Origin: Anaerolineae bacterium
Lineage (GTDB): Bacteria > Chloroflexota > Anaerolineae > Aggregatilineales > Phototrophicaceae
DNA length: 64,000 nt
Assembly (NCBI GenBank): GCA_022841825.1
Contig: JALHQT010000001.1
Span: 868,001 to 932,000, forward strand
Reading direction: 5' to 3'
The notes beneath the pieces were generated by a model, which was not told where the DNA came from, did no database searches, and worked only from the letters and a program-made list of their open reading frames with translations. This document shows positions 1 through 64,000 of this stretch, piece after piece. Made by a program: the position numbers and the translations under genes. Each line of letters starts with the position of its first letter. Positions within the stretch are counted from its first letter, which is position 1.

Positions 1-884
1 TGGAACTGAGCAACTTTTTGCAGCGCCACGACAAACTGTGCGGCAAAAGGCTCAAAGACGATTAAATCTTCATGCGCGAGTTTGATGGACGGCATTGAGT
101 AAATGCCCAGGGCACCGAGGATCGTGTCCTGATAGACCAGCGGGAGGATCAGAACGGACTCGGCATCAGGCAGAACTGGTATCGCGCCATAGTGCGGATT
201 GTCTCGAATGTTCTGGTAAACCTGAGTAATGCCGTTGTCAATCGTCCAGCAATACGGATCGTTCTGGTCAAATCGCATCACGCTCTCGTAGAGCTTGCGA
301 TTTCCTGATTGCTCGCCTCCGGCATACAGGCGCAGGACATCGCCTTCGCGCATCACAATCGCCACGCCGTACAGGCGATAGGTGTTGACCAGCAGGTAGA
401 TGGCTTCCTGAAGCAGGACACCCTGTTCCTGCGCGTTGAAGAGAAGCCTCGACAAGGACGCCATCGCGTGCAGATTCTGGTTCCGCCGTGCGAGACGCCG
501 ATTCTGCGCCTGCTGATGCAGCATCATGCGCACATGATGGTTCATTTCATCACTCGACATCGTATGCGTGATGAAATCGTCCGCGCCGGCACGCAGCAGC
601 TGGGATTGACGGTCTTCGTTGCTTTCTTCCGCCACAATGATGACTGGGATCGTTGGGTTGCGGCGCTTTATCTCACTGACCACCTTGACCGCATCGCGAT
701 TGAAGGCGACATCATCCACCATGATGAGGTCGTAGCGAACATTCTGCAAAGCGCTGACTGCCTCAGGAAGGCTTGTTATCGGAAAAAAGTCACACTGTGC
801 TGAAGCAAGTGCTGTCACCCAATGATCATGCTTGGGGGTCACAAGCATCACCAGGGCGGGCTTTTGGGTTAGCGAGTCAGCCAT
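1..884 (-). CDS. Receiver-like and GAF domain signalling protein (3' end cut by window edge)
   Basis: The frame opens at ATG 884 and runs off the left edge, so only the first 294 residues are visible. Residues about 10-125 look like a response-regulator receiver: a hydrophobic strand ending in the D57-D58 pair, then a PVIIVAEE strand and a GADDFI motif. The usual acidic pair at the end of strand 1 is absent (LVMLVTPKHD), and no Lys-Pro follows the GADDFI region, so the receiver looks degenerate. Residues about 145-294 read as a GAF domain, which senses small ligands or mediates protein contacts. A C-terminal output domain (histidine kinase, GGDEF or other) may lie outside the window. It diverges from the FHA gene at 1045. 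No strong ribosome-binding site precedes the start. Domain calls come from motif reading only. Confidence 0.75.
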   Translation of the reverse strand, partial: MADSLTQKPALVMLVTPKHDHWVTALASAQCDFFPITSLPEAVSALQNVRYDLIMVDDVAFNRDAVKVVSEIKRRNPTIPVIIVAEESNEDRQSQLLRAGADDFITHTMSSDEMNHHVRMMLHQQAQNRRLARRNQNLHAMASLSRLLFNAQEQGVLLQEAIYLLVNTYRLYGVAIVMREGDVLRLYAGGEQSGNRKLYESVMRFDQNDPYCWTIDNGITQVYQNIRDNPHYGAIPVLPDAESVLILPLVYQDTILGALGIYSMPSIKLAHEDLIVFEPFAAQFVVALQKVAQF

Positions 885-978
885 TGTCAAAGAGTCCCGG
901 ACATGTAAGCAAGATTGTCGTACGTTGATCTACGGTTAGTGTAATCGAGATTGCGTAAATAATGTTAGAGGGATTGTG

Positions 979-987
979 TGCTATCAT
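979..987 (+). promoter_or_regulatory. Extended -10 promoter element upstream of FHA gene
   Basis: TG at 979-980, one base, then TATCAT at 982-987 forms an extended -10 box about 55 bases before the FHA gene start at 1045. No convincing -35 is seen. This is a weak call from pattern alone. Confidence 0.3.
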
Positions 988-1044
988 GAGTCCGAAAAGC
1001 CTCACCATTACGGTCTCTCTCCTAGTCTTGCTTGAGGAATCCGA

Positions 1045-1479
1045 ATGCTCAACAAAACGGGCAAGCTGAGTCAAATCACCCCACCCAAGACCGCCAAGCG
1101 TGACACCGACACAATGGATTTGGGGGCGATGCGTCCCTGGCGGATTGCGCTTTGGATACGTCCGGTCGAGGTACAACTCATCATTGACCTCCATGGGCAG
1201 GTCATGCTGGGTCGCCGGGACACAGAAAACAATCTGGTCGCCCATGTTGACCTCACCCCATTTCGGGCGGAGGAATTTGGCGTCTCACGTGGGCATCTCA
1301 CCATGAGCCTGGAAGGCAATCAGGTTATGGTCATCGACAACCATAGTCTCAACCTGACCCATCTCAACGGCAAAGCCATGACACCGGGGCAGCCCTATGT
1401 CCTGCGCAATGGGGATGAATTATTGCTGGGAATGATGAATATTCAGGTTGAACTACTCGTCAACCCGCTCGACCAGTAA
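1045..1479 (+). CDS. FHA domain protein
   Basis: A 144-residue protein that is mostly one forkhead-associated domain, a phosphothreonine-binding fold used downstream of Ser/Thr kinases. The core motifs are visible: LGRRD near residue 54, the phosphopeptide-binding GVSRGHL segment, and the NLTHLNGK turn that stands for the usual STNGT. The start ATG has GAGGA 8 bases upstream. The DLTPF...FGVSR wording is nearly the same as in the second FHA protein at 2357, so the two FHA domains are close relatives. It lies 2.4 kb upstream of a eukaryotic-type kinase on the same strand, the natural partner for such a reader. It has no membrane segment or signal peptide and is presumably cytoplasmic. Confidence 0.85.
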   Translation: MLNKTGKLSQITPPKTAKRDTDTMDLGAMRPWRIALWIRPVEVQLIIDLHGQVMLGRRDTENNLVAHVDLTPFRAEEFGVSRGHLTMSLEGNQVMVIDNHSLNLTHLNGKAMTPGQPYVLRNGDELLLGMMNIQVELLVNPLDQ

Positions 1480-1529
1480 TACAGCGAAGTCGTGTGGCGA
1501 TCCTGACCTAAACGCCGCACGACCGACGG

Positions 1530-2111
1530 TTATCCAGCCTTCTCAATGTGCACCTGCTGCCGCAGCTGCCGAAGCCCCAGGCTCTTTTCCTTGCGCACCA
1601 GCGCCTCTCGAATCCCAAGTTTGCCTGCAATTTCAGCGGTGGAATACCCGTCTTCGTAGAGCAGCATGATCCGAGAACGCCTGGGTGGCAGAGCGCCAAG
1701 TGCGGCGCGCAAGATTTCGACCTCTTTCCAATGTTCGATTCGTTCGTGGTTTGCGCTCTCATCCGCGATCAGTTCTTCGTGGAGAAGATCGAGAGAAACA
1801 TGTTGTCCATGTTTGCGCGAGGCTTCCATGATCTTATACCAGGCGATTTTCTTGAGAAATGCGCTGAACGGAAGGTTTCGATGCTCATACGCACCACACT
1901 CCACCTTCTTGTATGCCACGACGAGTGTCTCCTGTAGAATTTCGTCGTCCTCGACTTCGGTGCCATTTGCCCACCGAATGAATTTCTCCACCGCGGCGGC
2001 ACCACCTGCCCGAAGCCAATCGCCCCAGGCAGTTGTGCGGTCTCCAGGATCTGTATTGTAAGCAGGTATCAAACGCTGCACCAACGGGTCCAAAGGGTAG
2101 ATTGCCAGCAT
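1530..2111 (-). CDS. ECF-like RNA polymerase sigma factor
   Basis: A 193-residue sigma-70-family protein. The region 2-like part lies around residues 35-105 (acidic EVEDDEILQETLVVAYKKV followed by a FSAFLKKIAWYKIMEASRK helix), and region 4 lies near the C terminus (ALPPRRSRIMLLYEDGYSTAEIA split by a helix-turn-helix). A longer frame opens at 2150, but ATG 2111 has a strong GGAGGA 5-6 bases upstream and is preferred. It should direct polymerase to a dedicated promoter set. No anti-sigma factor is adjacent. Its neighbours are two FHA proteins and a kinase, so activity may be controlled through phosphorylation, which is inference. It is transcribed divergently from the FHA/kinase unit. Confidence 0.85.
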   Translation of the reverse strand: MLAIYPLDPLVQRLIPAYNTDPGDRTTAWGDWLRAGGAAAVEKFIRWANGTEVEDDEILQETLVVAYKKVECGAYEHRNLPFSAFLKKIAWYKIMEASRKHGQHVSLDLLHEELIADESANHERIEHWKEVEILRAALGALPPRRSRIMLLYEDGYSTAEIAGKLGIREALVRKEKSLGLRQLRQQVHIEKAG

Positions 2112-2251
2112 AGTCTTCCTCCAGTAATCGCACACCCGTTCACCGCACATAGGTTCTAATTCTATGACAGAACGGGCGTTCCAGCAAGCAATCGCAGCGA
2201 TTCATGGCATAACAATATTCACACCGTCATAACCGTTTCAGGACAAATGGG

Positions 2252-2320
2252 TGATATACTCTGTAAGGTGTTTTGCCTAGGATTTGTGTGGACAAGGTCG
2301 TGGGGTAAAGCCTCCACACA
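2252..2320 (+). promoter_or_regulatory. Extended -10 and leader hairpin of the FHA/kinase unit
   Basis: TG at 2252-2253 and TATACT at 2255-2260 make an extended -10 box. Downstream, TGTGTGGA at 2285-2292 is the reverse complement of TCCACACA at 2313-2320, a perfect 8-bp inverted repeat with a 20-base spacer inside the predicted leader. It may be a leader stem or an operator. The sigma gene at 2111 diverges from this region. Confidence 0.35.
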
Positions 2321-2356
2321 GCGCCATTTACAATGCGCCTTCTTGAGAGAAAACCG

Positions 2357-3430
2357 ATGGATAATATGAAGATCTGCACCGCGTGCCAATTCAGCAACGA
2401 GCTTTCCAATACCCTATGCGAACGGTGTGGCACGCCGTTGTTAATTCTCTTGCCCGCCAAGACGACAATTCCCGTCCCTGACAATCTGATTCAATCCCTC
2501 CAAAGGACACAACCTACCGACGATGGGAAAATAGTTACGAGCAGCGATGGAATTTCCTTCTACCTGGTCGGCCAGGAGAAGCCCATCATGGTCAAAGGTG
2601 AGGTCAGGAAGATTGTCTTTGGGCGACACTCGCCAGGCGAATCCATGCCGACTGTCGATCTCACCCCATATGACGCCCATCTCTTTGGCGTCTCGCGTCA
2701 GCATGCCATCATCTTTCGATCTGACAACGGCTGCTTCCTGCAAGACCAGGGCAGCACCAATGGCACATGGTTGAACGAAAAACACCTTATCGCCCATAAA
2801 CTCTATGCTCTGGAGAGCGGCGACCTCGTCAGGCTCGGTCAACTCGGCTTTCGCGCCTACTTCGAGACCGCAAAAACCGTCTATACACTAGAACTGGTCG
2901 ATGAAGTCACACCGGGTCAGCAGCTTACGCCGGGCTACCTTGAAAAACGTCTTACGCCGCACATTATCGCCCTGTCTAACGCGCAGCAGATCCTGGACAA
3001 AATGCAGGATCATCCGCTTTCCGTTGTCTCGATTCGCAAGATTGAAGCGGAAGAAAACGGTCGCATTTCAGTCACACTGGCGGGCGCGCGCCAGATCATT
3101 CGTCTGGTCGAATCTCAGTTGAGCGAGTGGCGAACCGCACGGACTATCCTCATTGAACGACTGCGGGCACTGAATGAGCGCGTGAGGGCAGACGCGCAGA
3201 CTGCTGAGGATGTCAAACCCATCAGCGAACCGCTGCTCAAAGACCTTCGAAGCCAGATCAATGAGTTCGCAATCCAACAGACAGAGAACATCGCTCCCAA
3301 CCTGAGCGATTCGATGAAGAAGGTTTATGGCGAAAAACTCGCGATTGCCTTCCAAGCGCTGCTATTCAGCCCATTACAACCTGTTGCGGCGCAAACCAAG
3401 GATGCTGTAACGACGCCCGATACTGTGTGA
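2357..3430 (+). CDS. Zinc-ribbon FHA domain protein
   Basis: A 357-residue protein. The N terminus has a short zinc ribbon made of two CxxC pairs (CTAC and CERC, about residues 6-25). A FHA domain spans roughly residues 80-180 with FGRHS, GVSRQHA and the canonical QGSTNGTWLN turn. The remaining 170 residues are predicted mainly helical with no recognised domain. A frame upstream begins at 2333, but ATG 2357 starts just before the zinc ribbon and has GAGAG upstream. The kinase gene begins 32 bases after its stop, so the two are probably co-transcribed, and the FHA domain is a likely reader of phosphothreonines made by that kinase. The role of the C-terminal helical part is unknown. Confidence 0.85.
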   Translation: MDNMKICTACQFSNELSNTLCERCGTPLLILLPAKTTIPVPDNLIQSLQRTQPTDDGKIVTSSDGISFYLVGQEKPIMVKGEVRKIVFGRHSPGESMPTVDLTPYDAHLFGVSRQHAIIFRSDNGCFLQDQGSTNGTWLNEKHLIAHKLYALESGDLVRLGQLGFRAYFETAKTVYTLELVDEVTPGQQLTPGYLEKRLTPHIIALSNAQQILDKMQDHPLSVVSIRKIEAEENGRISVTLAGARQIIRLVESQLSEWRTARTILIERLRALNERVRADAQTAEDVKPISEPLLKDLRSQINEFAIQQTENIAPNLSDSMKKVYGEKLAIAFQALLFSPLQPVAAQTKDAVTTPDTV

Positions 3431-3462
3431 CCGCCAATCCGTAAGGTGCTACAATCCTATAC

Positions 3463-6400
3463 ATGTCGACACGCAAACACTCAAGCACGCAGGGTCTGGT
3501 TGGAAACAGCATTCGCGGATATGCGTTTGAAGCGTTGATTGCACAGGGCGGCTTTGGGCAGGTCTATCGCGCCTTCCAACCGGTCGTCGAGCGTCAAGTG
3601 GCAATTAAGGTCATCCTCCCACAGTACGCTAACGTCCCGAACTTCGTACGACGCTTCGATCTCGAAGCGCAGATGATTGCACAGCTTGAACATCCTTTCA
3701 TCGTGCCCCTGTATGATTACTGGCGTGACCCCAGCGGTGCCTATCTTGTCATGCGGCTTCTGCGCGGTGGCAGCCTCGCATCGCTGATGGAAAACCATGA
3801 AGGACACATCCCAAATGCCCTCGCGGCGCGTTTGTTGGAACAGGTCGCTTCGGCACTGACGACTGCCCATCGTAACGGCGTCATTCACAGAGACCTGAAG
3901 CCTGCCAACATCCTGCTCGATGATGAACAGAATGCCTATCTCGCTGACTTCGGCATCGCGAAGCGCCTTTTTGGAGACGAGACTTACGAATTTGAACGTT
4001 TCGGTTCACCCGCCTATGTCGCCCCGGAAATCGTTACCGGGGATGTGATCAGCGCGCAAACCGACATCTACAGCCTGGGCATCATTCTGTATGAGATCCT
4101 CACGTCTACCCTGCCCTATACCGCTCCCAGTCAAACGGATGTCCTGAATAAGCACTTAACATCAGAAATTCCGTCCGTGACCGGGCTTCGCCCTGACCTG
4201 CCTGGAGACGTGGACGAAATCGTTCGCCGCGCAACGCAGCGGCTGCCCGCAGATCGGTATGCGGACGCGACCCTGATGGCGCGCGACTTCCGGTCACGCG
4301 TGTTACAGGAAAACGCCGACTCTTCGGAAGATCTCCGTGTAACCAAACCCGTTCCTTCCTCCCGCGCTGTCAAGGCTGGAAGCGGTAAGCGGCATCAAAC
4401 ACCCATTCTTAACATCGCCGCAGTCGCACAAAAAAACCCCTACAAAGGTTTGCGAGCCTTTCAGGAAGCAGATCAGAACGATTTCCACGGTCGAGAAGGC
4501 GTCGTCCAGCGCCTGACACAGCGGCTGCGGGGCACGGGAATACAATCCCGCTGCATCGCGCTCATCGGTGCCAGCGGCAGCGGCAAGAGCAGCCTGGTAC
4601 GCGCGGGATTGATCCCCGCCCTTCGCCGCGCTGCCGTTCCGGGATCAAACAAGTGGTTCTTCGCCATCATGACCCCCGGCACCTCGCCATTCGTCGAACT
4701 TGAGCAAACATTGGAACGAATCGCCATCAACTCGCCTGTCGGGCTGTCGAAGGAACTACTCCGACATCCACAAGCGATCAAGGAGCTTGTCGAGCCGCTC
4801 ATTCCGCCCCAGGGCGAATTCCTGTTGATTGTCGATCAATTCGAGGAAGTCTTCAGTCTGGTCAGCAGCGAAGATGAGCGCACCGCATTTCTGGAAACAC
4901 TGTCTGCGCTCATTACCCATCCGCGTGCGCGTCTGATCCTCACGCTTCGCGCCGACTTTGTGGATGCGCCACTCTCTCATCCACGCTTCGGTTCGATTCT
5001 GCGCGACTGCACCGAATTCATCCTGCCGCTGACAGCCACCGAGATGGAAGCAGCCATCGTAAAGCCTGCCGAACGCCTGGGCGTACAGTTCGAGCCAGGT
5101 CTCATTTCGCGCATCGTCCAGGACATCGGAATGCAGCTAGGGACGCTGCCGCTGCTTCAGTATGTACTGTATGAGCTGTTCGAGAACCGCACGGGAGACA
5201 TCCTGACGGTCGTGCAATATGAAAACGAAGGCGGCGTACAGGGGGCACTCGCGCGCCGCGCAGAAGCGCTTTTCGGCGCGCTGGAAGCAGACGCGCAGGA
5301 AGCGGCAGAGCGGCTGTTTCTGCGGCTTGTCGTCGTTGGCGACGGCACGGAAGATACACGTCGACGCTTGGCTCAGGCGGAAACCATGCATCTTGGCGCG
5401 GACCGCGCCGCAATGGCGACCGTCCTTGAGGCTTTCGGACGACATCGTCTGCTCACGTTCGACCGGGATTCCGTCACCCGCGCGCCGACGGTCGAAATCG
5501 CGCATGAGGCATTGATACGCCAATGGGGGCGGATGCGTGGCTGGATCGACCAGAACCGCACGCTGCTCCGACAGCGCCAACTCCTTGCGACAGCCGCCGC
5601 TGAGTGGGTGACCAATGCGCGTGACAGCAGCTTTCTCGCACGAGGGGGGCGGCTGAACAGCTTCGAATCGCTGCCAAACACCGAGAATATCCTGCTTACG
5701 CCAATTGAGCTTGAATTCCTGAACGCCAGTCTCAGGCTGCGCAATGCCGAAGCGCGCAGAACCCGGCGCACGATCCTGGCACTCGCAGGCATTGCTGTCA
5801 TCGCCCTGTTGGCAGCAGTGTTCGCCCTCATTCAACGCAACGACGCGGAGCGTGAACGCGAGCGTGCCGATCTCAATGCCCGCGTTTCGCGCGCCGACCA
5901 GCTCGCGATCCAGGCAAACACCAATCGTAGCGCCCTCGACCTCGCGCTCCTGCTCAACATAGAAGCGCTCAACAGCGCCGAGACCTATGAAGCTCGACGA
6001 GGCTTGTTGGACGGTCTGCAATACAGCCCACGCCTTTATCGATTCTTACACGGTGCCCAGGCGGGCGTACGTTCCATAGCGGTCAGTCAGGATGGCACCA
6101 ACGCGGCTGCCAGCACTGCCAATGGCGACATCCTGATTTGGGCGGTCGCGTCGCCATCCGACGCGCCGGTCATTCTTCGGGGTCATGAAGGTGCGGTGAA
6201 CAGCCTCTCGTTCAGCCCGGACGGCGAGCAGCTCGCCAGCGGGGGAGCGGATGCGACCGTCAGGCTCTGGGATGTACGCACCCACTCACAGATGGGTGAG
6301 CCTCTGATCGGGCATGAGGATGCGGTCTGGGATGTCGTCTTTAGCCCCGATGGCTCTCTCGTTGCGAGCGCCAGCGAAGATGCCACACTGAGGCTATGGG

Positions 6401-7968
6401 ATGTCGCCGCGCGTTCGCTGCATGGCAGCGTGCTGAGTGGGGGTCACAGCGACCCCGTGTATGCAGCCGCCTTCAGCCCGGACGGCAGCGTACTCCTCTC
6501 AGGCTCTGAAGACGGCACACTCCGCGTTTGGGATACCGCTACAGGGGAATTCATCTCCGAACCTCTCATTGCCCACGATAACTGGGTCCTGGACGTTGAA
6601 TTCTCCCCGGACGGCAGTACCGTCGCAAGCAGCGACGCCAACGGCATCGTATTCTTTTGGTCCACGGCAAACAACTATGCCCTCGCAGGCGAACCGATCC
6701 GCGCAACGCCTGGAAATTACGTCTGGCACATTGCCTTCAGATCCGATGGTAACCAACTGGCAACCGCCAGCGCCGATGACACTATACGTCTTTGGTCTCT
6801 CACAGACACCCCCACAGATACAACCCCACTCGTCGGTCACACCAATGACGTGTGGGGCATCGCGTACCTGCCTGACGGGACACTGGTATCGGGGGCGCGC
6901 GATGGGCGCGTGCTGCTGTGGGACACGGGCGACAGATCTGCATTGGGGCAAGTGATCGTCGGGGATTATCCGTTTACGGGTATCGCGATCAGCGACAGCG
7001 GCGACATCGCAACCGGAACGCTGGACGAAACGACAGGGGCAATCGCAGAATTCTGGACGCTCGGAGACACCCCAGCCGCTCGCATCCTGCGCTCCGCAGC
7101 AAACCAGACGACTTCGCTGACTTTCATCCCAAACACCAGCACACTACTGACCACTGATTCCGCGCGAAATCTGCTGCTTTGGGGGACAGATCAAGTCACG
7201 CCCGAGACAGTCGCCGAAGTAGACTTCACCCTTTACACGCTCGCCGTCAGCCCAGACGGACGCTTCGTCGCAATGGCAGGGGATCGCAGCCGAATCGTCA
7301 TCTATGATCTTGTGACCGAAAGGCAAGTGACGGAGCTTGTCATTACGGGGACAGCAATCTACAGCATCGCCTTCACTCCCGATGGCAGCGTCCTCATCGC
7401 GGGGGACAACCTCGGGCAACTCTCGCAGTGGAACACGAATGACTGGTCGCCTATCGATTCGTCTGTCCGTGTCTCCCAGGCTGGCATCGCTGCCATTGCC
7501 TTCAGCAGCGATGGGTCGCGCCTGGCAGTCGGCACGCGCGACTTACTGGCGGCAACCGTACAGGTATTCAACACGGCAGACCTCACACCGCTGACCGGGC
7601 TACTCAGCGGGCACGAAAACTGGATCGTCAGCATGGAATTCCTGGATGAAGCAACTCTCGCAAGCGGAAGTCATGACGGCACAGTTCGCATCTGGTCGAT
7701 ACCCGCTGGTGAATCGCTCGTATTACGCGGGCACAGTGCCGAAGTCACTGGTGTCGCACGCCTGAACGACGATCGACTCATTTCTGTCGGCGATGATCGA
7801 CGGCTGATCATCTGGAATCTGGAACTTGCAGAGTGGGAACGGCGGGCGTGCGCGATCAGCAACCGCAATCTGACACCGGACGAATGGCAGCGCTACATGG
7901 GCAATATCCCCTACCGCGCTACCTGCGAGGGAACCGACTCCGGCATGAACTCCGAAGTCGCAAACTGA
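3463..7968 (+). CDS. Ser/Thr protein kinase - nSTAND1 NTPase - WD40 protein
   Basis: A 1501-residue multidomain signalling protein. Residues about 15-285 form a complete Hanks-type kinase: glycine loop AQGGFGQVYRA, VAIKV lysine, HRDLKPANIL catalytic loop, DFG and APE. Residues about 325-700 match nSTAND1, beginning with the family signature NPYKGLRAF...FHGRE, with Walker A GASGSGKSS near 368 and a LLIVDQFEE Walker B near 454. A single hydrophobic helix (about 768-790) follows. The C-terminal 630 residues hold 14 WD-type repeats ending in LWD, VWD, FWS or similar, enough for two seven-bladed propellers. STAND proteins are ligand-triggered oligomerising switches, so a propeller sensor driving a kinase is the plausible logic. 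Its 3' end overlaps the convergent ABC exporter gene by 58 bases. Confidence 0.93.
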   Translation: MSTRKHSSTQGLVGNSIRGYAFEALIAQGGFGQVYRAFQPVVERQVAIKVILPQYANVPNFVRRFDLEAQMIAQLEHPFIVPLYDYWRDPSGAYLVMRLLRGGSLASLMENHEGHIPNALAARLLEQVASALTTAHRNGVIHRDLKPANILLDDEQNAYLADFGIAKRLFGDETYEFERFGSPAYVAPEIVTGDVISAQTDIYSLGIILYEILTSTLPYTAPSQTDVLNKHLTSEIPSVTGLRPDLPGDVDEIVRRATQRLPADRYADATLMARDFRSRVLQENADSSEDLRVTKPVPSSRAVKAGSGKRHQTPILNIAAVAQKNPYKGLRAFQEADQNDFHGREGVVQRLTQRLRGTGIQSRCIALIGASGSGKSSLVRAGLIPALRRAAVPGSNKWFFAIMTPGTSPFVELEQTLERIAINSPVGLSKELLRHPQAIKELVEPLIPPQGEFLLIVDQFEEVFSLVSSEDERTAFLETLSALITHPRARLILTLRADFVDAPLSHPRFGSILRDCTEFILPLTATEMEAAIVKPAERLGVQFEPGLISRIVQDIGMQLGTLPLLQYVLYELFENRTGDILTVVQYENEGGVQGALARRAEALFGALEADAQEAAERLFLRLVVVGDGTEDTRRRLAQAETMHLGADRAAMATVLEAFGRHRLLTFDRDSVTRAPTVEIAHEALIRQWGRMRGWIDQNRTLLRQRQLLATAAAEWVTNARDSSFLARGGRLNSFESLPNTENILLTPIELEFLNASLRLRNAEARRTRRTILALAGIAVIALLAAVFALIQRNDAERERERADLNARVSRADQLAIQANTNRSALDLALLLNIEALNSAETYEARRGLLDGLQYSPRLYRFLHGAQAGVRSIAVSQDGTNAAASTANGDILIWAVASPSDAPVILRGHEGAVNSLSFSPDGEQLASGGADATVRLWDVRTHSQMGEPLIGHEDAVWDVVFSPDGSLVASASEDATLRLWDVAARSLHGSVLSGGHSDPVYAAAFSPDGSVLLSGSEDGTLRVWDTATGEFISEPLIAHDNWVLDVEFSPDGSTVASSDANGIVFFWSTANNYALAGEPIRATPGNYVWHIAFRSDGNQLATASADDTIRLWSLTDTPTDTTPLVGHTNDVWGIAYLPDGTLVSGARDGRVLLWDTGDRSALGQVIVGDYPFTGIAISDSGDIATGTLDETTGAIAEFWTLGDTPAARILRSAANQTTSLTFIPNTSTLLTTDSARNLLLWGTDQVTPETVAEVDFTLYTLAVSPDGRFVAMAGDRSRIVIYDLVTERQVTELVITGTAIYSIAFTPDGSVLIAGDNLGQLSQWNTNDWSPIDSSVRVSQAGIAAIAFSSDGSRLAVGTRDLLAATVQVFNTADLTPLTGLLSGHENWIVSMEFLDEATLASGSHDGTVRIWSIPAGESLVLRGHSAEVTGVARLNDDRLISVGDDRRLIIWNLELAEWERRACAISNRNLTPDEWQRYMGNIPYRATCEGTDSGMNSEVAN

Positions 7969-9749
7969 CGGCGATACAGGCGCGCATATAACCCGCCTTT
8001 AGCCAACAATTCGTCGTGTGTCCCATCCTCAACGATTTCGCCACGCCTCATCACCAGAATGCGGTCGGCATCGCGCACCGTGCTCAGACGATGGGCGATG
8101 ATCACGCTTGTGCGGTCAGCCAGCACACGCGCCAGCCCCTGCTGAATCAAAGCCTCAGTTTCCGTATCAATGCTGCTTGTCGCCTCGTCCAGCACGAGGA
8201 TACCATGCGGGCAGTGCAGCAGCGCACGTGCCAGAGCGAGAAGCTGTCGCTGACCCTGACTAAGCTCCGCGCCACCAGGCAGGAGTCGATAGGCATATTG
8301 CTCCGGCAAACGCTCGATGAACTTGGCTGCACCCGTTAAGCGGGCAGCCTCGCGCACTTGCTCGTTGCTGATGTCTGCACGGAAAAGACTAAGGTTTTCC
8401 GCGATCGTCGCATGGAAGCAGAACGGATTCTGCGGCACGACTGACACAAGTTGGCGAAGGTCGCTCTGGGGGATCTCGCGCACATCGCGCCCCCCAATGC
8501 AGACGCTGCCCTCCTGCACGTCATAGAGCCGCGCCAACAATCCCGCCAGCGATGTCTTGCCCGCGCCGGTCGCGCCGACAATCGCGACACGCTGCCCCGC
8601 CGGCACGAAGAGCGAGAGGTTGCGCAGGACAGGTGTACCCTTCTCGTAAGAGAAACTGACATTCTTGAAGGCGATGCTGTAGTCAACATTCTGTGACGCT
8701 TGTAGGGTGCGACTTCCCTGCTGCGGCTCGACGATGGCTGGCTCCATTGCCAGCATCCGTGCGATACGCTCACCCGCCGCCAGCGCTGTCTGAATTTGCG
8801 CGAATTGTTCCGCCAGCATCATCAGCGGCTCGAAGCTGCGCCGGGCATACTCCACAAACGCGATGAGCATCCCCAAAGTTGCCCAGCCCGCAAGCACACC
8901 CGCTCCGCCACCGTAAAGCATGAGCGCCAACCCGATGGAAGTCAGCGATTGAAGCGTGGCAGCATAGAAGGTGTAGGAATCGCGCCACGTCCTGTGTACA
9001 TCCCGCACACGATGGTTAATCGCATCAAAGTCTCGCCTGGACTTGTCCTGAAGAACAAACAGTTGGACAATCAGCATCCCACTGAACTGCTCGTTAAGAT
9101 ATGCCAGGTAATCTCCAATGACGCCATGATACATGTTGGCAGCCTGGCGAATGCGTCTGCGAAAAAACATCGTTGCGACGATCATAAACGGCATGACAGC
9201 AAGCCCAAGCAGCGCCAACCGCCAGTTGAGGCTGAACATGACGACAATGATCCCGATCAACGTCATCAGACTCGAGATCACCATGACGATGCTGGTGCTG
9301 AGGAGTTCAGTCAACGCTTCGATATCGTTCGATAGGCGCGAGACCAACTGCCCAACCGGCGTCGTGTTGAAAAAGCGCATGTCCTGGCGCAGGATGTGAT
9401 CAAACAGTGTCTGACGCAGCGCTACAAGGGCGTCTTGTCCCGCCGTCTGTAACAGGAATGTATAGCCAAAACGCAGTGCGAACAACGCGACAATCGATCC
9501 AAGATACACAACGCCGAGCGGAAGCAATCCTTCCAGATCGCCCTGGGCAATCGGTCCGTCAATTGCGCGTTGAATGAGCAGTGGAGGCAGCAGTGCCAAC
9601 CCAGAGACAGCAAGCAGCATGAGAGCGACGGCAACCAAAGCGCGCCAATGCGGACGCAAAAAGCGAGCCAGCATGACAAGCAGCGCGCGGTCGTTTGGGG
9701 TTTCTGGGTCAAGGGAATGAAGACGCATGATGTTCGAATTATAATGCAT
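7911..9749 (-). CDS. ABC exporter half-transporter, consensus-site type
   Basis: A 612-residue permease-ATPase fusion: about six membrane helices in residues 30-330, then a nucleotide-binding domain with Walker A GATGAGKTS near 390, signature LSQGQRQLLA near 494, Walker B LVLDEATSS with the catalytic Glu near 515, and switch IIAHRLST. The LSQGQ signature plus intact Glu and His is the pattern of the catalytically competent half of heterodimeric exporters such as TM288. The complementary degenerate half is encoded at 23975. Substrate is unknown; multidrug or lipid export is usual. ATG 9749 gives the longest frame. ATG 9728 is an alternative, because a TATAAT box lies between the two. The gene overlaps the kinase gene tail to tail. 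Confidence 0.9.
   Translation of the reverse strand: MHYNSNIMRLHSLDPETPNDRALLVMLARFLRPHWRALVAVALMLLAVSGLALLPPLLIQRAIDGPIAQGDLEGLLPLGVVYLGSIVALFALRFGYTFLLQTAGQDALVALRQTLFDHILRQDMRFFNTTPVGQLVSRLSNDIEALTELLSTSIVMVISSLMTLIGIIVVMFSLNWRLALLGLAVMPFMIVATMFFRRRIRQAANMYHGVIGDYLAYLNEQFSGMLIVQLFVLQDKSRRDFDAINHRVRDVHRTWRDSYTFYAATLQSLTSIGLALMLYGGGAGVLAGWATLGMLIAFVEYARRSFEPLMMLAEQFAQIQTALAAGERIARMLAMEPAIVEPQQGSRTLQASQNVDYSIAFKNVSFSYEKGTPVLRNLSLFVPAGQRVAIVGATGAGKTSLAGLLARLYDVQEGSVCIGGRDVREIPQSDLRQLVSVVPQNPFCFHATIAENLSLFRADISNEQVREAARLTGAAKFIERLPEQYAYRLLPGGAELSQGQRQLLALARALLHCPHGILVLDEATSSIDTETEALIQQGLARVLADRTSVIIAHRLSTVRDADRILVMRRGEIVEDGTHDELLAKGGLYARLYRRQFATSEFMPESVPSQVAR
9738..9743 (-). promoter_or_regulatory. 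Candidate -10 box TATAAT for the ABC exporter gene
   Basis: A perfect TATAAT is read on the minus strand only 10 bases before the alternative start ATG 9728. If used, the transcript would be nearly leaderless and the upstream ATG at 9749 would not be translated. No good -35 is seen. Confidence 0.3.
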
Positions 9750-9837
9750 TCTACGATTTCTGGCATCATAATGCTGAAAAGCGCATAATAGGCAGCATGA
9801 ATTGTGCAGCTATTTCATCGTAAAGAGGTTTCTTCCA

Positions 9838-12027
9838 ATGTCCGTAGAGATCCATCCCGATGCTATCCGGTCGTTGGTCGAGGGCGAGCATGGTGCCCCC
9901 TATGACCTCCTAGGACCCCATCAAATTGATGATCAGCATATTAGTGTCCGCGTATTCCGCCCCTGGGCGTACAGCGTCGTCCTGGTAGATGAAACAGGTA
10001 ACCGGCATAACCTGCAACGGGTTCATGAAGGCGGGCTGTTTGAAGTCACTATTCCTGGCAAGCGCGAAGATCTGAAGTATCACTTTGAGGCACAGTCCTC
10101 AAGTGACACCGTCGAAGTCTTCCACGACCCCTATTCAATTCCGCCTCAGCTTACCGAATACGATCTGTATCTCCTGGGCGAAGGCAAAGACCTCCTCAGC
10201 TATCGCAAGCTTGGTGCCCATGTCCGTGAGATCGATGGCATCAAAGGAGTCCACTTCTGCGTCTGGGCGCCCAATGCCTATCACGTGAGTGTCATCGGCG
10301 ACTTCAACCACTGGGACGCGCGCGTCCATACCATGAGCGTGCGAGGACAGGGATTCTGGGAACTCTTCATCCCAGACATCGGCGAAGGCGCAGTTTATCG
10401 CTTCCATGTTCGCTCACGAAGCCTCGGCTATCGGGCAGACAAAAGCGACCCGTATGCCTTCTATGCTGAGAAGCGCCCCGCCAACGCGAACATTGTCTTC
10501 GACATTGATCGCTACGAATGGGAAGACTCAGCCTGGATGGAGGCACGCGCCAACGCCAAGCCGCTTGCCCAACCGATGAGCATCTATGAACTCCATCTTG
10601 GCAGTTGGCGACGCGACGCCCAGAACGAATGGATGAGCTACCGCGAGCTTGCGCACTGGTTAGCCGACTACTGCGTTGAGATGGGCTACACGCATATCGA
10701 ACTCATGCCCGTCCTGGAGCATCCGTTTGACGGTTCCTGGGGCTACCAGGTCACTGGCTACTATGCGCCAACCAGTCGATATGGCACACCCACTGATTTT
10801 AAGTACTTTGTCGATCATCTGCACAAGCACAACATCGGCGTGCTGCTCGATTGGGTGCCCGCGCACTTCCCCAAAGACGGACACGCCCTGGGCTTCTTTG
10901 ACGGCACGCACCTCTACGAACATGCCGACCCTCGCCAGGGAGAACATCCCGATTGGGGCACATTCATCTTCAACTTCAGCCGAAACGAAGTGCGCAATTT
11001 CCTGTTGTCCAACGCCCTTTTCTGGCTCAAGGAGTACCATATTGATGGGCTTCGTGTAGATGCGGTCTCATCCATGATTTACCTTGATTTCTCGCGTAAG
11101 GCGGGCGAATGGGTGCCGAACGAGCACGGCGGTAACGAAAATCTCGCCGCCATCAGCTTCCTCCGCGAATTCAACGAAGTCGTCCATCAAGAAGCGCCTG
11201 GCGCGGTCACCATCGCCGAAGAATCGACCGCCTGGCCCATGGTCTCTCGTCCGGTCTATGTCGGCGGCTTAGGTTTCACATTCAAGTGGAACATGGGCTG
11301 GATGCATGACATGCTTGAGTATGTGCACAAAGACCCCATTTACCGCCGCTATCATCACGGTACGCTGACCTTCTCGATGATTTATGCCTTCAACGAGAAT
11401 TTCGTCCTCGCGCTCTCGCATGACGAAGTTGTGCATGGCAAGGGCGCGCTGCTCGACAAGATGCCGGGGGATATGTGGCAGCGCTTCGCCAACCTGCGCC
11501 TCCTGTTCGGTTACCAGTATGCGCATCCCGGCAAGAAGCTGAACTTCATGGGAGCGGAGATTGGTCAGTGGCAGGAATGGCGTTACGCGAGCAGCCTCGA
11601 TTGGCATCTGCTGGAATACCCGCTGCACGATGGCATGAAGCGCTGGGTGCGCGACCTTAATCATGTCTACAAGGCACAACCTGCGCTCTACGAACACGAC
11701 TTTGACTCAGCAGGTTTCCGCTGGATCAGCGCAAACGACAGCGACACCAGTGTGATTGCGTTTGTGCGCTATGCGGATGATCCCAACGACTTCGTGGTGG
11801 TCGCCTGCAACTTCACGCCGGTGCCGCGCCAGAACTTCCGGATTGGCGTGCCGCAAGCAGGCTACTATGCCGAACTGCTCAACAGCGATGCCTCGACCTA
11901 TGGCGGCGGCAATCTTGGAAACAGCGGAGGTGTGCAGAGCGAACCGATTGCATCTCACGGGCTTGAGCACAGCCTCAACCTCACCATCCCACCGCTGGGG
12001 ATGGTGATGCTCAAGTTGAATGCATAA
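9838..12027 (+). CDS. glgB: 1,4-alpha-glucan branching enzyme
   Basis: A 729-residue glycogen branching enzyme of GH13, which cuts alpha-1,4 chains and re-attaches them as alpha-1,6 branches. An N-terminal CBM48-like module precedes the (beta/alpha)8 barrel. Visible motifs are [42 protein letters not shown] with the nucleophile Asp near 408, IAEESTAWP with the acid Glu near 460, and [12 protein letters not shown]. The frame extends upstream to 9802, but ATG 9838 has AAGAGG about 10 bases upstream and matches the usual family start. No glgA, glgC or glgP is adjacent. It ends 7 bases before the convergent L,D-transpeptidase gene. Confidence 0.96.
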
Positions 12028-12034
12028 GCGGCAT

Positions 12035-13147
12035 CTACAGCCCGGTGGCAGTAACGCCGAACTCACCTGTGCTGTGGACAAAGACGTAATTCGTCACGGA
12101 TTCCGGATCAGTCGCGCCGTTCAGCAGCCATTCGTAGAGCCAGCGTGCATCGCTGATCGTCAGATTCACGCAGCCTCGACTCTGGCGGTAACCGAACAGA
12201 TCGTGCCAGTAAGTGCCGTGCAGGCTGATTCCTCCGTCGAAATACATGACCCAGGGTACACGCTGCAAGTCATAGGCATTGGGCGCACCCGTCGCACCGC
12301 TCATGCGGTCAGCAGGCAGCCGCGCCCAAACATCGAACAGACCCTCATTCGTCTCGGTGCGCTCTAACCCACTGCTGACGAGCGTCGCGAAGACTGCGGT
12401 ATCGTCTTCGTAAGCGACCAGTGTCTGCTCAAACAAATCGACCGCGACCCAACGACCACTCACACCCTCGGGACGTTCCGTTCGCTGTACTTTGCCGACG
12501 AACGTTTGCTTGACCCACTGGTTGTGTCCAACCATGTACCAACGCCAACCCTCTGCATCGTACGCTGTAGCGAAAATGTTGACACGCTCGTAACGCTGAA
12601 GCCAGCGCTCGGTGTCCTGCTCCGCGGGTCCGCCGGGATACTGGGAGACGAAAATGCGACTGAGGTCGAGCACGAACGCAAAAGGGTATTCCAAGCCATT
12701 GAGAAGCGTTGCACCGCGAAAAATCGACGGCTGCTGAAAGACCGCTCGCTCGCGCTGTATCCACGCGCCACCCTCGATTTGCAGCCAGCCTTCGACGCTC
12801 AGATCGATGACGCTGACGGCGTTGAAACCAGTCGGAATCTCACCTATCACGTTGCCGCCGGGCGCATCAAACGTCGGCGTCGCGTCGCGCCCGACACGCC
12901 AGAACGAGTACTGGCTCATCGTAAAGCGATCCTCCGGAACTTCGCCGACCAGCGGGCGCGGAAACGCTTCCATCATTGCGATGCAGTCCGCGCTCACCGG
13001 GACTAATTCGGTACGCACGACGCCCACTGGGCTAGAGGCTTCCGCGCAGACTTCCGGGTCAAGCGTATTCGGCGTCGATTGAGCAGCCGCGCTCAGCGCC
13101 GGAAGCGCCAGCGTCAGCCCTACCAGCAAGAAAAAGGCTTTCCGCAT
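12035..13147 (-). CDS. Secreted L,D-transpeptidase (YkuD family)
   Basis: A 370-residue exported protein. The first 23 residues are a signal peptide (charged MRK, hydrophobic core, ALSAAAQ cleavage region). An SH3-like stretch (about residues 80-130) is followed by a YkuD catalytic domain at the C terminus, with His310 in the HGTYWH segment and the catalytic Cys326 in SRGCVNL. The family cross-links peptidoglycan through 3-3 links or attaches proteins to it; some members have other cell-wall roles. ATG 13147 has GGAGAA 10 bases upstream and is chosen over the frame start at 13171. In Chloroflexota these proteins are common although envelope architecture varies, so the exact substrate is uncertain. 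Confidence 0.9.
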   Translation of the reverse strand: MRKAFFLLVGLTLALPALSAAAQSTPNTLDPEVCAEASSPVGVVRTELVPVSADCIAMMEAFPRPLVGEVPEDRFTMSQYSFWRVGRDATPTFDAPGGNVIGEIPTGFNAVSVIDLSVEGWLQIEGGAWIQRERAVFQQPSIFRGATLLNGLEYPFAFVLDLSRIFVSQYPGGPAEQDTERWLQRYERVNIFATAYDAEGWRWYMVGHNQWVKQTFVGKVQRTERPEGVSGRWVAVDLFEQTLVAYEDDTAVFATLVSSGLERTETNEGLFDVWARLPADRMSGATGAPNAYDLQRVPWVMYFDGGISLHGTYWHDLFGYRQSRGCVNLTISDARWLYEWLLNGATDPESVTNYVFVHSTGEFGVTATGL

Positions 13148-13314
13148 TCGTAAGTTCTCCGATTCATGCACTCAACGGGGCATATGGTACAGAAGACGGA
13201 CATCGGATCAAGCCTCGCTTCCCCTACGCCTTCGACGGAGATACGCCAAACGGCGGAGAGACCGCTACAGTCAGATCTGATATGCTCGTCGTTGCATGAT
13301 ACAGGAGGAGTCAA

Positions 13315-13830
13315 ATGTCAGCTATTCCAACCGCAAGTCGTCCGAAGATGCAGAATTACGGGATCGAAGCTGAAGCCACTGGGTTGCTGGCGTGGGACTG
13401 GGTGAACGACCGTCTCATCAAAGCACGCAGCTACTGGATCGCCTCCACACGCCCCGACGGAACGGCACATGTTGCACCAGTATGGGGCGTCTGGCTGGAT
13501 GGCGCACTCCATTTCAGCAGCGACTCTCAGTCGCGCAAGGCGCGCAATCTCGCGCATAACCCGCGTGTCGCGCTCCATCTCGAAAGCGGCGATGAGGTCG
13601 TCATCCTTGAAGGGCGCGTGGTGACGGTGACGGATTCGAGCGTGCTGGCGCGCGTCGGGACCGACTACGCGGCGAAGTACGGTTTGAACCCAGTCGAAGA
13701 TGTTATGCCCGGAGCGGTGTTTTACGCCTTGGTGCCGACGATGGGCTTGAGCTGGGCGGAAGCCGACTTCCCCAAGACCGCCACACGCTGGACGTTCACA
13801 CCTACTGCACCTGAAGATTCGTCTTCCTGA
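13315..13830 (+). CDS. PPOX-class flavin/F420-binding protein
   Basis: A 171-residue protein of the pyridoxamine 5'-phosphate oxidase-like split-barrel family, which binds FMN, F420 or heme. The typical opening is seen: RSYWIASTRPDGTAHVAPVW followed by WLDGALHFSS and SRKARNLAHNPRVALHLESG. The conserved TAHVAPVWG strand fits the F420-dependent subgroup common in Actinobacteria and Chloroflexota, but cofactor and substrate cannot be fixed from sequence. The start ATG has AGGAGGAG 6 bases upstream. The last 29 bases overlap the convergent metal permease gene. No partner gene for the reaction is adjacent. Confidence 0.8.
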   Translation: MSAIPTASRPKMQNYGIEAEATGLLAWDWVNDRLIKARSYWIASTRPDGTAHVAPVWGVWLDGALHFSSDSQSRKARNLAHNPRVALHLESGDEVVILEGRVVTVTDSSVLARVGTDYAAKYGLNPVEDVMPGAVFYALVPTMGLSWAEADFPKTATRWTFTPTAPEDSSS

Positions 13831-15286
13831 AGTCGAGGACTTCGTGGGCACCGCGCTCGGTCAGCGTGACAAGTCCGCCCTCGACAGCAACCCACTGCTG
13901 CGCCCGCACGCCAGACAGCACCCAACGCATCCGCTCCCGCGACCAGCGGAAGTGTTCGTGCAGCGATGCTTCCGCGCGTTCCTCCGGCTGATCGCCATGG
14001 TTGTAGAGGTGTGCCAACAAGACCTGATGCGCAAACTCCTGGCGCTGCCAACGACGGCGGGCGAAATTCGCGATCAAACCGTAGCGCGGGGAAAAGACCC
14101 ACGCCAACACGAAGAGCATGAAGGTCGTCAGCACCATTGACGCAGAAATCGAGCTGTCCCAGGTGGTCTGCCCCCCTAACCCAATCACGCGGTCGAGCAG
14201 AACTAGCACATCCGATATCTGAATGATGCCGAACAGCGTGCCGCGTGCCAGGTCATAGCCGCTGTAGGCACCAACCACGCCGATCAGGATGGCGAGCGCC
14301 AGCATCGGCGCGAGTCTGTCGGTCAATAGATATGCCGCCGCCGCTGGGATGACAAAAAAAGCAACGACAAGGATTGACCCGACTGCATCAAACGCGCCAA
14401 CTGCGGCGATGCTGACGAGGATCATCAGTCCATAATGCAGCCACCCCGGACGAAAGCCCAGTGACCTTGCCAGCCCCTGATCGAAAGTGGAGAGCTTGAG
14501 TTCCTTGTAGAACAGTCCGACAAACAGCAGATTGATCAGCGTAATGACGCTCATGACCCCGATAGCGCGGGGGAAATAGACCAGCACAGGCGCTTCTGGT
14601 ATCAGTCTCAATCGCCAGGCTTCGGCAGCGGAATAGGTGCCGCAGTTGGCGCAGGCCGTCTCAAATACCGCCTGCGAGCTGCGGGGGCTGATGGCGTCAC
14701 GTTCGCAGTTTGTGCAGATGCGGCTGGTTTCCGCGCGTGGGTCGTCGGGTGTGATCACCACCGGATCGCAGCGCTCCAGACAGTAGCTGTTCGCGTTCGT
14801 CCATGCCAAACCAATCTCACCTACCATGACGGAGTCGGCATCGAGATGAATATTGGACGTAAAGCGTGCTATCAACAGGACGCCGATGGAGAATAGCAGC
14901 GGAAATGCTAACCCCAGCGCCGCATCTGCCTTGACAAGCCCCGAACGCTGGATTGCCTCGGTCAGAAGCACGGTTGCCACGCCGGCGAGCGCCGCGCCGA
15001 TAACCAGCAGCGGGGATGACAGATCCGGTTCGACGCCAAGCACGAAAACCATGAACAGGAACGACGCGACGATCCCCAGCAGAATAGTATGGCTGATGGC
15101 GTCTGTCGTCAGTGACATCCGACGAAGCAGCAGGAATGTCCCCAGCAGTGCACCAGATGCTGCGACCATACTGCCGACGATGACCGCCACCGTGCGTGGA
15201 TCGCCAAGGAAGGCATTGATCTGTTCTGGAGAAAACACGCTCACCAGGAGTTGAACGATAATGGTCTCAATCCCTTGCACGATCAC
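13802..15286 (-). CDS. troD: Zn/Mn ABC transporter permease with Cys-rich insert and winged-helix tail
   Basis: A 494-residue ABC-3 family permease. The membrane core has the family features LSLTTDAISHTILLGI-type helix and the coupling segment YKELKLSTFDQGLARSLGF. Two additions are unusual. Residues about 163-230 form a polar insert with six cysteines (C169, C173, C191, C194, C212, C215) in zinc-ribbon-like spacing. It sits one helix before the cytoplasmic coupling segment, so it should be extracytoplasmic. The last 85 residues form a soluble winged-helix-like tail with a RERMRWVLSGVRAQQWV recognition region. The start is GTG 15286, overlapping the upstream stop by 4 bases. GTG 15280 has better spacing from GGAG and is equally possible. 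troD is assigned by position in the operon. Confidence 0.88.
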   Translation of the reverse strand: MIVQGIETIIVQLLVSVFSPEQINAFLGDPRTVAVIVGSMVAASGALLGTFLLLRRMSLTTDAISHTILLGIVASFLFMVFVLGVEPDLSSPLLVIGAALAGVATVLLTEAIQRSGLVKADAALGLAFPLLFSIGVLLIARFTSNIHLDADSVMVGEIGLAWTNANSYCLERCDPVVITPDDPRAETSRICTNCERDAISPRSSQAVFETACANCGTYSAAEAWRLRLIPEAPVLVYFPRAIGVMSVITLINLLFVGLFYKELKLSTFDQGLARSLGFRPGWLHYGLMILVSIAAVGAFDAVGSILVVAFFVIPAAAAYLLTDRLAPMLALAILIGVVGAYSGYDLARGTLFGIIQISDVLVLLDRVIGLGGQTTWDSSISASMVLTTFMLFVLAWVFSPRYGLIANFARRRWQRQEFAHQVLLAHLYNHGDQPEERAEASLHEHFRWSRERMRWVLSGVRAQQWVAVEGGLVTLTERGAHEVLDFRKTNLQVQ

Positions 15287-16488
15287 ATCTCCAATCGACG
15301 CGCCGCATCAACGCCCGCGTTGGTCAGGCGCCAAAGCCGCCCATCGCCATGGACGAGACCCTCACGCTGGAGTTGGCGCAGCGCAATCCGCGCCGCATCG
15401 CCGCGCAGATTCACCAGCATGGATTCGTCGGTGATCTGCATCGGATCGTCATGGCTCAGACAGTGGCGATAAAGATCGCTCAGGACATTTTGCGCAGCGA
15501 AATTGCGTCGGTCACGACGTTCCGCGAGCCACGTCCAGATCACGCCGCGCCCAGGTGCCACCGCGAGCGCCACGAATGCCAGCGAAACCGCCGCTACGAC
15601 AATCAGCGGTCCCGTTGGAAGCCCGGCATCCAACCCGCTGACAAATGCGCCGCCCCCTCCAGCCAAGCCTCCGAGCGCTGCAGCAAGCAATACCATCGGC
15701 TCCATGCGGCTTGTGAATTGACGTGCGGCAACGGCAGGCGCGATCAACATCCCGACCATCAGGACGACCCCAGCCAACTGTAACCCCAGAACGATAGCGA
15801 TCACGATCAGCAGCGACAGCACAAGGTCGATTGCACGCGCGCGCAGCACGACAGTATGTGCGAATTCCGGATCAAACGTGATCAACTTAAATTCTTTCCA
15901 GAAGGCAATCATGACCAGCAGGACAGCGCCGCCGACCAGCGCGAGTACCACGACATCACGCTCGACAATCGCTGCCGCCTGCCCAAAGATGAAGCTCTTC
16001 AGACCCGCCTGGCTCGCGTCGCCGCGTCCCTGGATATAGGCAAGCAGCGCCAGCCCCAATGCAAAGAACGACGAAAGCACAATCGCCATCGCAGAATCCT
16101 GTTTCAGGCGTGTCGTCGTCGTCAGTGCGCGGATCAGCAGTACGCCGATCCACCCTGCCACACCAGCGCCCAACAGCAGCGCGGGCAGAGACCGTCCACT
16201 GACCAGGAACGCAATCGCGATGCCAGGCAGCGCCGTGTGCGCGAGCGCGTCACCCAGCAGGCTCTGCTGTCGCAAGACCGCAAAACTCCCCAGCGCGCCG
16301 CAGACCACACCCAACACCGCCCCACCCAGCACGACGGTTCGCAGAGTGTGCGTCCACTCGATGCTGAAGAGCGGTACTGCCACGATCAGGAGTATTGCAC
16401 CCGCAACTACCCATGAGACACTTTTTTCAAAAGCCACGCGCTGGAGCGAGGTTGTGATTTCATCCGAGAAACGATGTGCGCCCATCAT
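15283..16488 (-). CDS. troC: Zn/Mn ABC transporter permease with winged-helix tail
   Basis: A 401-residue ABC-3 family permease with 8-9 membrane helices, the [18 protein letters not shown] motif and the coupling segment [17 protein letters not shown]. It pairs with the next permease to form the membrane channel for divalent metal. The C-terminal 80 residues are hydrophilic and resemble a winged helix ([27 protein letters not shown]), matching in position and style the tail of the other permease. Start and stop codons overlap by 4 bases on both sides, so translation is coupled with the ATPase upstream and the permease downstream. Two ATGs (16488, 16485) are adjacent; the second has better spacing to AGGTG. 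Confidence 0.9.
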
Positions 16489-17300
16489 GCACCTGCTGCT
16501 TCTGGCGCTGCGGTCAATGCCCCAACACGTCCGCCATAAGTGCGGTGCAGGTTTTCATCTGTGAATGTCTCGCTTACCGGTCCGGTGGCGATGATTTCGA
16601 CATTCAACAACGTCACCCAGTCGAAGTATTCGGGCACCGTCTGCAAGTCATGATGCACCACAATGACGGTCTTGTTATTGGCGCGCAGCGTTTGCAACAG
16701 CGTCACAATCGCGCGTTCCGTCACCGCGTCCACCGCGGCAAAAGGCTCATCCATGAAGTAGAGCTGCGCTTCCTGAACGAGCGCGCGCGCCAGGAATGTC
16801 CGCTGCTGCTGTCCACCGCTCAACTGGCTGATCTGGCGTTTTGCGAACGCGCTCAAGCCGACTTGTTCCAGCGCAGCCAGCGCTGCATCGCGGTCGCGCT
16901 TTGTCGGGCGGCGCAGCCATCCCAAACGCCCGTAGCGCCCCATCATCACCACATCCAGAACGGTGGTCGGGAAGTCCCAATCGACACTCCCCCGCTGCGG
17001 GACGTAGCCAACGAGCTGTCGTGCCTGCTCGTAGGATTTCCCGAAGAATCGTGCTTCACCTGCCGCGCGCGGGATCAAGCCGAGTGCCGCCTTGATGAGC
17101 GTACTCTTGCCCGCGCCATTTGGTCCCACGATTGCCATCAGCACGCCCTCTGGCACACGCAGATCGACATCCCAGAGCGCGGGTCTACTGTTGTAAGCAA
17201 CCGTCAGATCTTCAACCTCAAACGAAGACTTCCCGGTATTCAATCGCGTGGTTGGCGCGGAGATAGAGAGTGCGTCGCTGGCAATGTGGACAGCCATCAT
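16485..17300 (-). CDS. troB: Zn/Mn ABC transporter ATP-binding protein
   Basis: A 271-residue ATPase subunit that energises metal uptake through the two permeases encoded downstream. Walker [14 protein letters not shown]-loop [11 protein letters not shown], signature [15 protein letters not shown], Walker [13 protein letters not shown] and switch VVHHD are all intact. The [14 protein letters not shown] wording is typical of the Zn/Mn subfamily. It is the first gene of a three-gene unit with 4-bp overlaps. A palindrome at 17336-17355 overlaps a possible -10 box upstream, so metal-dependent repression is likely. Adjacent ATGs at 17300 and 17297 both follow GAGGGA. Confidence 0.93.
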
Positions 17301-17335
17301 GTTCCCTCGGTTCGCGCTTTGACAATGCGCAAGAT

Positions 17336-17355
17336 AATTTTAGACCGGTCGAAAT
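17336..17355 (-). promoter_or_regulatory. DtxR/TroR-like operator upstream of the metal ATPase gene
   Basis: The core TTTAGACCGGTCGAAA (17339-17354) is a near-perfect palindrome with one mismatch per arm pair. On the minus strand it overlaps the possible -10 TAAAAT. The same 19-base pattern, with only three central differences, stands upstream of the cognate binding-protein gene at 18816-18834. The TTTAGAC-type half-site is typical of DtxR/MntR/TroR metal repressors, which is family knowledge. No such regulator gene is in the window. Confidence 0.65.
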
Positions 17356-17514
17356 CATATTAAAGTGTATCAGAATTCCCTAAGCGGCGCAACCACTCTG
17401 TCGCCAATTTCCGCCAAAGGTTGGATCAGCGCGCTGACCAAAGGCAGATTTGTGAGCTACGAATTCTCACGACAATCATGACATCTGAAAGCGAGCACTG
17501 GAGTTACTTTCCCG

Positions 17515-17733
17515 ATGAGTTTCAAACGTCTGGCACGCCTGAGCGCAGTCGCTATCACCGTGTTTCTCTACTTCAGCCTTATCATGTCATTGAGTCGCGT
17601 CGCGAATTTCGTCGGATGGCACCCGCTTTGGTGGCATCTTGGGATGATCACAGCATGGACTTTGCTTGCCGTGGCAATGAGCGTCATCTTCCTGTTTGCG
17701 GGGCAGCAAACGCACAAGGTCAAGACCGCTTGA
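17515..17733 (+). CDS. Small two-helix membrane protein
   Basis: A 72-residue protein with two clear hydrophobic helices (about residues 8-28 and 40-62), a basic N terminus and a basic C terminus (HKVKTA), so both ends probably face the cytoplasm. GGAG precedes the ATG at a somewhat long distance. I do not recognise a family. It sits on the opposite strand inside the metal-uptake locus, between the ATPase and the binding-protein gene, and ends 5 bases before a strong bidirectional hairpin, which supports it being transcribed. It diverges from the ATPase gene across the operator at 17336, so it may be metal-regulated too. Overlapping longer frames here lack such features. Confidence 0.5.
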   Translation: MSFKRLARLSAVAITVFLYFSLIMSLSRVANFVGWHPLWWHLGMITAWTLLAVAMSVIFLFAGQQTHKVKTA

Positions 17734-17737
17734 TAGT

Positions 17738-17776
17738 GGTCGATGGCATGGCAGCTTCTGTGCCGTGCCATCGACC
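17738..17776. terminator. Bidirectional hairpin between convergent genes
   Basis: Arms 17738-17753 and 17761-17776 pair over 16 bp with one mismatch around the 7-base loop GCTTCTG. It lies between the stop of the small membrane protein (17733) and the stop of the metal-binding protein gene (17791). There is no strong T-run on either side. Confidence 0.65.
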
Positions 17777-17790
17777 AGGTCTTACAGTGC

Positions 17791-18783
17791 CTACAAGAGA
17801 TCTTCTGGCAAAGTTCCAAGCGGCTCTGGAAACGGTGGTACTTCATAGCCGAAGCTCTCGACAATCGTGATCACATTGGTCGCAAGCATCCCGATATACG
17901 TGGCGCCGAATTCCCCTTCAGAGCCCATCGCGTCCGAAAAGAGTTCGCGTGCGCCGACTTCCACATTGCCACCTGCCGCCCGAACCGCTTCCTGCACAGC
18001 GCGTATCGCATTGGGCGGCACACTGCTTTCGACAAACACAACCGGGATCTCACGCTCGACGATGAATCGGGCTAAGTCCTCAATGTCGCCAACCCCCGCC
18101 TCGGACTCCGTGCTGATGCCCTGTAACCCGCGCACTTCCCAACCCACTGCATCGCCAAAGTATTGAAAGGCATCGTGCGACGTGATCAGCACCCGTTTGT
18201 CTTCAGGAACCTGGTTCATCGCCTCCTGCATCCATTCATAGAGCAGCACAAGCTGCACCACGTACGCCTCGGCGTTTTCTGTATAGGTCGCACTGTTGGC
18301 TGGATCAAGGCTTGCGAGTTCATCTGCCAATCCAATCGCCGCCAGCTCCCAATTGCGCGGGTCAAACCAGAAGTGTGGATCATCGACGTCGGAGAACTCC
18401 TCGGAAAGGCGGAAGCCCCCGATCGTGAAACCGGCATCCTTGACCGGTTGTGCCACCGCATAGGTCACGACATCACGCTCGCCGAGCGCGTCGAAGAGTT
18501 CGCCCATCCGCCCTTCCAGGAACAAGCCGCTGTAAAACACTGCGTCCGCGCGCGACATCGCGGCGACATCAGACTCCGTCGGCGCATAGAGATGCGGATC
18601 GACACCCGCGCCCATCATCGGTGTGAGGCGGATTTCATCGCCCAGCAGGTCACCGACAAGCACGCGCGTCAGATCGGTTACCTGGGTCGTCGTCGTCACG
18701 ACTTCAATCGAAGATTGTGCCCGCAGCGGCACGACTGCCAGCAGCAGTGAGAGCACAAGGAAAGTGATGAGCTTCGCGCGCAT
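17791..18783 (-). CDS. troA: Zn/Mn-binding lipoprotein-like substrate-binding protein, TroA type
   Basis: A 330-residue exported binding protein that delivers metal to the TroBCD-like importer. The N-terminal 22 residues are a signal peptide ending near LRAQS, with no lipobox cysteine. Metal ligands can be read by comparison with Treponema TroA: His64 (VDPHLY), His137 (DPHFWFD), His203 (TSHDAFQYF) and Asp284 (LFSDAMG). This His-His-His-Asp set is the TroA type, reported for Zn and Mn, and there is no long His-rich loop of the ZnuA kind. The gene is separated from troBCD by a small gene on the other strand, but both units carry the same operator, so they should be co-regulated. Confidence 0.92.
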   Translation of the reverse strand: MRAKLITFLVLSLLLAVVPLRAQSSIEVVTTTTQVTDLTRVLVGDLLGDEIRLTPMMGAGVDPHLYAPTESDVAAMSRADAVFYSGLFLEGRMGELFDALGERDVVTYAVAQPVKDAGFTIGGFRLSEEFSDVDDPHFWFDPRNWELAAIGLADELASLDPANSATYTENAEAYVVQLVLLYEWMQEAMNQVPEDKRVLITSHDAFQYFGDAVGWEVRGLQGISTESEAGVGDIEDLARFIVEREIPVVFVESSVPPNAIRAVQEAVRAAGGNVEVGARELFSDAMGSEGEFGATYIGMLATNVITIVESFGYEVPPFPEPLGTLPEDLL

Positions 18784-18815
18784 AGGTCGTCTTTCTTTTT
18801 ACCATACTATCAATT

Positions 18816-18834
18816 ATTTTAGATTAGTCGAAAT
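18816..18834 (-). promoter_or_regulatory. DtxR/TroR-like operator upstream of the metal-binding protein gene
   Basis: The core TTTAGATTAGTCGAAA (18818-18833) is an imperfect palindrome and matches the box at 17336-17355 except in the central three bases. Read on the minus strand it overlaps TAAAAT, a plausible -10, about 35 bases before ATG 18783. Two matched boxes before two parts of one transport system argue against chance. Confidence 0.65.
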
Positions 18835-18941
18835 TTTCGGTTTGTCAAGCCCAATGGAACCATTGACACCAGAATATCGTCTTCATGATATGCAGGCATA
18901 CCTGTCCTGTACAAAAGGTAGAAGTGCAACAGGAGTGAGAG

Positions 18942-19691
18942 ATGACCAGCAAGTTCAAGCGTCAGGTGACGGTGTTCAGCCTGATGGGGCTCGCCATTAT
19001 GGCGATCACAATCGTATTCGGAGCGAATGTCTACCGAGGGAACGCACAAGAAGGAAGTAGCATGCAGGCGCGAACAATCACGGTCACCGGGTCGGGCACA
19101 ACCAACGGAGCACCCGACACCGTCTACATCGGGCTGGGTGTTGACCGGGTAGACAGCAATATCGACAGCGCCGTCAATGGCGCGAGAGAGACTCTGCGTG
19201 CGATTGTCGCAGCCGTGCGGGAAACCGGTGTCGACGACCGCGATATTCAGACCGCATACTACAATGTCTTCCCCGAGGATCGCTATGACAACGCGGGGCA
19301 GCCTACGGGTGACCGTCAGTTCCGTGTCAGCCTCGGTATCAACGTGACTGTGCGCAATGTCGATAATGCAACGCCGGTGATCAGTGCCGCGCTCAATGCC
19401 GGGGCAACGAGTGTGCAGAACCTCAACTTTGGCATCGCAGATGCACGCCCGCTCGAAAGCCAGGCGCGCATCGCCGCAGTGGCTGATGCCCGTGCACGTG
19501 CCGAGGAATTGGCAGCGGCATTCGGAGTTACGCTCGGCGACGTCATCAGTGTATCCGAGGGTTTCGGCGGTGGCGTTATCCCGATTGCCGATGGGCGTAT
19601 GAACTCGGCTGCTGGCGGGAACAATCAGATTGTGCCGGGTCAACTCAGCGTCACCACCAACGTTCAAGTGATCTTCGCTATCGAGGGCTAA
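18942..19691 (+). CDS. Exported SIMPL domain (DUF541) protein
   Basis: A 249-residue protein with a single N-terminal membrane anchor or signal helix (about residues 11-30), then a SIMPL/DUF541 domain. Family features are the opening TITVTGSGTTNGAPDTVYIGLGV, the DDRDIQTAYYNVFPE segment, and the terminal ARARAEELAAAFGVTLGDVISVSE. SIMPL proteins form oligomeric extracytoplasmic assemblies; several have been linked to oxidative stress, and the exact role is unclear. AGGAG sits 8 bases before the ATG. It diverges from the metal-binding protein gene across the operator at 18816, so it may share that control, which is inference. A large hairpin follows the stop. Confidence 0.88.
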   Translation: MTSKFKRQVTVFSLMGLAIMAITIVFGANVYRGNAQEGSSMQARTITVTGSGTTNGAPDTVYIGLGVDRVDSNIDSAVNGARETLRAIVAAVRETGVDDRDIQTAYYNVFPEDRYDNAGQPTGDRQFRVSLGINVTVRNVDNATPVISAALNAGATSVQNLNFGIADARPLESQARIAAVADARARAEELAAAFGVTLGDVISVSEGFGGGVIPIADGRMNSAAGGNNQIVPGQLSVTTNVQVIFAIEG

Positions 19692-19737
19692 TTGCCCGCC
19701 ACTTTCATCGCACAATCGCCACGTTGCGGTGAACCCA

Positions 19738-19790
19738 GCAGCGCGGTGGACGCGAAGAGCGAACCTACGCCCTAGCGTCGCCCGCGCTGC
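19738..19790 (+). terminator. Long stem-loop after the SIMPL gene
   Basis: Arms GCAGCGCGG (19738-19746) and CCGCGCTGC (19782-19790) pair perfectly, and inner arms GACGC/GCGTC extend the stem after a 2x2 internal loop. The apical loop is 21 bases. No T-run follows, so this may be a terminator, an mRNA-stabilising stem or a dispersed palindromic repeat. Confidence 0.45.
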
Positions 19791-19896
19791 ATCCTTCCTG
19801 ATGACATATTCAAAACGTTTAGTATCTCGTGAATTCTGATTGCACAATGCTGGTGATGCTGATACATTGTGAATGTGAGAACAAACTGAGGGTGTC

Positions 19897-21210
19897 ATGT
19901 TGACAGGATCGCGTGATTACGACGTTATCATCGTTGGCGGACGTCCAGCGGGTTCGACACTGGCGGCACGGCTTGGCATGGTGGGTGTGCGTGTGCTGCT
20001 GCTCGAACGCGCCGAGTTGCCCAGCCTGCCGGGTGCCTCCTCGCCCATTATCTACGCATCAACCATGCGCCTGCTGGACGAGATTGGCGCAGATGAAGCC
20101 GCCTATGCCCACAATACCCCGAAGCTGCACTTCATGGTCAACGACTCCCCTGGCATGAAGATGAAGCTGCGCATCCCTCATGCAGATGGACGCAACTATG
20201 CCTATGCGATTGACCGCGCCCGCTTTGACGATGCGTTGTTCCGTAACGCGCAGCGCTTTCCCAGTGTCGAGGCGTGGGACGGGTTTGCCGTGACTGACCT
20301 GCTGTGGGAAGACACGCAGGTTGCCGGCATCGTGGGGCACGGATCGGACAAGGTCAAGCGCACACTCACTGCGAATGTCGTGATCGGCGCGGACGGTCGC
20401 TTCAGTACGGTGGCGCGCAAAGTCAACGCTCAAACGCGCGACGAGGTCACCGCACACCCCACCAGCCTACTCTACGCCTACTGGCGTGGCGCGCGCCAGA
20501 CCGATGAGCCGTGCGCAATGGCATATGGCGAGAATAACGGGTATGGGCTGCTGATCATGGACAGTGCGGATGATACGGTTTGTGTCTGCGTCGAAGGGCG
20601 CGCCGGCATCCTGGAGAGTGAGGGTGATGCAGAAGGGCGCTACCTGGATTTGCTCCGCCGAACGAAACCTGTCTGGGAACGCCTCGAGGGTGGGACCATG
20701 GTGACCTCGGTACGCGGGATGCGCAAGGTTGGCAACCTGTACCGAGAACCTGGCGGACAGGGGTGGGCACTGGTCGGTGACGCTTATCACCAAAAAGACC
20801 CAATTGACGGTCAGGGCATTTATGATGCGGTCTACACGGCTAAACTGCTGGCACAGGCGATCCTGCGAGTACGTGCGGGCGAATTGTCATGGGAAAAGGC
20901 GCTCGCGTGGTACGATGCCTCTGCGCGCGCGGAGACTTACCCGATGTATCAATCGACGCTGGAGCGCGTGCGCGGGACGCTGTACAGCGACACGCCGGAA
21001 TGGCTCATTCGCCTTGGAACGCTCACCTTCGGTCGATGGATACTGGAAGACGCCCTTGTTCAGGAGCGGATGGGCTTGATGCTGGTGAGAAAAGTCGCGC
21101 CAAACGACGTCATCACACTACCAGTCACCATCGGCGCGCTGCTGAGAGGTCCCCTGCGCGATCTTAGCAAGCGCCTGGGTGCGGAAATCGAGCGTATTCC
21201 GAGCAGATAA
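19897..21210 (+). CDS. FAD-dependent oxidoreductase (monooxygenase/geranylgeranyl-reductase-like)
   Basis: A 437-residue flavoprotein of the class A monooxygenase fold. The FAD motif DVIIVGGRPAGSTLAARL opens the protein, an NVVIGADGRFSTVARKV segment is the DG motif, and GWALVGDAYHQKDPIDGQGIYDA is the GD motif. This pattern is shared by aromatic hydroxylases, halogenases and geranylgeranyl reductases, so the reaction is not fixed. GAGGG precedes the ATG by 8 bases. It stands alone. The convergent RRM gene follows, with a terminator for that gene between them. Confidence 0.82.
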   Translation: MLTGSRDYDVIIVGGRPAGSTLAARLGMVGVRVLLLERAELPSLPGASSPIIYASTMRLLDEIGADEAAYAHNTPKLHFMVNDSPGMKMKLRIPHADGRNYAYAIDRARFDDALFRNAQRFPSVEAWDGFAVTDLLWEDTQVAGIVGHGSDKVKRTLTANVVIGADGRFSTVARKVNAQTRDEVTAHPTSLLYAYWRGARQTDEPCAMAYGENNGYGLLIMDSADDTVCVCVEGRAGILESEGDAEGRYLDLLRRTKPVWERLEGGTMVTSVRGMRKVGNLYREPGGQGWALVGDAYHQKDPIDGQGIYDAVYTAKLLAQAILRVRAGELSWEKALAWYDASARAETYPMYQSTLERVRGTLYSDTPEWLIRLGTLTFGRWILEDALVQERMGLMLVRKVAPNDVITLPVTIGALLRGPLRDLSKRLGAEIERIPSR

Positions 21211-21213
21211 ATA

Positions 21214-21241
21214 AAAAGAGGGCGACCTGCAACCGTCGCCC
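21214..21241 (-). terminator. Rho-independent terminator of the RRM gene
   Basis: Read on the minus strand, GGGCGAC and GTCGCCC (21220-21226 and 21235-21241) form a 7-bp GC stem with an 8-base loop, followed directly by TCTTTTTATTT. This is a classical intrinsic terminator 28 bases after the RRM stop codon. Confidence 0.85.
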
Positions 21242-21268
21242 CCAAACTTCGCAAAAGTCTAGTATGAC

Positions 21269-21715
21269 CTAATAGCGGTCACGATCACCGCGTCCGCCTT
21301 TGCCACCGTAACCCCGGTCGCCAAAATCGCGGTCGCCACGACCCCCGCCATAGCTATCGCGACCCCCACCATAGCTGTCACGACCGCCGCCAAAGCTGTC
21401 ACGACCGCCACCGTAGCTGTCGCCACGACTGTAGCCGCCGCGCGACGCACCGCCAGCAGGGCGTTCTTCGCGCGGCTTCGCCTCATTCACCGTCAGAGTA
21501 CGGTTGACGAAGCTCGTGCCATTCAGACGCTTGATCGCTTCCTCAGCCAATTCATCCGTCGCCATCTCGACAAAGCCGAAGCCTTTCGAGCGGCCAGACT
21601 CCCGGTCAGTGATGACGGTCACTTTTTCCGTCGCACCGACTTGCTCAAACAGTTCACGAAGCTGATCCTCCGTAACACTGTACGACAGGTTGCCCACGTA
21701 CAACCTCTTACCCAC
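21269..21715 (-). CDS. RRM RNA-binding protein with Gly-rich tail
   Basis: A 148-residue protein with one RNA recognition motif (residues 1-85). RNP2 is LYVGNLSY and RNP1 is KGFGFVEM, both intact. The tail is a low-complexity RG-rich segment with repeats of DSYGGGR-like units. This is the layout of cyanobacterial cold-inducible Rbp proteins and eukaryotic glycine-rich RNA-binding proteins, which act as RNA chaperones. The start is GTG 21715 with GGAGG 8 bases upstream; no in-frame ATG fits. A 350-base AT-rich region upstream may hold a regulated leader. Repetitive DNA in the tail makes copy number changes likely between strains. Confidence 0.93.
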   Translation of the reverse strand: MGKRLYVGNLSYSVTEDQLRELFEQVGATEKVTVITDRESGRSKGFGFVEMATDELAEEAIKRLNGTSFVNRTLTVNEAKPREERPAGGASRGGYSRGDSYGGGRDSFGGGRDSYGGGRDSYGGGRGDRDFGDRGYGGKGGRGDRDRY

Positions 21716-22071
21716 GAACCGCCTCCTGCAAACAGATCAAACATGTTTCGATGATGGTGATATGTCGAACGTGGTACAAAACTGCGGGGAGAGCCAAGGG
21801 GAGCCACTGCGCCGAGCCTGCGAACCGAGCCGTGCCATATCGAACCTCACAAAGTTTGGCACAAACTTCGCTAATTGTAAATTACGATTTTACACTTTTT
21901 TCGTAATAAAACGATTTAGTGTTGGTCGCGGCACGGCTTCGGGCTTACGACACCGGGAATCGTGAGACCAAATCACAGAATTAAGGTGATGCGAAGCCAC
22001 GGTGCCATTGCACATACAGACGACTTGCGGTCGAATCGAACCCTCATCACCAATTGAAGGGGAACTCTCTC
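21716..22071. other. 356-base intergenic region between RRM and LLM genes
   Basis: I see no gene here. It is the divergent region of the minus-strand RRM gene and the plus-strand LLM gene and has a marked AT-rich core at 21850-21920. Two inverted repeats stand out: AAGTTTG/CAAACTT (21852-21868, 3-base spacer) and ATTACGA/TCGTAAT (21881-21907). A minus-strand TAAAAT at about 21888-21893 could be a -10, giving a leader of about 170 bases for the RRM mRNA. Long leaders are common in cold-inducible genes, so a thermosensor is possible but unproven. Confidence 0.4.
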
Positions 22072-22977
22072 ATGTCTCTCGACTTCGGGATTGCCGTCCA
22101 CTGGGGACCGCGAAAAGGAATGCCGCAAGCCACATTTCTTGCGGAACTGGACTTTGCGCTGACGCATCTTGGCGAGAGTGTCGGCAGCCTCTGGGTCACC
22201 GATCACTTCCAATGGGATGACCACCCCACCCATGAGGCATGGACAACCCTCGCCTTTCTCGCTGCACGCTATCCCCAGATGATGATAGGACCGATGGTGC
22301 TGGGGCAAAGTTACCGGAACCCGGCGATGACGGCGAAAATGGCAGCGACTCTGCAATCCCTGAGCGGCGGGCGACTCGTCATGGCGATAGGAGCGGGTTG
22401 GAAAGAAGACGAGTATTACGCCTACGGTTATGACTACCCCCGCCCGGCGATCCGCATTGAGCAGCTCGAGGACACGCTCGAAATCATGACTCGCCTTTGG
22501 AAGCAGCCAGGGCAAGTCAGCTACATTGGCAAGCATTATCGCGTCGAGAACGCCTGGTGCGAGCCGAAGCCCGACCCGCTCCCGAAACTGATCGTCGGTG
22601 GCGCTGGTGAGAAAACAATGCTGCTCGCCGCGCGCTTCGCCGATGGTTGGAACATCCCGGACGCGCCCGTCATCACGTATGCCGAAAAGCTGGCGACCCT
22701 ACGCCGCCACTGCGAGACGATCGGGCGCGACTACGACGCCATGCACAAGTCGTGGTTCGGGCGTATCGCGGTCGCCCCTACGCTGGAAGCAGCGCTGGCA
22801 CTGAGCGAAGGCAAGTGGACTCAGGAACGCGCTATTGTCGGCACGCCGGGTCAGGTGTGTGAACAGATCCATGCGTTCATGGCGCTCGGCGTCACACAGA
22901 TCATGTGTGAGATCCAAGGACAGACTGACGCCGCGACGCTGAAGCTGCTGCGCGACGAAGTGCTCGCAAAGCTTTGA
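22072..22977 (+). CDS. LLM-class flavin/F420-dependent oxidoreductase
   Basis: A 301-residue TIM-barrel enzyme of the bacterial luciferase-like family. Visible features are LDFGIAVHWG at the start, WVTDHFQWDD, the PMVLGQSYRNPAMTAKMAATL strand with LSGGRLVMAIGAGWKEDEY, and LIVGGAGEKTMLLAARFADGWN. The GAGW/GAGEKT phosphate-binding region is typical of F420-dependent members, although FMN use cannot be excluded. ATG 22072 has AAGGGG 8 bases upstream; a TTG codon at 22054 only extends the frame. The substrate is unknown. A promoter for the next operon starts 5 bases after its stop. Confidence 0.88.
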   Translation: MSLDFGIAVHWGPRKGMPQATFLAELDFALTHLGESVGSLWVTDHFQWDDHPTHEAWTTLAFLAARYPQMMIGPMVLGQSYRNPAMTAKMAATLQSLSGGRLVMAIGAGWKEDEYYAYGYDYPRPAIRIEQLEDTLEIMTRLWKQPGQVSYIGKHYRVENAWCEPKPDPLPKLIVGGAGEKTMLLAARFADGWNIPDAPVITYAEKLATLRRHCETIGRDYDAMHKSWFGRIAVAPTLEAALALSEGKWTQERAIVGTPGQVCEQIHAFMALGVTQIMCEIQGQTDAATLKLLRDEVLAKL

Positions 22978-22981
22978 CCGC

Positions 22982-23029
22982 TTGACAAACTCGCCAACAC
23001 TACTATCATTAGTCTTCATAGCTAATGAT
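22982..23029 (+). promoter_or_regulatory. Promoter and TetR-type operator of the DUF4260/TetR operon
   Basis: TTGACA at 22982-22987 and TATCAT at 23004-23009 are separated by 16 bases, a near-consensus sigma-70 promoter. ATCATTAG (23005-23012) and CTAATGAT (23022-23029) form a perfect 8-bp inverted repeat with a 9-base spacer, overlapping the -10. A repressor bound there would block polymerase. The TetR protein encoded as second gene is the obvious candidate. Confidence 0.7.
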
Positions 23030-23047
23030 CATAGTCTTGAGGTTCGT

Positions 23048-23410
23048 ATGAAACCGTACTCCATCACTCGCGTCCTGTTACAGGCAGAAGGTGCGCTGCT
23101 GTTCGCCGCGGCAGTGCTCGCGTACATTCATGTCCAGGGCAGCGTATGGCTGTTCCTTGCGCTCATTCTCGTGCCTGATCTGTCCATGTTGGGTTACCTG
23201 CGAAATGTCTCACTGGGTGCGTTCACCTATAATCTGGTGCATATGGCAGCACTCCCCTGCCTGCTGCTCGCCCTGGCGCTCGCGACCCAGTCAGCATTAG
23301 CCGCCCAGATCGCATTGATCTGGTTTGCGCACATTGGCATGGACCGCATGGTCGGATATGGACTGAAATATCCAACACACTTCAAAGATACGCATTTGCA
23401 GCGAGTCTAA
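23048..23410 (+). CDS. DUF4260 membrane protein
   Basis: A 120-residue integral membrane protein with about four hydrophobic helices. It matches the DUF4260 family pattern from memory: a WLFLALILVPDLSMLGYL segment, AFTYNLVHMAALP and the C-terminal IWFAHIGMDRMVGYGLKYP followed by FKDTHL. Function is unknown. The frame extends up to 22982, but ATG 23048 has GAGG at good spacing and lies downstream of a promoter and operator. The TetR gene follows after 4 bases, so this is probably the repressor's main target. Confidence 0.85.
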   Translation: MKPYSITRVLLQAEGALLFAAAVLAYIHVQGSVWLFLALILVPDLSMLGYLRNVSLGAFTYNLVHMAALPCLLLALALATQSALAAQIALIWFAHIGMDRMVGYGLKYPTHFKDTHLQRV

Positions 23411-23414
23411 TCGA

Positions 23415-23978
23415 ATGCCTTACCCCGCACAGGTTTCCCGCGAACGCATTGTCCTGGCAGCAAGTGAGCTGGTGGAGCAGGGAGAGATCGATTCACTCTC
23501 CCTGGCACAACTCGCACAGTCCCTGGGAATCAGGCCGCCTTCGCTCTATCGCTACTTTCCCAACAAAGCCGCGCTGATTCTCGCGCTTAATCTCGATACG
23601 CTGGCGCAACTTACCGCTGTCAACCTGCCCACCCCACAGGCGCAGTCGGACCCGCGCGCGGCGCTTCTCGCCATTGCCAGGAACTACCGCACCTACGCCC
23701 ACGCTCACCCTAAGCGCTATTTGCTCGCCTTCAGCGCAGTCTATACCGAAGACAGCACACAGCAGGTGCTGCTTGCGATGGCACTCCCGTTGCAGCAATG
23801 GGTGGAACAGACTGCATCCAGCGACTCGCTGACACATCTGCGCGGGCTGTGGGCGCTCATTCATGGTTATGTTGTCCTGGAAATCAGTCGCATGTTCCAG
23901 CGCGGCGGTGACCTGGATGCAGCATTTGATAGGATAGTGATGACCTATCTATCAGGACTGGCAAGCCGAGAGACTTAG
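23415..23978 (+). CDS. TetR-family transcriptional repressor
   Basis: A 187-residue regulator. The N-terminal helix-turn-helix is seen in residues 9-55 (RERIVLAASELVEQG, then SLAQLAQSLGIRPPSLYRYFPNKAAL), with the family SLYRYFPNK recognition turn. The ligand-binding C-terminal part resembles the WHG-type TetR domain. It begins 4 bases after the DUF4260 gene and should be translated with it. The inverted repeat overlapping the operon promoter is the likely operator, which gives an autoregulated repressor/membrane-protein pair. The inducer is unknown. Its stop codon overlaps the convergent ABC exporter gene by 4 bases. Confidence 0.92.
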   Translation: MPYPAQVSRERIVLAASELVEQGEIDSLSLAQLAQSLGIRPPSLYRYFPNKAALILALNLDTLAQLTAVNLPTPQAQSDPRAALLAIARNYRTYAHAHPKRYLLAFSAVYTEDSTQQVLLAMALPLQQWVEQTASSDSLTHLRGLWALIHGYVVLEISRMFQRGGDLDAAFDRIVMTYLSGLASRET

Positions 23979-25726
23979 GCATGAGCGATTTCCCGCTGAA
24001 GCATGGCAGCGTACATACCGCCGCGCGCCAATAAATCCGCATGGGTGCCCTGTTCGGCTATCCTGCCGTCCTGCATGATGACGATCCAATCCGCGTCCTT
24101 GATTGTCGCCATGCGCTGGGCGATGATCAGGCTCGTACGGCTCTTCAAGACCTCGCGCAGGTCGGCAAGAATATCGGACGCGGTTTGTGTATCGACCGAC
24201 GAGAAGGCATCATCGAGGATCAGAACCGCAGGGTTACGCACAATCGCGCGCGCGATGGCGACTCGCTGCTTCTGTCCACCGCTCAACATCACCCCTTTTT
24301 CGCCCACCATCGTCTCCAACCCAAAGGGAAGCTGCTCAAGGTCGCTGCTCATGCGCGAGATGTGGAGAGCACGAGTAAGCGCGTCTGCCTGCAAATTGTG
24401 GCGTCCCAGTCGAATGTTGTCACGCAGCGGCATACTGAACAGGAACGTCGCCTGGGGCACATAAGCGATAGCACTGCGCAGCGAATTGAGCGGAATGGTG
24501 CGCACATCCTGCCCGTCCAACAGCACGCGCCCCTCGTCCGGGTCTCTCACGCGTCCGATCAGGCTCATCAGCAGCGACTTGCCGCTGCCCGTTGCACCCG
24601 CGAACCCGACCACTTTGCCAGCCGGGATGACGAGTGATACGTCGTCCAGCAGCCATCCTCCCCCTTCAGGGTCACGCACTCGCACATGCTCGAACGTGAT
24701 CTCACCGCGAAACAGCGGACTCTTTTCGCCCACGTCTTCCACCGCATCTGATGCGGAGTTGTCTGCGATGTCAGCAGGCTGAAGCAGCGGCGTCAAGCGA
24801 AACAGTGCCCCGCGTGCCTGCTGGGCGCGTTGATACATCATCGCAAGATGGAGCAGTGCGGATGTAATGAGACTCAAGGAAATCAGGAACCGTGTAAAAT
24901 CACCCAGTGTAAGCTGCTGATTGAGTGTAAGAATGCCACCCAGGACGATCACAATCCCGGCAGTGAGTTCTGCAATCATGTTCGGCAGCATTCCAACTGG
25001 CTCGTTACGACGTTTGAAGGCAACCCACCGTCGGCGATACTCCGCGTTTTCCTGGGCGTAGCGCGCACTTGCTTCCGCCTCCCGCCCAAACGTCCTGAGC
25101 GTGTGGACGCCGCTAAACATATCCTGCGCAAAGGCAGACATCACGCCATCCTGCGCCTGGACGCGCTCAAACACGCGCGCAAGGCTCGCCCCAAACCGTG
25201 CTTGTATCGCCGTCGAAATACCCAGAACGACGAAAACGACGGTCGTGAGCGTCAGGCTGATGCTTCCAAGCAGCAGGAACGTCATCACCAGCGTCAATAC
25301 TGCGCTGCCCAACCGCGTGAACGTAATTGCCAGCAACCGCCAAATCACGTCCAGGTCGCCGCGCATTCTGGAGATCAAATCGCCTGTGGGATACTCCTGG
25401 TAAAAGGAGTTTTCACGAGTGATCAGGTTCTCAAACAGGGTCTTGCGAATGTCGAATGTCACCGCATAAGCGACAATGCCACTGAAATAGCGCTGCCACC
25501 AAAAGGCGACGACAGCGATTGCTGCTACAACCAGCATCAGCCCAATCGTAGGCAGCAGCGCCGCCGCATCCCACCCTTGCCGTACCTCATCGACAACTAT
25601 CCCCGCCAGATACGGCTCAAGCGCAGTTGCGGCACCCGCGATGAAACCGGTCAGCAGGCTGCCAATGGCAGCACGGCGCTGTCGCCCGACATATGCCCCC
25701 AACCAGGCTAGATTTGCCTCGGACAT
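23975..25726 (-). CDS. ABC exporter half-transporter, degenerate-site type
   Basis: A 583-residue permease-ATPase fusion with about six membrane helices and one nucleotide-binding domain. Walker A GATGSGKSLL is near 375 and the signature LSGGQKQRVAIARAI is intact. Walker B reads LILDDAFSS, with Asp in place of the catalytic Glu (about 501), and the switch reads IIAQRMAT, with Gln in place of His (about 536). This double substitution marks the degenerate half of heterodimeric exporters such as TM287 or BmrC. A consensus half with the matching LSQGQ signature is encoded at 7911. The J-domain gene ends 5 bases upstream, so the two are likely co-transcribed. Substrate unknown. Confidence 0.9.
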   Translation of the reverse strand: MSEANLAWLGAYVGRQRRAAIGSLLTGFIAGAATALEPYLAGIVVDEVRQGWDAAALLPTIGLMLVVAAIAVVAFWWQRYFSGIVAYAVTFDIRKTLFENLITRENSFYQEYPTGDLISRMRGDLDVIWRLLAITFTRLGSAVLTLVMTFLLLGSISLTLTTVVFVVLGISTAIQARFGASLARVFERVQAQDGVMSAFAQDMFSGVHTLRTFGREAEASARYAQENAEYRRRWVAFKRRNEPVGMLPNMIAELTAGIVIVLGGILTLNQQLTLGDFTRFLISLSLITSALLHLAMMYQRAQQARGALFRLTPLLQPADIADNSASDAVEDVGEKSPLFRGEITFEHVRVRDPEGGGWLLDDVSLVIPAGKVVGFAGATGSGKSLLMSLIGRVRDPDEGRVLLDGQDVRTIPLNSLRSAIAYVPQATFLFSMPLRDNIRLGRHNLQADALTRALHISRMSSDLEQLPFGLETMVGEKGVMLSGGQKQRVAIARAIVRNPAVLILDDAFSSVDTQTASDILADLREVLKSRTSLIIAQRMATIKDADWIVIMQDGRIAEQGTHADLLARGGMYAAMLQREIAHA

Positions 25727-25731
25727 CCTGA

Positions 25732-26658
25732 TTATTCTCGATCCATCTTCTTCTTGATCGATTCAAACGCGGCATTGATCTCCGCCATCTTGATCGTGTA
25801 TTCCTGGCGTTGATGAGGAGGATGCATGTCTGGGTGATTTTCGCGCGCCTTGCGGCGATAAGCACGCTTGATCTCCTCAAACGACGCGCCCAGGTTCACA
25901 CCAAGCGTGGCATAGTCCTGAATCCCTGTCGAACTTCCGCGCCGCTCCTTTGTGCCCGGATCTTCTCGTGTGAAGTCCTCCCAACTGAATGTGTAGCCTT
26001 CCCCCGGCGTTTCTCCAAAACCTGCCTGAAAATCATCCCAATGATCCCAGTCGGCTCGTGGGGGCGCTTCAGCGCGCTTCTTCTCGCCACGGAACTGAAA
26101 GTTGCGCCAAGAGTACTTCTGCCCCTTCGTCTCATCGTCAACCGAACGCCGCTGCCAGAACGGAAAATCGCCAAAACCCGCTCCCGCGAACACTCCCACG
26201 ATGTATTTGCTGTTCACCTCAATGACATCCGTGCGCAAGTGCGAGATGTTCACCGCTGGACCATACTGAAAATGGCGCGTCTCGGCGCCCCACTTCCAAT
26301 CGATATGGAGTGGTGTAATCGTACAGGCGCGCCGATCACAGGTGTACGTGTAAATGCGCCCTTGCGTAAGCGCGTGGAGAGCCTGCACCCAATAGGCAGC
26401 TTCGGCGTGTGAACCGTGCGAGGGAAGCAAGCGCTGGTCCACAACAAAGAGCGAGTGGATACGCTGGGATGTGTTTCCCTCGTATTTCTCGCGGATTTCC
26501 GGCAGGCGCAGCGCACGGTTAATGATGTACATGACGACCTGCTTGCCGGACTTGAGCTGAACATGCAGATCCCCATCTGGGCTGAATGGATTGAGAACTC
26601 GCGCGCCATCAATTGTGGCGATCTCAGTCCTCAGGTAGTCCAGAACAAACTGCTTCAT
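25732..26658 (-). CDS. J-domain protein with unassigned N-terminal domain
   Basis: A 308-residue protein with a C-terminal J domain (last 65 residues: DYATLGVNLGASFEEIKRAY then ENHPDMHPP with the HPD tripeptide that stimulates DnaK). The first 185 residues form a domain I cannot name. The same domain precedes a J domain in the protein at 39607: shared features include a GDLHVQLKSG-like strand, LPEI, an HSLFVV...LLPSHGSH block, a GRIYTY strand and a VGVFAGAGFGDF-type end. The linker is Trp/Glu-rich. ATG 26658 with GGAG upstream is preferred to GTG 26697. It probably recruits DnaK to a specific client through the N-terminal domain. The exporter gene follows directly. Confidence 0.8.
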   Translation of the reverse strand: MKQFVLDYLRTEIATIDGARVLNPFSPDGDLHVQLKSGKQVVMYIINRALRLPEIREKYEGNTSQRIHSLFVVDQRLLPSHGSHAEAAYWVQALHALTQGRIYTYTCDRRACTITPLHIDWKWGAETRHFQYGPAVNISHLRTDVIEVNSKYIVGVFAGAGFGDFPFWQRRSVDDETKGQKYSWRNFQFRGEKKRAEAPPRADWDHWDDFQAGFGETPGEGYTFSWEDFTREDPGTKERRGSSTGIQDYATLGVNLGASFEEIKRAYRRKARENHPDMHPPHQRQEYTIKMAEINAAFESIKKKMDRE

Positions 26659-26800
26659 GCGACGGCGATATCTCCATCTACGCAAGCGACAATGCACGAC
26701 CGATCATCCCCGATCTTACTGGTAATCGCGTAGAATGAGCGTTTGAATACTGTGCTGTTGAATGCTGCGAAAAAACGCTAAAGTGAAGGGTTACATCGTC

Positions 26801-27220
26801 CTACTTGGGCATCACCACGCCTATCGTCAGCAGGATATTGGCATAAATGCGCTGCTCTCCGGTCGCAAGGACAAGGCAGCAATCACCATCCTTGCACAAA
26901 TCGTAAAACTGGAACCGACCATGCTTCGTCAATTCAATACCTGGCAGCAGCTTCCGAAACTCGGCGAATATTGCCGGTTCGTCGCCGCTGTCCGGGGTCA
27001 TTACGTCGGCAGATTCGACTGGAATGGCGTTGGCAATGCCCTTGAGAACGTCGGTCGCTTTCAGCATTCCCGGCATGAAGTTCAGGTAGACGCGGGCAGC
27101 CGCAGGATTTGCGCGCGTGCTAAAGGGATAGTTGCCGTCCGCGATCAGGATCTTACCTCCATGCCCTGAACCAGCCAAAGCCTTAAGGATTTCGGGATGA
27201 AGCAGTTTTGTCTTAAGCAT
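26801..27220 (-). CDS. RbsD/FucU-family sugar mutarotase
   Basis: A 139-residue protein of the RbsD/FucU family, which interconverts ring or anomeric forms of ribose or fucose before phosphorylation or isomerisation. His20 and Asp28 (GHGGKILIADGNYP) match the conserved catalytic positions, and the C-terminal EQRIYANILLTIGVV matches the family PYANI strand. GAGGTG precedes the ATG by 6 bases. The substrate is not fixed; the closest sugar genes in the window are an importer at 32-36 kb and a ribokinase at 40.5 kb, not adjacent. Confidence 0.85.
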   Translation of the reverse strand: MLKTKLLHPEILKALAGSGHGGKILIADGNYPFSTRANPAAARVYLNFMPGMLKATDVLKGIANAIPVESADVMTPDSGDEPAIFAEFRKLLPGIELTKHGRFQFYDLCKDGDCCLVLATGEQRIYANILLTIGVVMPK

Positions 27221-27375
27221 GATCCACCTCTCGAATCAGGATTCAAAAATGAAAAGGTCTGCGGTGAATGTGCCTCTGGTGAGGTCAAATATGACTATAA
27301 CCCGATCTGGCAGGTTTATCCATTTCAGTGGATCAATCCATTCGTCTTCCGGGATTTTACGGCTTTCACGGAATT

Positions 27376-27408
27376 CTTTACGCAACGGAGTATAGATCTA
27401 TCGTAAAG
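27376..27408 (+). promoter_or_regulatory. Inverted repeat upstream of the Flp pilin gene
   Basis: CTTTACG (27376-27382) and CGTAAAG (27402-27408) are perfect 7-bp arms around a 19-base spacer that itself contains ATAGATCTAT. It lies 48 bases before the pilin start in an otherwise gene-free 235-base gap and could be an operator or leader stem. Confidence 0.35.
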
Positions 27409-27455
27409 TAATTCATGTAGGTTCAGTTCACATCAATCATTTTCAGGAGCTTATC

Positions 27456-27602
27456 ATGTTGTACATGCCCCGCGAAGAAGGTCAAGGTCTGGTTGAATAC
27501 GCGCTCATCCTCGTTCTTGTCGCCGTCGTCGTGATCGTCATCCTGGCGCTCATCGGTCCGGCAGTTGGCAACATCTTCTCGAACATCGTCGTCAACATCT
27601 AA
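27456..27602 (+). CDS. Flp/Fap-type IVb prepilin
   Basis: A 48-residue protein too short for most gene finders. It begins MLYMPREEG and continues QGLVEYALILVLVAVVV, the exact Flp pattern: prepilin peptidase would cut after the Gly of EEG, leaving Glu at +5 and Tyr at +6 of the mature pilin, followed by a hydrophobic assembly helix. The short tail is GPAVGNIFSNIVVNI. AGGAG lies 6 bases before the ATG and a strong hairpin follows. Flp pilins form adhesive fibres assembled by Tad machinery; no tadA, tadB, tadC, tadV or rcp gene is in this window, so the assembly system must be elsewhere. Confidence 0.88.
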   Translation: MLYMPREEGQGLVEYALILVLVAVVVIVILALIGPAVGNIFSNIVVNI

Positions 27603-27631
27603 CCAAGACATCACCTCATCTCCCCTGGCTT

Positions 27632-27662
27632 AGACGAGAGGCGGCAACCCCGCCTCTCGTCT
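27632..27662 (+). terminator. Hairpin terminator after the Flp pilin gene
   Basis: AGACGAGAGGCGG (27632-27644) and its exact reverse complement (27650-27662) form a 13-bp GC-rich stem with loop CAACC, 30 bases after the pilin stop. The T-run is weak (ATTCT). Confidence 0.75.
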
Positions 27663-27741
27663 ATTCTGCATCCTCGCCATATTGCCACAACGACAAGTAT
27701 TGGCTACCATCTGAGTACATTTGCCACTATCGGGCATTCCT

Positions 27742-29379
27742 ATGAAACGATCCCTGACACTTGTCGGAGTGTTCCTGTTGTCGCTGCTTTCCGTGTCTTC
27801 TCCACAAGTCCACGCTTCCACCCTCCAGCCCGCGCCCTCTGGCGAGATGCCGTGGTGGAACGACCGCGTCTTTTATGAGATTTTTGTCCGCAGCTTCTAC
27901 GACAGTGATGGCGACGGCGTCGGCGACTTGCGCGGCATTATCGAGAAACTCGACTATCTGAACGATGGCGACCCCGCCACGACCGACGACCTGGGTATCA
28001 CAGGACTCTGGCTGATGCCCGTTCAGGACGCGACGCGCTATCATGGCTATGATGTCGATGACTACCGCACCATCAACGAGCAGTACGGCACCGCTGCTGA
28101 TTTCCGTGCGCTGATCGAAGCGGCACATGCGCGCGGAATAGCGGTCATCGTCGATCTCGTCCTGAACCACACATCGTATCTGCACCCCTGGTTCCAGGCA
28201 TCTCTGCGAGGTGAATCGCCCTACGCCGATTGGTATGTCTGGCGTGATGAAGACCCTGGCTTCCGCGGACCCGACAATCAGCAGGTCTGGCATCAGTATG
28301 AGGGACGCTATTATTATGGCGTGTTCTGGAGCGGCATGCCCGACCTGAATCTGACCAACCCCGATGTGACCACCGAACTGTATGACATCGCGCGTTACTG
28401 GCTCGAAGACCTAGGGGTTGATGGCTTCCGACTCGATGCGGTCAAGCATTATGTCGAAGACGGTGCCCAGCAGGAAAACACACCGGCGACACTGGAATGG
28501 GCGGCGGCGTTCAATCGCCATGTGCAATCTGTGAGACCTGGCGCGCTCACCATCGGCGAAATCTGGAGCAGCAGCTTCGATGTCGCGCCCTACGTTCCCG
28601 ACTCGGTCGATCTGGCGTTCGAGTTCGACCTGGCGACGGCAATGGTCAGCAGCGTACAGGGTCGCAACCCAGGAGGCGTCCAGTCACTGACCGAACGGGC
28701 AGAGCGGCTCTATCCGGCGGGTCAGTATGCGACCTTCCTGACCAACCATGACCAGAATCGCGTCATGAGCGATCTGCGTGGCGACATCCCGTCCGCTAAA
28801 GTCGCCGCGTCGCTTTTGCTGCTCAGTCCGGGCGTGCCGTTTCTCTATTACGGTGAAGAAATCGGTATGATGGGTACCAAACCGGACGAGCGCATCCGCA
28901 CCCCGATGCAGTGGACGAATCAGCGAACGACGGCGAGCTTTACCATTGCCGATCAGCCCTGGCAGCCTCTCTCAGATGAAGGATTGGATTTCAGCGTTGC
29001 CGCACAAACAAATGATTCGGACTCACTCCTCAGCCACTATCGCGCACTGATACATTTGCGCAGCGAGCATCCAGCGCTGCGGCGCGGAGCATGGGTCGCG
29101 GTGAGCAGCGCAAACAGGCGAGTCTATGCATTTCTTCGCCAGTACGAAAGCGAAACACTTCTCGTCGTCATCAACATGGATCGCCGCCCCACAGACGACT
29201 ACGCGCTGAGCATATCCGACGGTCTACCGATCGGCGTAACTGCCGAAGCGCTCTACGGGCTGCCTCCGCGCACCTCCCTTGCTCAACCCAGTGTAAACGC
29301 GGACGGCAGTATCGCGGCGTATTCACCCCTCCGTGAGCTGCCACCCTATACGACCCTGGTCATACGGCTCAGTCGATGA
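27742..29379 (+). CDS. Secreted GH13 alpha-amylase/alpha-glucosidase
   Basis: A 545-residue exported glycoside hydrolase. The signal peptide is MKRSLTLVGVFLLSLLSVSS with cleavage near HAS. The GH13 barrel follows: FYEIFVRSFYDSDGDGVGDL, DLVLNHTS (region I), GFRLDAVKH with the nucleophile Asp near 231 (region II), TIGEIWS with the acid Glu near 273 (region III) and LTNHDQNR with Asp near 335 (region IV). The GDLRGI and MQWT features resemble oligo-1,6-glucosidase/alpha-glucosidase members that act on malto-oligosaccharides. ATG 27742 is chosen over the TTG at 27721 because it starts the signal peptide. Outside digestion of starch-like glucans fits with GlgB and the MalT-like regulator, but no maltose importer is seen. 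Confidence 0.93.
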   Translation: MKRSLTLVGVFLLSLLSVSSPQVHASTLQPAPSGEMPWWNDRVFYEIFVRSFYDSDGDGVGDLRGIIEKLDYLNDGDPATTDDLGITGLWLMPVQDATRYHGYDVDDYRTINEQYGTAADFRALIEAAHARGIAVIVDLVLNHTSYLHPWFQASLRGESPYADWYVWRDEDPGFRGPDNQQVWHQYEGRYYYGVFWSGMPDLNLTNPDVTTELYDIARYWLEDLGVDGFRLDAVKHYVEDGAQQENTPATLEWAAAFNRHVQSVRPGALTIGEIWSSSFDVAPYVPDSVDLAFEFDLATAMVSSVQGRNPGGVQSLTERAERLYPAGQYATFLTNHDQNRVMSDLRGDIPSAKVAASLLLLSPGVPFLYYGEEIGMMGTKPDERIRTPMQWTNQRTTASFTIADQPWQPLSDEGLDFSVAAQTNDSDSLLSHYRALIHLRSEHPALRRGAWVAVSSANRRVYAFLRQYESETLLVVINMDRRPTDDYALSISDGLPIGVTAEALYGLPPRTSLAQPSVNADGSIAAYSPLRELPPYTTLVIRLSR

Positions 29380-29431
29380 TCGGGCTGCTTGTGCTATGCT
29401 GGTCACACCACGCTATTGATTGGAGACATGA

Positions 29432-30703
29432 ATGCCCAACCGCATACTTTTCGTGACGTTGTTGATACTCGTCACGATCTCCGCGCTCCCGCTCTCTGCC
29501 CAGGACGCAGCCACGGCGACTGCGGCGTGCGAGAATGCCCAACCGTCCACAGAACCAGAGACGCGCGACTTCGCGTCTGCTCCGCCGAGAGTCCTCGTGC
29601 CAGGCACGGATTACCGCGCCATCTTCTGCACGGATGCAGGTGCCATCTACATTGACCTGCTGGAAGACTTCGCGCCACTCACCACCAACAACTTTGTTTT
29701 CCTCGCGCAGGCAGGCTACTACAACGATACGACATTCCATCGCGTCATCCAGGATTTCATGGCGCAGGGCGGCGACCCCACCGCAACAGGGTCAGGTGGA
29801 CCCGGCTACGAATTCGCCGATGAGTTCATGTCATACGTCACGTTCAGCGCGCCTGGGATACTGGCGATGGCGAACGCAGGACCGGGGACAAACGGTAGTC
29901 AGTTTTTCATCACCACCGTCCCTACCCCACATCTGAACTATGGGCATACCATCTTTGGTTATGTGCTGGAAGGGCAGGACAATGTCCTCAACATCCGCCT
30001 GCGCGACCCGGCGACCGATTCACAACCTGGAACTGCGCTGCAAACCGTTCTGATCATCAGCGACCCGGCAGCGATTACCACCACCGCCGAACCGCTCCCT
30101 GCCAGTTCGACGACCCGCGAAGAGATCGCGACTGCTTTTGCGCAGGTCGTGCCCGATCTGCCAGAAGGTCTGGTTGTGGATGAAATCGACAGTGGCACTC
30201 GTACAACCGACGAAGTCATCGCCACCGCGCCAGAAACCGAGCGTGAGGCATACGCCAGTTTCCTCTCCACGTACGAGCATCAGTATCGCGTGGGGCAAGC
30301 GCTGGAAACATCCACCTGCGACCTGGATGCGCTGCCCTTCATGGCGATCAGCGCCTATGTGGATGCCTACCCGGATGAGCAATCTGCAAAGTCCGCGCTC
30401 GAAGACGGCTATCTCGATACGCTCGCCCTGGCACGCGGATTCGCCGTCAGCGAAGCTAGTCCACCGACGCTCACCAACGCACTCTATACGTCAAGCGGAA
30501 GCGTCTGCGAAGTCCCATCGGTACATGCCCTTACCTATGCACGACGCGGGCGTTATCTGGTCACATTTGAGGCGATTGTCCCCCAGGAAAGCCAGTTTAC
30601 GCCGGATCAGTGGCTCTCTGAATTTGTCAGCAGGCAGGTCTATGACAGCCTGCTTGGGGACATCTTCGTCCGCGAGCTGCCCTGGGTGCCCGCACCGCAA
30701 TAA
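29432..30703 (+). CDS. Secreted cyclophilin-type peptidyl-prolyl isomerase
   Basis: A 423-residue exported protein. A signal peptide (residues 1-23, ending PLSAQ) is followed by a spacer and a cyclophilin domain at about 60-215: FAPLTTNNFVFLAQAGYYN, FHRVIQDFMAQGGDPT with the catalytic Arg, PGILAMANAGPGTNGSQFFIT and LNYGHTIFGYV. The C-terminal 200 residues have no recognised domain and contain a DUF-like soluble segment. It should speed proline isomerisation during folding of exported proteins. GGAG is 5-8 bases before the ATG. It follows the amylase gene by 52 bases on the same strand, possibly as one unit helping its folding, which is inference. Confidence 0.9.
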   Translation: MPNRILFVTLLILVTISALPLSAQDAATATAACENAQPSTEPETRDFASAPPRVLVPGTDYRAIFCTDAGAIYIDLLEDFAPLTTNNFVFLAQAGYYNDTTFHRVIQDFMAQGGDPTATGSGGPGYEFADEFMSYVTFSAPGILAMANAGPGTNGSQFFITTVPTPHLNYGHTIFGYVLEGQDNVLNIRLRDPATDSQPGTALQTVLIISDPAAITTTAEPLPASSTTREEIATAFAQVVPDLPEGLVVDEIDSGTRTTDEVIATAPETEREAYASFLSTYEHQYRVGQALETSTCDLDALPFMAISAYVDAYPDEQSAKSALEDGYLDTLALARGFAVSEASPPTLTNALYTSSGSVCEVPSVHALTYARRGRYLVTFEAIVPQESQFTPDQWLSEFVSRQVYDSLLGDIFVRELPWVPAPQ

Positions 30704-30713
30704 GCGCAGCAGT

Positions 30714-30743
30714 GGCGAAGCGCGGCTACAGCAGCGCTTCGCC
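30714..30743. terminator. Hairpin between convergent cyclophilin and flavoprotein genes
   Basis: GGCGAAGCGC (30714-30723) pairs with GCGCTTCGCC (30734-30743) around a 10-base loop, placed between the stop at 30703 and the convergent stop at 30749. It can serve both genes. No T-run is seen. Confidence 0.6.
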
Positions 30744-30748
30744 CACCC

Positions 30749-31975
30749 TTACACACTCACGCCCACCACATACCCACTCGACCATGCCCACTGGAAGTTG
30801 TAGCCACCAATTCGTCCATCGACATCGCAGATTTCACCGCACAGATGCAATCCAGGGCAGACACGGCTCTCCATAGTCTCTAGGCGCAGCTCGCTCAACG
30901 GCACGCCGCCCGCGGTCACCTCGGCGTATGTGTAGCCCCGGTCGCCTGCAATCGGGACGTTCAGCGCGGTTACTGTTTCCACAAGTGAGCGCCGCTGCTC
31001 GCGCGTCAACGTACCGAACACTTCGCCCGCCACAGTACCTGCCACGTCCAGGAGCGAACGCGCCAAGCGTTCTGGCAACCGCTCATGGAGAAATCTGTAG
31101 ATTCCTTCTTTGGGGTGCGTCAGGACATAGTCCTCGAATGCCGCTGAACTCAGGTCAGGCAGCCAGTTCGCCGTCAGATAGGACGACGGATCATCGAGCA
31201 CGGCGTCGGTGTAATAGCGGCTGATGTCGAGCGCAACAGGACCCGAAAGCCCGAAATGGGTACACAGCAGCGATCCTGTCATGCGCATCACCGGCTTGCC
31301 AGTGCCCGAATGAACAGTCAGCATCGCCTCCGTGCTAATGCCGCTCAAGCCGCGCAGGAAGTGCCCGTCCGGCAGGATGAGCGGCACAAGCGCAGGAAAG
31401 ACGCGCGGCGTGATCGTATGCCCAAGCGCCTGCACGAGCGCGTAGCCATGTCCATCACTGCCGCTCTTGGGGAGCGATTTGCCACCCGTCGCCAGCACAA
31501 CTTTGCGCGCCCGGAATTCTCCCCTCGCCCCACGCAGAACAAACCCCTCGTCGCCCCGCTCAATCGTCTCGACACGACGAGGGTATTCCAACCGCACACC
31601 CGCCGCTTTTGCCGCGCCAATCAGCGCATCCAACACGGTGCGCGCGCTGTCCGTCGTCGGAAACAACTTACCCGTCTCTTCCCGCTTGAGCTCGACCCCC
31701 ATCTCGCGGAACCAGGCGACGGTTTGTGCAACATCGAAGCGGCGCAGCACCTTTCGTATGGCATTGCGTGATGACCCCGCGTAAGCCGTTTCATCGACGA
31801 CATCGTGCGTCACATTGCAGCGTCCGCCGCCCGCCACCAGGATCTTCGCGCCCAACTTTGCCGCCCCATCCAGCAGGACGATCCGGCGACTGGGTTGTGC
31901 GCGCGCAGCAAAGATCGCGCCGGTCAAGCCCGCCGCCCCCGCACCGACGATGGCGATGTCAAAAAGAGAACTCAT
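30749..31975 (-). CDS. HI0933/YhiN-family flavoprotein
   Basis: A 408-residue FAD protein of the HI0933 (YhiN) family. Signature stretches are DIAIVGAGAAGLTGAIFAA (dinucleotide fold), LGAKILVAGGGRCNVTH, LATGGKSLPKSGSDGHGYALVQALGH and the C-terminal AEVTAGGVPLSELRLETMESR with GLHLCGEICDVDGRIGGYN. These residues are strongly conserved in the family, but the physiological reaction remains uncertain. The start ATG has only a weak ribosome-binding site. A terminator for the sugar importer operon lies just before its start codon. Confidence 0.9.
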   Translation of the reverse strand: MSSLFDIAIVGAGAAGLTGAIFAARAQPSRRIVLLDGAAKLGAKILVAGGGRCNVTHDVVDETAYAGSSRNAIRKVLRRFDVAQTVAWFREMGVELKREETGKLFPTTDSARTVLDALIGAAKAAGVRLEYPRRVETIERGDEGFVLRGARGEFRARKVVLATGGKSLPKSGSDGHGYALVQALGHTITPRVFPALVPLILPDGHFLRGLSGISTEAMLTVHSGTGKPVMRMTGSLLCTHFGLSGPVALDISRYYTDAVLDDPSSYLTANWLPDLSSAAFEDYVLTHPKEGIYRFLHERLPERLARSLLDVAGTVAGEVFGTLTREQRRSLVETVTALNVPIAGDRGYTYAEVTAGGVPLSELRLETMESRVCPGLHLCGEICDVDGRIGGYNFQWAWSSGYVVGVSV

Positions 31976-31983
31976 AGAAGCAA

Positions 31984-32007
31984 GGGGCAGCGCAGACTGG
32001 CTGCCCC
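31984..32007 (-). terminator. Terminator of the sugar importer operon
   Basis: GGGGCAGC (31984-31991) and GCTGCCCC (32000-32007) form a perfect 8-bp GC stem with an 8-base loop, 7 bases after the permease stop codon at 32015. On the minus strand TTGCTTCT follows, a weak U-rich tract. Confidence 0.65.
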
Positions 32008-32014
32008 ATCTGGT

Positions 32015-33310
32015 TCAGCGTCTGCCGCTCGCCTGCTGTTGGCGGCGAGACAACGCATCAATGACGACCGCAGCCAGCAACACCAAACCCGTGACGACGA
32101 ACTTGATACCGGAGCTGACGTTGAGGAGACCCATTCCGTTTTCGACACTGGCGACGACCAGCGCACCAAGGACCGCGCTCACGACCTTACCGCGCCCGCC
32201 AAACAATGACGTGCCACCGATGACCGCCGCTGCGATGACATAGAGCAGCAGGTTGCCGCCACCAGCATCCGTCGCAACTGACTTGAGGCGTGATGCCAGG
32301 ATGATGCCGCCGATCCCCGCCATGAAACCCATCAACATATACACCAAGATGCGAATGCGCTCGACACGAATACCCGCGCGGCGCGCCGCTTCCTTATTGC
32401 CACCCACAGCGTAGACGTAACGCCCAAAGCGCGTGTTTTCCGCGACATAGGTCAACACGAGCAGCAGCCCGAGCATGATCACCGCAATCGTCGGCATCCC
32501 CGCCTGGGGGGGTGCCGCCTCAGTCAGGGCGCGATTCGCATTGAACAGAATCGCGACGCCCGCGCCCGCGAGCGCCATCAAAACAGTCTGCGCAATAATG
32601 ATCGACGCAGGTTTGGCACGCAGCCCTGCCTTCCGCCGTGACGCCGCCTTCATGAACTCCAACGCGGTGATGAGCGCGACGAACAAAAGGATGATGATCC
32701 ATGTCCAGAACGGCGTCTGTACATCACTGGCGAGATTACGGACGAACTGGTTCTGGATATTCACAGTACCGCCGTCGCCCACAATCATCAACACCACGCC
32801 GTTCCACGCCAGCAACCCCGCCAACGTGACAATGAACGATGGGAGCTGAAAGGTCGTAATCAAAAAGCCGTGCAGGAAACCGATAGCGGTGGTCGCAAGC
32901 AGCGCAACCGGAATGACACTCCACTCGTTCATCCATGCCATCGCAGGGTTGGTCAGCGAGTCGCGCAGCAGGATTGCGGTTGTCACGCCACCGATCGCGC
33001 TGACATAGCCTGCCGAAAGGTCAATCTCGCCCAGGAGCAGGATGAAAACCATGCCATAGGCGATGGTTGCAATGCCAGCCATCTGGATGACGATGTTGAC
33101 CAGATTGCGTGGCGTCAGGAAGTTCTGGTTCAGGCTCTGAAAGATCAAGCCAATGATGATCAAGCCTAGGATAATCGGGAGCGTCCCGATTTCGCCGGAG
33201 CGCACGCGGCGCAGCGCATCACTCACGAACTCGGTAGGCGATTGCGCCGATTGACTGGCAAGCAGCGCGCTCTGTACAGGCGCATCTGGTGTATTGACGT
33301 TTTCGCTCAT
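32015..33310 (-). CDS. Sugar ABC transporter permease (RbsC/XylH family)
   Basis: A 431-residue permease of the CUT2 family, which imports monosaccharides such as ribose, xylose or fructose. About ten membrane helices are visible. Family motifs are LVNIVIQMAGIATIAYGMVFILLLGEIDLSAGY, the ALLATTAIGFLHGFLIT loop, FGRYVYAVGGNKEAARRAGI and GGTSLFGGRGKV. The N-terminal 45 residues are an extra polar extension. It overlaps the ATPase gene by 4 bases (ATGA). One polypeptide probably forms a homodimeric channel, as in RbsC. The exact sugar cannot be read from the sequence. Confidence 0.93.
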   Translation of the reverse strand: MSENVNTPDAPVQSALLASQSAQSPTEFVSDALRRVRSGEIGTLPIILGLIIIGLIFQSLNQNFLTPRNLVNIVIQMAGIATIAYGMVFILLLGEIDLSAGYVSAIGGVTTAILLRDSLTNPAMAWMNEWSVIPVALLATTAIGFLHGFLITTFQLPSFIVTLAGLLAWNGVVLMIVGDGGTVNIQNQFVRNLASDVQTPFWTWIIILLFVALITALEFMKAASRRKAGLRAKPASIIIAQTVLMALAGAGVAILFNANRALTEAAPPQAGMPTIAVIMLGLLLVLTYVAENTRFGRYVYAVGGNKEAARRAGIRVERIRILVYMLMGFMAGIGGIILASRLKSVATDAGGGNLLLYVIAAAVIGGTSLFGGRGKVVSAVLGALVVASVENGMGLLNVSSGIKFVVTGLVLLAAVVIDALSRRQQQASGRR

Positions 33311-34143
33311 TGTGACATCCCCGGTACGGTGCCAAGCTGCCCTGCCGTTATGGCGTGAACAACTTCTTTTTGGTCGGTCTCTTCACGCTTAAAGGTCTTG
33401 ACCTTGTGCCCAAGTCTAAGCACACAGATGCGGTCAGCAACTTCAAAAATGTCATGCAGGTTGTGTGAAATAACCACCACGCCAAGATTTCTATCCGCGA
33501 GGCGACGCACAAGATTGAGCACCTGTCGCGTCTGCGCCACACCTAACGCCGCCGTCGGCTCGTCGAGAATGACGACCTTGCTGTTCCAGAGTACGGCTTT
33601 TGCAATTGCCACCGACTGACGCTGACCGCCCGATAGCGCCGCAACTGGCAGCCGCACAGAGCGCAGCGTCGTCACGGCAAGCTCGTTGAGCGTAGAAACC
33701 GCGCGCTTTTCCATTTCGATCTCAGTGATCGGAAGCAAATTGCGCAGATACTTCTTAAAACCACCGATCTGATGGTCCGCTCCAGTCGTAGGCGGGATGC
33801 CAGAATTCCATTCGCGCCCCAGGAACATGTTCGCCACCACGTCCAGATTGTCGGCAAGCGCCAAATCCTGATAGACAACCTCAATACCCAGTGAGGCGGC
33901 TTCACGAGGGCTGTGAATGGTGACATGGCGACCTTCAAACATGACCTCGCCTTCATCAAATCCGTAGATACCGGCGATGCCCTTGATCAGGGTCGATTTG
34001 CCCGCGCCATTGTCGCCGACCAGAGCGATGACCTCCCCCGGAAAGACATCAAAATCTACTCTCGTGAGCGCCTGAACCGCTCCAAAACTCTTGGAAACGC
34101 TTCGGGTTTCCAGAAGCGGTGTGCCGCCGTATTTGTCCACCAA
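33307..34143 (-). CDS. Sugar ABC transporter ATP-binding protein, single NBD
   Basis: A 278-residue ATPase. Walker [15 protein letters not shown], signature LSGGQRQSVAIAKAV, Walker B VVILDEPTAALG and switch VVISHN are intact. CUT2 systems usually have a tandem two-NBD ATPase of about 500 residues (RbsA, XylG); this one has a single NBD, as in the FrcA type, so it should act as a homodimer. It is coupled to the permease by a 4-bp overlap. The start is TTG 34143 or GTG 34140 after GAGGG; no ATG fits. Two hairpins separate it from the binding-protein gene. Confidence 0.92.
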   Translation of the reverse strand: MVDKYGGTPLLETRSVSKSFGAVQALTRVDFDVFPGEVIALVGDNGAGKSTLIKGIAGIYGFDEGEVMFEGRHVTIHSPREAASLGIEVVYQDLALADNLDVVANMFLGREWNSGIPPTTGADHQIGGFKKYLRNLLPITEIEMEKRAVSTLNELAVTTLRSVRLPVAALSGGQRQSVAIAKAVLWNSKVVILDEPTAALGVAQTRQVLNLVRRLADRNLGVVVISHNLHDIFEVADRICVLRLGHKVKTFKREETDQKEVVHAITAGQLGTVPGMSQ

Positions 34144-34197
34144 GACTGTACCCTCACTGACTCCAGAATCAATCGATTTTCGTATTTTGATAGCGTA

Positions 34198-34265
34198 GGG
34201 GCGACCCAGTGGATCGCCCCAGTGTTTCAGGTTATCCCAAGTCCTTGCCCGACAGGTCGGGCAAG
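34198..34265 (-). terminator. Two hairpins between binding-protein and ATPase genes
   Basis: CTTGCCCGA/TCGGGCAAG (34244-34252 and 34257-34265) is a 9-bp stem with a 4-base loop. GGGGCGA/TCGCCCC (34198-34204 and 34214-34220) is a second, 7-bp stem. Both lie after the stop at 34290 and before the ATPase start. No T-run follows, so partial termination or protection of the binding-protein mRNA is likely, giving excess receptor over transporter. Confidence 0.6.
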
Positions 34266-34289
34266 AAGCTCAGAAGATTGGCTCGAAGT

Positions 34290-36386
34290 CTAGCGATCCG
34301 CAGGGCAGAAGGCTTCGAACTCGCCGACGCAGATTTCTTCCCAGGTGCGGAAGCCATCGGCGATGACGGTTTCGGCGATGTTCTCAGCGGTCACGCTGAC
34401 GGGGACGAGCAGCACCGACGGAATGTCGTTGGTGCCGTTGTTGACCACGCCGGTCGCCATCATGCTGGTGTCTGCACCCGTCAGAATGGCGATCGCCAGT
34501 TCCGCAGCAGCCTCAGCCTCAGCCTTGATCGCCTTGTAGACGGTCATGCTCTGGCGACCTGCCAGGATGTTCTGGATGCCACCGACGGTCGCGTCCTGAC
34601 CCGTCACCGGGATGAACGGCAGACCCTGGTTCTGCAGCGCGGCGATCACCGAGCCAGCCAAACCATCGTTCGCAGCAATCGCCGCGTCGATCTCGCCAGC
34701 CGCGTCCGTCAGCATCTGCTCGAAGATCACCAGCGCCTGCTGGTTGTCCCAATCCGGCACGCTCTGGTCGGCAACTTCCGTCCACGCGCCGCTCTCGAAC
34801 AGCGGGTCGATCACGCTGTTGTAGCCGTTGGCGAACAGGGTTGCGTTGTTGTCCGTCGGGGAGCCGTTGAGGACGGCGACACGCGGGTTCTCGATACCAG
34901 CCGCTTCGACTGCCGCGACCAGACCTTCGCCCTGGAGGCGACCGACTGACTCGTTGTCGAACGAGACGTAGAAGTCCGCGCCAGGACCTTCGATGGTCAG
35001 GCGGTCATAGTCGATGATGGCGACGCCATTGGCGCGCGCAAGTTCGATGATCGCTGCGCCAGAAGCGCTGTCGAGGTTGACCATGAGGATGACGCGCGCA
35101 CCGTTGGTGATCGCCTGCTCCGCCTGGGTCAACTGCGTCTGGGCATTGCCTTCGGCGTTGACGATGGTGTAATCGACGCCTGCGGATTCAAATGCGGCTT
35201 CAAAGAAGCGGCGGTCATCGGCTTCCCAACGGGCGCTCGAAGCGCTGTCCGGGAGGAGGACGGCGATGCTTCCTTCGATTTCGGTCGCACCAGCAGCCCC
35301 ACGCTCTTCAGCAGGCGGGCAGAAGGCATCGAACTCGCCGACGCAGATTTCTTCCCAGCTACGGAAGCCATCGGCGATGACGGTTTCGGCGATGTTCTCA
35401 GCGGTCACGCTGACCGGAACCAGCAGCACCGACGGAATGTCGTTGGTGCCGTTGTTGACCGCACCGGTGACCAGTGCACTGGTATCATCGCCATTGACAA
35501 GCGCGATTGCCAGTTCCGCAGCAGCCTCAGCCTCAGCCTTGATCGCCTTGTAGACGGTCATGCTCTGGCGACCTGCCAGGATGTTCTGGATGCCACCGAC
35601 GGTCGCGTCCTGACCCGTCACCGGGATGAACGGCAGACCCTGGTTCTGCAGCGCGGCGATCACCGAGCCAGCCAAACCATCGTTCGCAGCAATCGCCGCG
35701 TCGATCTCGCCAGCCGCGTCCGTCAGCATCTGCTCGAAGATCACCAGCGCCTGCTGGTTGTCCCAATCCGGCACGCTCTGGTCGGCAACTTCCGTCCACG
35801 CGCCGCTCTCGAACAGCGGGTCGATCACGCTGTTGTAGCCGTTGGCGAACAGGGTTGCGTTGTTGTCCGTCGGGGAGCCGTTGAGGACGGCGACACGCGG
35901 GTTCTCGATACCAGCCGCTTCGACTGCCGCGACCAGACCTTCGCCCTGGAGGCGACCGACTGACTCGTTGTCGAACGAGACGTAGAAGTCCGCGCCAGGA
36001 CCTTCGATGGTCAGGCGGTCGTAGTCAATAACTTTGACACCATTGGCGCGCGCAAGTTCGATGATCGCTGCGCCAGAAGCGCTGTCGAGGTTGACCATCA
36101 GCAGCACCTTCGCGCCGTTGGTGATCGCCTGTTCAGCCTGGGTCAACTGCGTCTGGGCATTGCCTTCGGCATTGACGATGGTATAGCTGACACCCGCCGC
36201 ATCAAATGCTGCGGACAGGAAACGACGGTCGTCCGCTTCCCAGCGCGCCGACGAAGCGCTGTCCGGGAGAAGAACTGCAATATCAGCCGACTGCGCGCGC
36301 ACCGGCTGAACGCGAGCGGCAAAACCCGCGACCAACGTGAGCAGCGTCACAAAGGCTACGATAAAACGACTGAGAGACTTCGACAT
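34290..36386 (-). CDS. Tandemly duplicated sugar-binding protein (XylF-like)
   Basis: A 698-residue exported receptor for the sugar importer. A signal peptide (about residues 1-31) is followed by two near-identical periplasmic-binding type I domains, each opening with IAVLLPDSASSARWEADDRRF and closing with an EEICVGEFxAFCP segment holding two Cys. The repeat period is 338 residues. The domains share long identical stretches, including the NDGLAGSVIAAL and TGQDATVGGIQNI ligand-site regions, so both should bind the same or very similar sugar. ATG 36386 has AGAGGAAA upstream and is chosen over the longer frame. Normal members have a single domain of about 340 residues. At DNA level a 512-bp block is identical between the copies. 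Confidence 0.92.
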   Translation of the reverse strand: MSKSLSRFIVAFVTLLTLVAGFAARVQPVRAQSADIAVLLPDSASSARWEADDRRFLSAAFDAAGVSYTIVNAEGNAQTQLTQAEQAITNGAKVLLMVNLDSASGAAIIELARANGVKVIDYDRLTIEGPGADFYVSFDNESVGRLQGEGLVAAVEAAGIENPRVAVLNGSPTDNNATLFANGYNSVIDPLFESGAWTEVADQSVPDWDNQQALVIFEQMLTDAAGEIDAAIAANDGLAGSVIAALQNQGLPFIPVTGQDATVGGIQNILAGRQSMTVYKAIKAEAEAAAELAIALVNGDDTSALVTGAVNNGTNDIPSVLLVPVSVTAENIAETVIADGFRSWEEICVGEFDAFCPPAEERGAAGATEIEGSIAVLLPDSASSARWEADDRRFFEAAFESAGVDYTIVNAEGNAQTQLTQAEQAITNGARVILMVNLDSASGAAIIELARANGVAIIDYDRLTIEGPGADFYVSFDNESVGRLQGEGLVAAVEAAGIENPRVAVLNGSPTDNNATLFANGYNSVIDPLFESGAWTEVADQSVPDWDNQQALVIFEQMLTDAAGEIDAAIAANDGLAGSVIAALQNQGLPFIPVTGQDATVGGIQNILAGRQSMTVYKAIKAEAEAAAELAIAILTGADTSMMATGVVNNGTNDIPSVLLVPVSVTAENIAETVIADGFRTWEEICVGEFEAFCPADR
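34495..36020. repeat. Direct repeat with 512-bp identical core inside the sugar receptor gene
   Basis: Bases 34495-35006 and 35509-36020 are identical at every position I compared, with offset 1014 bp (338 codons). Outside this core the copies still align but differ at many bases, for example just before 34495 and just after 35006. The pattern is an in-frame tandem duplication with a later homogenised centre. Confidence 0.9.
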
Positions 36387-36590
36387 AGATTTCCTCTTAC
36401 TGAAACGAATAGTGAAGCGTGGGCGAATGCACACACATTAGAATTTTAGCGCCTTGTAGCACACCTGCAAATTTCTATACAGACTTCACCTACTCCCCTA
36501 TTGGGCAATTTGTCTGATCATTGTTCGTGTTTCGGCATTATAGACGGCAACGTCAGCTGCTACCGACCCAAGAGCTACCGCCGCAGGCAT

Positions 36591-36618
36591 TTCCGACTTC
36601 GTATATTTCCCCTATACT
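36591..36618 (+). promoter_or_regulatory. Candidate promoter of the GMC oxidoreductase gene
   Basis: TTCCGA (36591-36596) and TATACT (36613-36618) are 16 bases apart, about 40 bases before ATG 36660. The -10 is good, the -35 weak. The 273-base gap also carries the divergent promoter of the sugar receptor gene, which I could not place. Confidence 0.35.
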
Positions 36619-36659
36619 CTAGACTCTAAAAGCATTTTGAACAGACAAGGTTGACGCCG

Positions 36660-39521
36660 ATGACGCCTTTCACACCGTACGAACGCACGCTGCGCGGCTT
36701 GCTCGAATTCATCGCGCTCGTGGCAGGTGTTATTGGAATAGTCCTCAGCTTCGTCCTCGCCGAGGCGGGCGCAGGGTTGGGCTTGCTGGCGTTTACCGCA
36801 TGGGTTGCTTCGGCGGACGTGCGCCGATTCCGCACCTTTGCCTGGGTGACGACAGCCGCCTTGGGGCTTCTCACGCTCTTCTACCTCATCCTGGCGCTGG
36901 AAACGCCGACCGCAGCGCCCTCAATCCGCCCCTTCCTGCTTGCTGCCCTCATTAGCAGCGGCGTCGCTGGCATCGCGCTCCTGATCGCTATCCTGCGCGC
37001 CCAAGACTCTACCGACACCGTCCTGCCCTGGAAGACACAGAAGCCGCACACCAGCGCAGAACACTGGTCGCGCATCCTCCTTGCGGTGTTCGCCTTTGCC
37101 GCATTGGTGATCACGTTTGTGATCCTGTTTGCGCCGTCGGTCGTACCCATGGAACTGCGAGGCTGGATGCCCAGCATCGAATTTGTTCCTGCGGCTGCGT
37201 TGTTCTTCGCACTCCTGGCGCTTCTTGCGGTCACTTTCGCGCTCAATCCGCGTCAACACACAGAAGCGCTCTCGCTGCTGCTGGTTGGGTTGGCGCTGGC
37301 AGTCCTGGCAGCAATCATCGCACGGCAAAACATATCCGTGTACCTGGGGTGGGTCGTAAACGGCACAGCGACTCCGCCGCCTTCCCTGCCAGGTTGGATC
37401 TTCGTGGTCACGTATGCGGTGGCGATGGCTATGGTCTGGCTGGTGCGTGGATGGGTCAATCGCTCGCTCATCGACTACACGCGCTTCTTCACGCCTGGGC
37501 AGTTCTGGGCGCTTGCCGCCATCAGCGACGGCTTGATCGAAGGAGGCGCGAGCGAGAAGCTCAAGCCACACGAGATCGCCCTGCGGGTCGATAACCATCT
37601 GGCGTCATTCCCTGCGCCGCGCCTCGCCCTCTCCCGTGTGGCGTTGATGGCGCTTGACATCCTGATCCCCTTCATCTTCACGCTGCGCCCTCCCCTGAGC
37701 TACCTGCACCTTTCAGAACGGACAGCCTTCCTCAACCGCCAGTTCAAGACCGACATTATCGAACGGCGCGGAATCTATGCGCTTCTCGCGTGGCTGAAGC
37801 TGGATGTCGTTGTGGAGCTGGTCGAAGGCGTCATGCGCTTCATTATGCAGTTCGCGTACCTCGGTTACTACAGCGAGCCAAAGGTTCAGGAAGAAATCGG
37901 CTACACGCCGTTTTCGCAGCGCGGCGCAATCAAGGCACTGCAACCTCTCAAGTCGATTCGTCGATATGCTGCGCTCCAGGTGATGACGCCCAATGATGCC
38001 GACCGCCTCGGCATTGACGTCATCGACGACGCGGACGTCGTCATCATTGGCAGCGGCGCGGCAGGATCGATGTTGACAGAACGACTCCTGGCTCGTGGGC
38101 GACGGGTGCTGCTGCTCGAAAAGGGCAGGCATGTCACACCCGACGAATTCACTGAAGACGAAGTCGAGATGATCGGCAAACTGTACGGTGACAACGCGCT
38201 CCAGGTCACCTCGTCACTGCGCTTCACTATCCTCCAGGGAAGCTGCGTCGGCGGGACGACCGTCGTCAACAACGCCGTCTCTTTCGAGACCCCGCCGCAC
38301 ATCCTCGACCGCTGGAACGACGACTATCACGCAGCGCTTGAACCGACTGCCTATTGGAACGCGCAGCAGGCAGTCATGGATCGCCTGAGCATCAAGCCCA
38401 TTGACCAAACAGCTACCACCCGCCCCGCCGATCAGATCGTCAATCCACTGTCGCATCGCCTGCAAAAAGGGATAGACCAGGTTTTCGGTACGGGCGGCTA
38501 CACCTACGCTCCGGTAAAGGCAAATATCACCGACTGTCTGGGCTGCGGCTACTGCAACCTGGGCTGCAAGTATGGGCGTAAGCTCTCGATGCTGGACGAG
38601 GTGCTGCCCAGAGCGCAGCGCGATTACGGCGACGCCCTGCAAATCCTCTCCGAAGCCGAAGCGGTCCAGTTAAAGGAAGACGGAGACAAGATCAGCGAAG
38701 TCGTCGTCAAGCTCGGCGGTCGCCGTCTCATCCACATCCGCAAGCCCAAAACGGTCATTGTCGCGGGCGGCGCAATTGCGTCATCATGGCTGCTCATGCG
38801 CAGTGGCATCGGCAAATCGCTGCCCATCGGACGCCGACTCTGCTTTAACATGGGCAGCCCGCTGCACGCGCAGTTCGACAGCGTTATGGATGCCTTCGAC
38901 GGCTTGCAGATTTCGCATTACCTCCAGGTGGATGGGCAGCGCGATTTCATCTTCGAGACGTGGTTCAATCCGCCTGTCGCGCAGGCGCTCGTCATGCCAG
39001 GATGGCTCGATACGCACTTCCACAACATGAGCGAGTACGAACGCATGGTGGCGATGGGTGTGGTCGTCGGCACGGACGCGCGCGAGGACACCTACATCCG
39101 CCGCGCGGCGCTCTTCCCTGGAAACCCGGAAGTTGTCTACAAACCCTCTTCGACCGATCTCGACAAGCTGGTCGATGCGATGATCATGATGGGGCGCGTG
39201 CTGCTGGGGAGCGGTGCCGAGCGCGTGCTGGCGTCTACGCGAAGCTACCACAGCTACACCTCCGGGCGCGCGCATTTCACCAGCGAGGATGACCTGGGTT
39301 ACCTGAAAGAACTCGTCAAGACCGACGAGGATCTCCTGCTCAGTTCTGCCCATCCACAGGGCGGCAATCCCCTCGGTGCTGTGCTGGACGCCGATTTCCG
39401 CGTGCGCGGCTACCGCAATCTCTACGTCTGCGATGCCAGCGCCTTCCCGTCATCCGTCACGGTCAATCCTCAGCTCACAGTGATGAATCTGGCGTGGTAC
39501 GCGGGGGAACGCATCGAGTGA
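36660..39521 (+). CDS. Membrane-anchored GMC oxidoreductase
   Basis: A 953-residue fusion. Residues 1-270 hold about eight hydrophobic helices in a row with short loops. A linker region of 190 residues leads to a GMC (glucose-methanol-choline) flavoprotein: FAD motif VVIIGSGAAGSMLTERLL near 460, a GGTTVVNN segment, a Cys cluster CLGCGYCNLGC near 625, and the C-terminal catalytic region with His in AHPQGGNPLG (about 897) and Asn in TVNPQLT (about 934). The Cys cluster is seen in long-chain alcohol oxidase-like members, so a hydrophobic alcohol or sterol-like substrate is plausible. Most GMC enzymes lack such a membrane domain. ATG 36660 follows AAGG; the TTG at 36651 is less likely. Confidence 0.88.
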   Translation: MTPFTPYERTLRGLLEFIALVAGVIGIVLSFVLAEAGAGLGLLAFTAWVASADVRRFRTFAWVTTAALGLLTLFYLILALETPTAAPSIRPFLLAALISSGVAGIALLIAILRAQDSTDTVLPWKTQKPHTSAEHWSRILLAVFAFAALVITFVILFAPSVVPMELRGWMPSIEFVPAAALFFALLALLAVTFALNPRQHTEALSLLLVGLALAVLAAIIARQNISVYLGWVVNGTATPPPSLPGWIFVVTYAVAMAMVWLVRGWVNRSLIDYTRFFTPGQFWALAAISDGLIEGGASEKLKPHEIALRVDNHLASFPAPRLALSRVALMALDILIPFIFTLRPPLSYLHLSERTAFLNRQFKTDIIERRGIYALLAWLKLDVVVELVEGVMRFIMQFAYLGYYSEPKVQEEIGYTPFSQRGAIKALQPLKSIRRYAALQVMTPNDADRLGIDVIDDADVVIIGSGAAGSMLTERLLARGRRVLLLEKGRHVTPDEFTEDEVEMIGKLYGDNALQVTSSLRFTILQGSCVGGTTVVNNAVSFETPPHILDRWNDDYHAALEPTAYWNAQQAVMDRLSIKPIDQTATTRPADQIVNPLSHRLQKGIDQVFGTGGYTYAPVKANITDCLGCGYCNLGCKYGRKLSMLDEVLPRAQRDYGDALQILSEAEAVQLKEDGDKISEVVVKLGGRRLIHIRKPKTVIVAGGAIASSWLLMRSGIGKSLPIGRRLCFNMGSPLHAQFDSVMDAFDGLQISHYLQVDGQRDFIFETWFNPPVAQALVMPGWLDTHFHNMSEYERMVAMGVVVGTDAREDTYIRRAALFPGNPEVVYKPSSTDLDKLVDAMIMMGRVLLGSGAERVLASTRSYHSYTSGRAHFTSEDDLGYLKELVKTDEDLLLSSAHPQGGNPLGAVLDADFRVRGYRNLYVCDASAFPSSVTVNPQLTVMNLAWYAGERIE

Positions 39522-39606
39522 TTGGCGCTGCCTCATGGATGGTTCATGAAAGCGCGCGACAATAGTCGATCACAACATCGATCCTGGCTTGTAGACATGA
39601 GGCATC

Positions 39607-40365
39607 GTGCGCACTGAGACCTATTTCGCAGGAGCTGCCCTGGTTCGCAACCTGGAAGCGGCGGGCACGATCAAGCATGTGCACCACGATGGCGGCGACA
39701 TCATCCATGTCGAGATGGCATCGGGTGAACATGCCTGGATTCACCTGATTGAAAGCAGCATCCCGCTCGCAGAAATCGTGGGTACGCTGGCAGCGAACCG
39801 CGAAAACGCGCTCCACACACTCTTTCTCTTCTGGGCAGACCGGATGCTGCCCGCACATGACCAGCATTGCGAGCCGGATGAATGGATGCGCCCGCTGCTT
39901 TCGCTGCACGGCGACATGCTCTATGGCTACGAAGTCCACGCGCGCGACATCGTGATCTTTCCGGTCTACTTCCAGGGCAAAGGGCGCGTACGTCACATCC
40001 GTTATGGGGCACCAGTCGCTACAGCCCACCTCATCTGTACGCGCAGTCACTTTTCGACGCTGGAGTTGGAGGGGGAGTATCTCTCAGCGGGCTTTGGCGA
40101 ACCGACGCACGACAAGACAACCTCGCCGCCGCACCAAACGCCAATGCACCCGCTTGCGCGCTTCTACAGCGTATTGGGCATCGCCGTCGGAGCAGACAAG
40201 CGCGCGATCAAACGCGCCTATCGTCATCTCGCCCGCGAATACCACCCCGACATCAACCGTGACCCGGCGGCAACCGTCCGAATGCAGACGATCAATGACG
40301 CCTACGCGCGCCTTCTGCGGGAGACCGAAAATGACATTACAGACAATTCGCCGCGTCCTTCGTAA
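39607..40365 (+). CDS. J-domain protein, second member with the same N-terminal domain
   Basis: A 252-residue protein. The C-terminal 65 residues are a J domain (FYSVLGIAVGADKRAIKRAY then REYHPDINRD with HPD). Residues 1-180 share the unassigned domain of the J protein at 25732: GDIIHVEMASGEH, PLAEIV, HTLFLF...MLPAHDQH, GYEVHARDIVIFPV, RYGAPVATAHL and LSAGFGEP align in order and spacing. The start is GTG with GAGG just upstream; no in-frame ATG is near. It follows the GMC gene by 85 bases on the same strand. Like its paralogue it probably brings DnaK to a particular client. Sequence identity is low, so the duplication is old. Confidence 0.75.
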   Translation: MRTETYFAGAALVRNLEAAGTIKHVHHDGGDIIHVEMASGEHAWIHLIESSIPLAEIVGTLAANRENALHTLFLFWADRMLPAHDQHCEPDEWMRPLLSLHGDMLYGYEVHARDIVIFPVYFQGKGRVRHIRYGAPVATAHLICTRSHFSTLELEGEYLSAGFGEPTHDKTTSPPHQTPMHPLARFYSVLGIAVGADKRAIKRAYRHLAREYHPDINRDPAATVRMQTINDAYARLLRETENDITDNSPRPS

Positions 40366-40475
40366 TTTCGCAGCTCAATAACCGCACTGCAAATGCCAAG
40401 ACGCGATGAACAGCAGGAGCATGCAAAATTCGCTCTGCGTGTCCCCATCGCTCCAACGCTATAGGTTGCACTGTG

Positions 40476-41396
40476 CTAGAGCAGCGCTTCCACTTCCGCA
40501 CGATACGGAAAGCTGGTCTGAGTGCCCGTCTTCAGAACCGACCGCGTCGCAATCGCGCAGGCGGTGCGCACCGCATCGCGCAGCGGACGCCCTGCCGCCA
40601 GCGCATAACCGAGTGTGCCGACGAACGCATCACCCGCGCCTGTGCTGTCCACCGCCTGTACCCGCTCCGCGCTCACATGCTCCGCGCCGTCTTCCGTCAG
40701 AATCAGCGCGCCGCGATCTCCCAGCGTAATGATTACCGTACCAACCCCGCGTCCGCGCAGCACACGGGCGGATGCTTCTGCCTGCTCCACGGTCGAGGCG
40801 GGCATCCCGCTCAACATCGCCGCCTCGACCTCATTCGGAACCAGAATATCGGTCAGATTAAGCAGTTCATCGGGCAGCGCGGCGGCGGGTGCCGGGTTGA
40901 GAATGGTCTTTACACCGGCTGCCTTGGCAACGCGGAACGCCTCCAACGTCGTCTCAAGTGGAATCTCGAGCTGGCATATGACGAGCTGCGCATCTTCAAT
41001 AGCGGTGTGGGCGGCACGAATATCGGCGGGAGAGAGCGCGCTGTTCGCGCCGGGGACGATGATGATCGAATTCTGCCCGGTCGTTTCTTCAACCCAGATC
41101 GGCGCGACACCCGACGACAAACCCGTCTCATCCCAAAAGAAATAGGTCGTGTCGCAGCCCTGCTCCTGAAAATTCTTGAAGGTATTTTCGCCAAACGAGT
41201 CCCGCCCAAGCTTCACAACGACGCTCACATCGGCGCCAAGCCGAGCCGCCATCACAGCCTGGTTCGCCCCTTTTCCGCCAAACCCGACGTGAAACGAAGT
41301 CCCGAACAAGGTCTCACCAGGGCCCGGGAGGCGCGGGGTACGCGCCACCAGGTCGGTCATGCAACTGCCTACCATGCAAATCTTCGGTGCTGTCAT
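40476..41396 (-). CDS. rbsK: Ribokinase (PfkB family)
   Basis: A 306-residue PfkB-family kinase, best matched to ribokinase, which makes ribose 5-phosphate from ribose and ATP. Features are GETLFGTSFHVGFGGKGANQAVMAARLGA (PfkB signature 1), LNPAPAAALP, VPNEVEA and DSTGAGDAFVGTLGYALA with the catalytic Asp of the GAGD anion hole. Other sugar substrates in the family cannot be excluded. The importer, mutarotase and this kinase could form one pathway although they lie 14 kb apart. The next gene upstream (CoA-binding) ends 15 bases before this start on the same strand. Confidence 0.9.
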   Translation of the reverse strand: MTAPKICMVGSCMTDLVARTPRLPGPGETLFGTSFHVGFGGKGANQAVMAARLGADVSVVVKLGRDSFGENTFKNFQEQGCDTTYFFWDETGLSSGVAPIWVEETTGQNSIIIVPGANSALSPADIRAAHTAIEDAQLVICQLEIPLETTLEAFRVAKAAGVKTILNPAPAAALPDELLNLTDILVPNEVEAAMLSGMPASTVEQAEASARVLRGRGVGTVIITLGDRGALILTEDGAEHVSAERVQAVDSTGAGDAFVGTLGYALAAGRPLRDAVRTACAIATRSVLKTGTQTSFPYRAEVEALL

Positions 41397-41411
41397 GTCC
41401 TGTGTCCTTTG

Positions 41412-41951
41412 CTAGAAGTAGCGCTGTCCACGCCGGGCGCTGATGATCTCGGTGTTCATGCCCACCCAGTGCAGCGACCCACTGTAACGCCCATGTTCGA
41501 TCTTCACGCAGCGATCCATCACCACATTCAAGCCTGCATCCTGCGCGATCGTCGCCGCCTCGAAATTCACGACGCGAAGCTGCAGCCAGAGCGTCTTCGC
41601 TCCGATTTGCACAGCCTGCTTCGCCACTTCGACACACTCGTCCGGCTGACGAAACACGTTCACCATATCGACGGGTTCAGGGATCGTCATAAGGTCAGGG
41701 TACGACTTCTCGCCCAGGATCACGTCAGCGCGCGGGTTGACCGGGATGATTCGATACCCTTCATATTGGAGATACGTCCCCACGAAATAGCTCGGACGCT
41801 CCGGCTTGGGCGACAAACCGACAATCGCAATCGTCTTTGTCGTGCTCAACACCGTGCGTATCAATCCCGGGTCTTGATAGATGCCACGTTCCTCCTCAGA
41901 GAGGAGGCTGTTCATGCTGACGTCGCTTGCAAGGCTTGTTCGAGATCCCAT
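41412..41951 (-). CDS. CoA-binding (YccU-like) protein
   Basis: A 179-residue protein with a CoA-binding Rossmann fold: TIAIVGLSPKPERPSYFVGTYL, YRIIPVNPRADVILGEKSYPDL, VDMVNVFRQPDECVEVAKQA and the C-terminal AGLNVVMDRCVKIEH. The invariant DRC segment is typical of the family, related to the nucleotide-binding domain of succinyl-CoA ligase. Function is unknown; it often lies beside O-acetylhomoserine sulfhydrylase genes. GGAGGA before ATG 41951 decides the start, so the gene overlaps the end of the metY gene by 40 bases and is probably translationally coupled to it. Confidence 0.88.
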   Translation of the reverse strand: MGSRTSLASDVSMNSLLSEEERGIYQDPGLIRTVLSTTKTIAIVGLSPKPERPSYFVGTYLQYEGYRIIPVNPRADVILGEKSYPDLMTIPEPVDMVNVFRQPDECVEVAKQAVQIGAKTLWLQLRVVNFEAATIAQDAGLNVVMDRCVKIEHGRYSGSLHWVGMNTEIISARRGQRYF

Positions 41952-43204
41952 AGCAAATCCTCCGTCGTCTCTAACCCAATGGAAAGGCGGATCATGCCGC
42001 CGTCAATGCCCGCCTGCTCCAACTCGCTGTCGGAAAGCTGCTGATGCGTCGTCGATGCGGGGTGAATGACGAGGCTGCGCGCATCGCCGACATTGGCGAG
42101 ATGCGAAAAGAGATGCAGCGACTCGATGAATTCTTTCCCGGCAAGGCGTGGGTTGCCAGCTTTAATGCCGAAGGTGAAGACCGCGCCGGGCCCCTTAGGC
42201 GTGTACTTCTGTGCAAGCGCATGATAAGGGTTGTCCGCCAACCCAGCGTACGCCACCCAAGCGACCTTCGGATGACCGTGCAGAAACTCGGCAACCGCCT
42301 GCGCATTCTGTACATGTCGATCCATACGCACCGACAATGTCTCCAGCCCCTGGATGAGCAGGAAGGCGTTGAAGGGCGAGAGCGCGCCTCCGGTATCGCG
42401 CAGCGTGACCGCGCGCGCCTTCATCAGAAACCCGTAATGCCCGAATGTCTCGTAGAAGCGCAAGTCATGATATGCAGGGTCTGGGTCGGCGATGGTCGGG
42501 AAGCGGCTGTAATCGAATTTACCGCTGTCGAGGAGCACACCCGCGATTGAACTTCCGTGTCCACCAATAAACTTGGTCGCCGAATGCACGACCACATCCG
42601 CGCCCCAGTCCATCGGGCGACACAGGTAGGGTGTGGCGAAGGTGCTGTCCACCACCAGCGGGATATTGTGCGCATGGGCGAGCTGTGCCAGCGGCTCGAT
42701 GTCGAGCACGCTGCCACGCGGGTTACCGATAGTTTCCCCATACAGCAGCCGCGTCCTGGGGGTGATCGCCGCCGCCCAGTTGTCGAGATGGGTCGGATCG
42801 ACAAAGTGCGCCTTTAATCCAAGTTTGCGGAACGTGTGGACGAACTGCGTGGTTGTCCCACCGTACAGATGCGACGAGGTGACGATCTCGTCGCCCGGAT
42901 CGAGCAGTGTCATCATCACATTGAGCTGTGCCGCCATCCCACTCGCCGTCGCGACTGCCCCCGTCGCATTCTCCAGCGAGGCGATGCGCTCCTCGAAGGC
43001 AGCGACAGTTGGATTGTTGATGCGTGTGTAAATATTGCCGTACTGCTTCAGTTCAAAGAGCTGGGCTGCTTTGTCCGTGTCTTCGAACACATACGAAGTC
43101 GTCTGATAGATCGGTACGGCACGCGCGCCCGTCACAGTATCCGGGATGTGCCCGGCGTGCAGCATTCGTGTCTCAAAGCCGAAACGTCTCTTCTGTCCCG
43201 CCAT
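41912..43204 (-). CDS. metY: O-acetylhomoserine sulfhydrylase
   Basis: A 430-residue PLP enzyme of the Cys/Met metabolism family that makes homocysteine from O-acetylhomoserine and sulfide. The PLP lysine is near 211 in VVHSATKFIGGHG. Other hallmarks are YTRINNPTVAAFEERIASLE, ASGMAAQLNVMMTLLDPGDEIV, SHLYGGTTTQF, and the C-terminal RSLVIHPASTTHQQLSDSELEQAG followed by IRLSIGLE. AAGG lies upstream of ATG 43204. It is the first gene of a unit metY, CoA-binding protein and ribokinase. No riboswitch is evident in the 146-base upstream gap. Confidence 0.95.
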   Translation of the reverse strand: MAGQKRRFGFETRMLHAGHIPDTVTGARAVPIYQTTSYVFEDTDKAAQLFELKQYGNIYTRINNPTVAAFEERIASLENATGAVATASGMAAQLNVMMTLLDPGDEIVTSSHLYGGTTTQFVHTFRKLGLKAHFVDPTHLDNWAAAITPRTRLLYGETIGNPRGSVLDIEPLAQLAHAHNIPLVVDSTFATPYLCRPMDWGADVVVHSATKFIGGHGSSIAGVLLDSGKFDYSRFPTIADPDPAYHDLRFYETFGHYGFLMKARAVTLRDTGGALSPFNAFLLIQGLETLSVRMDRHVQNAQAVAEFLHGHPKVAWVAYAGLADNPYHALAQKYTPKGPGAVFTFGIKAGNPRLAGKEFIESLHLFSHLANVGDARSLVIHPASTTHQQLSDSELEQAGIDGGMIRLSIGLETTEDLLWDLEQALQATSA

Positions 43205-43350
43205 GTCTCGTCAAACCTTCTTTGCCTATCCGCCTTCGACTGTGATTGTAACGACCTGTGCTTTCGCATACCAACGACTCATCTTTTGTTGAGGACGAGT
43301 CTTATGAATTCCAGATAGAATATCCCCGTCGGAGGGGGAGATACCAAAAC

Positions 43351-44610
43351 ATGACCATTCGCCGCGTCTTGATGATCTCATTTCACACATGTCCGCTCGC
43401 ATCGCAGGAAGGCAAAGAGACTGGTGGCATGAACGTGTACGTCCTCGAACTTGCCAAGCAGTTATCCCGTCAGGGGATCGAGGTCGATGTCTTCACCCGC
43501 AGTCAGGACGAGGAGCAGCCACATATCGTACAGGTGGACGAACACTTCCGCGTCGTCCATACCGTCGCCGGTCCCGAAGCCCCCGTGCCGAAGAAACAGC
43601 TCATCGAGTACTTGCCAGAATTTGTCAGCAATGTCCAATCCTTCATCAACGACCATGCCTTAAGCTACGATGTCATGCACTGCCACTACTATCTGTCGGG
43701 TTTGGCAGGGCTAAACATCGTGCAGGCATCAGGTGCGAAGATGCCCATGCTGATGACCTTTCACACGCTGGCGCTGATGAAAAACCTGGTGGCGCGAGAC
43801 GAACTGGAAAAAGAAGAGAAGGCGCGCATCGACGCGGAATTCCACCTTGTGCAGTGCGCCGACGCCGTAATCGCCACCAGCAAGAGCGATAAGGACTACC
43901 TGCGCTACCTGTATGGCGCGGGGATCGACAAGGTTCATGCTGTGCCGCCCGGTGTTGATTTAGACCTCTTCCGCCCGATTGACCAGAACGTCGCTCGCGC
44001 CAAGCTCGGTATCGATACCGATGGGCATCTGATCCTTTTCTGTGGGCGCATCGAGCCGCTCAAGGGCATTGACGCCCTGCTCTATGCGATGAAGATCATG
44101 GTCGAACGGCAGCCCAGCCTTGATGTCTGCCTTTGGATCATCGGCGGCGATGTCTCGCAGCCGCCTGCGCAGTGGTCAAAAGAGCTGCAAAAGCTCGAAC
44201 GCCTGCGTCATACGCTCAATCTGAGTAGTCTCGTGCATTTTGCCGGGCAGCAGCTTCAGGAAGTGCTGCCCTACTACTACAGTGCCGCCGATGTCGTGGT
44301 TATGCCGTCGCATTACGAGTCGTTCGGCATGGCGGCGGCGGAAGCGATGGCATGTGGCGCGCCGATTATCACGACCAACGTCGCGGGTATCTCCAGCCTG
44401 ATCGAGGAAGAACAGGACTTGCTGCTCACATCGGTCAACAACCCGCTGCTCCTGGCAACACAAATGGAAACACTGCTCACTGATCCAGGCAAACGTCAGC
44501 AGGTCAGCAGCGGGCTGCGCGAGAAAGTTGCTGGTCTTGCATGGACCAATATTGCGGATCAAATCGTCACCATCTACGAGGAAGCCAAACATGCTCTCGA
44601 CCGCAAATAA
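43351..44610 (+). CDS. GT4 glycosyltransferase (MshA/sucrose-phosphate-synthase-like)
   Basis: A 419-residue retaining glycosyltransferase with GT-B fold. The opening SFHTCPLASQEGKETGGMNVYVLELA with the GGMN loop is typical of MshA and sucrose-phosphate synthase-like enzymes. The nucleotide-sugar site shows FCGRIEPLKGID, and the conserved E-x7-E motif is HYESFGMAAAEAMACGAPII. GGAGGGGGAGA lies before ATG 43351, and an upstream frame from GTG 43258 is not needed. Its last 20 bases overlap a histidine phosphatase gene, suggesting a two-step route in which the sugar-phosphate product is dephosphorylated. Acceptor and donor are unknown. Confidence 0.9.
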   Translation: MTIRRVLMISFHTCPLASQEGKETGGMNVYVLELAKQLSRQGIEVDVFTRSQDEEQPHIVQVDEHFRVVHTVAGPEAPVPKKQLIEYLPEFVSNVQSFINDHALSYDVMHCHYYLSGLAGLNIVQASGAKMPMLMTFHTLALMKNLVARDELEKEEKARIDAEFHLVQCADAVIATSKSDKDYLRYLYGAGIDKVHAVPPGVDLDLFRPIDQNVARAKLGIDTDGHLILFCGRIEPLKGIDALLYAMKIMVERQPSLDVCLWIIGGDVSQPPAQWSKELQKLERLRHTLNLSSLVHFAGQQLQEVLPYYYSAADVVVMPSHYESFGMAAAEAMACGAPIITTNVAGISSLIEEEQDLLLTSVNNPLLLATQMETLLTDPGKRQQVSSGLREKVAGLAWTNIADQIVTIYEEAKHALDRK

Positions 44611-45094
44611 GCGTTGGTACATCTTTCGGCACGGACTGGCGACCCACAGCAAAAACGGCTATGGCGACCAGATTCTGACGGCGCAGGTACTGCCTGAAGG
44701 CAGACCGCCGATTGAACGTCTCGGCTTCTACATGCGCGCGCTGCCCTACGACGTGGGCTACCGTTCCGAGTTCCTGCGATGTCAGCAGACGGCGCAGATC
44801 GTCACCGATGCGACGGGCAACTCATTCACGTCCGACGCACGCCTGAATGAGCAGTACATGGAGACGTTCGAGCAGGTGCATGACCGCGTGCAGACGTTCG
44901 TGGCGGAGGTCAACGCCTCGGCGCACACGCATGTCTGGGTCTGCACGCATGGCGTCGTCATCGCGGCGCTGCGGCACTTCATCCTCGATGGTCAGTTCTG
45001 GCGCTCGATGGAGAATGACTATACGCAAACGGGTGAACTGCTGCTGATCGCGGATGGCAAGGATGAGGTGCTGAATTTCCGCGAGGTGGTGTGA
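44591..45094 (+). CDS. Histidine phosphatase superfamily protein
   Basis: A 167-residue phosphatase-like protein. The RHG motif (FRHGLATHS, residues 10-18) carries the catalytic His, a conserved Arg/Glu region is ERLGFYMRAL with YRSEFLRCQQTAQIV, and the second His is in VWVCTHGVVIAALRHFI. GAGGAAG lies upstream of ATG 44591 inside the preceding glycosyltransferase gene, so the two are translated together. Members dephosphorylate small molecules or proteins. Given the neighbour, a sugar-phosphate product of the GT4 enzyme is the best guess. Confidence 0.85.
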   Translation: MLSTANKRWYIFRHGLATHSKNGYGDQILTAQVLPEGRPPIERLGFYMRALPYDVGYRSEFLRCQQTAQIVTDATGNSFTSDARLNEQYMETFEQVHDRVQTFVAEVNASAHTHVWVCTHGVVIAALRHFILDGQFWRSMENDYTQTGELLLIADGKDEVLNFREVV

Positions 45095-45108
45095 TGCAAG
45101 ATTCGGCA

Positions 45109-45132
45109 GCGGACGCCAATATTGGCGTCCGC
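45109..45132. terminator. Perfect palindrome between convergent genes
   Basis: GCGGACGCCAAT (45109-45120) is followed directly by its reverse complement (45121-45132), a 24-bp perfect palindrome located between the phosphatase stop (45094) and the convergent ilvC stop (45155). In RNA it forms a strong stem with a 4-base loop on either strand. T-runs are lacking. Confidence 0.65.
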
Positions 45133-45154
45133 CGCAAATATACTGAGTCGATCG

Positions 45155-46683
<1,529 letters not shown>

Positions 46684-46739
46684 GCGAAGAATATGTCGCC
46701 TTGGGGAGAAGTGGAATCGGGAGGGAGCAACCACTTGGA

Positions 46740-49373
46740 CTAATCGAGCAGTCGCAGCATCCGCGCACGATTGACCGCCTGCACGCGCGAGCCGACCTGC
46801 ATCTTTTCGTAGATATGATGCAGATGACGTTTGACGGTGCCAGGTGCGATCAGCAATCGTCCGGCAATGTCGGCGGTCGTCAAACCTGCTGCTAGCAAGC
46901 GCAGCACTTCCAGCTCGCGCTCGGAAAGCGCATCGGGGTCTTGCGGACGCAGCGCCGCGTTGATGATACGATCCACAAAGGCGGGCGCGACATCACGCAC
47001 ACGGGGCAGCCATGCCAGCAACCTCTCGTCCTCATCCAGGAAAGGACGTATCCAACCCTCGCCTGCAGCCAAACGCACCGCTTGGGCAAGGTGATGCAAC
47101 ACCGCCCGGCTGCCGCGCTGGTCTGCGGCGCTGGCGCGCAGCAGCAGGAGTGTGATCTGCATTCGCCCAAAGCCCCCCTCGTCCGCCATTACTTGCAGGC
47201 GATCCAGCCACGCTTCTGCGTCATCAAACGCTCCCTGCGCGATGCGCAACCGGGTGATCGTCAAATACGTCTCAAGCTGCAGGTAGTTCAGAGGCTGCGC
47301 AGGGTCCACTCGCGCGGATACCAACCACGCTTCCGCCGCATCGATGTCACCTTCGCGGATCTGGATGTCGGCGCGCCACGCAGCAAACCAGCTTGCATCG
47401 GCGAACTGCGTGCGTGTGGCGAAATCAGCAGCGGTTTGGAGATCGTCCAACGCACCGCGGATGTCGCCTCGCGCGCGCAGCAGCAGAGAGCGATAGCCAT
47501 AAGCGAAGAGCTGATAGATCTCCATGCCCAACGCAACGCTGGTATCAACGCCGCGATTGAGATAGGTCTCCGCCCTCTCAAGATCATTTCGCTCGTAGTA
47601 GACCCGTCCCAGCCATGACCAGGCGATGCCAAGCAGCGGCGAAGGCTCCCCTGTGCGATCCGTGAAGCGCGCGATCAGGCGCTCACAGGCAACCAGCGCA
47701 TCGCCGAGGTTGCCACGTAGATAGTGACAGGAGACGAGCGCGCTTTCGACAATCAACGCGAAGAACGTATTCCCCGCACCAAGTTCATCGGCAATGAGCT
47801 GGCTGATAGCTTCAATCGCCGCATCCAGCCTCCCACCTCGGCGCGCAGCCTCCGCCACCAACCATGACGCGATCAACCGCCAGTTATGCTGGTCAACGTG
47901 AAGATGCGTGAGCGCGCTGTTTGCATGGTCGGCGACACGCGCATAATCGCGCCGGACGAACAGGCAGTAAAACGCTTTGAGTGCCAGGAAGCGGCCAACC
48001 TTGTCGCCTTGTTGATCGGTAAAGCCAGATTCCGCGCGCTCCAGAAATCGGTACGCCTGGGCAAAGTCGCCGCGCAGCGCCGCCACCCACCCCGCGATGA
48101 CGGAGAGATCGCCATCCTGCATCACATCGACAGCGGGCAGGCTTGCAAGCCACTGACTCAGCGTGGTGATCGCGCCCTGCGCGATCAGCGCATCAGCGAA
48201 CCTCCGAATGATTCGCGCACAGTCCGACATGTCCGCCGTCAGGCGAGCAATCTCATGCGCATGCCCCCATGCATCACCCGCTGCCCCGCGCGCCTCGTAC
48301 CAGGCAAGCGCACGCTGGCGAAGAAGGACTTCTTCCTCGGGTTTTAGTGCTGCGCGCAGCACATCTGCGAACAGTTGGTGGTAGCGATACCACATCCGCT
48401 GACGATCCAGTGGCACAAGGAAGACGTTGGCGTTTTCCAGGTAGGACAACACCGAAGCGCTGTCGTCGCGCTCCGTGACCACATCACACAACTCAGGTGT
48501 GAACTGCGTCAGGATCGACGTGAATTGGAGAAATCTCGCGTGACCTTCGGGCAGCCGCTGCAGGACTTCGCCGACGAGGTAATCTGTGATGTAGCGGTCG
48601 CCACCGGTGAACGCGCGAATGAATTCAATAGCATTGTCCGGCTGTTCCTGGATTGCCAGCGCCGCCAGTTGCAGTCCTGTTACCCAGCCTTCGGTACGTG
48701 CCGCCAGCGCCCCCATCACGTCATCTGGCAGGCTGATAACAAGCGCCGCGTCAAGATACACCGCCACCTGCTCACGAGAGAAGCGCAGGTCGCTCTGGCG
48801 AATTTCCGTGAGCAGCCCCTGCGCCCGGAGTTGATACAGCATCAACGGCGGATCTTCGCGTGTGATGATCACCAAATGTATCGGCGCGGGCTGGCGTTCG
48901 ATCAACTGGCGAACAAGGGCATGAACTTCCGGATTCGTGACGCGATGATAGTCGTCCAACGCAAGCACGAGCGGAGCGGAAAGCGCCGTCAATGTATTGA
49001 TAAAGACGGTCATCAAGCTGGCAGGCGGCGGCAGTTGGGGGCTATTGAGCAACTCGGTCAAGGGTTGCGCAGCGTCCTGATTGTGCTGCTGGACACTCGC
49101 GGACAAATACCGCAGAAAGCGGATCGGGTCGTTGTCATCCTCGTCAATCGCCAGCCAGCTTGCGGCGCTTCCACAATGCTTTAGCCACTCGCTCGCCAAC
49201 ATCGTCTTGCCGAATCCTGGGGGTGCGGAGATGAGCGTCAGCCGCCGCCCTTCATCGACGCCCGCCTGAAGGCGGGCTACAAGCACAGGGCGCTCAATGT
49301 GCCGCCTGCTGAGTGTGGGAACATGCAAGCGTGTTGCCAGCAGCGTATCGGCAAACGAGGAAGCAGTCTTCAT
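46740..49373 (-). CDS. MalT-like LuxR-family STAND transcription regulator
   Basis: An 877-residue regulator with the MalT layout. A STAND NTPase domain lies at the N terminus (Walker [13 protein letters not shown] near 50; [11 protein letters not shown] as Walker B near 138). A winged-helix region and a long helical TPR-like sensor superhelix (about 350-800) follow, then a LuxR helix-turn-helix in the last 65 residues ([22 protein letters not shown] then [16 protein letters not shown]). Such activators switch on genes when an inducer frees the NTPase to oligomerise; in E. coli the inducer is maltotriose. Secreted amylase and GlgB in the window suggest a glucan link, but targets are unknown. 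A small conserved partner gene ends 18 bases upstream. Confidence 0.93.
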
Positions 49374-49391
49374 GACATCCTTTACCCAGGG

Positions 49392-49658
49392 CTACATCTC
49401 ACCCGAATCCACCGACTCTGCATGGTCGATACGCTGTACAAGGACAAGCGGCAGCCCAAGATCGCGTACGACACTGAGCGCCCCATATAGTGCGGACTGA
49501 TCCACGAAATGACCTCGCAGCAGAGTCGATTCGGCAGTTGCAGCGACGATCACAACCTCAGGCAGCCATCGCTCCATAAGTACTGGGTCGATCCGGCAGC
49601 CTAACCCGATCAAATAGGTTATGCCTAAGTCTAGCGACGGTGATGTCCGCTTGTCCAT
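49392..49658 (-). CDS. Small conserved protein linked to MalT-like regulators
   Basis: An 88-residue soluble protein. Its second half (STLLRGHFVDQSALYGALSV followed by RDLGLPLVLVQRID) matches a small-protein family that I recall from many Chloroflexota genomes, where the motif is usually GPVxDQAALHGLLxxIRDLGLPL. No function is established to my knowledge. GAGGTG lies before ATG 49658. It sits 18 bases upstream of the MalT-like gene on the same strand, so the two are likely one operon, and the protein might modulate the regulator. The linkage is seen here; the wider pattern is from memory. Confidence 0.7.
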   Translation of the reverse strand: MDKRTSPSLDLGITYLIGLGCRIDPVLMERWLPEVVIVAATAESTLLRGHFVDQSALYGALSVVRDLGLPLVLVQRIDHAESVDSGEM

Positions 49659-49676
49659 AACAGCACCTCAGCATGC

Positions 49677-50378
49677 CTAACATTCACCTGACCATGCCGA
49701 AGCGAAGATCACCTGCGATTGCGCCAACCGCCAGGCACTTGCACACGCCTGCATCTTGATGGCATCCATCATCTGCTCACTCAGGCGTTCAACTTCGCGC
49801 CAGTTGTTAACATCGCCTGCCAGCCGCATCGGCGCGCCGACCGTGAACGCCATCTGCCCCGACGTGTAGATGTGCGCCGTCTCTGGCTTCCCACCAAGCA
49901 TGAAATTGACGGGACGAATGCGCGTGCGATCCAACGCGATGCCAACCGGAACGATAGGTACGTTCGCCGCCAATGCCAGGCGTACAGCCCCGCTGTGCGG
50001 CTTTAGATAGCCGCCGGATAATGGGCTAAGACCGCCCTCCGGAAAGATCGCAACCGGAATGCCCACTTCGAGCTTGCGCAGCGCCTGCGAAAGTGTCGCC
50101 ATCCCGCTGCCACGCACCACTTTGATGTGCCCGGCTGCGCGAAGGTATGCGCCGACGCCAGCGATGCTGAATACGCTTTCGCTGATCATGATGCTCATCG
50201 GGCGGCGCATGAGCGTCGGCAGGAAGATCGGTTCGCAGCTCGTAGGGTGATTTGCTGCGAGGATGAACGCGCCATCCGGGAGCGGCGCGCTGTACTCAAC
50301 TTCCATAGTCAGACACGCCTTGCTATACGCGTTGACAACCTTGCGACCCAGCTCGTACCACTTTTGTTGTGTGACCAC
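49677..50378 (-). CDS. PlsC-type acyltransferase
   Basis: A 233-residue member of the 1-acylglycerol-3-phosphate acyltransferase family, which transfers acyl groups in phospholipid synthesis. Motif I is ANHPTSCEP with His44; the usual Asp of HX4D is Glu49 here. Motif III is IFPEGGLSP (about 112-120), and the proline strand VPIVPVGIAL is motif IV. The N-terminal region has no long membrane helix. The Glu substitution is conservative and may keep activity. GTG 50378 with AAGGAG upstream decides the start. It diverges from the PYROXD2-like gene across a region with a palindrome and phased repeats. Confidence 0.85.
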   Translation of the reverse strand: MVTQQKWYELGRKVVNAYSKACLTMEVEYSAPLPDGAFILAANHPTSCEPIFLPTLMRRPMSIMISESVFSIAGVGAYLRAAGHIKVVRGSGMATLSQALRKLEVGIPVAIFPEGGLSPLSGGYLKPHSGAVRLALAANVPIVPVGIALDRTRIRPVNFMLGGKPETAHIYTSGQMAFTVGAPMRLAGDVNNWREVERLSEQMMDAIKMQACASAWRLAQSQVIFASAWSGEC

Positions 50379-50433
50379 GACTCTTACTCCTTGACTTCAC
50401 ATCTTCAGGATGCCATCTCCAGACACAAGAGGC

Positions 50434-50451
50434 ATGTATCGAACGATACAT
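50434..50451. promoter_or_regulatory. 18-bp palindromic operator candidate
   Basis: ATGTATCG (50434-50441) and CGATACAT (50444-50451) are perfect 8-bp arms with 2-base spacer AA. It lies 56 bases upstream of the PlsC start and 163 bases upstream of the PYROXD2-like start. Size and shape fit a TetR- or MarR-type dimer site. No such regulator gene is adjacent. Confidence 0.5.
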
Positions 50452-50496
50452 CTGGGCGTTATATCTAGCGCAGCTTAACGGACTACAAACCTCACG

Positions 50497-50563
50497 TGGG
50501 ATAACTTGCGATAAATTGGGATATAGATCGCACAGAGCTTCACATGTGGGAATTTGTGCGAAA
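50497..50563 (+). repeat. Three phased TGGGA-type repeats upstream of the PYROXD2-like gene
   Basis: TGGGATAACTTGCGATAAAT (from 50497), TGGGATATAGATCGCAC (from 50517) and TGGGAATTTGTGCGAAAT (from 50547) share TGGGA, an AT-rich middle and a GCGA-like end. Their starts are 20 and 30 bases apart, near whole helical turns. They could be binding sites of an activator. Confidence 0.45.
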
Positions 50564-50614
50564 TGAGTCAGAATGGATGGCAATTCGCCCCAGGAATTGT
50601 TGAGGATACGATCC

Positions 50615-52213
50615 ATGCTCCAGACGATGACCCCCGCCGATGCCGTCATGGGCAAACTTGGGTTGCCCGCCCCCATCGCCGAACTCGCCGCCCGCCGCTG
50701 GGATGCCATCATCGTCGGCGCGGGGCACAACGGGCTGACGTGCGCCGCCTACCTGGCGCGCGCGGGCAAACAGGTGCTTGTGCTGGAGGCGCGCCAACGC
50801 ATCGGCGGCGCGTGCACGCTGGCGGAACCCTTCCCTGGCTACCACATCTCGCCCTGCGCCTATCTCGCCGGGCTGCTACACCGCCGCGTGATTGACGAGC
50901 TGGGCTTACCCGCGCGCGGCTTCCGTTGGATGCCTGCGATGGCGGGCTACTTCGTTCCCTTCGAGGATGGGTCAAGCGTCCTGCTCTCCGAAGACGATGA
51001 CGAAGCCGTCCAGGAACTGCGCCGCTTCGCGCCGGACGACGTGAAGGGCTGGCAGGCGATGCAGGCAGTTATCGCCCGCGCGCGCGAGGCGCTGCGCCCC
51101 GATGACGAGCGCGACATATGGCTCGACCCAGCACCGTCGCGCGCAAAGATCGAAACGCGGCTGGCGGGCGACGACGAGGCGCTGGCGATGATGTTCGACC
51201 TGTCGATGGCGGACTTCGTCGCCCGCTACCTGCGTGACGAGCGTTTGCAGCTCGCTTATCTCGGTCAGGGCGTCATCGGCACCAATGCCAGCCCATTCGA
51301 CCCCGGGACCGCCTATATCCGCTTCCATCACTCGTGCGGGCGGATCGATCCGTCGCTGCCGGGAACATGGGGCTATGTCGAAGGCGGCATGGGGCGCGTC
51401 TCATTCCTGATCTGCGATGCCGCGCGTGAAGCGGGCGCGGTGGTGGCGACGGGTGTTCCGGTCGCGCAGATCATCCCGCAGGAAGGCGTCGTGCTGGAGG
51501 GCGGCGAACGCATCAACGCCCCTGTCATCATCGCCAACGCCGACCCGCGCGTAACGCTGCGCTTGCTGGGCGATGCGGCGGATGGTGCCTGGCGCGCCCA
51601 GGTCGAGTCGATCCCGATTGAGGGCTGCACGGTCAAGGTCAACCTTGCGCTCGCCGAACCGCCGAACTTCACCGCCCGCCCAGGACTTGATGAACCCCAT
51701 CATCGCGCGCAGATCAACACACCGTTGAGTATTCAGGAGTGGCGCGACGGTTACGCCGCTGCCCGACGCGGCGAACTGCCCACGCGCTTGTGGACAGAGA
51801 ACTATCTTCAAACGGCGTTTGACCCCAGCATCGCGCCGCATGGCAGACACGTCCTCAGCATGTTCTGCCAGTATGTGCCGCACACTTTCGCCGAGGGAAA
51901 CTGGGACACGCACCGCGAGCGCGCAGGGCATCTCGCCATTCAGTCCCTGGCGCGCTTCACGAGCAACTTCCCCAACGCGGTCATCGACATGGAAGTACTT
52001 GGACCTCCTGATATTGAGCATGAAGTCGGGCTGACAGGTGGGCATATCTTCCAGGGCGAATGCCTGCCGCAGTATATGTGGGAAAACCGCCTGGGTTACA
52101 CCACGCCGATGGCTGGCGTCTACCTGTGCGGCGCGGCAACACACCCCGGCGGCAGCGTCATTGCGGTCAACGGGCGCAATGCCGCTATGGCTGTGCTCGC
52201 GCAAAACGGATGA
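50615..52213 (+). CDS. PYROXD2/CrtI-like FAD oxidoreductase
   Basis: A 532-residue flavoprotein of the phytoene-desaturase-related amine oxidase clan. The FAD motif is WDAIIVGAGHNGLTCAAYLARAGK, with the E of VLVLEARQRIGGACT. The C terminus shows LCGAATHPGGSVIAVNGRNAA, the second FAD-contact region typical of CrtI/PYROXD2 proteins. Closest in style to PYROXD2, whose reaction is unsettled. No crtB or other carotenoid gene is nearby, so a carotenoid role should not be assumed. ATG 50615 has GAGG 9 bases upstream; the frame extends to 50573 without a site. Its promoter region holds phased repeats. Confidence 0.85.
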   Translation: MLQTMTPADAVMGKLGLPAPIAELAARRWDAIIVGAGHNGLTCAAYLARAGKQVLVLEARQRIGGACTLAEPFPGYHISPCAYLAGLLHRRVIDELGLPARGFRWMPAMAGYFVPFEDGSSVLLSEDDDEAVQELRRFAPDDVKGWQAMQAVIARAREALRPDDERDIWLDPAPSRAKIETRLAGDDEALAMMFDLSMADFVARYLRDERLQLAYLGQGVIGTNASPFDPGTAYIRFHHSCGRIDPSLPGTWGYVEGGMGRVSFLICDAAREAGAVVATGVPVAQIIPQEGVVLEGGERINAPVIIANADPRVTLRLLGDAADGAWRAQVESIPIEGCTVKVNLALAEPPNFTARPGLDEPHHRAQINTPLSIQEWRDGYAAARRGELPTRLWTENYLQTAFDPSIAPHGRHVLSMFCQYVPHTFAEGNWDTHRERAGHLAIQSLARFTSNFPNAVIDMEVLGPPDIEHEVGLTGGHIFQGECLPQYMWENRLGYTTPMAGVYLCGAATHPGGSVIAVNGRNAAMAVLAQNG

Positions 52214-52426
52214 GACCACCCGCGCGATCCTCGTGTGAACAACCGACCAAAATCGTAATCGCGCTACGGATGCGGCTCCGAACGTTGGTTTTTCGCTGCA
52301 TTTTAGGAGGGTGAAAGGTTAGCGGGATATACATTCATGATGCATTCATAATAAATCCATGCCGATTGTTGCCATTTGGTGGACATGATCTATGGACCCG
52401 TTGAAACGCCGCGCCTGAATTCAAAC

Positions 52427-52449
52427 AGTCCACCGCTGTGATGTGGACT
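52427..52449. promoter_or_regulatory. Inverted repeat in the 286-base gap before the glycosyltransferase pair
   Basis: AGTCCAC (52427-52433) and GTGGACT (52443-52449) are perfect 7-bp arms with a 9-base spacer, 51 bases before the ATG at 52500. The rest of gap 52214-52499 holds no gene. It shows only a short direct repeat of ATTCAT near 52340. Confidence 0.35.
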
Positions 52450-52499
52450 CAGTTGCCAGCGAGTAGTCTCAACCTGCATAATCTCAAGGGACCTCAAAG

Positions 52500-54125
52500 A
52501 TGCAGACGCAAGAGAACTACCACACGCGCACCTTCGAAAGACTGCTCGCGACTAACCACTATACGTTTGACTTGACCCTGTCGAAGGAAGTCGCGCTTCT
52601 TGCCGTGCTTTTCCTGCTCGGGTTCCTGGTGCGATTATCCGCGATTCAATCCAACACACTGTATGTCGATGAAATCATTTACATCAATGCGGGTCGCAAT
52701 TACCTCGCTGGCGATTTTAGCCAGAATGAACTTAACTTCATGTTCGGCTCCTACCTCTTTCCGATCACTGCGGCACTCGCAGAGATACCGGCAGGCGCGC
52801 TTTCGCTGCGCGTGTATAGTGTCAGCCTGAACCTGATTTCCTCGGTGCTCCTTTACCTTCTCGCCCGCCAGCTCTTCGGGCGGTCAGCAGCACTCTGGGC
52901 ACTCATCCTGTTCATGTTTTCCGGCATCAGCATGAGTCTGTCTCTCCAGGCAGTGCATGACTCCCTTGCAGTACCATTTGTTATCGCCGCCTTATATTGC
53001 ATCACCCTCGCAACTTACAGGAAAGAGCGCGCAATCGTATTCGGCGTTCTCGCTGGTCTCTGCTTCTCGATTGCCGTGCTCGCAAAATTCAGCGTCGCGG
53101 GGACGCTCCCTGCGCTGCTGGTGCTCCTGGCTCTCTTTTCCGCGTACGCTCCCAGTCGGCTTGGGCAAGCGTTCCGCCAAACCACCCTCTGGTTAACGGG
53201 TATGACTGCGCTTATTGTGGGGGTGTATACCCTGCGAACCAGCGAGGCGACGCTTCAGGCAGTTGCTGCTTACAATCAGCAAGAGATTGCCGGGCGGCTG
53301 ACAATCCTGCAACGAACGTTCAGCGATCTGGGAATAGTCGCAATCCTGGCGATCTTCGGCATAGCGCTTCTGGTCTATCGCCTCTATAAAAACAGCCGCC
53401 AGGAGGCGCGCGATCGCATCTGGCACATCCTGTTCGCACTTGCGGTGGCAGCCACACTCTTCATGCTCCAGGCGTACCATGTCATCTCAGCAAACGCGCG
53501 TTCGCTGTGGCAGCACAATGCGATCACGCTCGCATTACTCGCGCCATTCGCGGGATTCGCCCTCAAGCAGATCGCCGACTGGTTCGTCAAAGAAGACCGC
53601 CTCTCCAACAAACCCCTGCGCTGGTTGGCATACGCGGGCGTGATCGTAGTAGTGGTCTTCTTCTCGCAGACCAGCCTGAACGCCTTTGAGGTATTTCAAC
53701 GAAGCTGGCCCGATGTGACCGCCGTTGTGGAAAACCTCCGTGAAGATGGTGTCGCTGATCCGGTCACATCCGACGAAAACGGAATTCGAGTTCTGGCAGC
53801 GGCTGCGCCTGTCTACCAGTACTATCTTTCCCCGCAGCAGTCAACTCCTCCCTGGTGGACAACCTGGTTCTTTGTCTATGAGGAACAAACTGGTCTTGAT
53901 GCCATGATCGCCGCAGTACAGGACTGCGCGCTCGACGTTGTCATTCTCGACAACTACTTTGCTGCCGATCTTGTTGCTCCTCTGCAAGAGTCTCTCCTGA
54001 CCGCCGGATACGCGAACACTTTCACAGATCGGCAAGTGTTAGGGTATGGGGCAGTGATCGACGTACAAGTGTTTCGCCCAGGTGTATCTGCAGAATGCAG
54101 CAAGCGAGTGACAGATGAACTTTAA
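52500..54125 (+). CDS. GT39-like membrane glycosyltransferase
   Basis: A 541-residue integral membrane protein with about 11 helices, of the GT-C class related to protein-mannosyltransferases and ArnT. The catalytic Asp-Glu pair is in the first extracytoplasmic loop (LYVDEIIYINAGRNYL, about 55-70), followed by an RVYSVSLNLISSVLLYLLARQL helix pair. Such enzymes use polyprenyl-phosphate sugars. The C-terminal 130 residues after the last helix are soluble and outside. AAGGGA precedes the ATG. Its last 11 bases overlap the GT2 gene, so the two are translated together and probably build one surface glycan. Confidence 0.85.
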   Translation: MQTQENYHTRTFERLLATNHYTFDLTLSKEVALLAVLFLLGFLVRLSAIQSNTLYVDEIIYINAGRNYLAGDFSQNELNFMFGSYLFPITAALAEIPAGALSLRVYSVSLNLISSVLLYLLARQLFGRSAALWALILFMFSGISMSLSLQAVHDSLAVPFVIAALYCITLATYRKERAIVFGVLAGLCFSIAVLAKFSVAGTLPALLVLLALFSAYAPSRLGQAFRQTTLWLTGMTALIVGVYTLRTSEATLQAVAAYNQQEIAGRLTILQRTFSDLGIVAILAIFGIALLVYRLYKNSRQEARDRIWHILFALAVAATLFMLQAYHVISANARSLWQHNAITLALLAPFAGFALKQIADWFVKEDRLSNKPLRWLAYAGVIVVVVFFSQTSLNAFEVFQRSWPDVTAVVENLREDGVADPVTSDENGIRVLAAAAPVYQYYLSPQQSTPPWWTTWFFVYEEQTGLDAMIAAVQDCALDVVILDNYFAADLVAPLQESLLTAGYANTFTDRQVLGYGAVIDVQVFRPGVSAECSKRVTDEL

Positions 54126-56175
54126 GCCATCACCAATCCTGCTCTGGCTAGCCCTCAACTTCATCGGGCTGTTACTTCTGAAACCGATCGTGCAAGCAAT
54201 TGCGCCGACCTTGACCCGGGTTGGCTTGGTCGTCGGCGTCGTCTTTATCATCGCCCTCGTCCCAGGACTGCTGGAAGCCAGACGCTGGCGAATGCGAAAT
54301 CTCGCGCTGCTTGCCAGCATCATCTCTCTTCTCATCTATTCGCTCACCGACTTTGGCAATTCGGAAAATCCGGTGTTCAACGCGGCGCTCATCACGAGCA
54401 TACTGGCAATTGGCGCACTCTTGCTGCGCGTGCTGGCTCAGGGAATGCAGGACAAAGCGTCGAACCCTCATATCTCGCTGATAAGACGGGTTTTGCAGAT
54501 GGCGGCTTTCATCGTTATGATCCTGATCATGAACATCCTGATGCTGGTCTACTTCAACCCACTGCAATGGCCCTTCATGTGGCCCGACCCACTCTTATAC
54601 GTCATCATCGCACTCGTCGCCGCTTACGTCTTGTTTCCATCCATGACCTCTGGCGCTTGGCTTCATCGCATCATCGGCGCGGCAATGCTGTTCGTCGGTC
54701 AGGCTCTGCTGCTGCACACCATTTTTGTGCTCATCGCGCAGCCGAGTCCCCTGGGCATTGTCTATTTCATCGGTTTCGCCGGGCTTGTCTGCGTCACATC
54801 GCTCAACTTCATCAACCAGCTCACGCCCAAAGCCCATCGCCAGACACCTACAATCACCGAACACTTACCGGTAGCCGTGATCATCCCAACCTACGGCGAA
54901 CCCATTGAAGTCCTCGAACAAACCGTTGCATCCATCCTGCGGCTGGAATACCCGCCAGATCGCCTTTTTGTCGTGGTCAGCGATGACGGTCATCGTGAGG
55001 AAGTCCGCAGCCTGGCAGCACGGTACGGCGTTCGCTACAACCCTGGTCCCCGCCGCGATGCCAAGGCAGGAAACCTGAACGACGCGCTTGCCTATATCGG
55101 AATCCATGCACCCGCTACGCAGCTCATTCTCACGCAGGATGCCGATGAAGTCATTCATCCGCACTTCCTGCGCAAGATGGTCGGTTTCTTCAACGCTGAC
55201 CCTCGCATGGCATTTGTGCAGGGTGGTAAAGAAGCCTTCGCCACGCCGAATGACTTATTCGGAACGCGCGACCGCATCTTCTATGATGTCATGCAGGTCG
55301 GTCGAAATGGGACGAATGCAGCCTTCGCCTGTGGGAGCGCCGTCTTATGGCGGCTGGAGCCGCTGGAGCAAATCGGGGGATTCTCGACCTGGAATGTCGT
55401 CGAAGACCTGACGACCTCTTATCATCTGCATGCTGCCGGCTATCGCTCGGAATATGTCAGTGAGATTTTCTCGATAGGACTCGCGCCCGAAGATATCCCT
55501 GGACTGATCAAGCAGCGTGGCACCTGGGCGGTTGACAACTGGCGGTTATTCCTCTTTGATAATCCGCTCTGGCGCAAAGGGCTTACCCTCGCCCAACGCC
55601 TACAGTATCTCGAGCTGGGGATGTTCTACGCCTGCACGGCGTTTTTCACGCCCATCATCATGATTGTGCCTGTCTGGACGCTCTTGACTGGCGACTACAT
55701 TCCGCTACAGGGTGCTGCGGTATTTCCCTGGATTGTCACAACCGCTCTGTACTACATCGCAATCTCGCATGGCAGAGTTGCCCATGTCATTCGCATGTGG
55801 CAGTACTGGATCTGCATGGGACCAACCTACCTGTATGCATTCTTCATTGCGCTGCGGAGCAGAACAAAGAAACCCTCGTACAAAGTCACCCGCAAGACCC
55901 GACTCAATGGCTTTTATGGTCATCTGGTCTTGCCGCAGTTGCTCTATCTGGTGTTAGGGACCATCTCGTTGCTTGGGTTAGTACTCAGCCCACGTAACAT
56001 TCCCTTCGACATGCTGCTGATCAACGCCTTCATTGTCATCTTCTTCGCCATGATGTACTTTGCCATCATCCGGGCAGCCTTTTACAAGGTAACCTGGACG
56101 CGCGCTGCTCCCGTCCAGGAGTCGCCAGCCCAGCCCCTGAATGTTGCGGTGGGAAGCCAAGCTAGCGGCGACTGA
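54115..56175 (+). CDS. Cellulose-synthase-like GT2 membrane glycosyltransferase
   Basis: A 686-residue processive-type GT2 enzyme with about six N-terminal and four C-terminal helices around a cytoplasmic catalytic domain. Catalytic motifs are VVVSDDGH (D near 290), LTQDADEV (DxD near 341), VVEDLTTSY (base Asp near 428) and, in place of QxxRW, KQRGTWAVD near 466, where Thr replaces the usual Arg. BcsA-type enzymes extrude polysaccharide while polymerising. There is no PilZ domain, so cyclic-di-GMP control of the usual kind is absent. The product is unknown. It ends overlapping the convergent recD2 gene by 14 bases. Confidence 0.88.
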   Translation: MNFKPSPILLWLALNFIGLLLLKPIVQAIAPTLTRVGLVVGVVFIIALVPGLLEARRWRMRNLALLASIISLLIYSLTDFGNSENPVFNAALITSILAIGALLLRVLAQGMQDKASNPHISLIRRVLQMAAFIVMILIMNILMLVYFNPLQWPFMWPDPLLYVIIALVAAYVLFPSMTSGAWLHRIIGAAMLFVGQALLLHTIFVLIAQPSPLGIVYFIGFAGLVCVTSLNFINQLTPKAHRQTPTITEHLPVAVIIPTYGEPIEVLEQTVASILRLEYPPDRLFVVVSDDGHREEVRSLAARYGVRYNPGPRRDAKAGNLNDALAYIGIHAPATQLILTQDADEVIHPHFLRKMVGFFNADPRMAFVQGGKEAFATPNDLFGTRDRIFYDVMQVGRNGTNAAFACGSAVLWRLEPLEQIGGFSTWNVVEDLTTSYHLHAAGYRSEYVSEIFSIGLAPEDIPGLIKQRGTWAVDNWRLFLFDNPLWRKGLTLAQRLQYLELGMFYACTAFFTPIIMIVPVWTLLTGDYIPLQGAAVFPWIVTTALYYIAISHGRVAHVIRMWQYWICMGPTYLYAFFIALRSRTKKPSYKVTRKTRLNGFYGHLVLPQLLYLVLGTISLLGLVLSPRNIPFDMLLINAFIVIFFAMMYFAIIRAAFYKVTWTRAAPVQESPAQPLNVAVGSQASGD

Positions 56176-58423
56176 GCCGTGCCAGTAAGCCGCTGTATCG
56201 CGCAGCGACCTTGTTGTTCTTGACCGCCATATGCACCGCTTTACGACTGCCAACGAGAACCACCATCTGCTTTGCACGGGTCACCGCCGTGTAGAGCAGA
56301 TTGCGCTGTAGCATCATGTAGTGCTGCGTCATGATCGGCATCACAACGCAGGGATACTCGCTGCCCTGGCTGCGGTGCGTGCTGATGCAGTAAGCGTGGA
56401 TCAACTCCTCTGCCGCCTCAGTGAATTCGTACAGAACGTAACGCCCGTCAATGACGACCTCGATCTGGTTGTCGTCGAAATCCATCGCATAAATGCGTCC
56501 GATGTCACCGTTGAACACCTCGCGGTCATAGTTGTTCTTGGTCTGCATGACCTTATCGCCAACGCGAAACAACTTGCCACCCAACTGCCGCTGTGCCATC
56601 CGCCGGTCGCCGTTCAACTGCGCCTGGAGCTGTTCGTTCAGGGCATGAACACCCACTGCCCCGCGATACATCGGCGCGATCACCTGCACGTCATTAAGCG
56701 GATCAAGTCCGAACTTGCTCGGCAGCCGGTTGACGACAATATCGACCAGCAGCGCGCCAGCCTCCTCTGGTTCCTCCGCTCCAAAAAAGAAGAAGTCCTT
56801 GCTGCGATTGTCCAGCGTCGGCGCCTCGCCGTGATTGATGCGATGGGCGTTGGCGATGATCTGACTGTCTTCACTCTGGCGAAAGATCGCGTCCAAGCGC
56901 GTCACATGGGCAATGCCGCTCTCGATGACATCGCGCAGCACGTTCCCTGCGCCGACGCTGGGGAGCTGATCGACATCGCCAACCAGGAGCAAATGTGTAC
57001 CAGGGCGCAGCGCACGCAGCAAATCATTGAACAACAGTAAGTCGATCATTGACGCTTCATCCACGACCAGCATATCGACCTTGAGGGGATTGTCCTCGTC
57101 CTGATCGAACCCCTCGCCGGGGATATATCCTAGGAGGCGATGGATTGTCATCGCCTGTTCGCCCGTCGCCTCGCTCAGGCGCTTCGCCGCGCGCCCCGTC
57201 GGGCTGGCAAGCGCGAAGACGAACTTCTGGTCGCGCAGCGCCTCAATGACCATCTTAAGCGTGGTGGTCTTCCCCGTGCCGGGACCGCCCGTGAGGACGC
57301 TTACGGGCTGCTGCAGTGCTGCCTGCACTGCGCTCTGCTGCTGCGGGCTAAGGCTGATATCACCTCGCGCAGCGATGGACGGGAGGAACGTCACCCAATC
57401 CAGCTTGTCCGCCGCAGCGCGAATGCGCGAGTGCGCGGCAGCCAGCGCCTGAAGATTTTCCGCCGCGCCCACCTCTGCATCATAGTAAAGTGGCAGGTAC
57501 ATCGCCTCTTCGCCAGCGAGGACGCGGTCATCGCGGACAATATTGCCTTTTGCGATTTCCCCTATCAGCAGCGTATCGAGCGTCAATGGCGTCGGCATCG
57601 GCGCGATTTGCGTCTCGTCGGGTGCCGCACCCTCGTCGAGCTTGAGCATCTCGGTGGTCGATCTGAGGAGCTGCGGACGAGTCGCGTAAACGTGCCCATC
57701 GCGCGCCAATTGATTCAGTGCATAGTGTAGCCCGGCACGCATACGATGTGGCGAATCCGGCGGCGTCCCCATCTTGCGGGCGATGTCGTCCGCGCGCACG
57801 AAGCCGATGCCGTTCACTTCATCTGCCAGGGTATAAGGATTACCTTTGACCTGATCGACGGTCGTGAAACCATAGTGCTTGTAGATGCGCGTCGCCATCC
57901 TGGCGGTCACACCGTAACCTTGCAGAAAGATCATCGCCTGGCGCGCGCCCTGGTTCTCGACCCACGCCCGCGCCAAACGCTCCGCGAGGTCACGCTTGAG
58001 CCCTGGCACGTCTTTGAGTTTTTCCGGCTCCTGATCGAGGACATCGAGCGTCTTCGCGCCGAAGTGATCGACAATCCTCTGTGCGGTGCGTTCGCCTATA
58101 CCCTTGACAATGCCGCTGCTGAGATAGTTGATGATGCCGGTTTCAGTCGTCGGCAGGATAGGCGTACAGGTTTCCGCACGGAACTGCTTGCCATACTTCG
58201 CGTCATCGATCCAAAAGCCGGTGAAGCGTACCATCTCGCCCGTTCCCAACTCTGGCATAATGCCAACCACGGCGACAGTGCCGTCGCGCGCCTCGGCATC
58301 ATAGACGCGCGTGTCCGGCTTGATCTTGGCGACCGTATAACCGTTCTCCTCGTTGTAGAACGTGATGCGCTCGATAGTCCCGTTTAGAGTTTCGGTTCGA
58401 AACAAAGGCTGCTGCACAGGCAT
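56162..58423 (-). CDS. recD2: RecD2-type DNA helicase
   Basis: A 753-residue 5'-3' superfamily 1B helicase. An N-terminal OB-like region and two helix-hairpin-helix-like segments (GIVKGIGERTAQRIVDHFG; LKDVPGLKRDLAERLARAW) precede the motor. Helicase motifs are GGPGTGKTTTLKMV near 378, LVVDEASMID (motif II), LLVGDVDQLPSVGAGNVL (motif III) and the C-terminal AYCISTHRSQGSEYPCVVMP with LLYTAVTRAK (motifs V-VI). RecD2 acts outside RecBCD in repair and replication-fork processing. No recB or recC is adjacent. The gene overlaps the convergent GT2 gene at its 3' end. Confidence 0.94.
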   Translation of the reverse strand: MPVQQPLFRTETLNGTIERITFYNEENGYTVAKIKPDTRVYDAEARDGTVAVVGIMPELGTGEMVRFTGFWIDDAKYGKQFRAETCTPILPTTETGIINYLSSGIVKGIGERTAQRIVDHFGAKTLDVLDQEPEKLKDVPGLKRDLAERLARAWVENQGARQAMIFLQGYGVTARMATRIYKHYGFTTVDQVKGNPYTLADEVNGIGFVRADDIARKMGTPPDSPHRMRAGLHYALNQLARDGHVYATRPQLLRSTTEMLKLDEGAAPDETQIAPMPTPLTLDTLLIGEIAKGNIVRDDRVLAGEEAMYLPLYYDAEVGAAENLQALAAAHSRIRAAADKLDWVTFLPSIAARGDISLSPQQQSAVQAALQQPVSVLTGGPGTGKTTTLKMVIEALRDQKFVFALASPTGRAAKRLSEATGEQAMTIHRLLGYIPGEGFDQDEDNPLKVDMLVVDEASMIDLLLFNDLLRALRPGTHLLLVGDVDQLPSVGAGNVLRDVIESGIAHVTRLDAIFRQSEDSQIIANAHRINHGEAPTLDNRSKDFFFFGAEEPEEAGALLVDIVVNRLPSKFGLDPLNDVQVIAPMYRGAVGVHALNEQLQAQLNGDRRMAQRQLGGKLFRVGDKVMQTKNNYDREVFNGDIGRIYAMDFDDNQIEVVIDGRYVLYEFTEAAEELIHAYCISTHRSQGSEYPCVVMPIMTQHYMMLQRNLLYTAVTRAKQMVVLVGSRKAVHMAVKNNKVAARYSGLLARLSRR

Positions 58424-58470
58424 CCACCCTGCTGAAAAGCGCTACACACCCATTGTAGTCCGCGTGCGCC

Positions 58471-59616
58471 TCATACCGGCACATTGAAGCGAGACAGCGC
58501 GAACATATCAATATCGCGACTGGTCTCGCCCTCCATCGCCAAATCGACCATGATATCGCCAATCAGCGTGCTGTACTTAAAGGCATGTCCGGAGCAGCAG
58601 GCACCTATCACCATCTGAGAATTCTGCGGATGCCGATCAATGATGAAGTGTTCGTCTGGCGTCATCGTGTATAGGCACACGCGCGATGACTTGAGCGCTA
58701 CATCCGCCGCAGGAAGATACTGCTTGCTCCATGCGCGCGCCTTGTCACTCACTTCGGCGTCTGGTGACGATTTGCTCTCTTCAGGATGCCCCAGGCGTGC
58801 GCCGCCATGCCAAGCGACTTTCAGACCGCTGCCATCCACGCTGGGAATGCCATAGGTGGGCAAGCCCCACTCCGCCTGAGTGTGGGCAATGAAGGCAGGA
58901 AACCGCCCAGGCTCATACTCGTGTGCGGGTTCTGGTGCGAAGTAATTCTCCTGGCAGCGAACGACTTGCAGCGGCAGCGACAACCCCACCTGTCCCAAAA
59001 GGTCGTTCGCCCATCCACCAGCCGCCAGCACAAGGCGAGCCGCCGAGTAGTCTTCTCCGTTCGCTTTGACTGCGACGCCATCGCCGGCCGCAGAAATCAT
59101 CTCCACATGCGACTTTTCACGGACGACAGCGCCGCGCATTTCTGCCAATCGCACATGCGCGCGCACACAGTGCGAAGCACGCAGCACGCCCGTATCCGCC
59201 TGGTATAGCGCGACCTGATCATGGTCCAGATGGAACTGCGGGTAACGCTGGAGCACCTCAGAAGTGGAGAGCAGTTCAAAAGGAATTCGTTCGGCGGTCA
59301 GACTGATCACCCGGTTGTGGATTTCCGGCTCATGTTCCCGTCCAATGTCGATCCCACCGGACGCGATCATGAGCTGCTCGCCAGAGTCTTCCTCAAGCGC
59401 CCGCCACATCGGGTAGACAACCTTGGACATGCGGACGTAATGTGGATGGTCGTAGGCATAGCGGATAATGCGCGATACACCATGACTGCTGCCGTGCTGG
59501 TGATCGATTTCGAACTGTTCAAGCAGCAGCACGCTGTGACCGCGTCTTGCCGCGTGGTAGGCGGCAGCACTGCCAATGGCACCCGCTCCGATGACGATCA
59601 GATCGTAAGTTGACAT
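58471..59616 (-). CDS. Sarcosine oxidase/N-methyltryptophan oxidase-like flavoenzyme
   Basis: A 381-residue FAD enzyme of the monomeric sarcosine oxidase (MSOX/SolA) family, which oxidises secondary amines to release formaldehyde and peroxide. Visible: DLIVIGAGAIGSAAAYHAARRG, the LLEQFEIDHQHGSSHGVSRIIRYAY segment with the family SSHG...RxIR motif, and the C-terminal ACCSGHAFKYSTLIGDIMVDLA, whose Cys in CCSGHAFK is the usual covalent FAD attachment. The exact amine cannot be read. It lies 47 bases upstream of recD2 on the same strand without functional link. Confidence 0.9.
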   Translation of the reverse strand: MSTYDLIVIGAGAIGSAAAYHAARRGHSVLLLEQFEIDHQHGSSHGVSRIIRYAYDHPHYVRMSKVVYPMWRALEEDSGEQLMIASGGIDIGREHEPEIHNRVISLTAERIPFELLSTSEVLQRYPQFHLDHDQVALYQADTGVLRASHCVRAHVRLAEMRGAVVREKSHVEMISAAGDGVAVKANGEDYSAARLVLAAGGWANDLLGQVGLSLPLQVVRCQENYFAPEPAHEYEPGRFPAFIAHTQAEWGLPTYGIPSVDGSGLKVAWHGGARLGHPEESKSSPDAEVSDKARAWSKQYLPAADVALKSSRVCLYTMTPDEHFIIDRHPQNSQMVIGACCSGHAFKYSTLIGDIMVDLAMEGETSRDIDMFALSRFNVPV

Positions 59617-59737
59617 GGCACATGCCCTCTTGCTGTGTGAACGAGAATGCAGCTTTTAACACAGTTCAGCGGGTTAGGCGAACTTTGTGGGTAGACACAT
59701 CTTTAGCGTTCCGGCGATAGTTCCGGCAGCAAAGTCG

Positions 59738-59986
59738 CTACACACCGCTTTGAGTCAGCGAATGAATGACTGAACGAATGGCACTGGCAATATCGGGGTG
59801 ATCGTCCGCAAACAGGATGAGCGCCTTATCGAGTCGCTCGCGCAGCCCGTCATGGCTTCCACTCTCGGCAGCGCCTCGCAAGTCCTCCAGCAGTGTGTCG
59901 ATCTCGACCTGTTGCTCAGTGCTGACTGCGCTTTCGTCCAGGGTCTGGCGCAGCGAATCCAGGGATTGCTTGACTGTAGGTTCCAT
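59738..59986 (-). CDS. DUF4404 family protein
   Basis: An 82-residue acidic, fully helical protein (QSLDSLRQTLDE, EQQVEIDTLLEDLRGAAESG, LRERLDKALILFADDHPDIA, IRSVIHSLTQSGV). The amphipathic pattern and the ending HPDIA...IHSLTQSGV match DUF4404 proteins as I recall them. Function is unknown. A frame opens as far up as 60127, but ATG 59986 has GGGAGGG 4 bases upstream and gives the normal family length. It stands alone between the sarcosine-oxidase-like gene and the liv operon terminator. Confidence 0.75.
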   Translation of the reverse strand: MEPTVKQSLDSLRQTLDESAVSTEQQVEIDTLLEDLRGAAESGSHDGLRERLDKALILFADDHPDIASAIRSVIHSLTQSGV

Positions 59987-60108
59987 GATGCCCTCCCAGA
60001 GCAGCGAGTCTTCAAGACACTCTCCATGATACCGCCTGATCGGCGAACGGGGCAATCGTGAAAGATTAGACATCGACATGGATCGGACATTGCGGACAGT
60101 CCCGCTTA

Positions 60109-60138
60109 AAAGAAGGGCGCCCACCATTGTGAGCGCCC
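60109..60138 (-). terminator. Terminator of the liv operon
   Basis: On the minus strand GGGCGC and GCGCCC (60133-60138 and 60115-60120) form a 6-bp GC stem with a 12-base loop, followed by TTCTTTT (60114-60108). It lies 70 bases after the livF stop codon. Confidence 0.7.
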
Positions 60139-60208
60139 ATCACTGCGTCCTCATACTCGAAAACATCCAGGGAGATTTGAATTCAGCGCAATATCGCCCA
60201 CAGGGGCA

Positions 60209-60925
60209 TCAGCTTTCGCCGAGATACGCCTTCCGCACGCTGTCATTCACCATCAGTGCGGCAGCGCTGTCCTTAAGCACGATCTGCCCTGTCTGCAAGA
60301 CATACCCGCGCGAAGCGATTTCGAGCGCCATCAGCGCGTTTTGCTCCACCAGCAGGATCGTCTTGCCCTGCGCGTTGATACGCTTGATGATCTCGAAGAT
60401 CAGCTCGACCAACACGGGCGCAAGACCCATTGACGGTTCATCGAGCAGCAAAATATCCGGGTCACTCATCAGTGCACGGCTGATCGCCAGCATCTGTTGC
60501 TCGCCGCCCGACAGTGTCCCGCCCTTCTGAAAAAGGCGTTCCTTGATGCGGGGGAAGAACTCAAATGCCTGTTCCATGCGCTGCGTAATCAGACTGGGAT
60601 CGTTAACGTTCCAGGCACCAATTTCCAGATTCTCGCGAACACTCAATTCGGGGAAAATCCGTCGCCCTTCTGGGACGTGGGCAACCCCCAACGCCGTGAC
60701 TTCGTGAGGACGTTTGTTGGTGATGTCCTTGCCGTCGAGCCTGATGCTGCCTTGTCTTGCCTTTGCGATCCCGCTGATGGTACGCAGGATGGTGCTCTTG
60801 CCAGCACCGTTGCTGCCAATGAGTGTGACAATCTCGCCTTTGTTGACGGTAACATCAATCCCCTTCAGCGCGTGGATGTGACCATAGTAGGTGTGCAGTC
60901 CCTGAATTTCAAGCACGGGTTGCAT
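60209..60925 (-). CDS. livF: Branched-chain amino-acid ABC transporter ATPase LivF
   Basis: A 238-residue ATPase of the HAAT family importer. Walker A GSNGAGKSTILRTI, the LivF-type region VPEGRRIFPELSVRENLEIGA, signature LSGGEQQMLAISRAL, Walker B ILLLDEPSMGLAP and switch LVEQN are intact. It is the last gene of the operon, followed by a terminator. GGAGG lies 13 bases before ATG 60925. The start of the longer frame at 60976 is unneeded. It overlaps livG by 17 bases. Confidence 0.95.
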   Translation of the reverse strand: MQPVLEIQGLHTYYGHIHALKGIDVTVNKGEIVTLIGSNGAGKSTILRTISGIAKARQGSIRLDGKDITNKRPHEVTALGVAHVPEGRRIFPELSVRENLEIGAWNVNDPSLITQRMEQAFEFFPRIKERLFQKGGTLSGGEQQMLAISRALMSDPDILLLDEPSMGLAPVLVELIFEIIKRINAQGKTILLVEQNALMALEIASRGYVLQTGQIVLKDSAAALMVNDSVRKAYLGES

Positions 60926-61709
60926 TTTTGTTCGCCTCCTCCGTCGCGCGCCGCCCCAGGTACGCCTCAACCACACGCGGATTAGCCCGAATTTCTGCCG
61001 GGCTGCCTGCTGCGATCTTTTCGCCGTAATCGAGGACTGAAATGTATTCGCTGATGCCCATGACCACCTTCATGTCATGTTCGATGAGTACGACCGTCAC
61101 ACCCTTCTCATCGCGGATTCGACGGAACAAGCCCATCGCGGCTTCGCTTTCCTGGGGGTTCATCCCGGCTGTGGGTTCGTCCAACAGGATCAATTTGGGA
61201 TCGCTTGCCAGCGCACGAGCGATTTCCAGACGACGCTGGTCGCCATAGGGCAGATTGCGAGCGACCTCATCGCCCTTGCCACCCAAACCGACGAAGCGCA
61301 GCAGGTCGCTCGCTTTCTCGCGGACATGGACTTCCTGCTTGGCAAACCCACCCACGCGGAGGATGGTGAATACCATGTTGATATTCAGGCGAGGGTGCAT
61401 CCCCACCATCACGTTTTCCAGCGCCGACATCCCCGGAAACAGTCGGATGTTCTGGAATGTGCGGCTCATCCCGGCTTTGCAGACCTGGTCAGGGCGTAAA
61501 CCGAGCAGCGAACGACCGGCGAAGTTGACCGAACCATTGTCCGGCTTGTAAATTCCGGTCAGCAGATTGAAGAACGTGGTCTTACCCGCGCCGTTCGGTC
61601 CAATGATTGCGCTGATGCTGCCCTGTGGCACGACGAGACTGACATTCTTGACCGCCGTTAAGCCGCCAAATGTCTTGAGCAGATCATTGACTTCAAGAAG
61701 ATTTGCCAT
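60909..61709 (-). CDS. livG: Branched-chain amino-acid ABC transporter ATPase LivG
   Basis: A 266-residue ATPase. Features are GPNGAGKTTFFNLLTGIYKPDNG, the LivG-type GMSRTFQNIRLFPGMSALENVMVG, NLPYGDQRRLEIARAL as variant signature, LLDEPTAGMNPQE and VLIEHDMKVVM. LivG pairs with LivF as the two different ATPases of the importer. The gene begins 5 bases after the livM stop codon and is co-transcribed. Confidence 0.95.
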   Translation of the reverse strand: MANLLEVNDLLKTFGGLTAVKNVSLVVPQGSISAIIGPNGAGKTTFFNLLTGIYKPDNGSVNFAGRSLLGLRPDQVCKAGMSRTFQNIRLFPGMSALENVMVGMHPRLNINMVFTILRVGGFAKQEVHVREKASDLLRFVGLGGKGDEVARNLPYGDQRRLEIARALASDPKLILLDEPTAGMNPQESEAAMGLFRRIRDEKGVTVVLIEHDMKVVMGISEYISVLDYGEKIAAGSPAEIRANPRVVEAYLGRRATEEANKNATRA

Positions 61710-61714
61710 AGTCG

Positions 61715-63271
61715 TTAGTCCCCCGCCCCCGCAGCTTTGTTCTGCTCTTGCTCACGTTTGCTCGCCGCCAACTCCATCTTTCGGCGCGGTTCAGGCAGCA
61801 ACCCGCTGGGGCGGAAGATCATCATGATCACCAGCAGAACGCCGAAGACGAGACGCTCGTAGCGCGCAGGCTCAAGCTGAGACGGCCAATTGGCAATCGG
61901 GAAATCCTGTGCCCCAAAACTGCTGATCGCGATGTAGACACCCAGAAGTGCTGCCACCGCAGGCACGAGGTAGCTGAACCAGCCTTCGCGGCGCTTCAGC
62001 GCCGCCCGGAGCTGACGATATGCCCAGTAAAGCAGCAAGCCCCCCACGACGACCGCCGCAGCAATAATGAACCAACCGGGGATAACCGCATCAACGTTCT
62101 TCCAGGCATTGATTTGCAGCGACAGGTTCTTTAACACCTGCAAGTTGAGCAGCGTCACAACAACCGCTCCCAACAACACGCCGCGAATTCCCCCCAGCCC
62201 ACCGACGATGACCATCGCCAGGATCGAAATCGATTGAATGAGGCTGAAGCTCTCCGGGCTTACAAATGTCTGCTTCGCCCCATACAAGACGCCGAGCGCC
62301 CCGGCAAATGCGGCACCGCTGGCGAACGCCATCAGCTTCATCCGTGTCAACGGCACGCCCATCGCAATCGCCGCTGTTTCATCTTCGCGGATCGCCGTCC
62401 ATGCGCGCCCAATCGGCGAGTTCTCCAGGTTGCGCGCGACGACGATGATCACCACGATCATCAGGATTGCGATGAAGTAGAAGAGAATCTGATACGCAAG
62501 GGGTTCCACGTTGGCAATTGGACGCCCCGTGATCTGCTCCATCCCTATCACGAACGGATGCAGGAAGTCTGCTGACGGTCGCGACACCGTATCCAATCCC
62601 TGCGATCCATTGGTGATATTCACTGGAGAGCCAAGGTTATTGGCGACAATTCGGATAATCTCGCCAAAGCCCAGCGTGACGATGGCGAGGTAGTCCCCGC
62701 GCAGGCGCAGCACAGGCAGACCGAGGAGGATGCCCGCGACGCCGGCAAAGAACACACCAAGGAAGACAAACCCGTAGAAGGCGTTCGCAGATACTGTCCA
62801 GTTATTGATCGTAAAAATGGTATCGATTGGCGAGGTAAACATCGCCCAGGTATAGGCACCCACGGCGAAAAAGGCGATGTAGCCCAGGTCAAGCAGCCCG
62901 GCAAAGCCGACGACGATATTCAACCCCAGCGCCAGCCCGGCAAAAATGCAGATCTGAATCGCAAGTTCGAGATAGGTGCTGTCAAAGATGCCTAGCAGCG
63001 GCAAAAGGATGATGAGCTGAATCGCAATCAGCGCCAGTTTGATCTTTCCATCCAGCGGCGACGCGAGAATCAGGAAGGGTGCCAGCACGAATGGCGGGAA
63101 GAAGATCATGCTAAGGAGTGGAAACACGGTGCTGCCGCGATCCAAGCCAATCAGTAGTCCCAGCGACAACAACAAATAAGCGATGATGGCAACCAGCGCC
63201 ACCATCGGCTGCTTCAGAAAGCCAAGCATCTGCGCCAGTGGGTTTGAGGTGGAGGATGTTCTTGCAGTCAT
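61715..63271 (-). CDS. livM: Branched-chain amino-acid ABC transporter permease LivM, extended
   Basis: A 518-residue permease with the LivM core: ALGLNIVVGFAGLLDLGYIAFFAVGAYTWA, RLRGDYLAIVTLGFGEIIRIV, the RAWTAIREDETAAIAMGV coupling loop and VIVGGLGGIRGVLLGAVVV. Two extra N-terminal helices are common. Unusual is an added stretch of about 100 residues with two more predicted helices between VTLLNLQ and the normal C-terminal RLVFGVLLVIMMIFRPSGLL. Typical LivM proteins have 320-430 residues. It begins 3 bases after the livH stop. A Glu/Lys-rich tail ends the protein. Confidence 0.92.
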   Translation of the reverse strand: MTARTSSTSNPLAQMLGFLKQPMVALVAIIAYLLLSLGLLIGLDRGSTVFPLLSMIFFPPFVLAPFLILASPLDGKIKLALIAIQLIILLPLLGIFDSTYLELAIQICIFAGLALGLNIVVGFAGLLDLGYIAFFAVGAYTWAMFTSPIDTIFTINNWTVSANAFYGFVFLGVFFAGVAGILLGLPVLRLRGDYLAIVTLGFGEIIRIVANNLGSPVNITNGSQGLDTVSRPSADFLHPFVIGMEQITGRPIANVEPLAYQILFYFIAILMIVVIIVVARNLENSPIGRAWTAIREDETAAIAMGVPLTRMKLMAFASGAAFAGALGVLYGAKQTFVSPESFSLIQSISILAMVIVGGLGGIRGVLLGAVVVTLLNLQVLKNLSLQINAWKNVDAVIPGWFIIAAAVVVGGLLLYWAYRQLRAALKRREGWFSYLVPAVAALLGVYIAISSFGAQDFPIANWPSQLEPARYERLVFGVLLVIMMIFRPSGLLPEPRRKMELAASKREQEQNKAAGAGD

Positions 63272-63273
63272 GA

Positions 63274-64000
63274 TTACACCTTTTCGTCCACTTTAGCGCC
63301 CAAGAGACCGCTGGGGCGGAAGAGCAGTACCAGGATGAGGACTGAGAAGGTGAAGACAGGCGTATAACGCTGACCAAACGCCGGGAAGTAGACGAGAATG
63401 CCATTCAGGAATGTCTCAATCAACCCCAGCGCTAACCCGCCGAGCAGCGCGCCCGTCATATTGCCAATTCCCCCGAGCACTGCCGCCGTGAACGCCGTCA
63501 AACCAGGGATAAAGCCCACAAAGGGCGTCACCGTGCCGACGTTCAAGCCATATAAGACACCCGCAGCGCCGCCAAATGCACCGCCCAGGAAGAATGTCAA
63601 CGAAATCATCAGATTGGCGTTAATGCCCATCAGCCCGGCAGTCGCCATGTCCTGAGAGACCGCACGAATACCACGCCCCTGCTTCGTGCCATTCACAAAC
63701 CAGTTCAGGATGAGCAGCATGAGGATCGCAGCGACGATGATGATCAGCGAAGTCATGCGCAGTCCGATGTCGATTTCATCGCGATTGGCGGCGGTGAACC
63801 AGAACTGGAGCAGCGGCGCGTTTTCGGGAGTCAGCGTGATTTCTGGGCGCTGCTGAAAAAATGAGACCTGACTGACAGGATAGGTCAGGTTGAAGTCATT
63901 GCGGGTAATCGCAGCGAAGCCACGCACTACATCGATCAGCAGAAAAGAGACGCCAATCGCGGAAATGAGCGGCACAAGGCGAGGCGCGCCTCGCAGCGGG
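63274..64000 (-). CDS. livH: Branched-chain amino-acid ABC transporter permease LivH (5' end outside window)
   Basis: The frame is open to the right edge (PLRGAPRLVPLISAIGVSF reads in frame upstream of GTG 63975), and this wording matches the interior of LivH, so the true start lies beyond 64000. The visible 242 residues show IGLRMTSLIIIVAAILML helices, the RGIRAVSQDMATAGLMGIN coupling loop, GGAFGGAAGVLYGLNVGTVTPFVGFIPGLTAFTAAVLGGIGNMTGALLGG and the ending VLLFRPSGLLGAK. It is the first visible gene of the liv operon; the amino-acid binding protein is not in the window and may lie beyond the edge. Confidence 0.93.
   Translation of the reverse strand, partial: PLRGAPRLVPLISAIGVSFLLIDVVRGFAAITRNDFNLTYPVSQVSFFQQRPEITLTPENAPLLQFWFTAANRDEIDIGLRMTSLIIIVAAILMLLILNWFVNGTKQGRGIRAVSQDMATAGLMGINANLMISLTFFLGGAFGGAAGVLYGLNVGTVTPFVGFIPGLTAFTAAVLGGIGNMTGALLGGLALGLIETFLNGILVYFPAFGQRYTPVFTFSVLILVLLFRPSGLLGAKVDEKV

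Follow-up and report, generated by a model that had tools for sequence, protein, structure and literature searches.

Why should one permease of a bacterial metal importer carry six cysteines, all within a stretch that related permeases lack? The question arises from the window, a 64,000-nucleotide stretch of DNA from an Anaerolineae bacterium of the Chloroflexota. Here, four minus-strand genes in an operon-like row encode a binding protein, an ATPase and two permeases, PERM1 and PERM2, in that order. The genes are as follows.

17791..18783, minus strand: substrate-binding protein, TroA-like (PF01297, 7.5e-68; TroA, 4.3e-61)
16485..17300, minus strand: importer ATPase (PF00005, 4.7e-28)
15283..16488, minus strand: PERM1, first ABC-3 permease, without insert (PF00950, 1.8e-63)
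13802..15286, minus strand: PERM2, second ABC-3 permease, in the TroD position and insert-bearing (PF00950, 6.7e-35; PsaC superposition)

PERM2, the last gene, starts with GTG and encodes 494 amino acids; its coordinates and frame are those of the first-pass annotation. Judged by sequence, the operon encodes a predicted TroABCD-like importer, with a binding protein of the TroA/ZnuA type, one ATPase and a pair of ABC-3 permeases. TroABCD of Treponema likewise has one binding protein, one ATPase and two permeases (excerpts of PMC2628430), and among solved structures TroA (1TOA/1K0F) is closest to the window binding protein. The predicted substrate class (zinc, manganese or iron) is read only from ligand motifs in the binding protein. 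Between the binding protein and ATPase genes lies a gap of 490 bases (17301-17790), or 451 if the ATPase frame is extended to its upstream stop. In 31 related loci that contain the two genes, their open reading frames, taken from stop to stop, overlap or are at most 120 bases apart.

PERM2 matched PF00950 with 121.3 bits, in two stretches, against a curated cut-off of 20.1. The AlphaFold2 model of the whole protein, built from seven sequences of which three have the insert, had a mean pLDDT of 81.1 and a pTM of 0.66. It superposed on PsaC chain 7kyp_F with a Z of 29.0 and an rmsd of 3.2 over 274 aligned residues (model residues 22-418). The transmembrane metal site of MntC comprises Asp47, His51 and Asp94 (excerpts of PMC8487065); by hand mapping, these correspond to D62, H66 and D121 of PERM2. 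By profile, model and alignment, PERM2 is an ABC-3 permease with a PsaC-like fold and an Asp/His/Asp metal site. The parts of this core are listed below.

15089..15103, minus strand: D62 and H66, two of the three transmembrane metal-site residues (alignment to PsaC)
14924-14926, minus strand: D121, third metal-site residue (alignment to PsaC)
14861..14929, minus strand: TM5, residues 120-142, leading outward from the metal site (DSSP on the model; PsaC alignment)
14804..14872, minus strand: gate segment on the extracellular side, residues 139-161, immediately preceding the insert (ZnuB alignment for 146-158; hand mapping)
14513..14569, minus strand: TM6, residues 240-258, returning to the cytoplasm after the insert (model)
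14450..14512, minus strand: cytoplasmic coupling-loop region KELKLSTFD...G, residues 259-279 (sequence; PsaC alignment)
13805..14092, minus strand: winged-helix-like domain at the C terminus, residues 399-494, presumed cytoplasmic (structural matches)

PsaC, the manganese permease of Streptococcus pneumoniae (7KYO/7KYP), shares the fold, metal site, gate segment and coupling loop with PERM2 but has no insert after the gate segment. It also differs in forming a homodimer (PMC11779740, in part), whereas the window operon encodes two different permeases. A further difference is the C-terminal winged helix of the PERM2 model, which aligns with proteins other than PsaC. Among solved chains, this domain matched MepR (Z 11.4 over 76 residues), DtxR (Z 9.8 over 80) and IdeR (Z 9.3 over 71). 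Foldseek returned only E-values of at least 0.42 for it, and residues 406-494 had no Pfam match at 0.01. By its predicted fold, which is MarR/DtxR-like, the winged-helix-like C terminus is perhaps a built-in regulatory domain. PERM1 has an alignable C-terminal extension (at the end of 15283-16488), and insert-free PERM2 permeases also align over the winged-helix-like C terminus.

The position of the cysteine-rich stretch was determined by direct alignment. PERM2 is about 75 residues longer than ZnuB and PsaC at this place: window residues 158 and 251 align with ZnuB 119 and 138, where the ZnuB stretch ends LFGDL, and 146 and 252 align with PsaC 118 and 146. Profile and PERM1 alignments put the plain PERM1 loop loosely against the insert, and the direct alignments were used to set the insertion point. 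The insert itself, of about 65 residues, is flanked by the extracellular gate segment and by the helix preceding the coupling loop.

14588..14800, minus strand: six-cysteine extracytoplasmic insert, residues 163-233 (alignments; model pLDDT)
14768..14782, minus strand: first pair, C169-x3-C173 (sequence)
14705..14716, minus strand: second pair, C191-x-N193-C194 (R-x-C-x-N-C in 86/86 genomes)
14642..14653, minus strand: third pair, C212-x-N214-C215, then G216 (CxNC twice in 85/85 complete copies)

What is known of related permeases places a gate beside the insert. In MntC, a hydrophobic ladder in TM5 from Ile97 to Ile112 forms the extracellular seal (excerpts of PMC8487065). The available part of PMC11779740 describes I112-D120 of MntC as the gate region, with I112 extracellular and a possible docking position. 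The same text prints the gating residues of PsaC as Phe121/Phe124; our hand count of the PsaC sequence finds Phe at 121 and 125. TM5 and TM5a form the periplasmic gate of BtuC (PMC3260306, in part). By hand mapping, the MntC and PsaC gate residues fall at approximately 139-155 of PERM2, and the insert begins about 8 residues further on. Residues 145-162 are the sole stretch modelled with a pLDDT under 50, so the placement of the insert against the gate is positional rather than measured. As far as the sequence goes, the start of the insert could be a place where the binding protein docks.

By homology to PsaC and ZnuB, we infer that the insert is extracytoplasmic. This is the topology given in the first-pass annotation, which put the insert outside the membrane and before the helix leading to the coupling loop; both alignments agree. 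A cytoplasmic insert, or a miscall, is very improbable. The nearest sequence matches of the insert profile are intracellular zinc fingers, but the PERM2 core fits PsaC at the Z of 29.0, TM5 and TM6 lie on either side of the insert as they do of the corresponding place in PsaC and ZnuB, and 85 complete insert copies exist.

PERM2 has no cysteines other than C169, C173, C191, C194, C212 and C215, all within the insert. For six randomly placed cysteines to fall within one given 68-residue stretch has a chance of about 7e-6, for a stretch picked post hoc. The commonest pattern is C-x3-C-x17-C-x2-C-x17-C-x2-C-G. All 85 complete copies, taken as one copy per genome from 86 genomes, have six cysteines. 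The strict six-cysteine pattern occurs in 83 of the 86 genomes, 79 of which have 17/17 spacing. Among the deviating copies, L144 keeps all six cysteines with Arg in place of G216. L153 (G793) also keeps six but has an 18-residue insertion inside the first pair, giving C-x21-C instead of C-x3-C. The 86th copy, L147 (G099), is cut by the end of its contig after four cysteines. We conclude that the insert is real because the six cysteines are conserved in 85/85 complete copies; the same conservation rules out chance or a frame error as its origin.

We also aligned PERM2 with 22 other permeases that have a complete insert, drawn from 61 genomes (its own included) and a genome collection scanned for exact matches to short peptides from PERM2. 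In these 23 sequences the six cysteines, A185, R189, N193, P201, R202, A206, F208, N214 and G216 are invariant. L006, which shares a contig with L013, was left out of this alignment and of the trees. L008/L031 (one contig), broken off inside the insert near the contig end, was left out of the insert counts. In records SJ143 and CFX4 the insert is identical to that of G002 and G143.

The cysteine positions in the first-pass annotation are exact, and a search for homologues found the insert in 86 genomes with the cysteines conserved. Neither of the outcomes that this annotation named as refuting it came about, given the extracellular topology deduced by homology and the conserved cysteines; its location and its description of a module stand. 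Briefly, the insert profile matched 72/154 genomes of the order and 36/396 of a class sample, 14 of the latter belonging to one genus outside the order. The 86 genomes are the 72 within the order and these 14, with a single copy in each; the window genome thus has one. In G022, a second profile match of 50 residues contains a stop (L159; E 1.2e-4). Seven genomes matched in a phylum sample of 400, namely the window's own and six weak matches among the other 399. On reading, none of the six was permease-like: five we take to be one 110-residue zinc-ribbon-like open reading frame, and the sixth is presumably a class I lysyl-tRNA-synthetase-like protein. Nothing in the plasmid records matched the insert region of the window.

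Orthologues without the insert were found in sister operons (L097-L107) from the same genus, family and order. Gene order is identical in the 10 of these loci that hold all four genes, and the binding-protein ligand motifs are as in the insert clade (10/10 sequences). Among the matches listed, the permease segments beside the insertion site are 50-63% identical. The stretch aligned to window residues 159-239 has 74-89 residues and exactly six cysteines in 31/31 insert-type permeases, against 16 residues and zero cysteines in 11/11 insert-free orthologues. None of the 11 insert-free genomes matched the insert profile. In PERM1 the loop at the matching place is an unexpanded 50 residues (37/37). 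Consistent with the first-pass view that ordinary ABC-3 permeases have only a short loop here, the insert is absent from PsaC, ZnuB, PERM1 and the sister operons.

A PERM2 tree of 42 sequences, with the insert columns omitted, has one branch that parts the 31 insert-bearing from the 11 insert-free permeases (SH-aLRT 100). The sister operons group apart from the insert clade in each of the four gene trees; the same split has a support of 99 in each of the binding protein (34 sequences), PERM1 (37) and ATPase (35) trees. Some operons lack a gene in the trees because contigs end, and L108 is a truncated binding protein. Taken at the sequence level, the insert appears to mark one operon lineage of the Chloroflexota, with a single gain or loss. 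Because the split is common to the four genes, the trees cannot reveal coevolution of any particular gene.

What does the insert fold into? In the full model it has strands at 165-171, 176-178, 187-191, 208-212 and 216-218, with a short helix at 194-197 and another at 220-225. The pLDDT block means for residues 171-230 are 82-89, from three insert sequences. When residues 161-240 were folded alone, again from three sequences, block means were 89-94 for 181-220 and the pTM was 0.53. Hence, with fair confidence, the insert is predicted from three insert sequences to be a small, beta-rich, separately folding domain. Compared with solved structures, the 80-residue insert model had no Foldseek match (best E 4.3), and a VIA comparison with 37 chains had no Z of at least 2; small domains are easily missed by either.

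Sequence comparison pointed to zinc fingers. The best PDB matches of the insert profile were GATA fingers (GATA-3, E 3.1e-4), and a LysRS-like zinc-finger protein from one genome matched at 7.4e-4. The two CxxC knuckles, C191/C194 and C212/C215, have a spacing compatible with a zinc-ribbon or GATA-type Cys4 finger. Indeed, GATA-type and LysRS-like Cys4 fingers share the C-x2-C-x17-C-x2-C spacing and the CxNC...CxNCG arrangement with the insert. These fingers act inside the cell, whereas the insert is exported, has an extra C-x3-C pair and has no fold match. Pfam matches were weak and mixed. Zinc-ribbon families matched 8/23 insert members at E up to 1 (best 3.7e-4, in a single member), a disulfide-rich inhibitor family 6/23 (best 0.0021) and HiPIP 4/23 (best 0.13). 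The insert segment of the window itself matched zinc-finger families at best at 0.021, below cut-off. The first-pass description 'zinc-ribbon-like' finds weak support. The second and third pairs, in the form C-x2-C-x17-C-x2-C-G with weak profile matches, fit it; the sub-cut-off Pfam scores and the lack of a fold match do not add to this. We make the weak suggestion that these two pairs are zinc-knuckle-like in sequence, and claim no descent.

Do the cysteines hold metal or form disulfides? On the metal side are the constant Asn in both CxNC motifs, the Gly after the last cysteine, present in all complete copies but one, and the weak resemblance to zinc fingers. In our judgement, metal in at least one predicted insert site is somewhat probable. 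The genome also encodes VKOR (2.4e-20) and two COX1-family proteins (haem-copper oxidases), which make extracytoplasmic disulfides plausible. The insert might be a passive scaffold of three disulfides with neither metal nor regulation, serving perhaps only in cell-surface contact or protection. We regard this reading as rather unlikely on balance, though it is a strong rival and several observations suit it. The cysteine number is even in every complete copy, VKOR and the COX1-family oxidases are encoded in the genome, and the 18-residue insertion of L153 within the C169-C173 pair is easier to reconcile with a disulfide than with a tight knuckle. In the binding proteins of the insert clade, nine have two mature cysteines and thirteen have none, so that 22/24 have 0 or 2, a sign of disulfides outside the membrane; however, L095 and L112 (2/24) have a single one. 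The constant Asn of both CxNC motifs and the final Gly are also knuckle-like, and a disulfide would give them no obvious function. A mixture of one Cys4 site and a C169-C173 bond fits the metal evidence, the disulfide evidence and the L153 insertion.

The CxNC pairs could instead cycle between dithiol and disulfide and so couple metal uptake to the oxidative state. The CxxC motifs, VKOR and the oxidases are in keeping with such a switch. Even so, we consider it improbable: no thioredoxin-like family or fold was among the Pfam or Foldseek matches of the insert, and all three pairs are constant. Knuckles containing Asn are atypical of redox CxxC motifs.

The cargo of the importer also has a bearing on the role of the insert. 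The aligned ligand positions of the binding protein are H64, H137, H203 and D284. By hand count, E207 of MntA aligns with H203; the ligand set is accordingly His3Asp, which we take to be as in TroA. NCBIfam matches were below cut-off only, with zinc AztC first and manganese MntC second. A second ZnuA-family protein of the genome (L164; G000:C9:77037-77987) has a long loop rich in His, Asp and Glu; the ABC-3 permease L161, which has no insert, is encoded away from it, on C4. In ZnuA proteins, a His-rich and acidic loop of this kind marks zinc uptake. Because the genome has this separate His-rich ZnuA, the cargo of the window importer is probably not zinc alone; manganese, iron or a mixture is more likely.

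The binding protein has a signal-peptide-like start and no lipobox. By pattern, the lipobox is absent from 24/24 binding proteins of the insert clade, discounting a match in the signal-peptide core of L110. In the sister clade it is absent from 6/10, where four further pattern matches (GGGC or GGSC) lie in the mature part and were discounted. We considered that the insert might retain a soluble binding protein. This lipobox contrast was dropped as it may be one event in the tree, and the other ZnuA of the genome likewise lacks a lipobox. Nine of the 24 insert-clade binding proteins (L080, L082, L083, L085, L086, L088, L090, L096 and L109) have a C-terminal extension with two cysteines 26-27 residues apart. 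Five of the 10 insert-free binding proteins have two cysteines near the mature N terminus instead.

With such a cargo, could the insert handle the transported metal? The first-pass annotation had proposed that a module facing the binding protein could relay or gate metal. Thiolates would then take metal from the binding protein and hand it on, or occupancy by zinc, cadmium or copper would open or shut the gate. The insert comes right after the gate segment and offers soft ligands on a metal importer. Zinc inhibits uptake by the manganese importer MntBC-A (excerpts of PMC8487065), and in that light it would be reasonable for an importer to sense a competing metal. Against this, sister operons without the insert, partly from the same genus, keep the same binding-protein ligands (10/10). 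With a separate His-rich ZnuA in the genome, zinc probably enters mainly by another route than the window importer. All six cysteines are constant, as in structural sites. Moreover, manganese is a poor thiolate partner, and the more likely manganese, iron or mixed cargo therefore weakens a thiolate relay. We conclude that relay of the transported metal by the insert is unlikely, and that a relay or a metal-sensing gate together is an improbable account of it. A competing metal, or the redox state, may nonetheless regulate the importer.

Our favoured reading, which we hold tentatively, is that the insert is an exported docking or lid domain, stabilised by metal or by disulfides, with one copy per operon at the gate of one permease. 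The cysteines would stabilise the insert, the likeliest arrangement being a Cys4 zinc-knuckle pair (C191/C194/C212/C215) with a C169-C173 bond or extra ligands; alternatively, three disulfides would do so. As a platform for docking, or as a lid, the insert would bring the cognate binding protein into position above the gate. Any metal that it binds would be structural, not cargo. Sequence features that favour this reading are the six cysteines in 85/85 copies, the single domain per operon, its presence in PERM2 only and its position adjacent to the gate. The small fold predicted with fair confidence and the knuckle matches to GATA-3 and the LysRS-like protein speak for it too. Insert and binding protein separate at the same branch in each of the four gene trees. 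This is as expected of a docking pair, and inheritance of the whole operon explains it equally well. Evidence against this reading is the want of a PDB structural match, the weak and mixed Pfam matches, the VKOR and COX1-family proteins that make external disulfides plausible, the low pLDDT of the gate at 145-162 and the small number of insert sequences, three, behind the models.

To our knowledge, little is known of docking on compact ABC-3-type importers or of the roles of non-identical permeases. Among the matches listed from a partial library, no paper concerned a cysteine-rich insert in an ABC-3 permease. The insert-bearing operons and their plain sisters, partly from the same genus, are a natural pair with and without the domain for the study of docking and asymmetry. 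If metal is bound outside the cell, the insert would be an uncommon exported Cys4-type site. A bolder possibility, to which we give little credence, is that an exported zinc-thiolate domain at the gate of one permease is a metal-occupancy switch, in which a competing soft metal (zinc, cadmium or copper) alters the docking surface and so bars the binding protein. Were that true, a manganese or iron ABC importer would carry its own external metal sensor.
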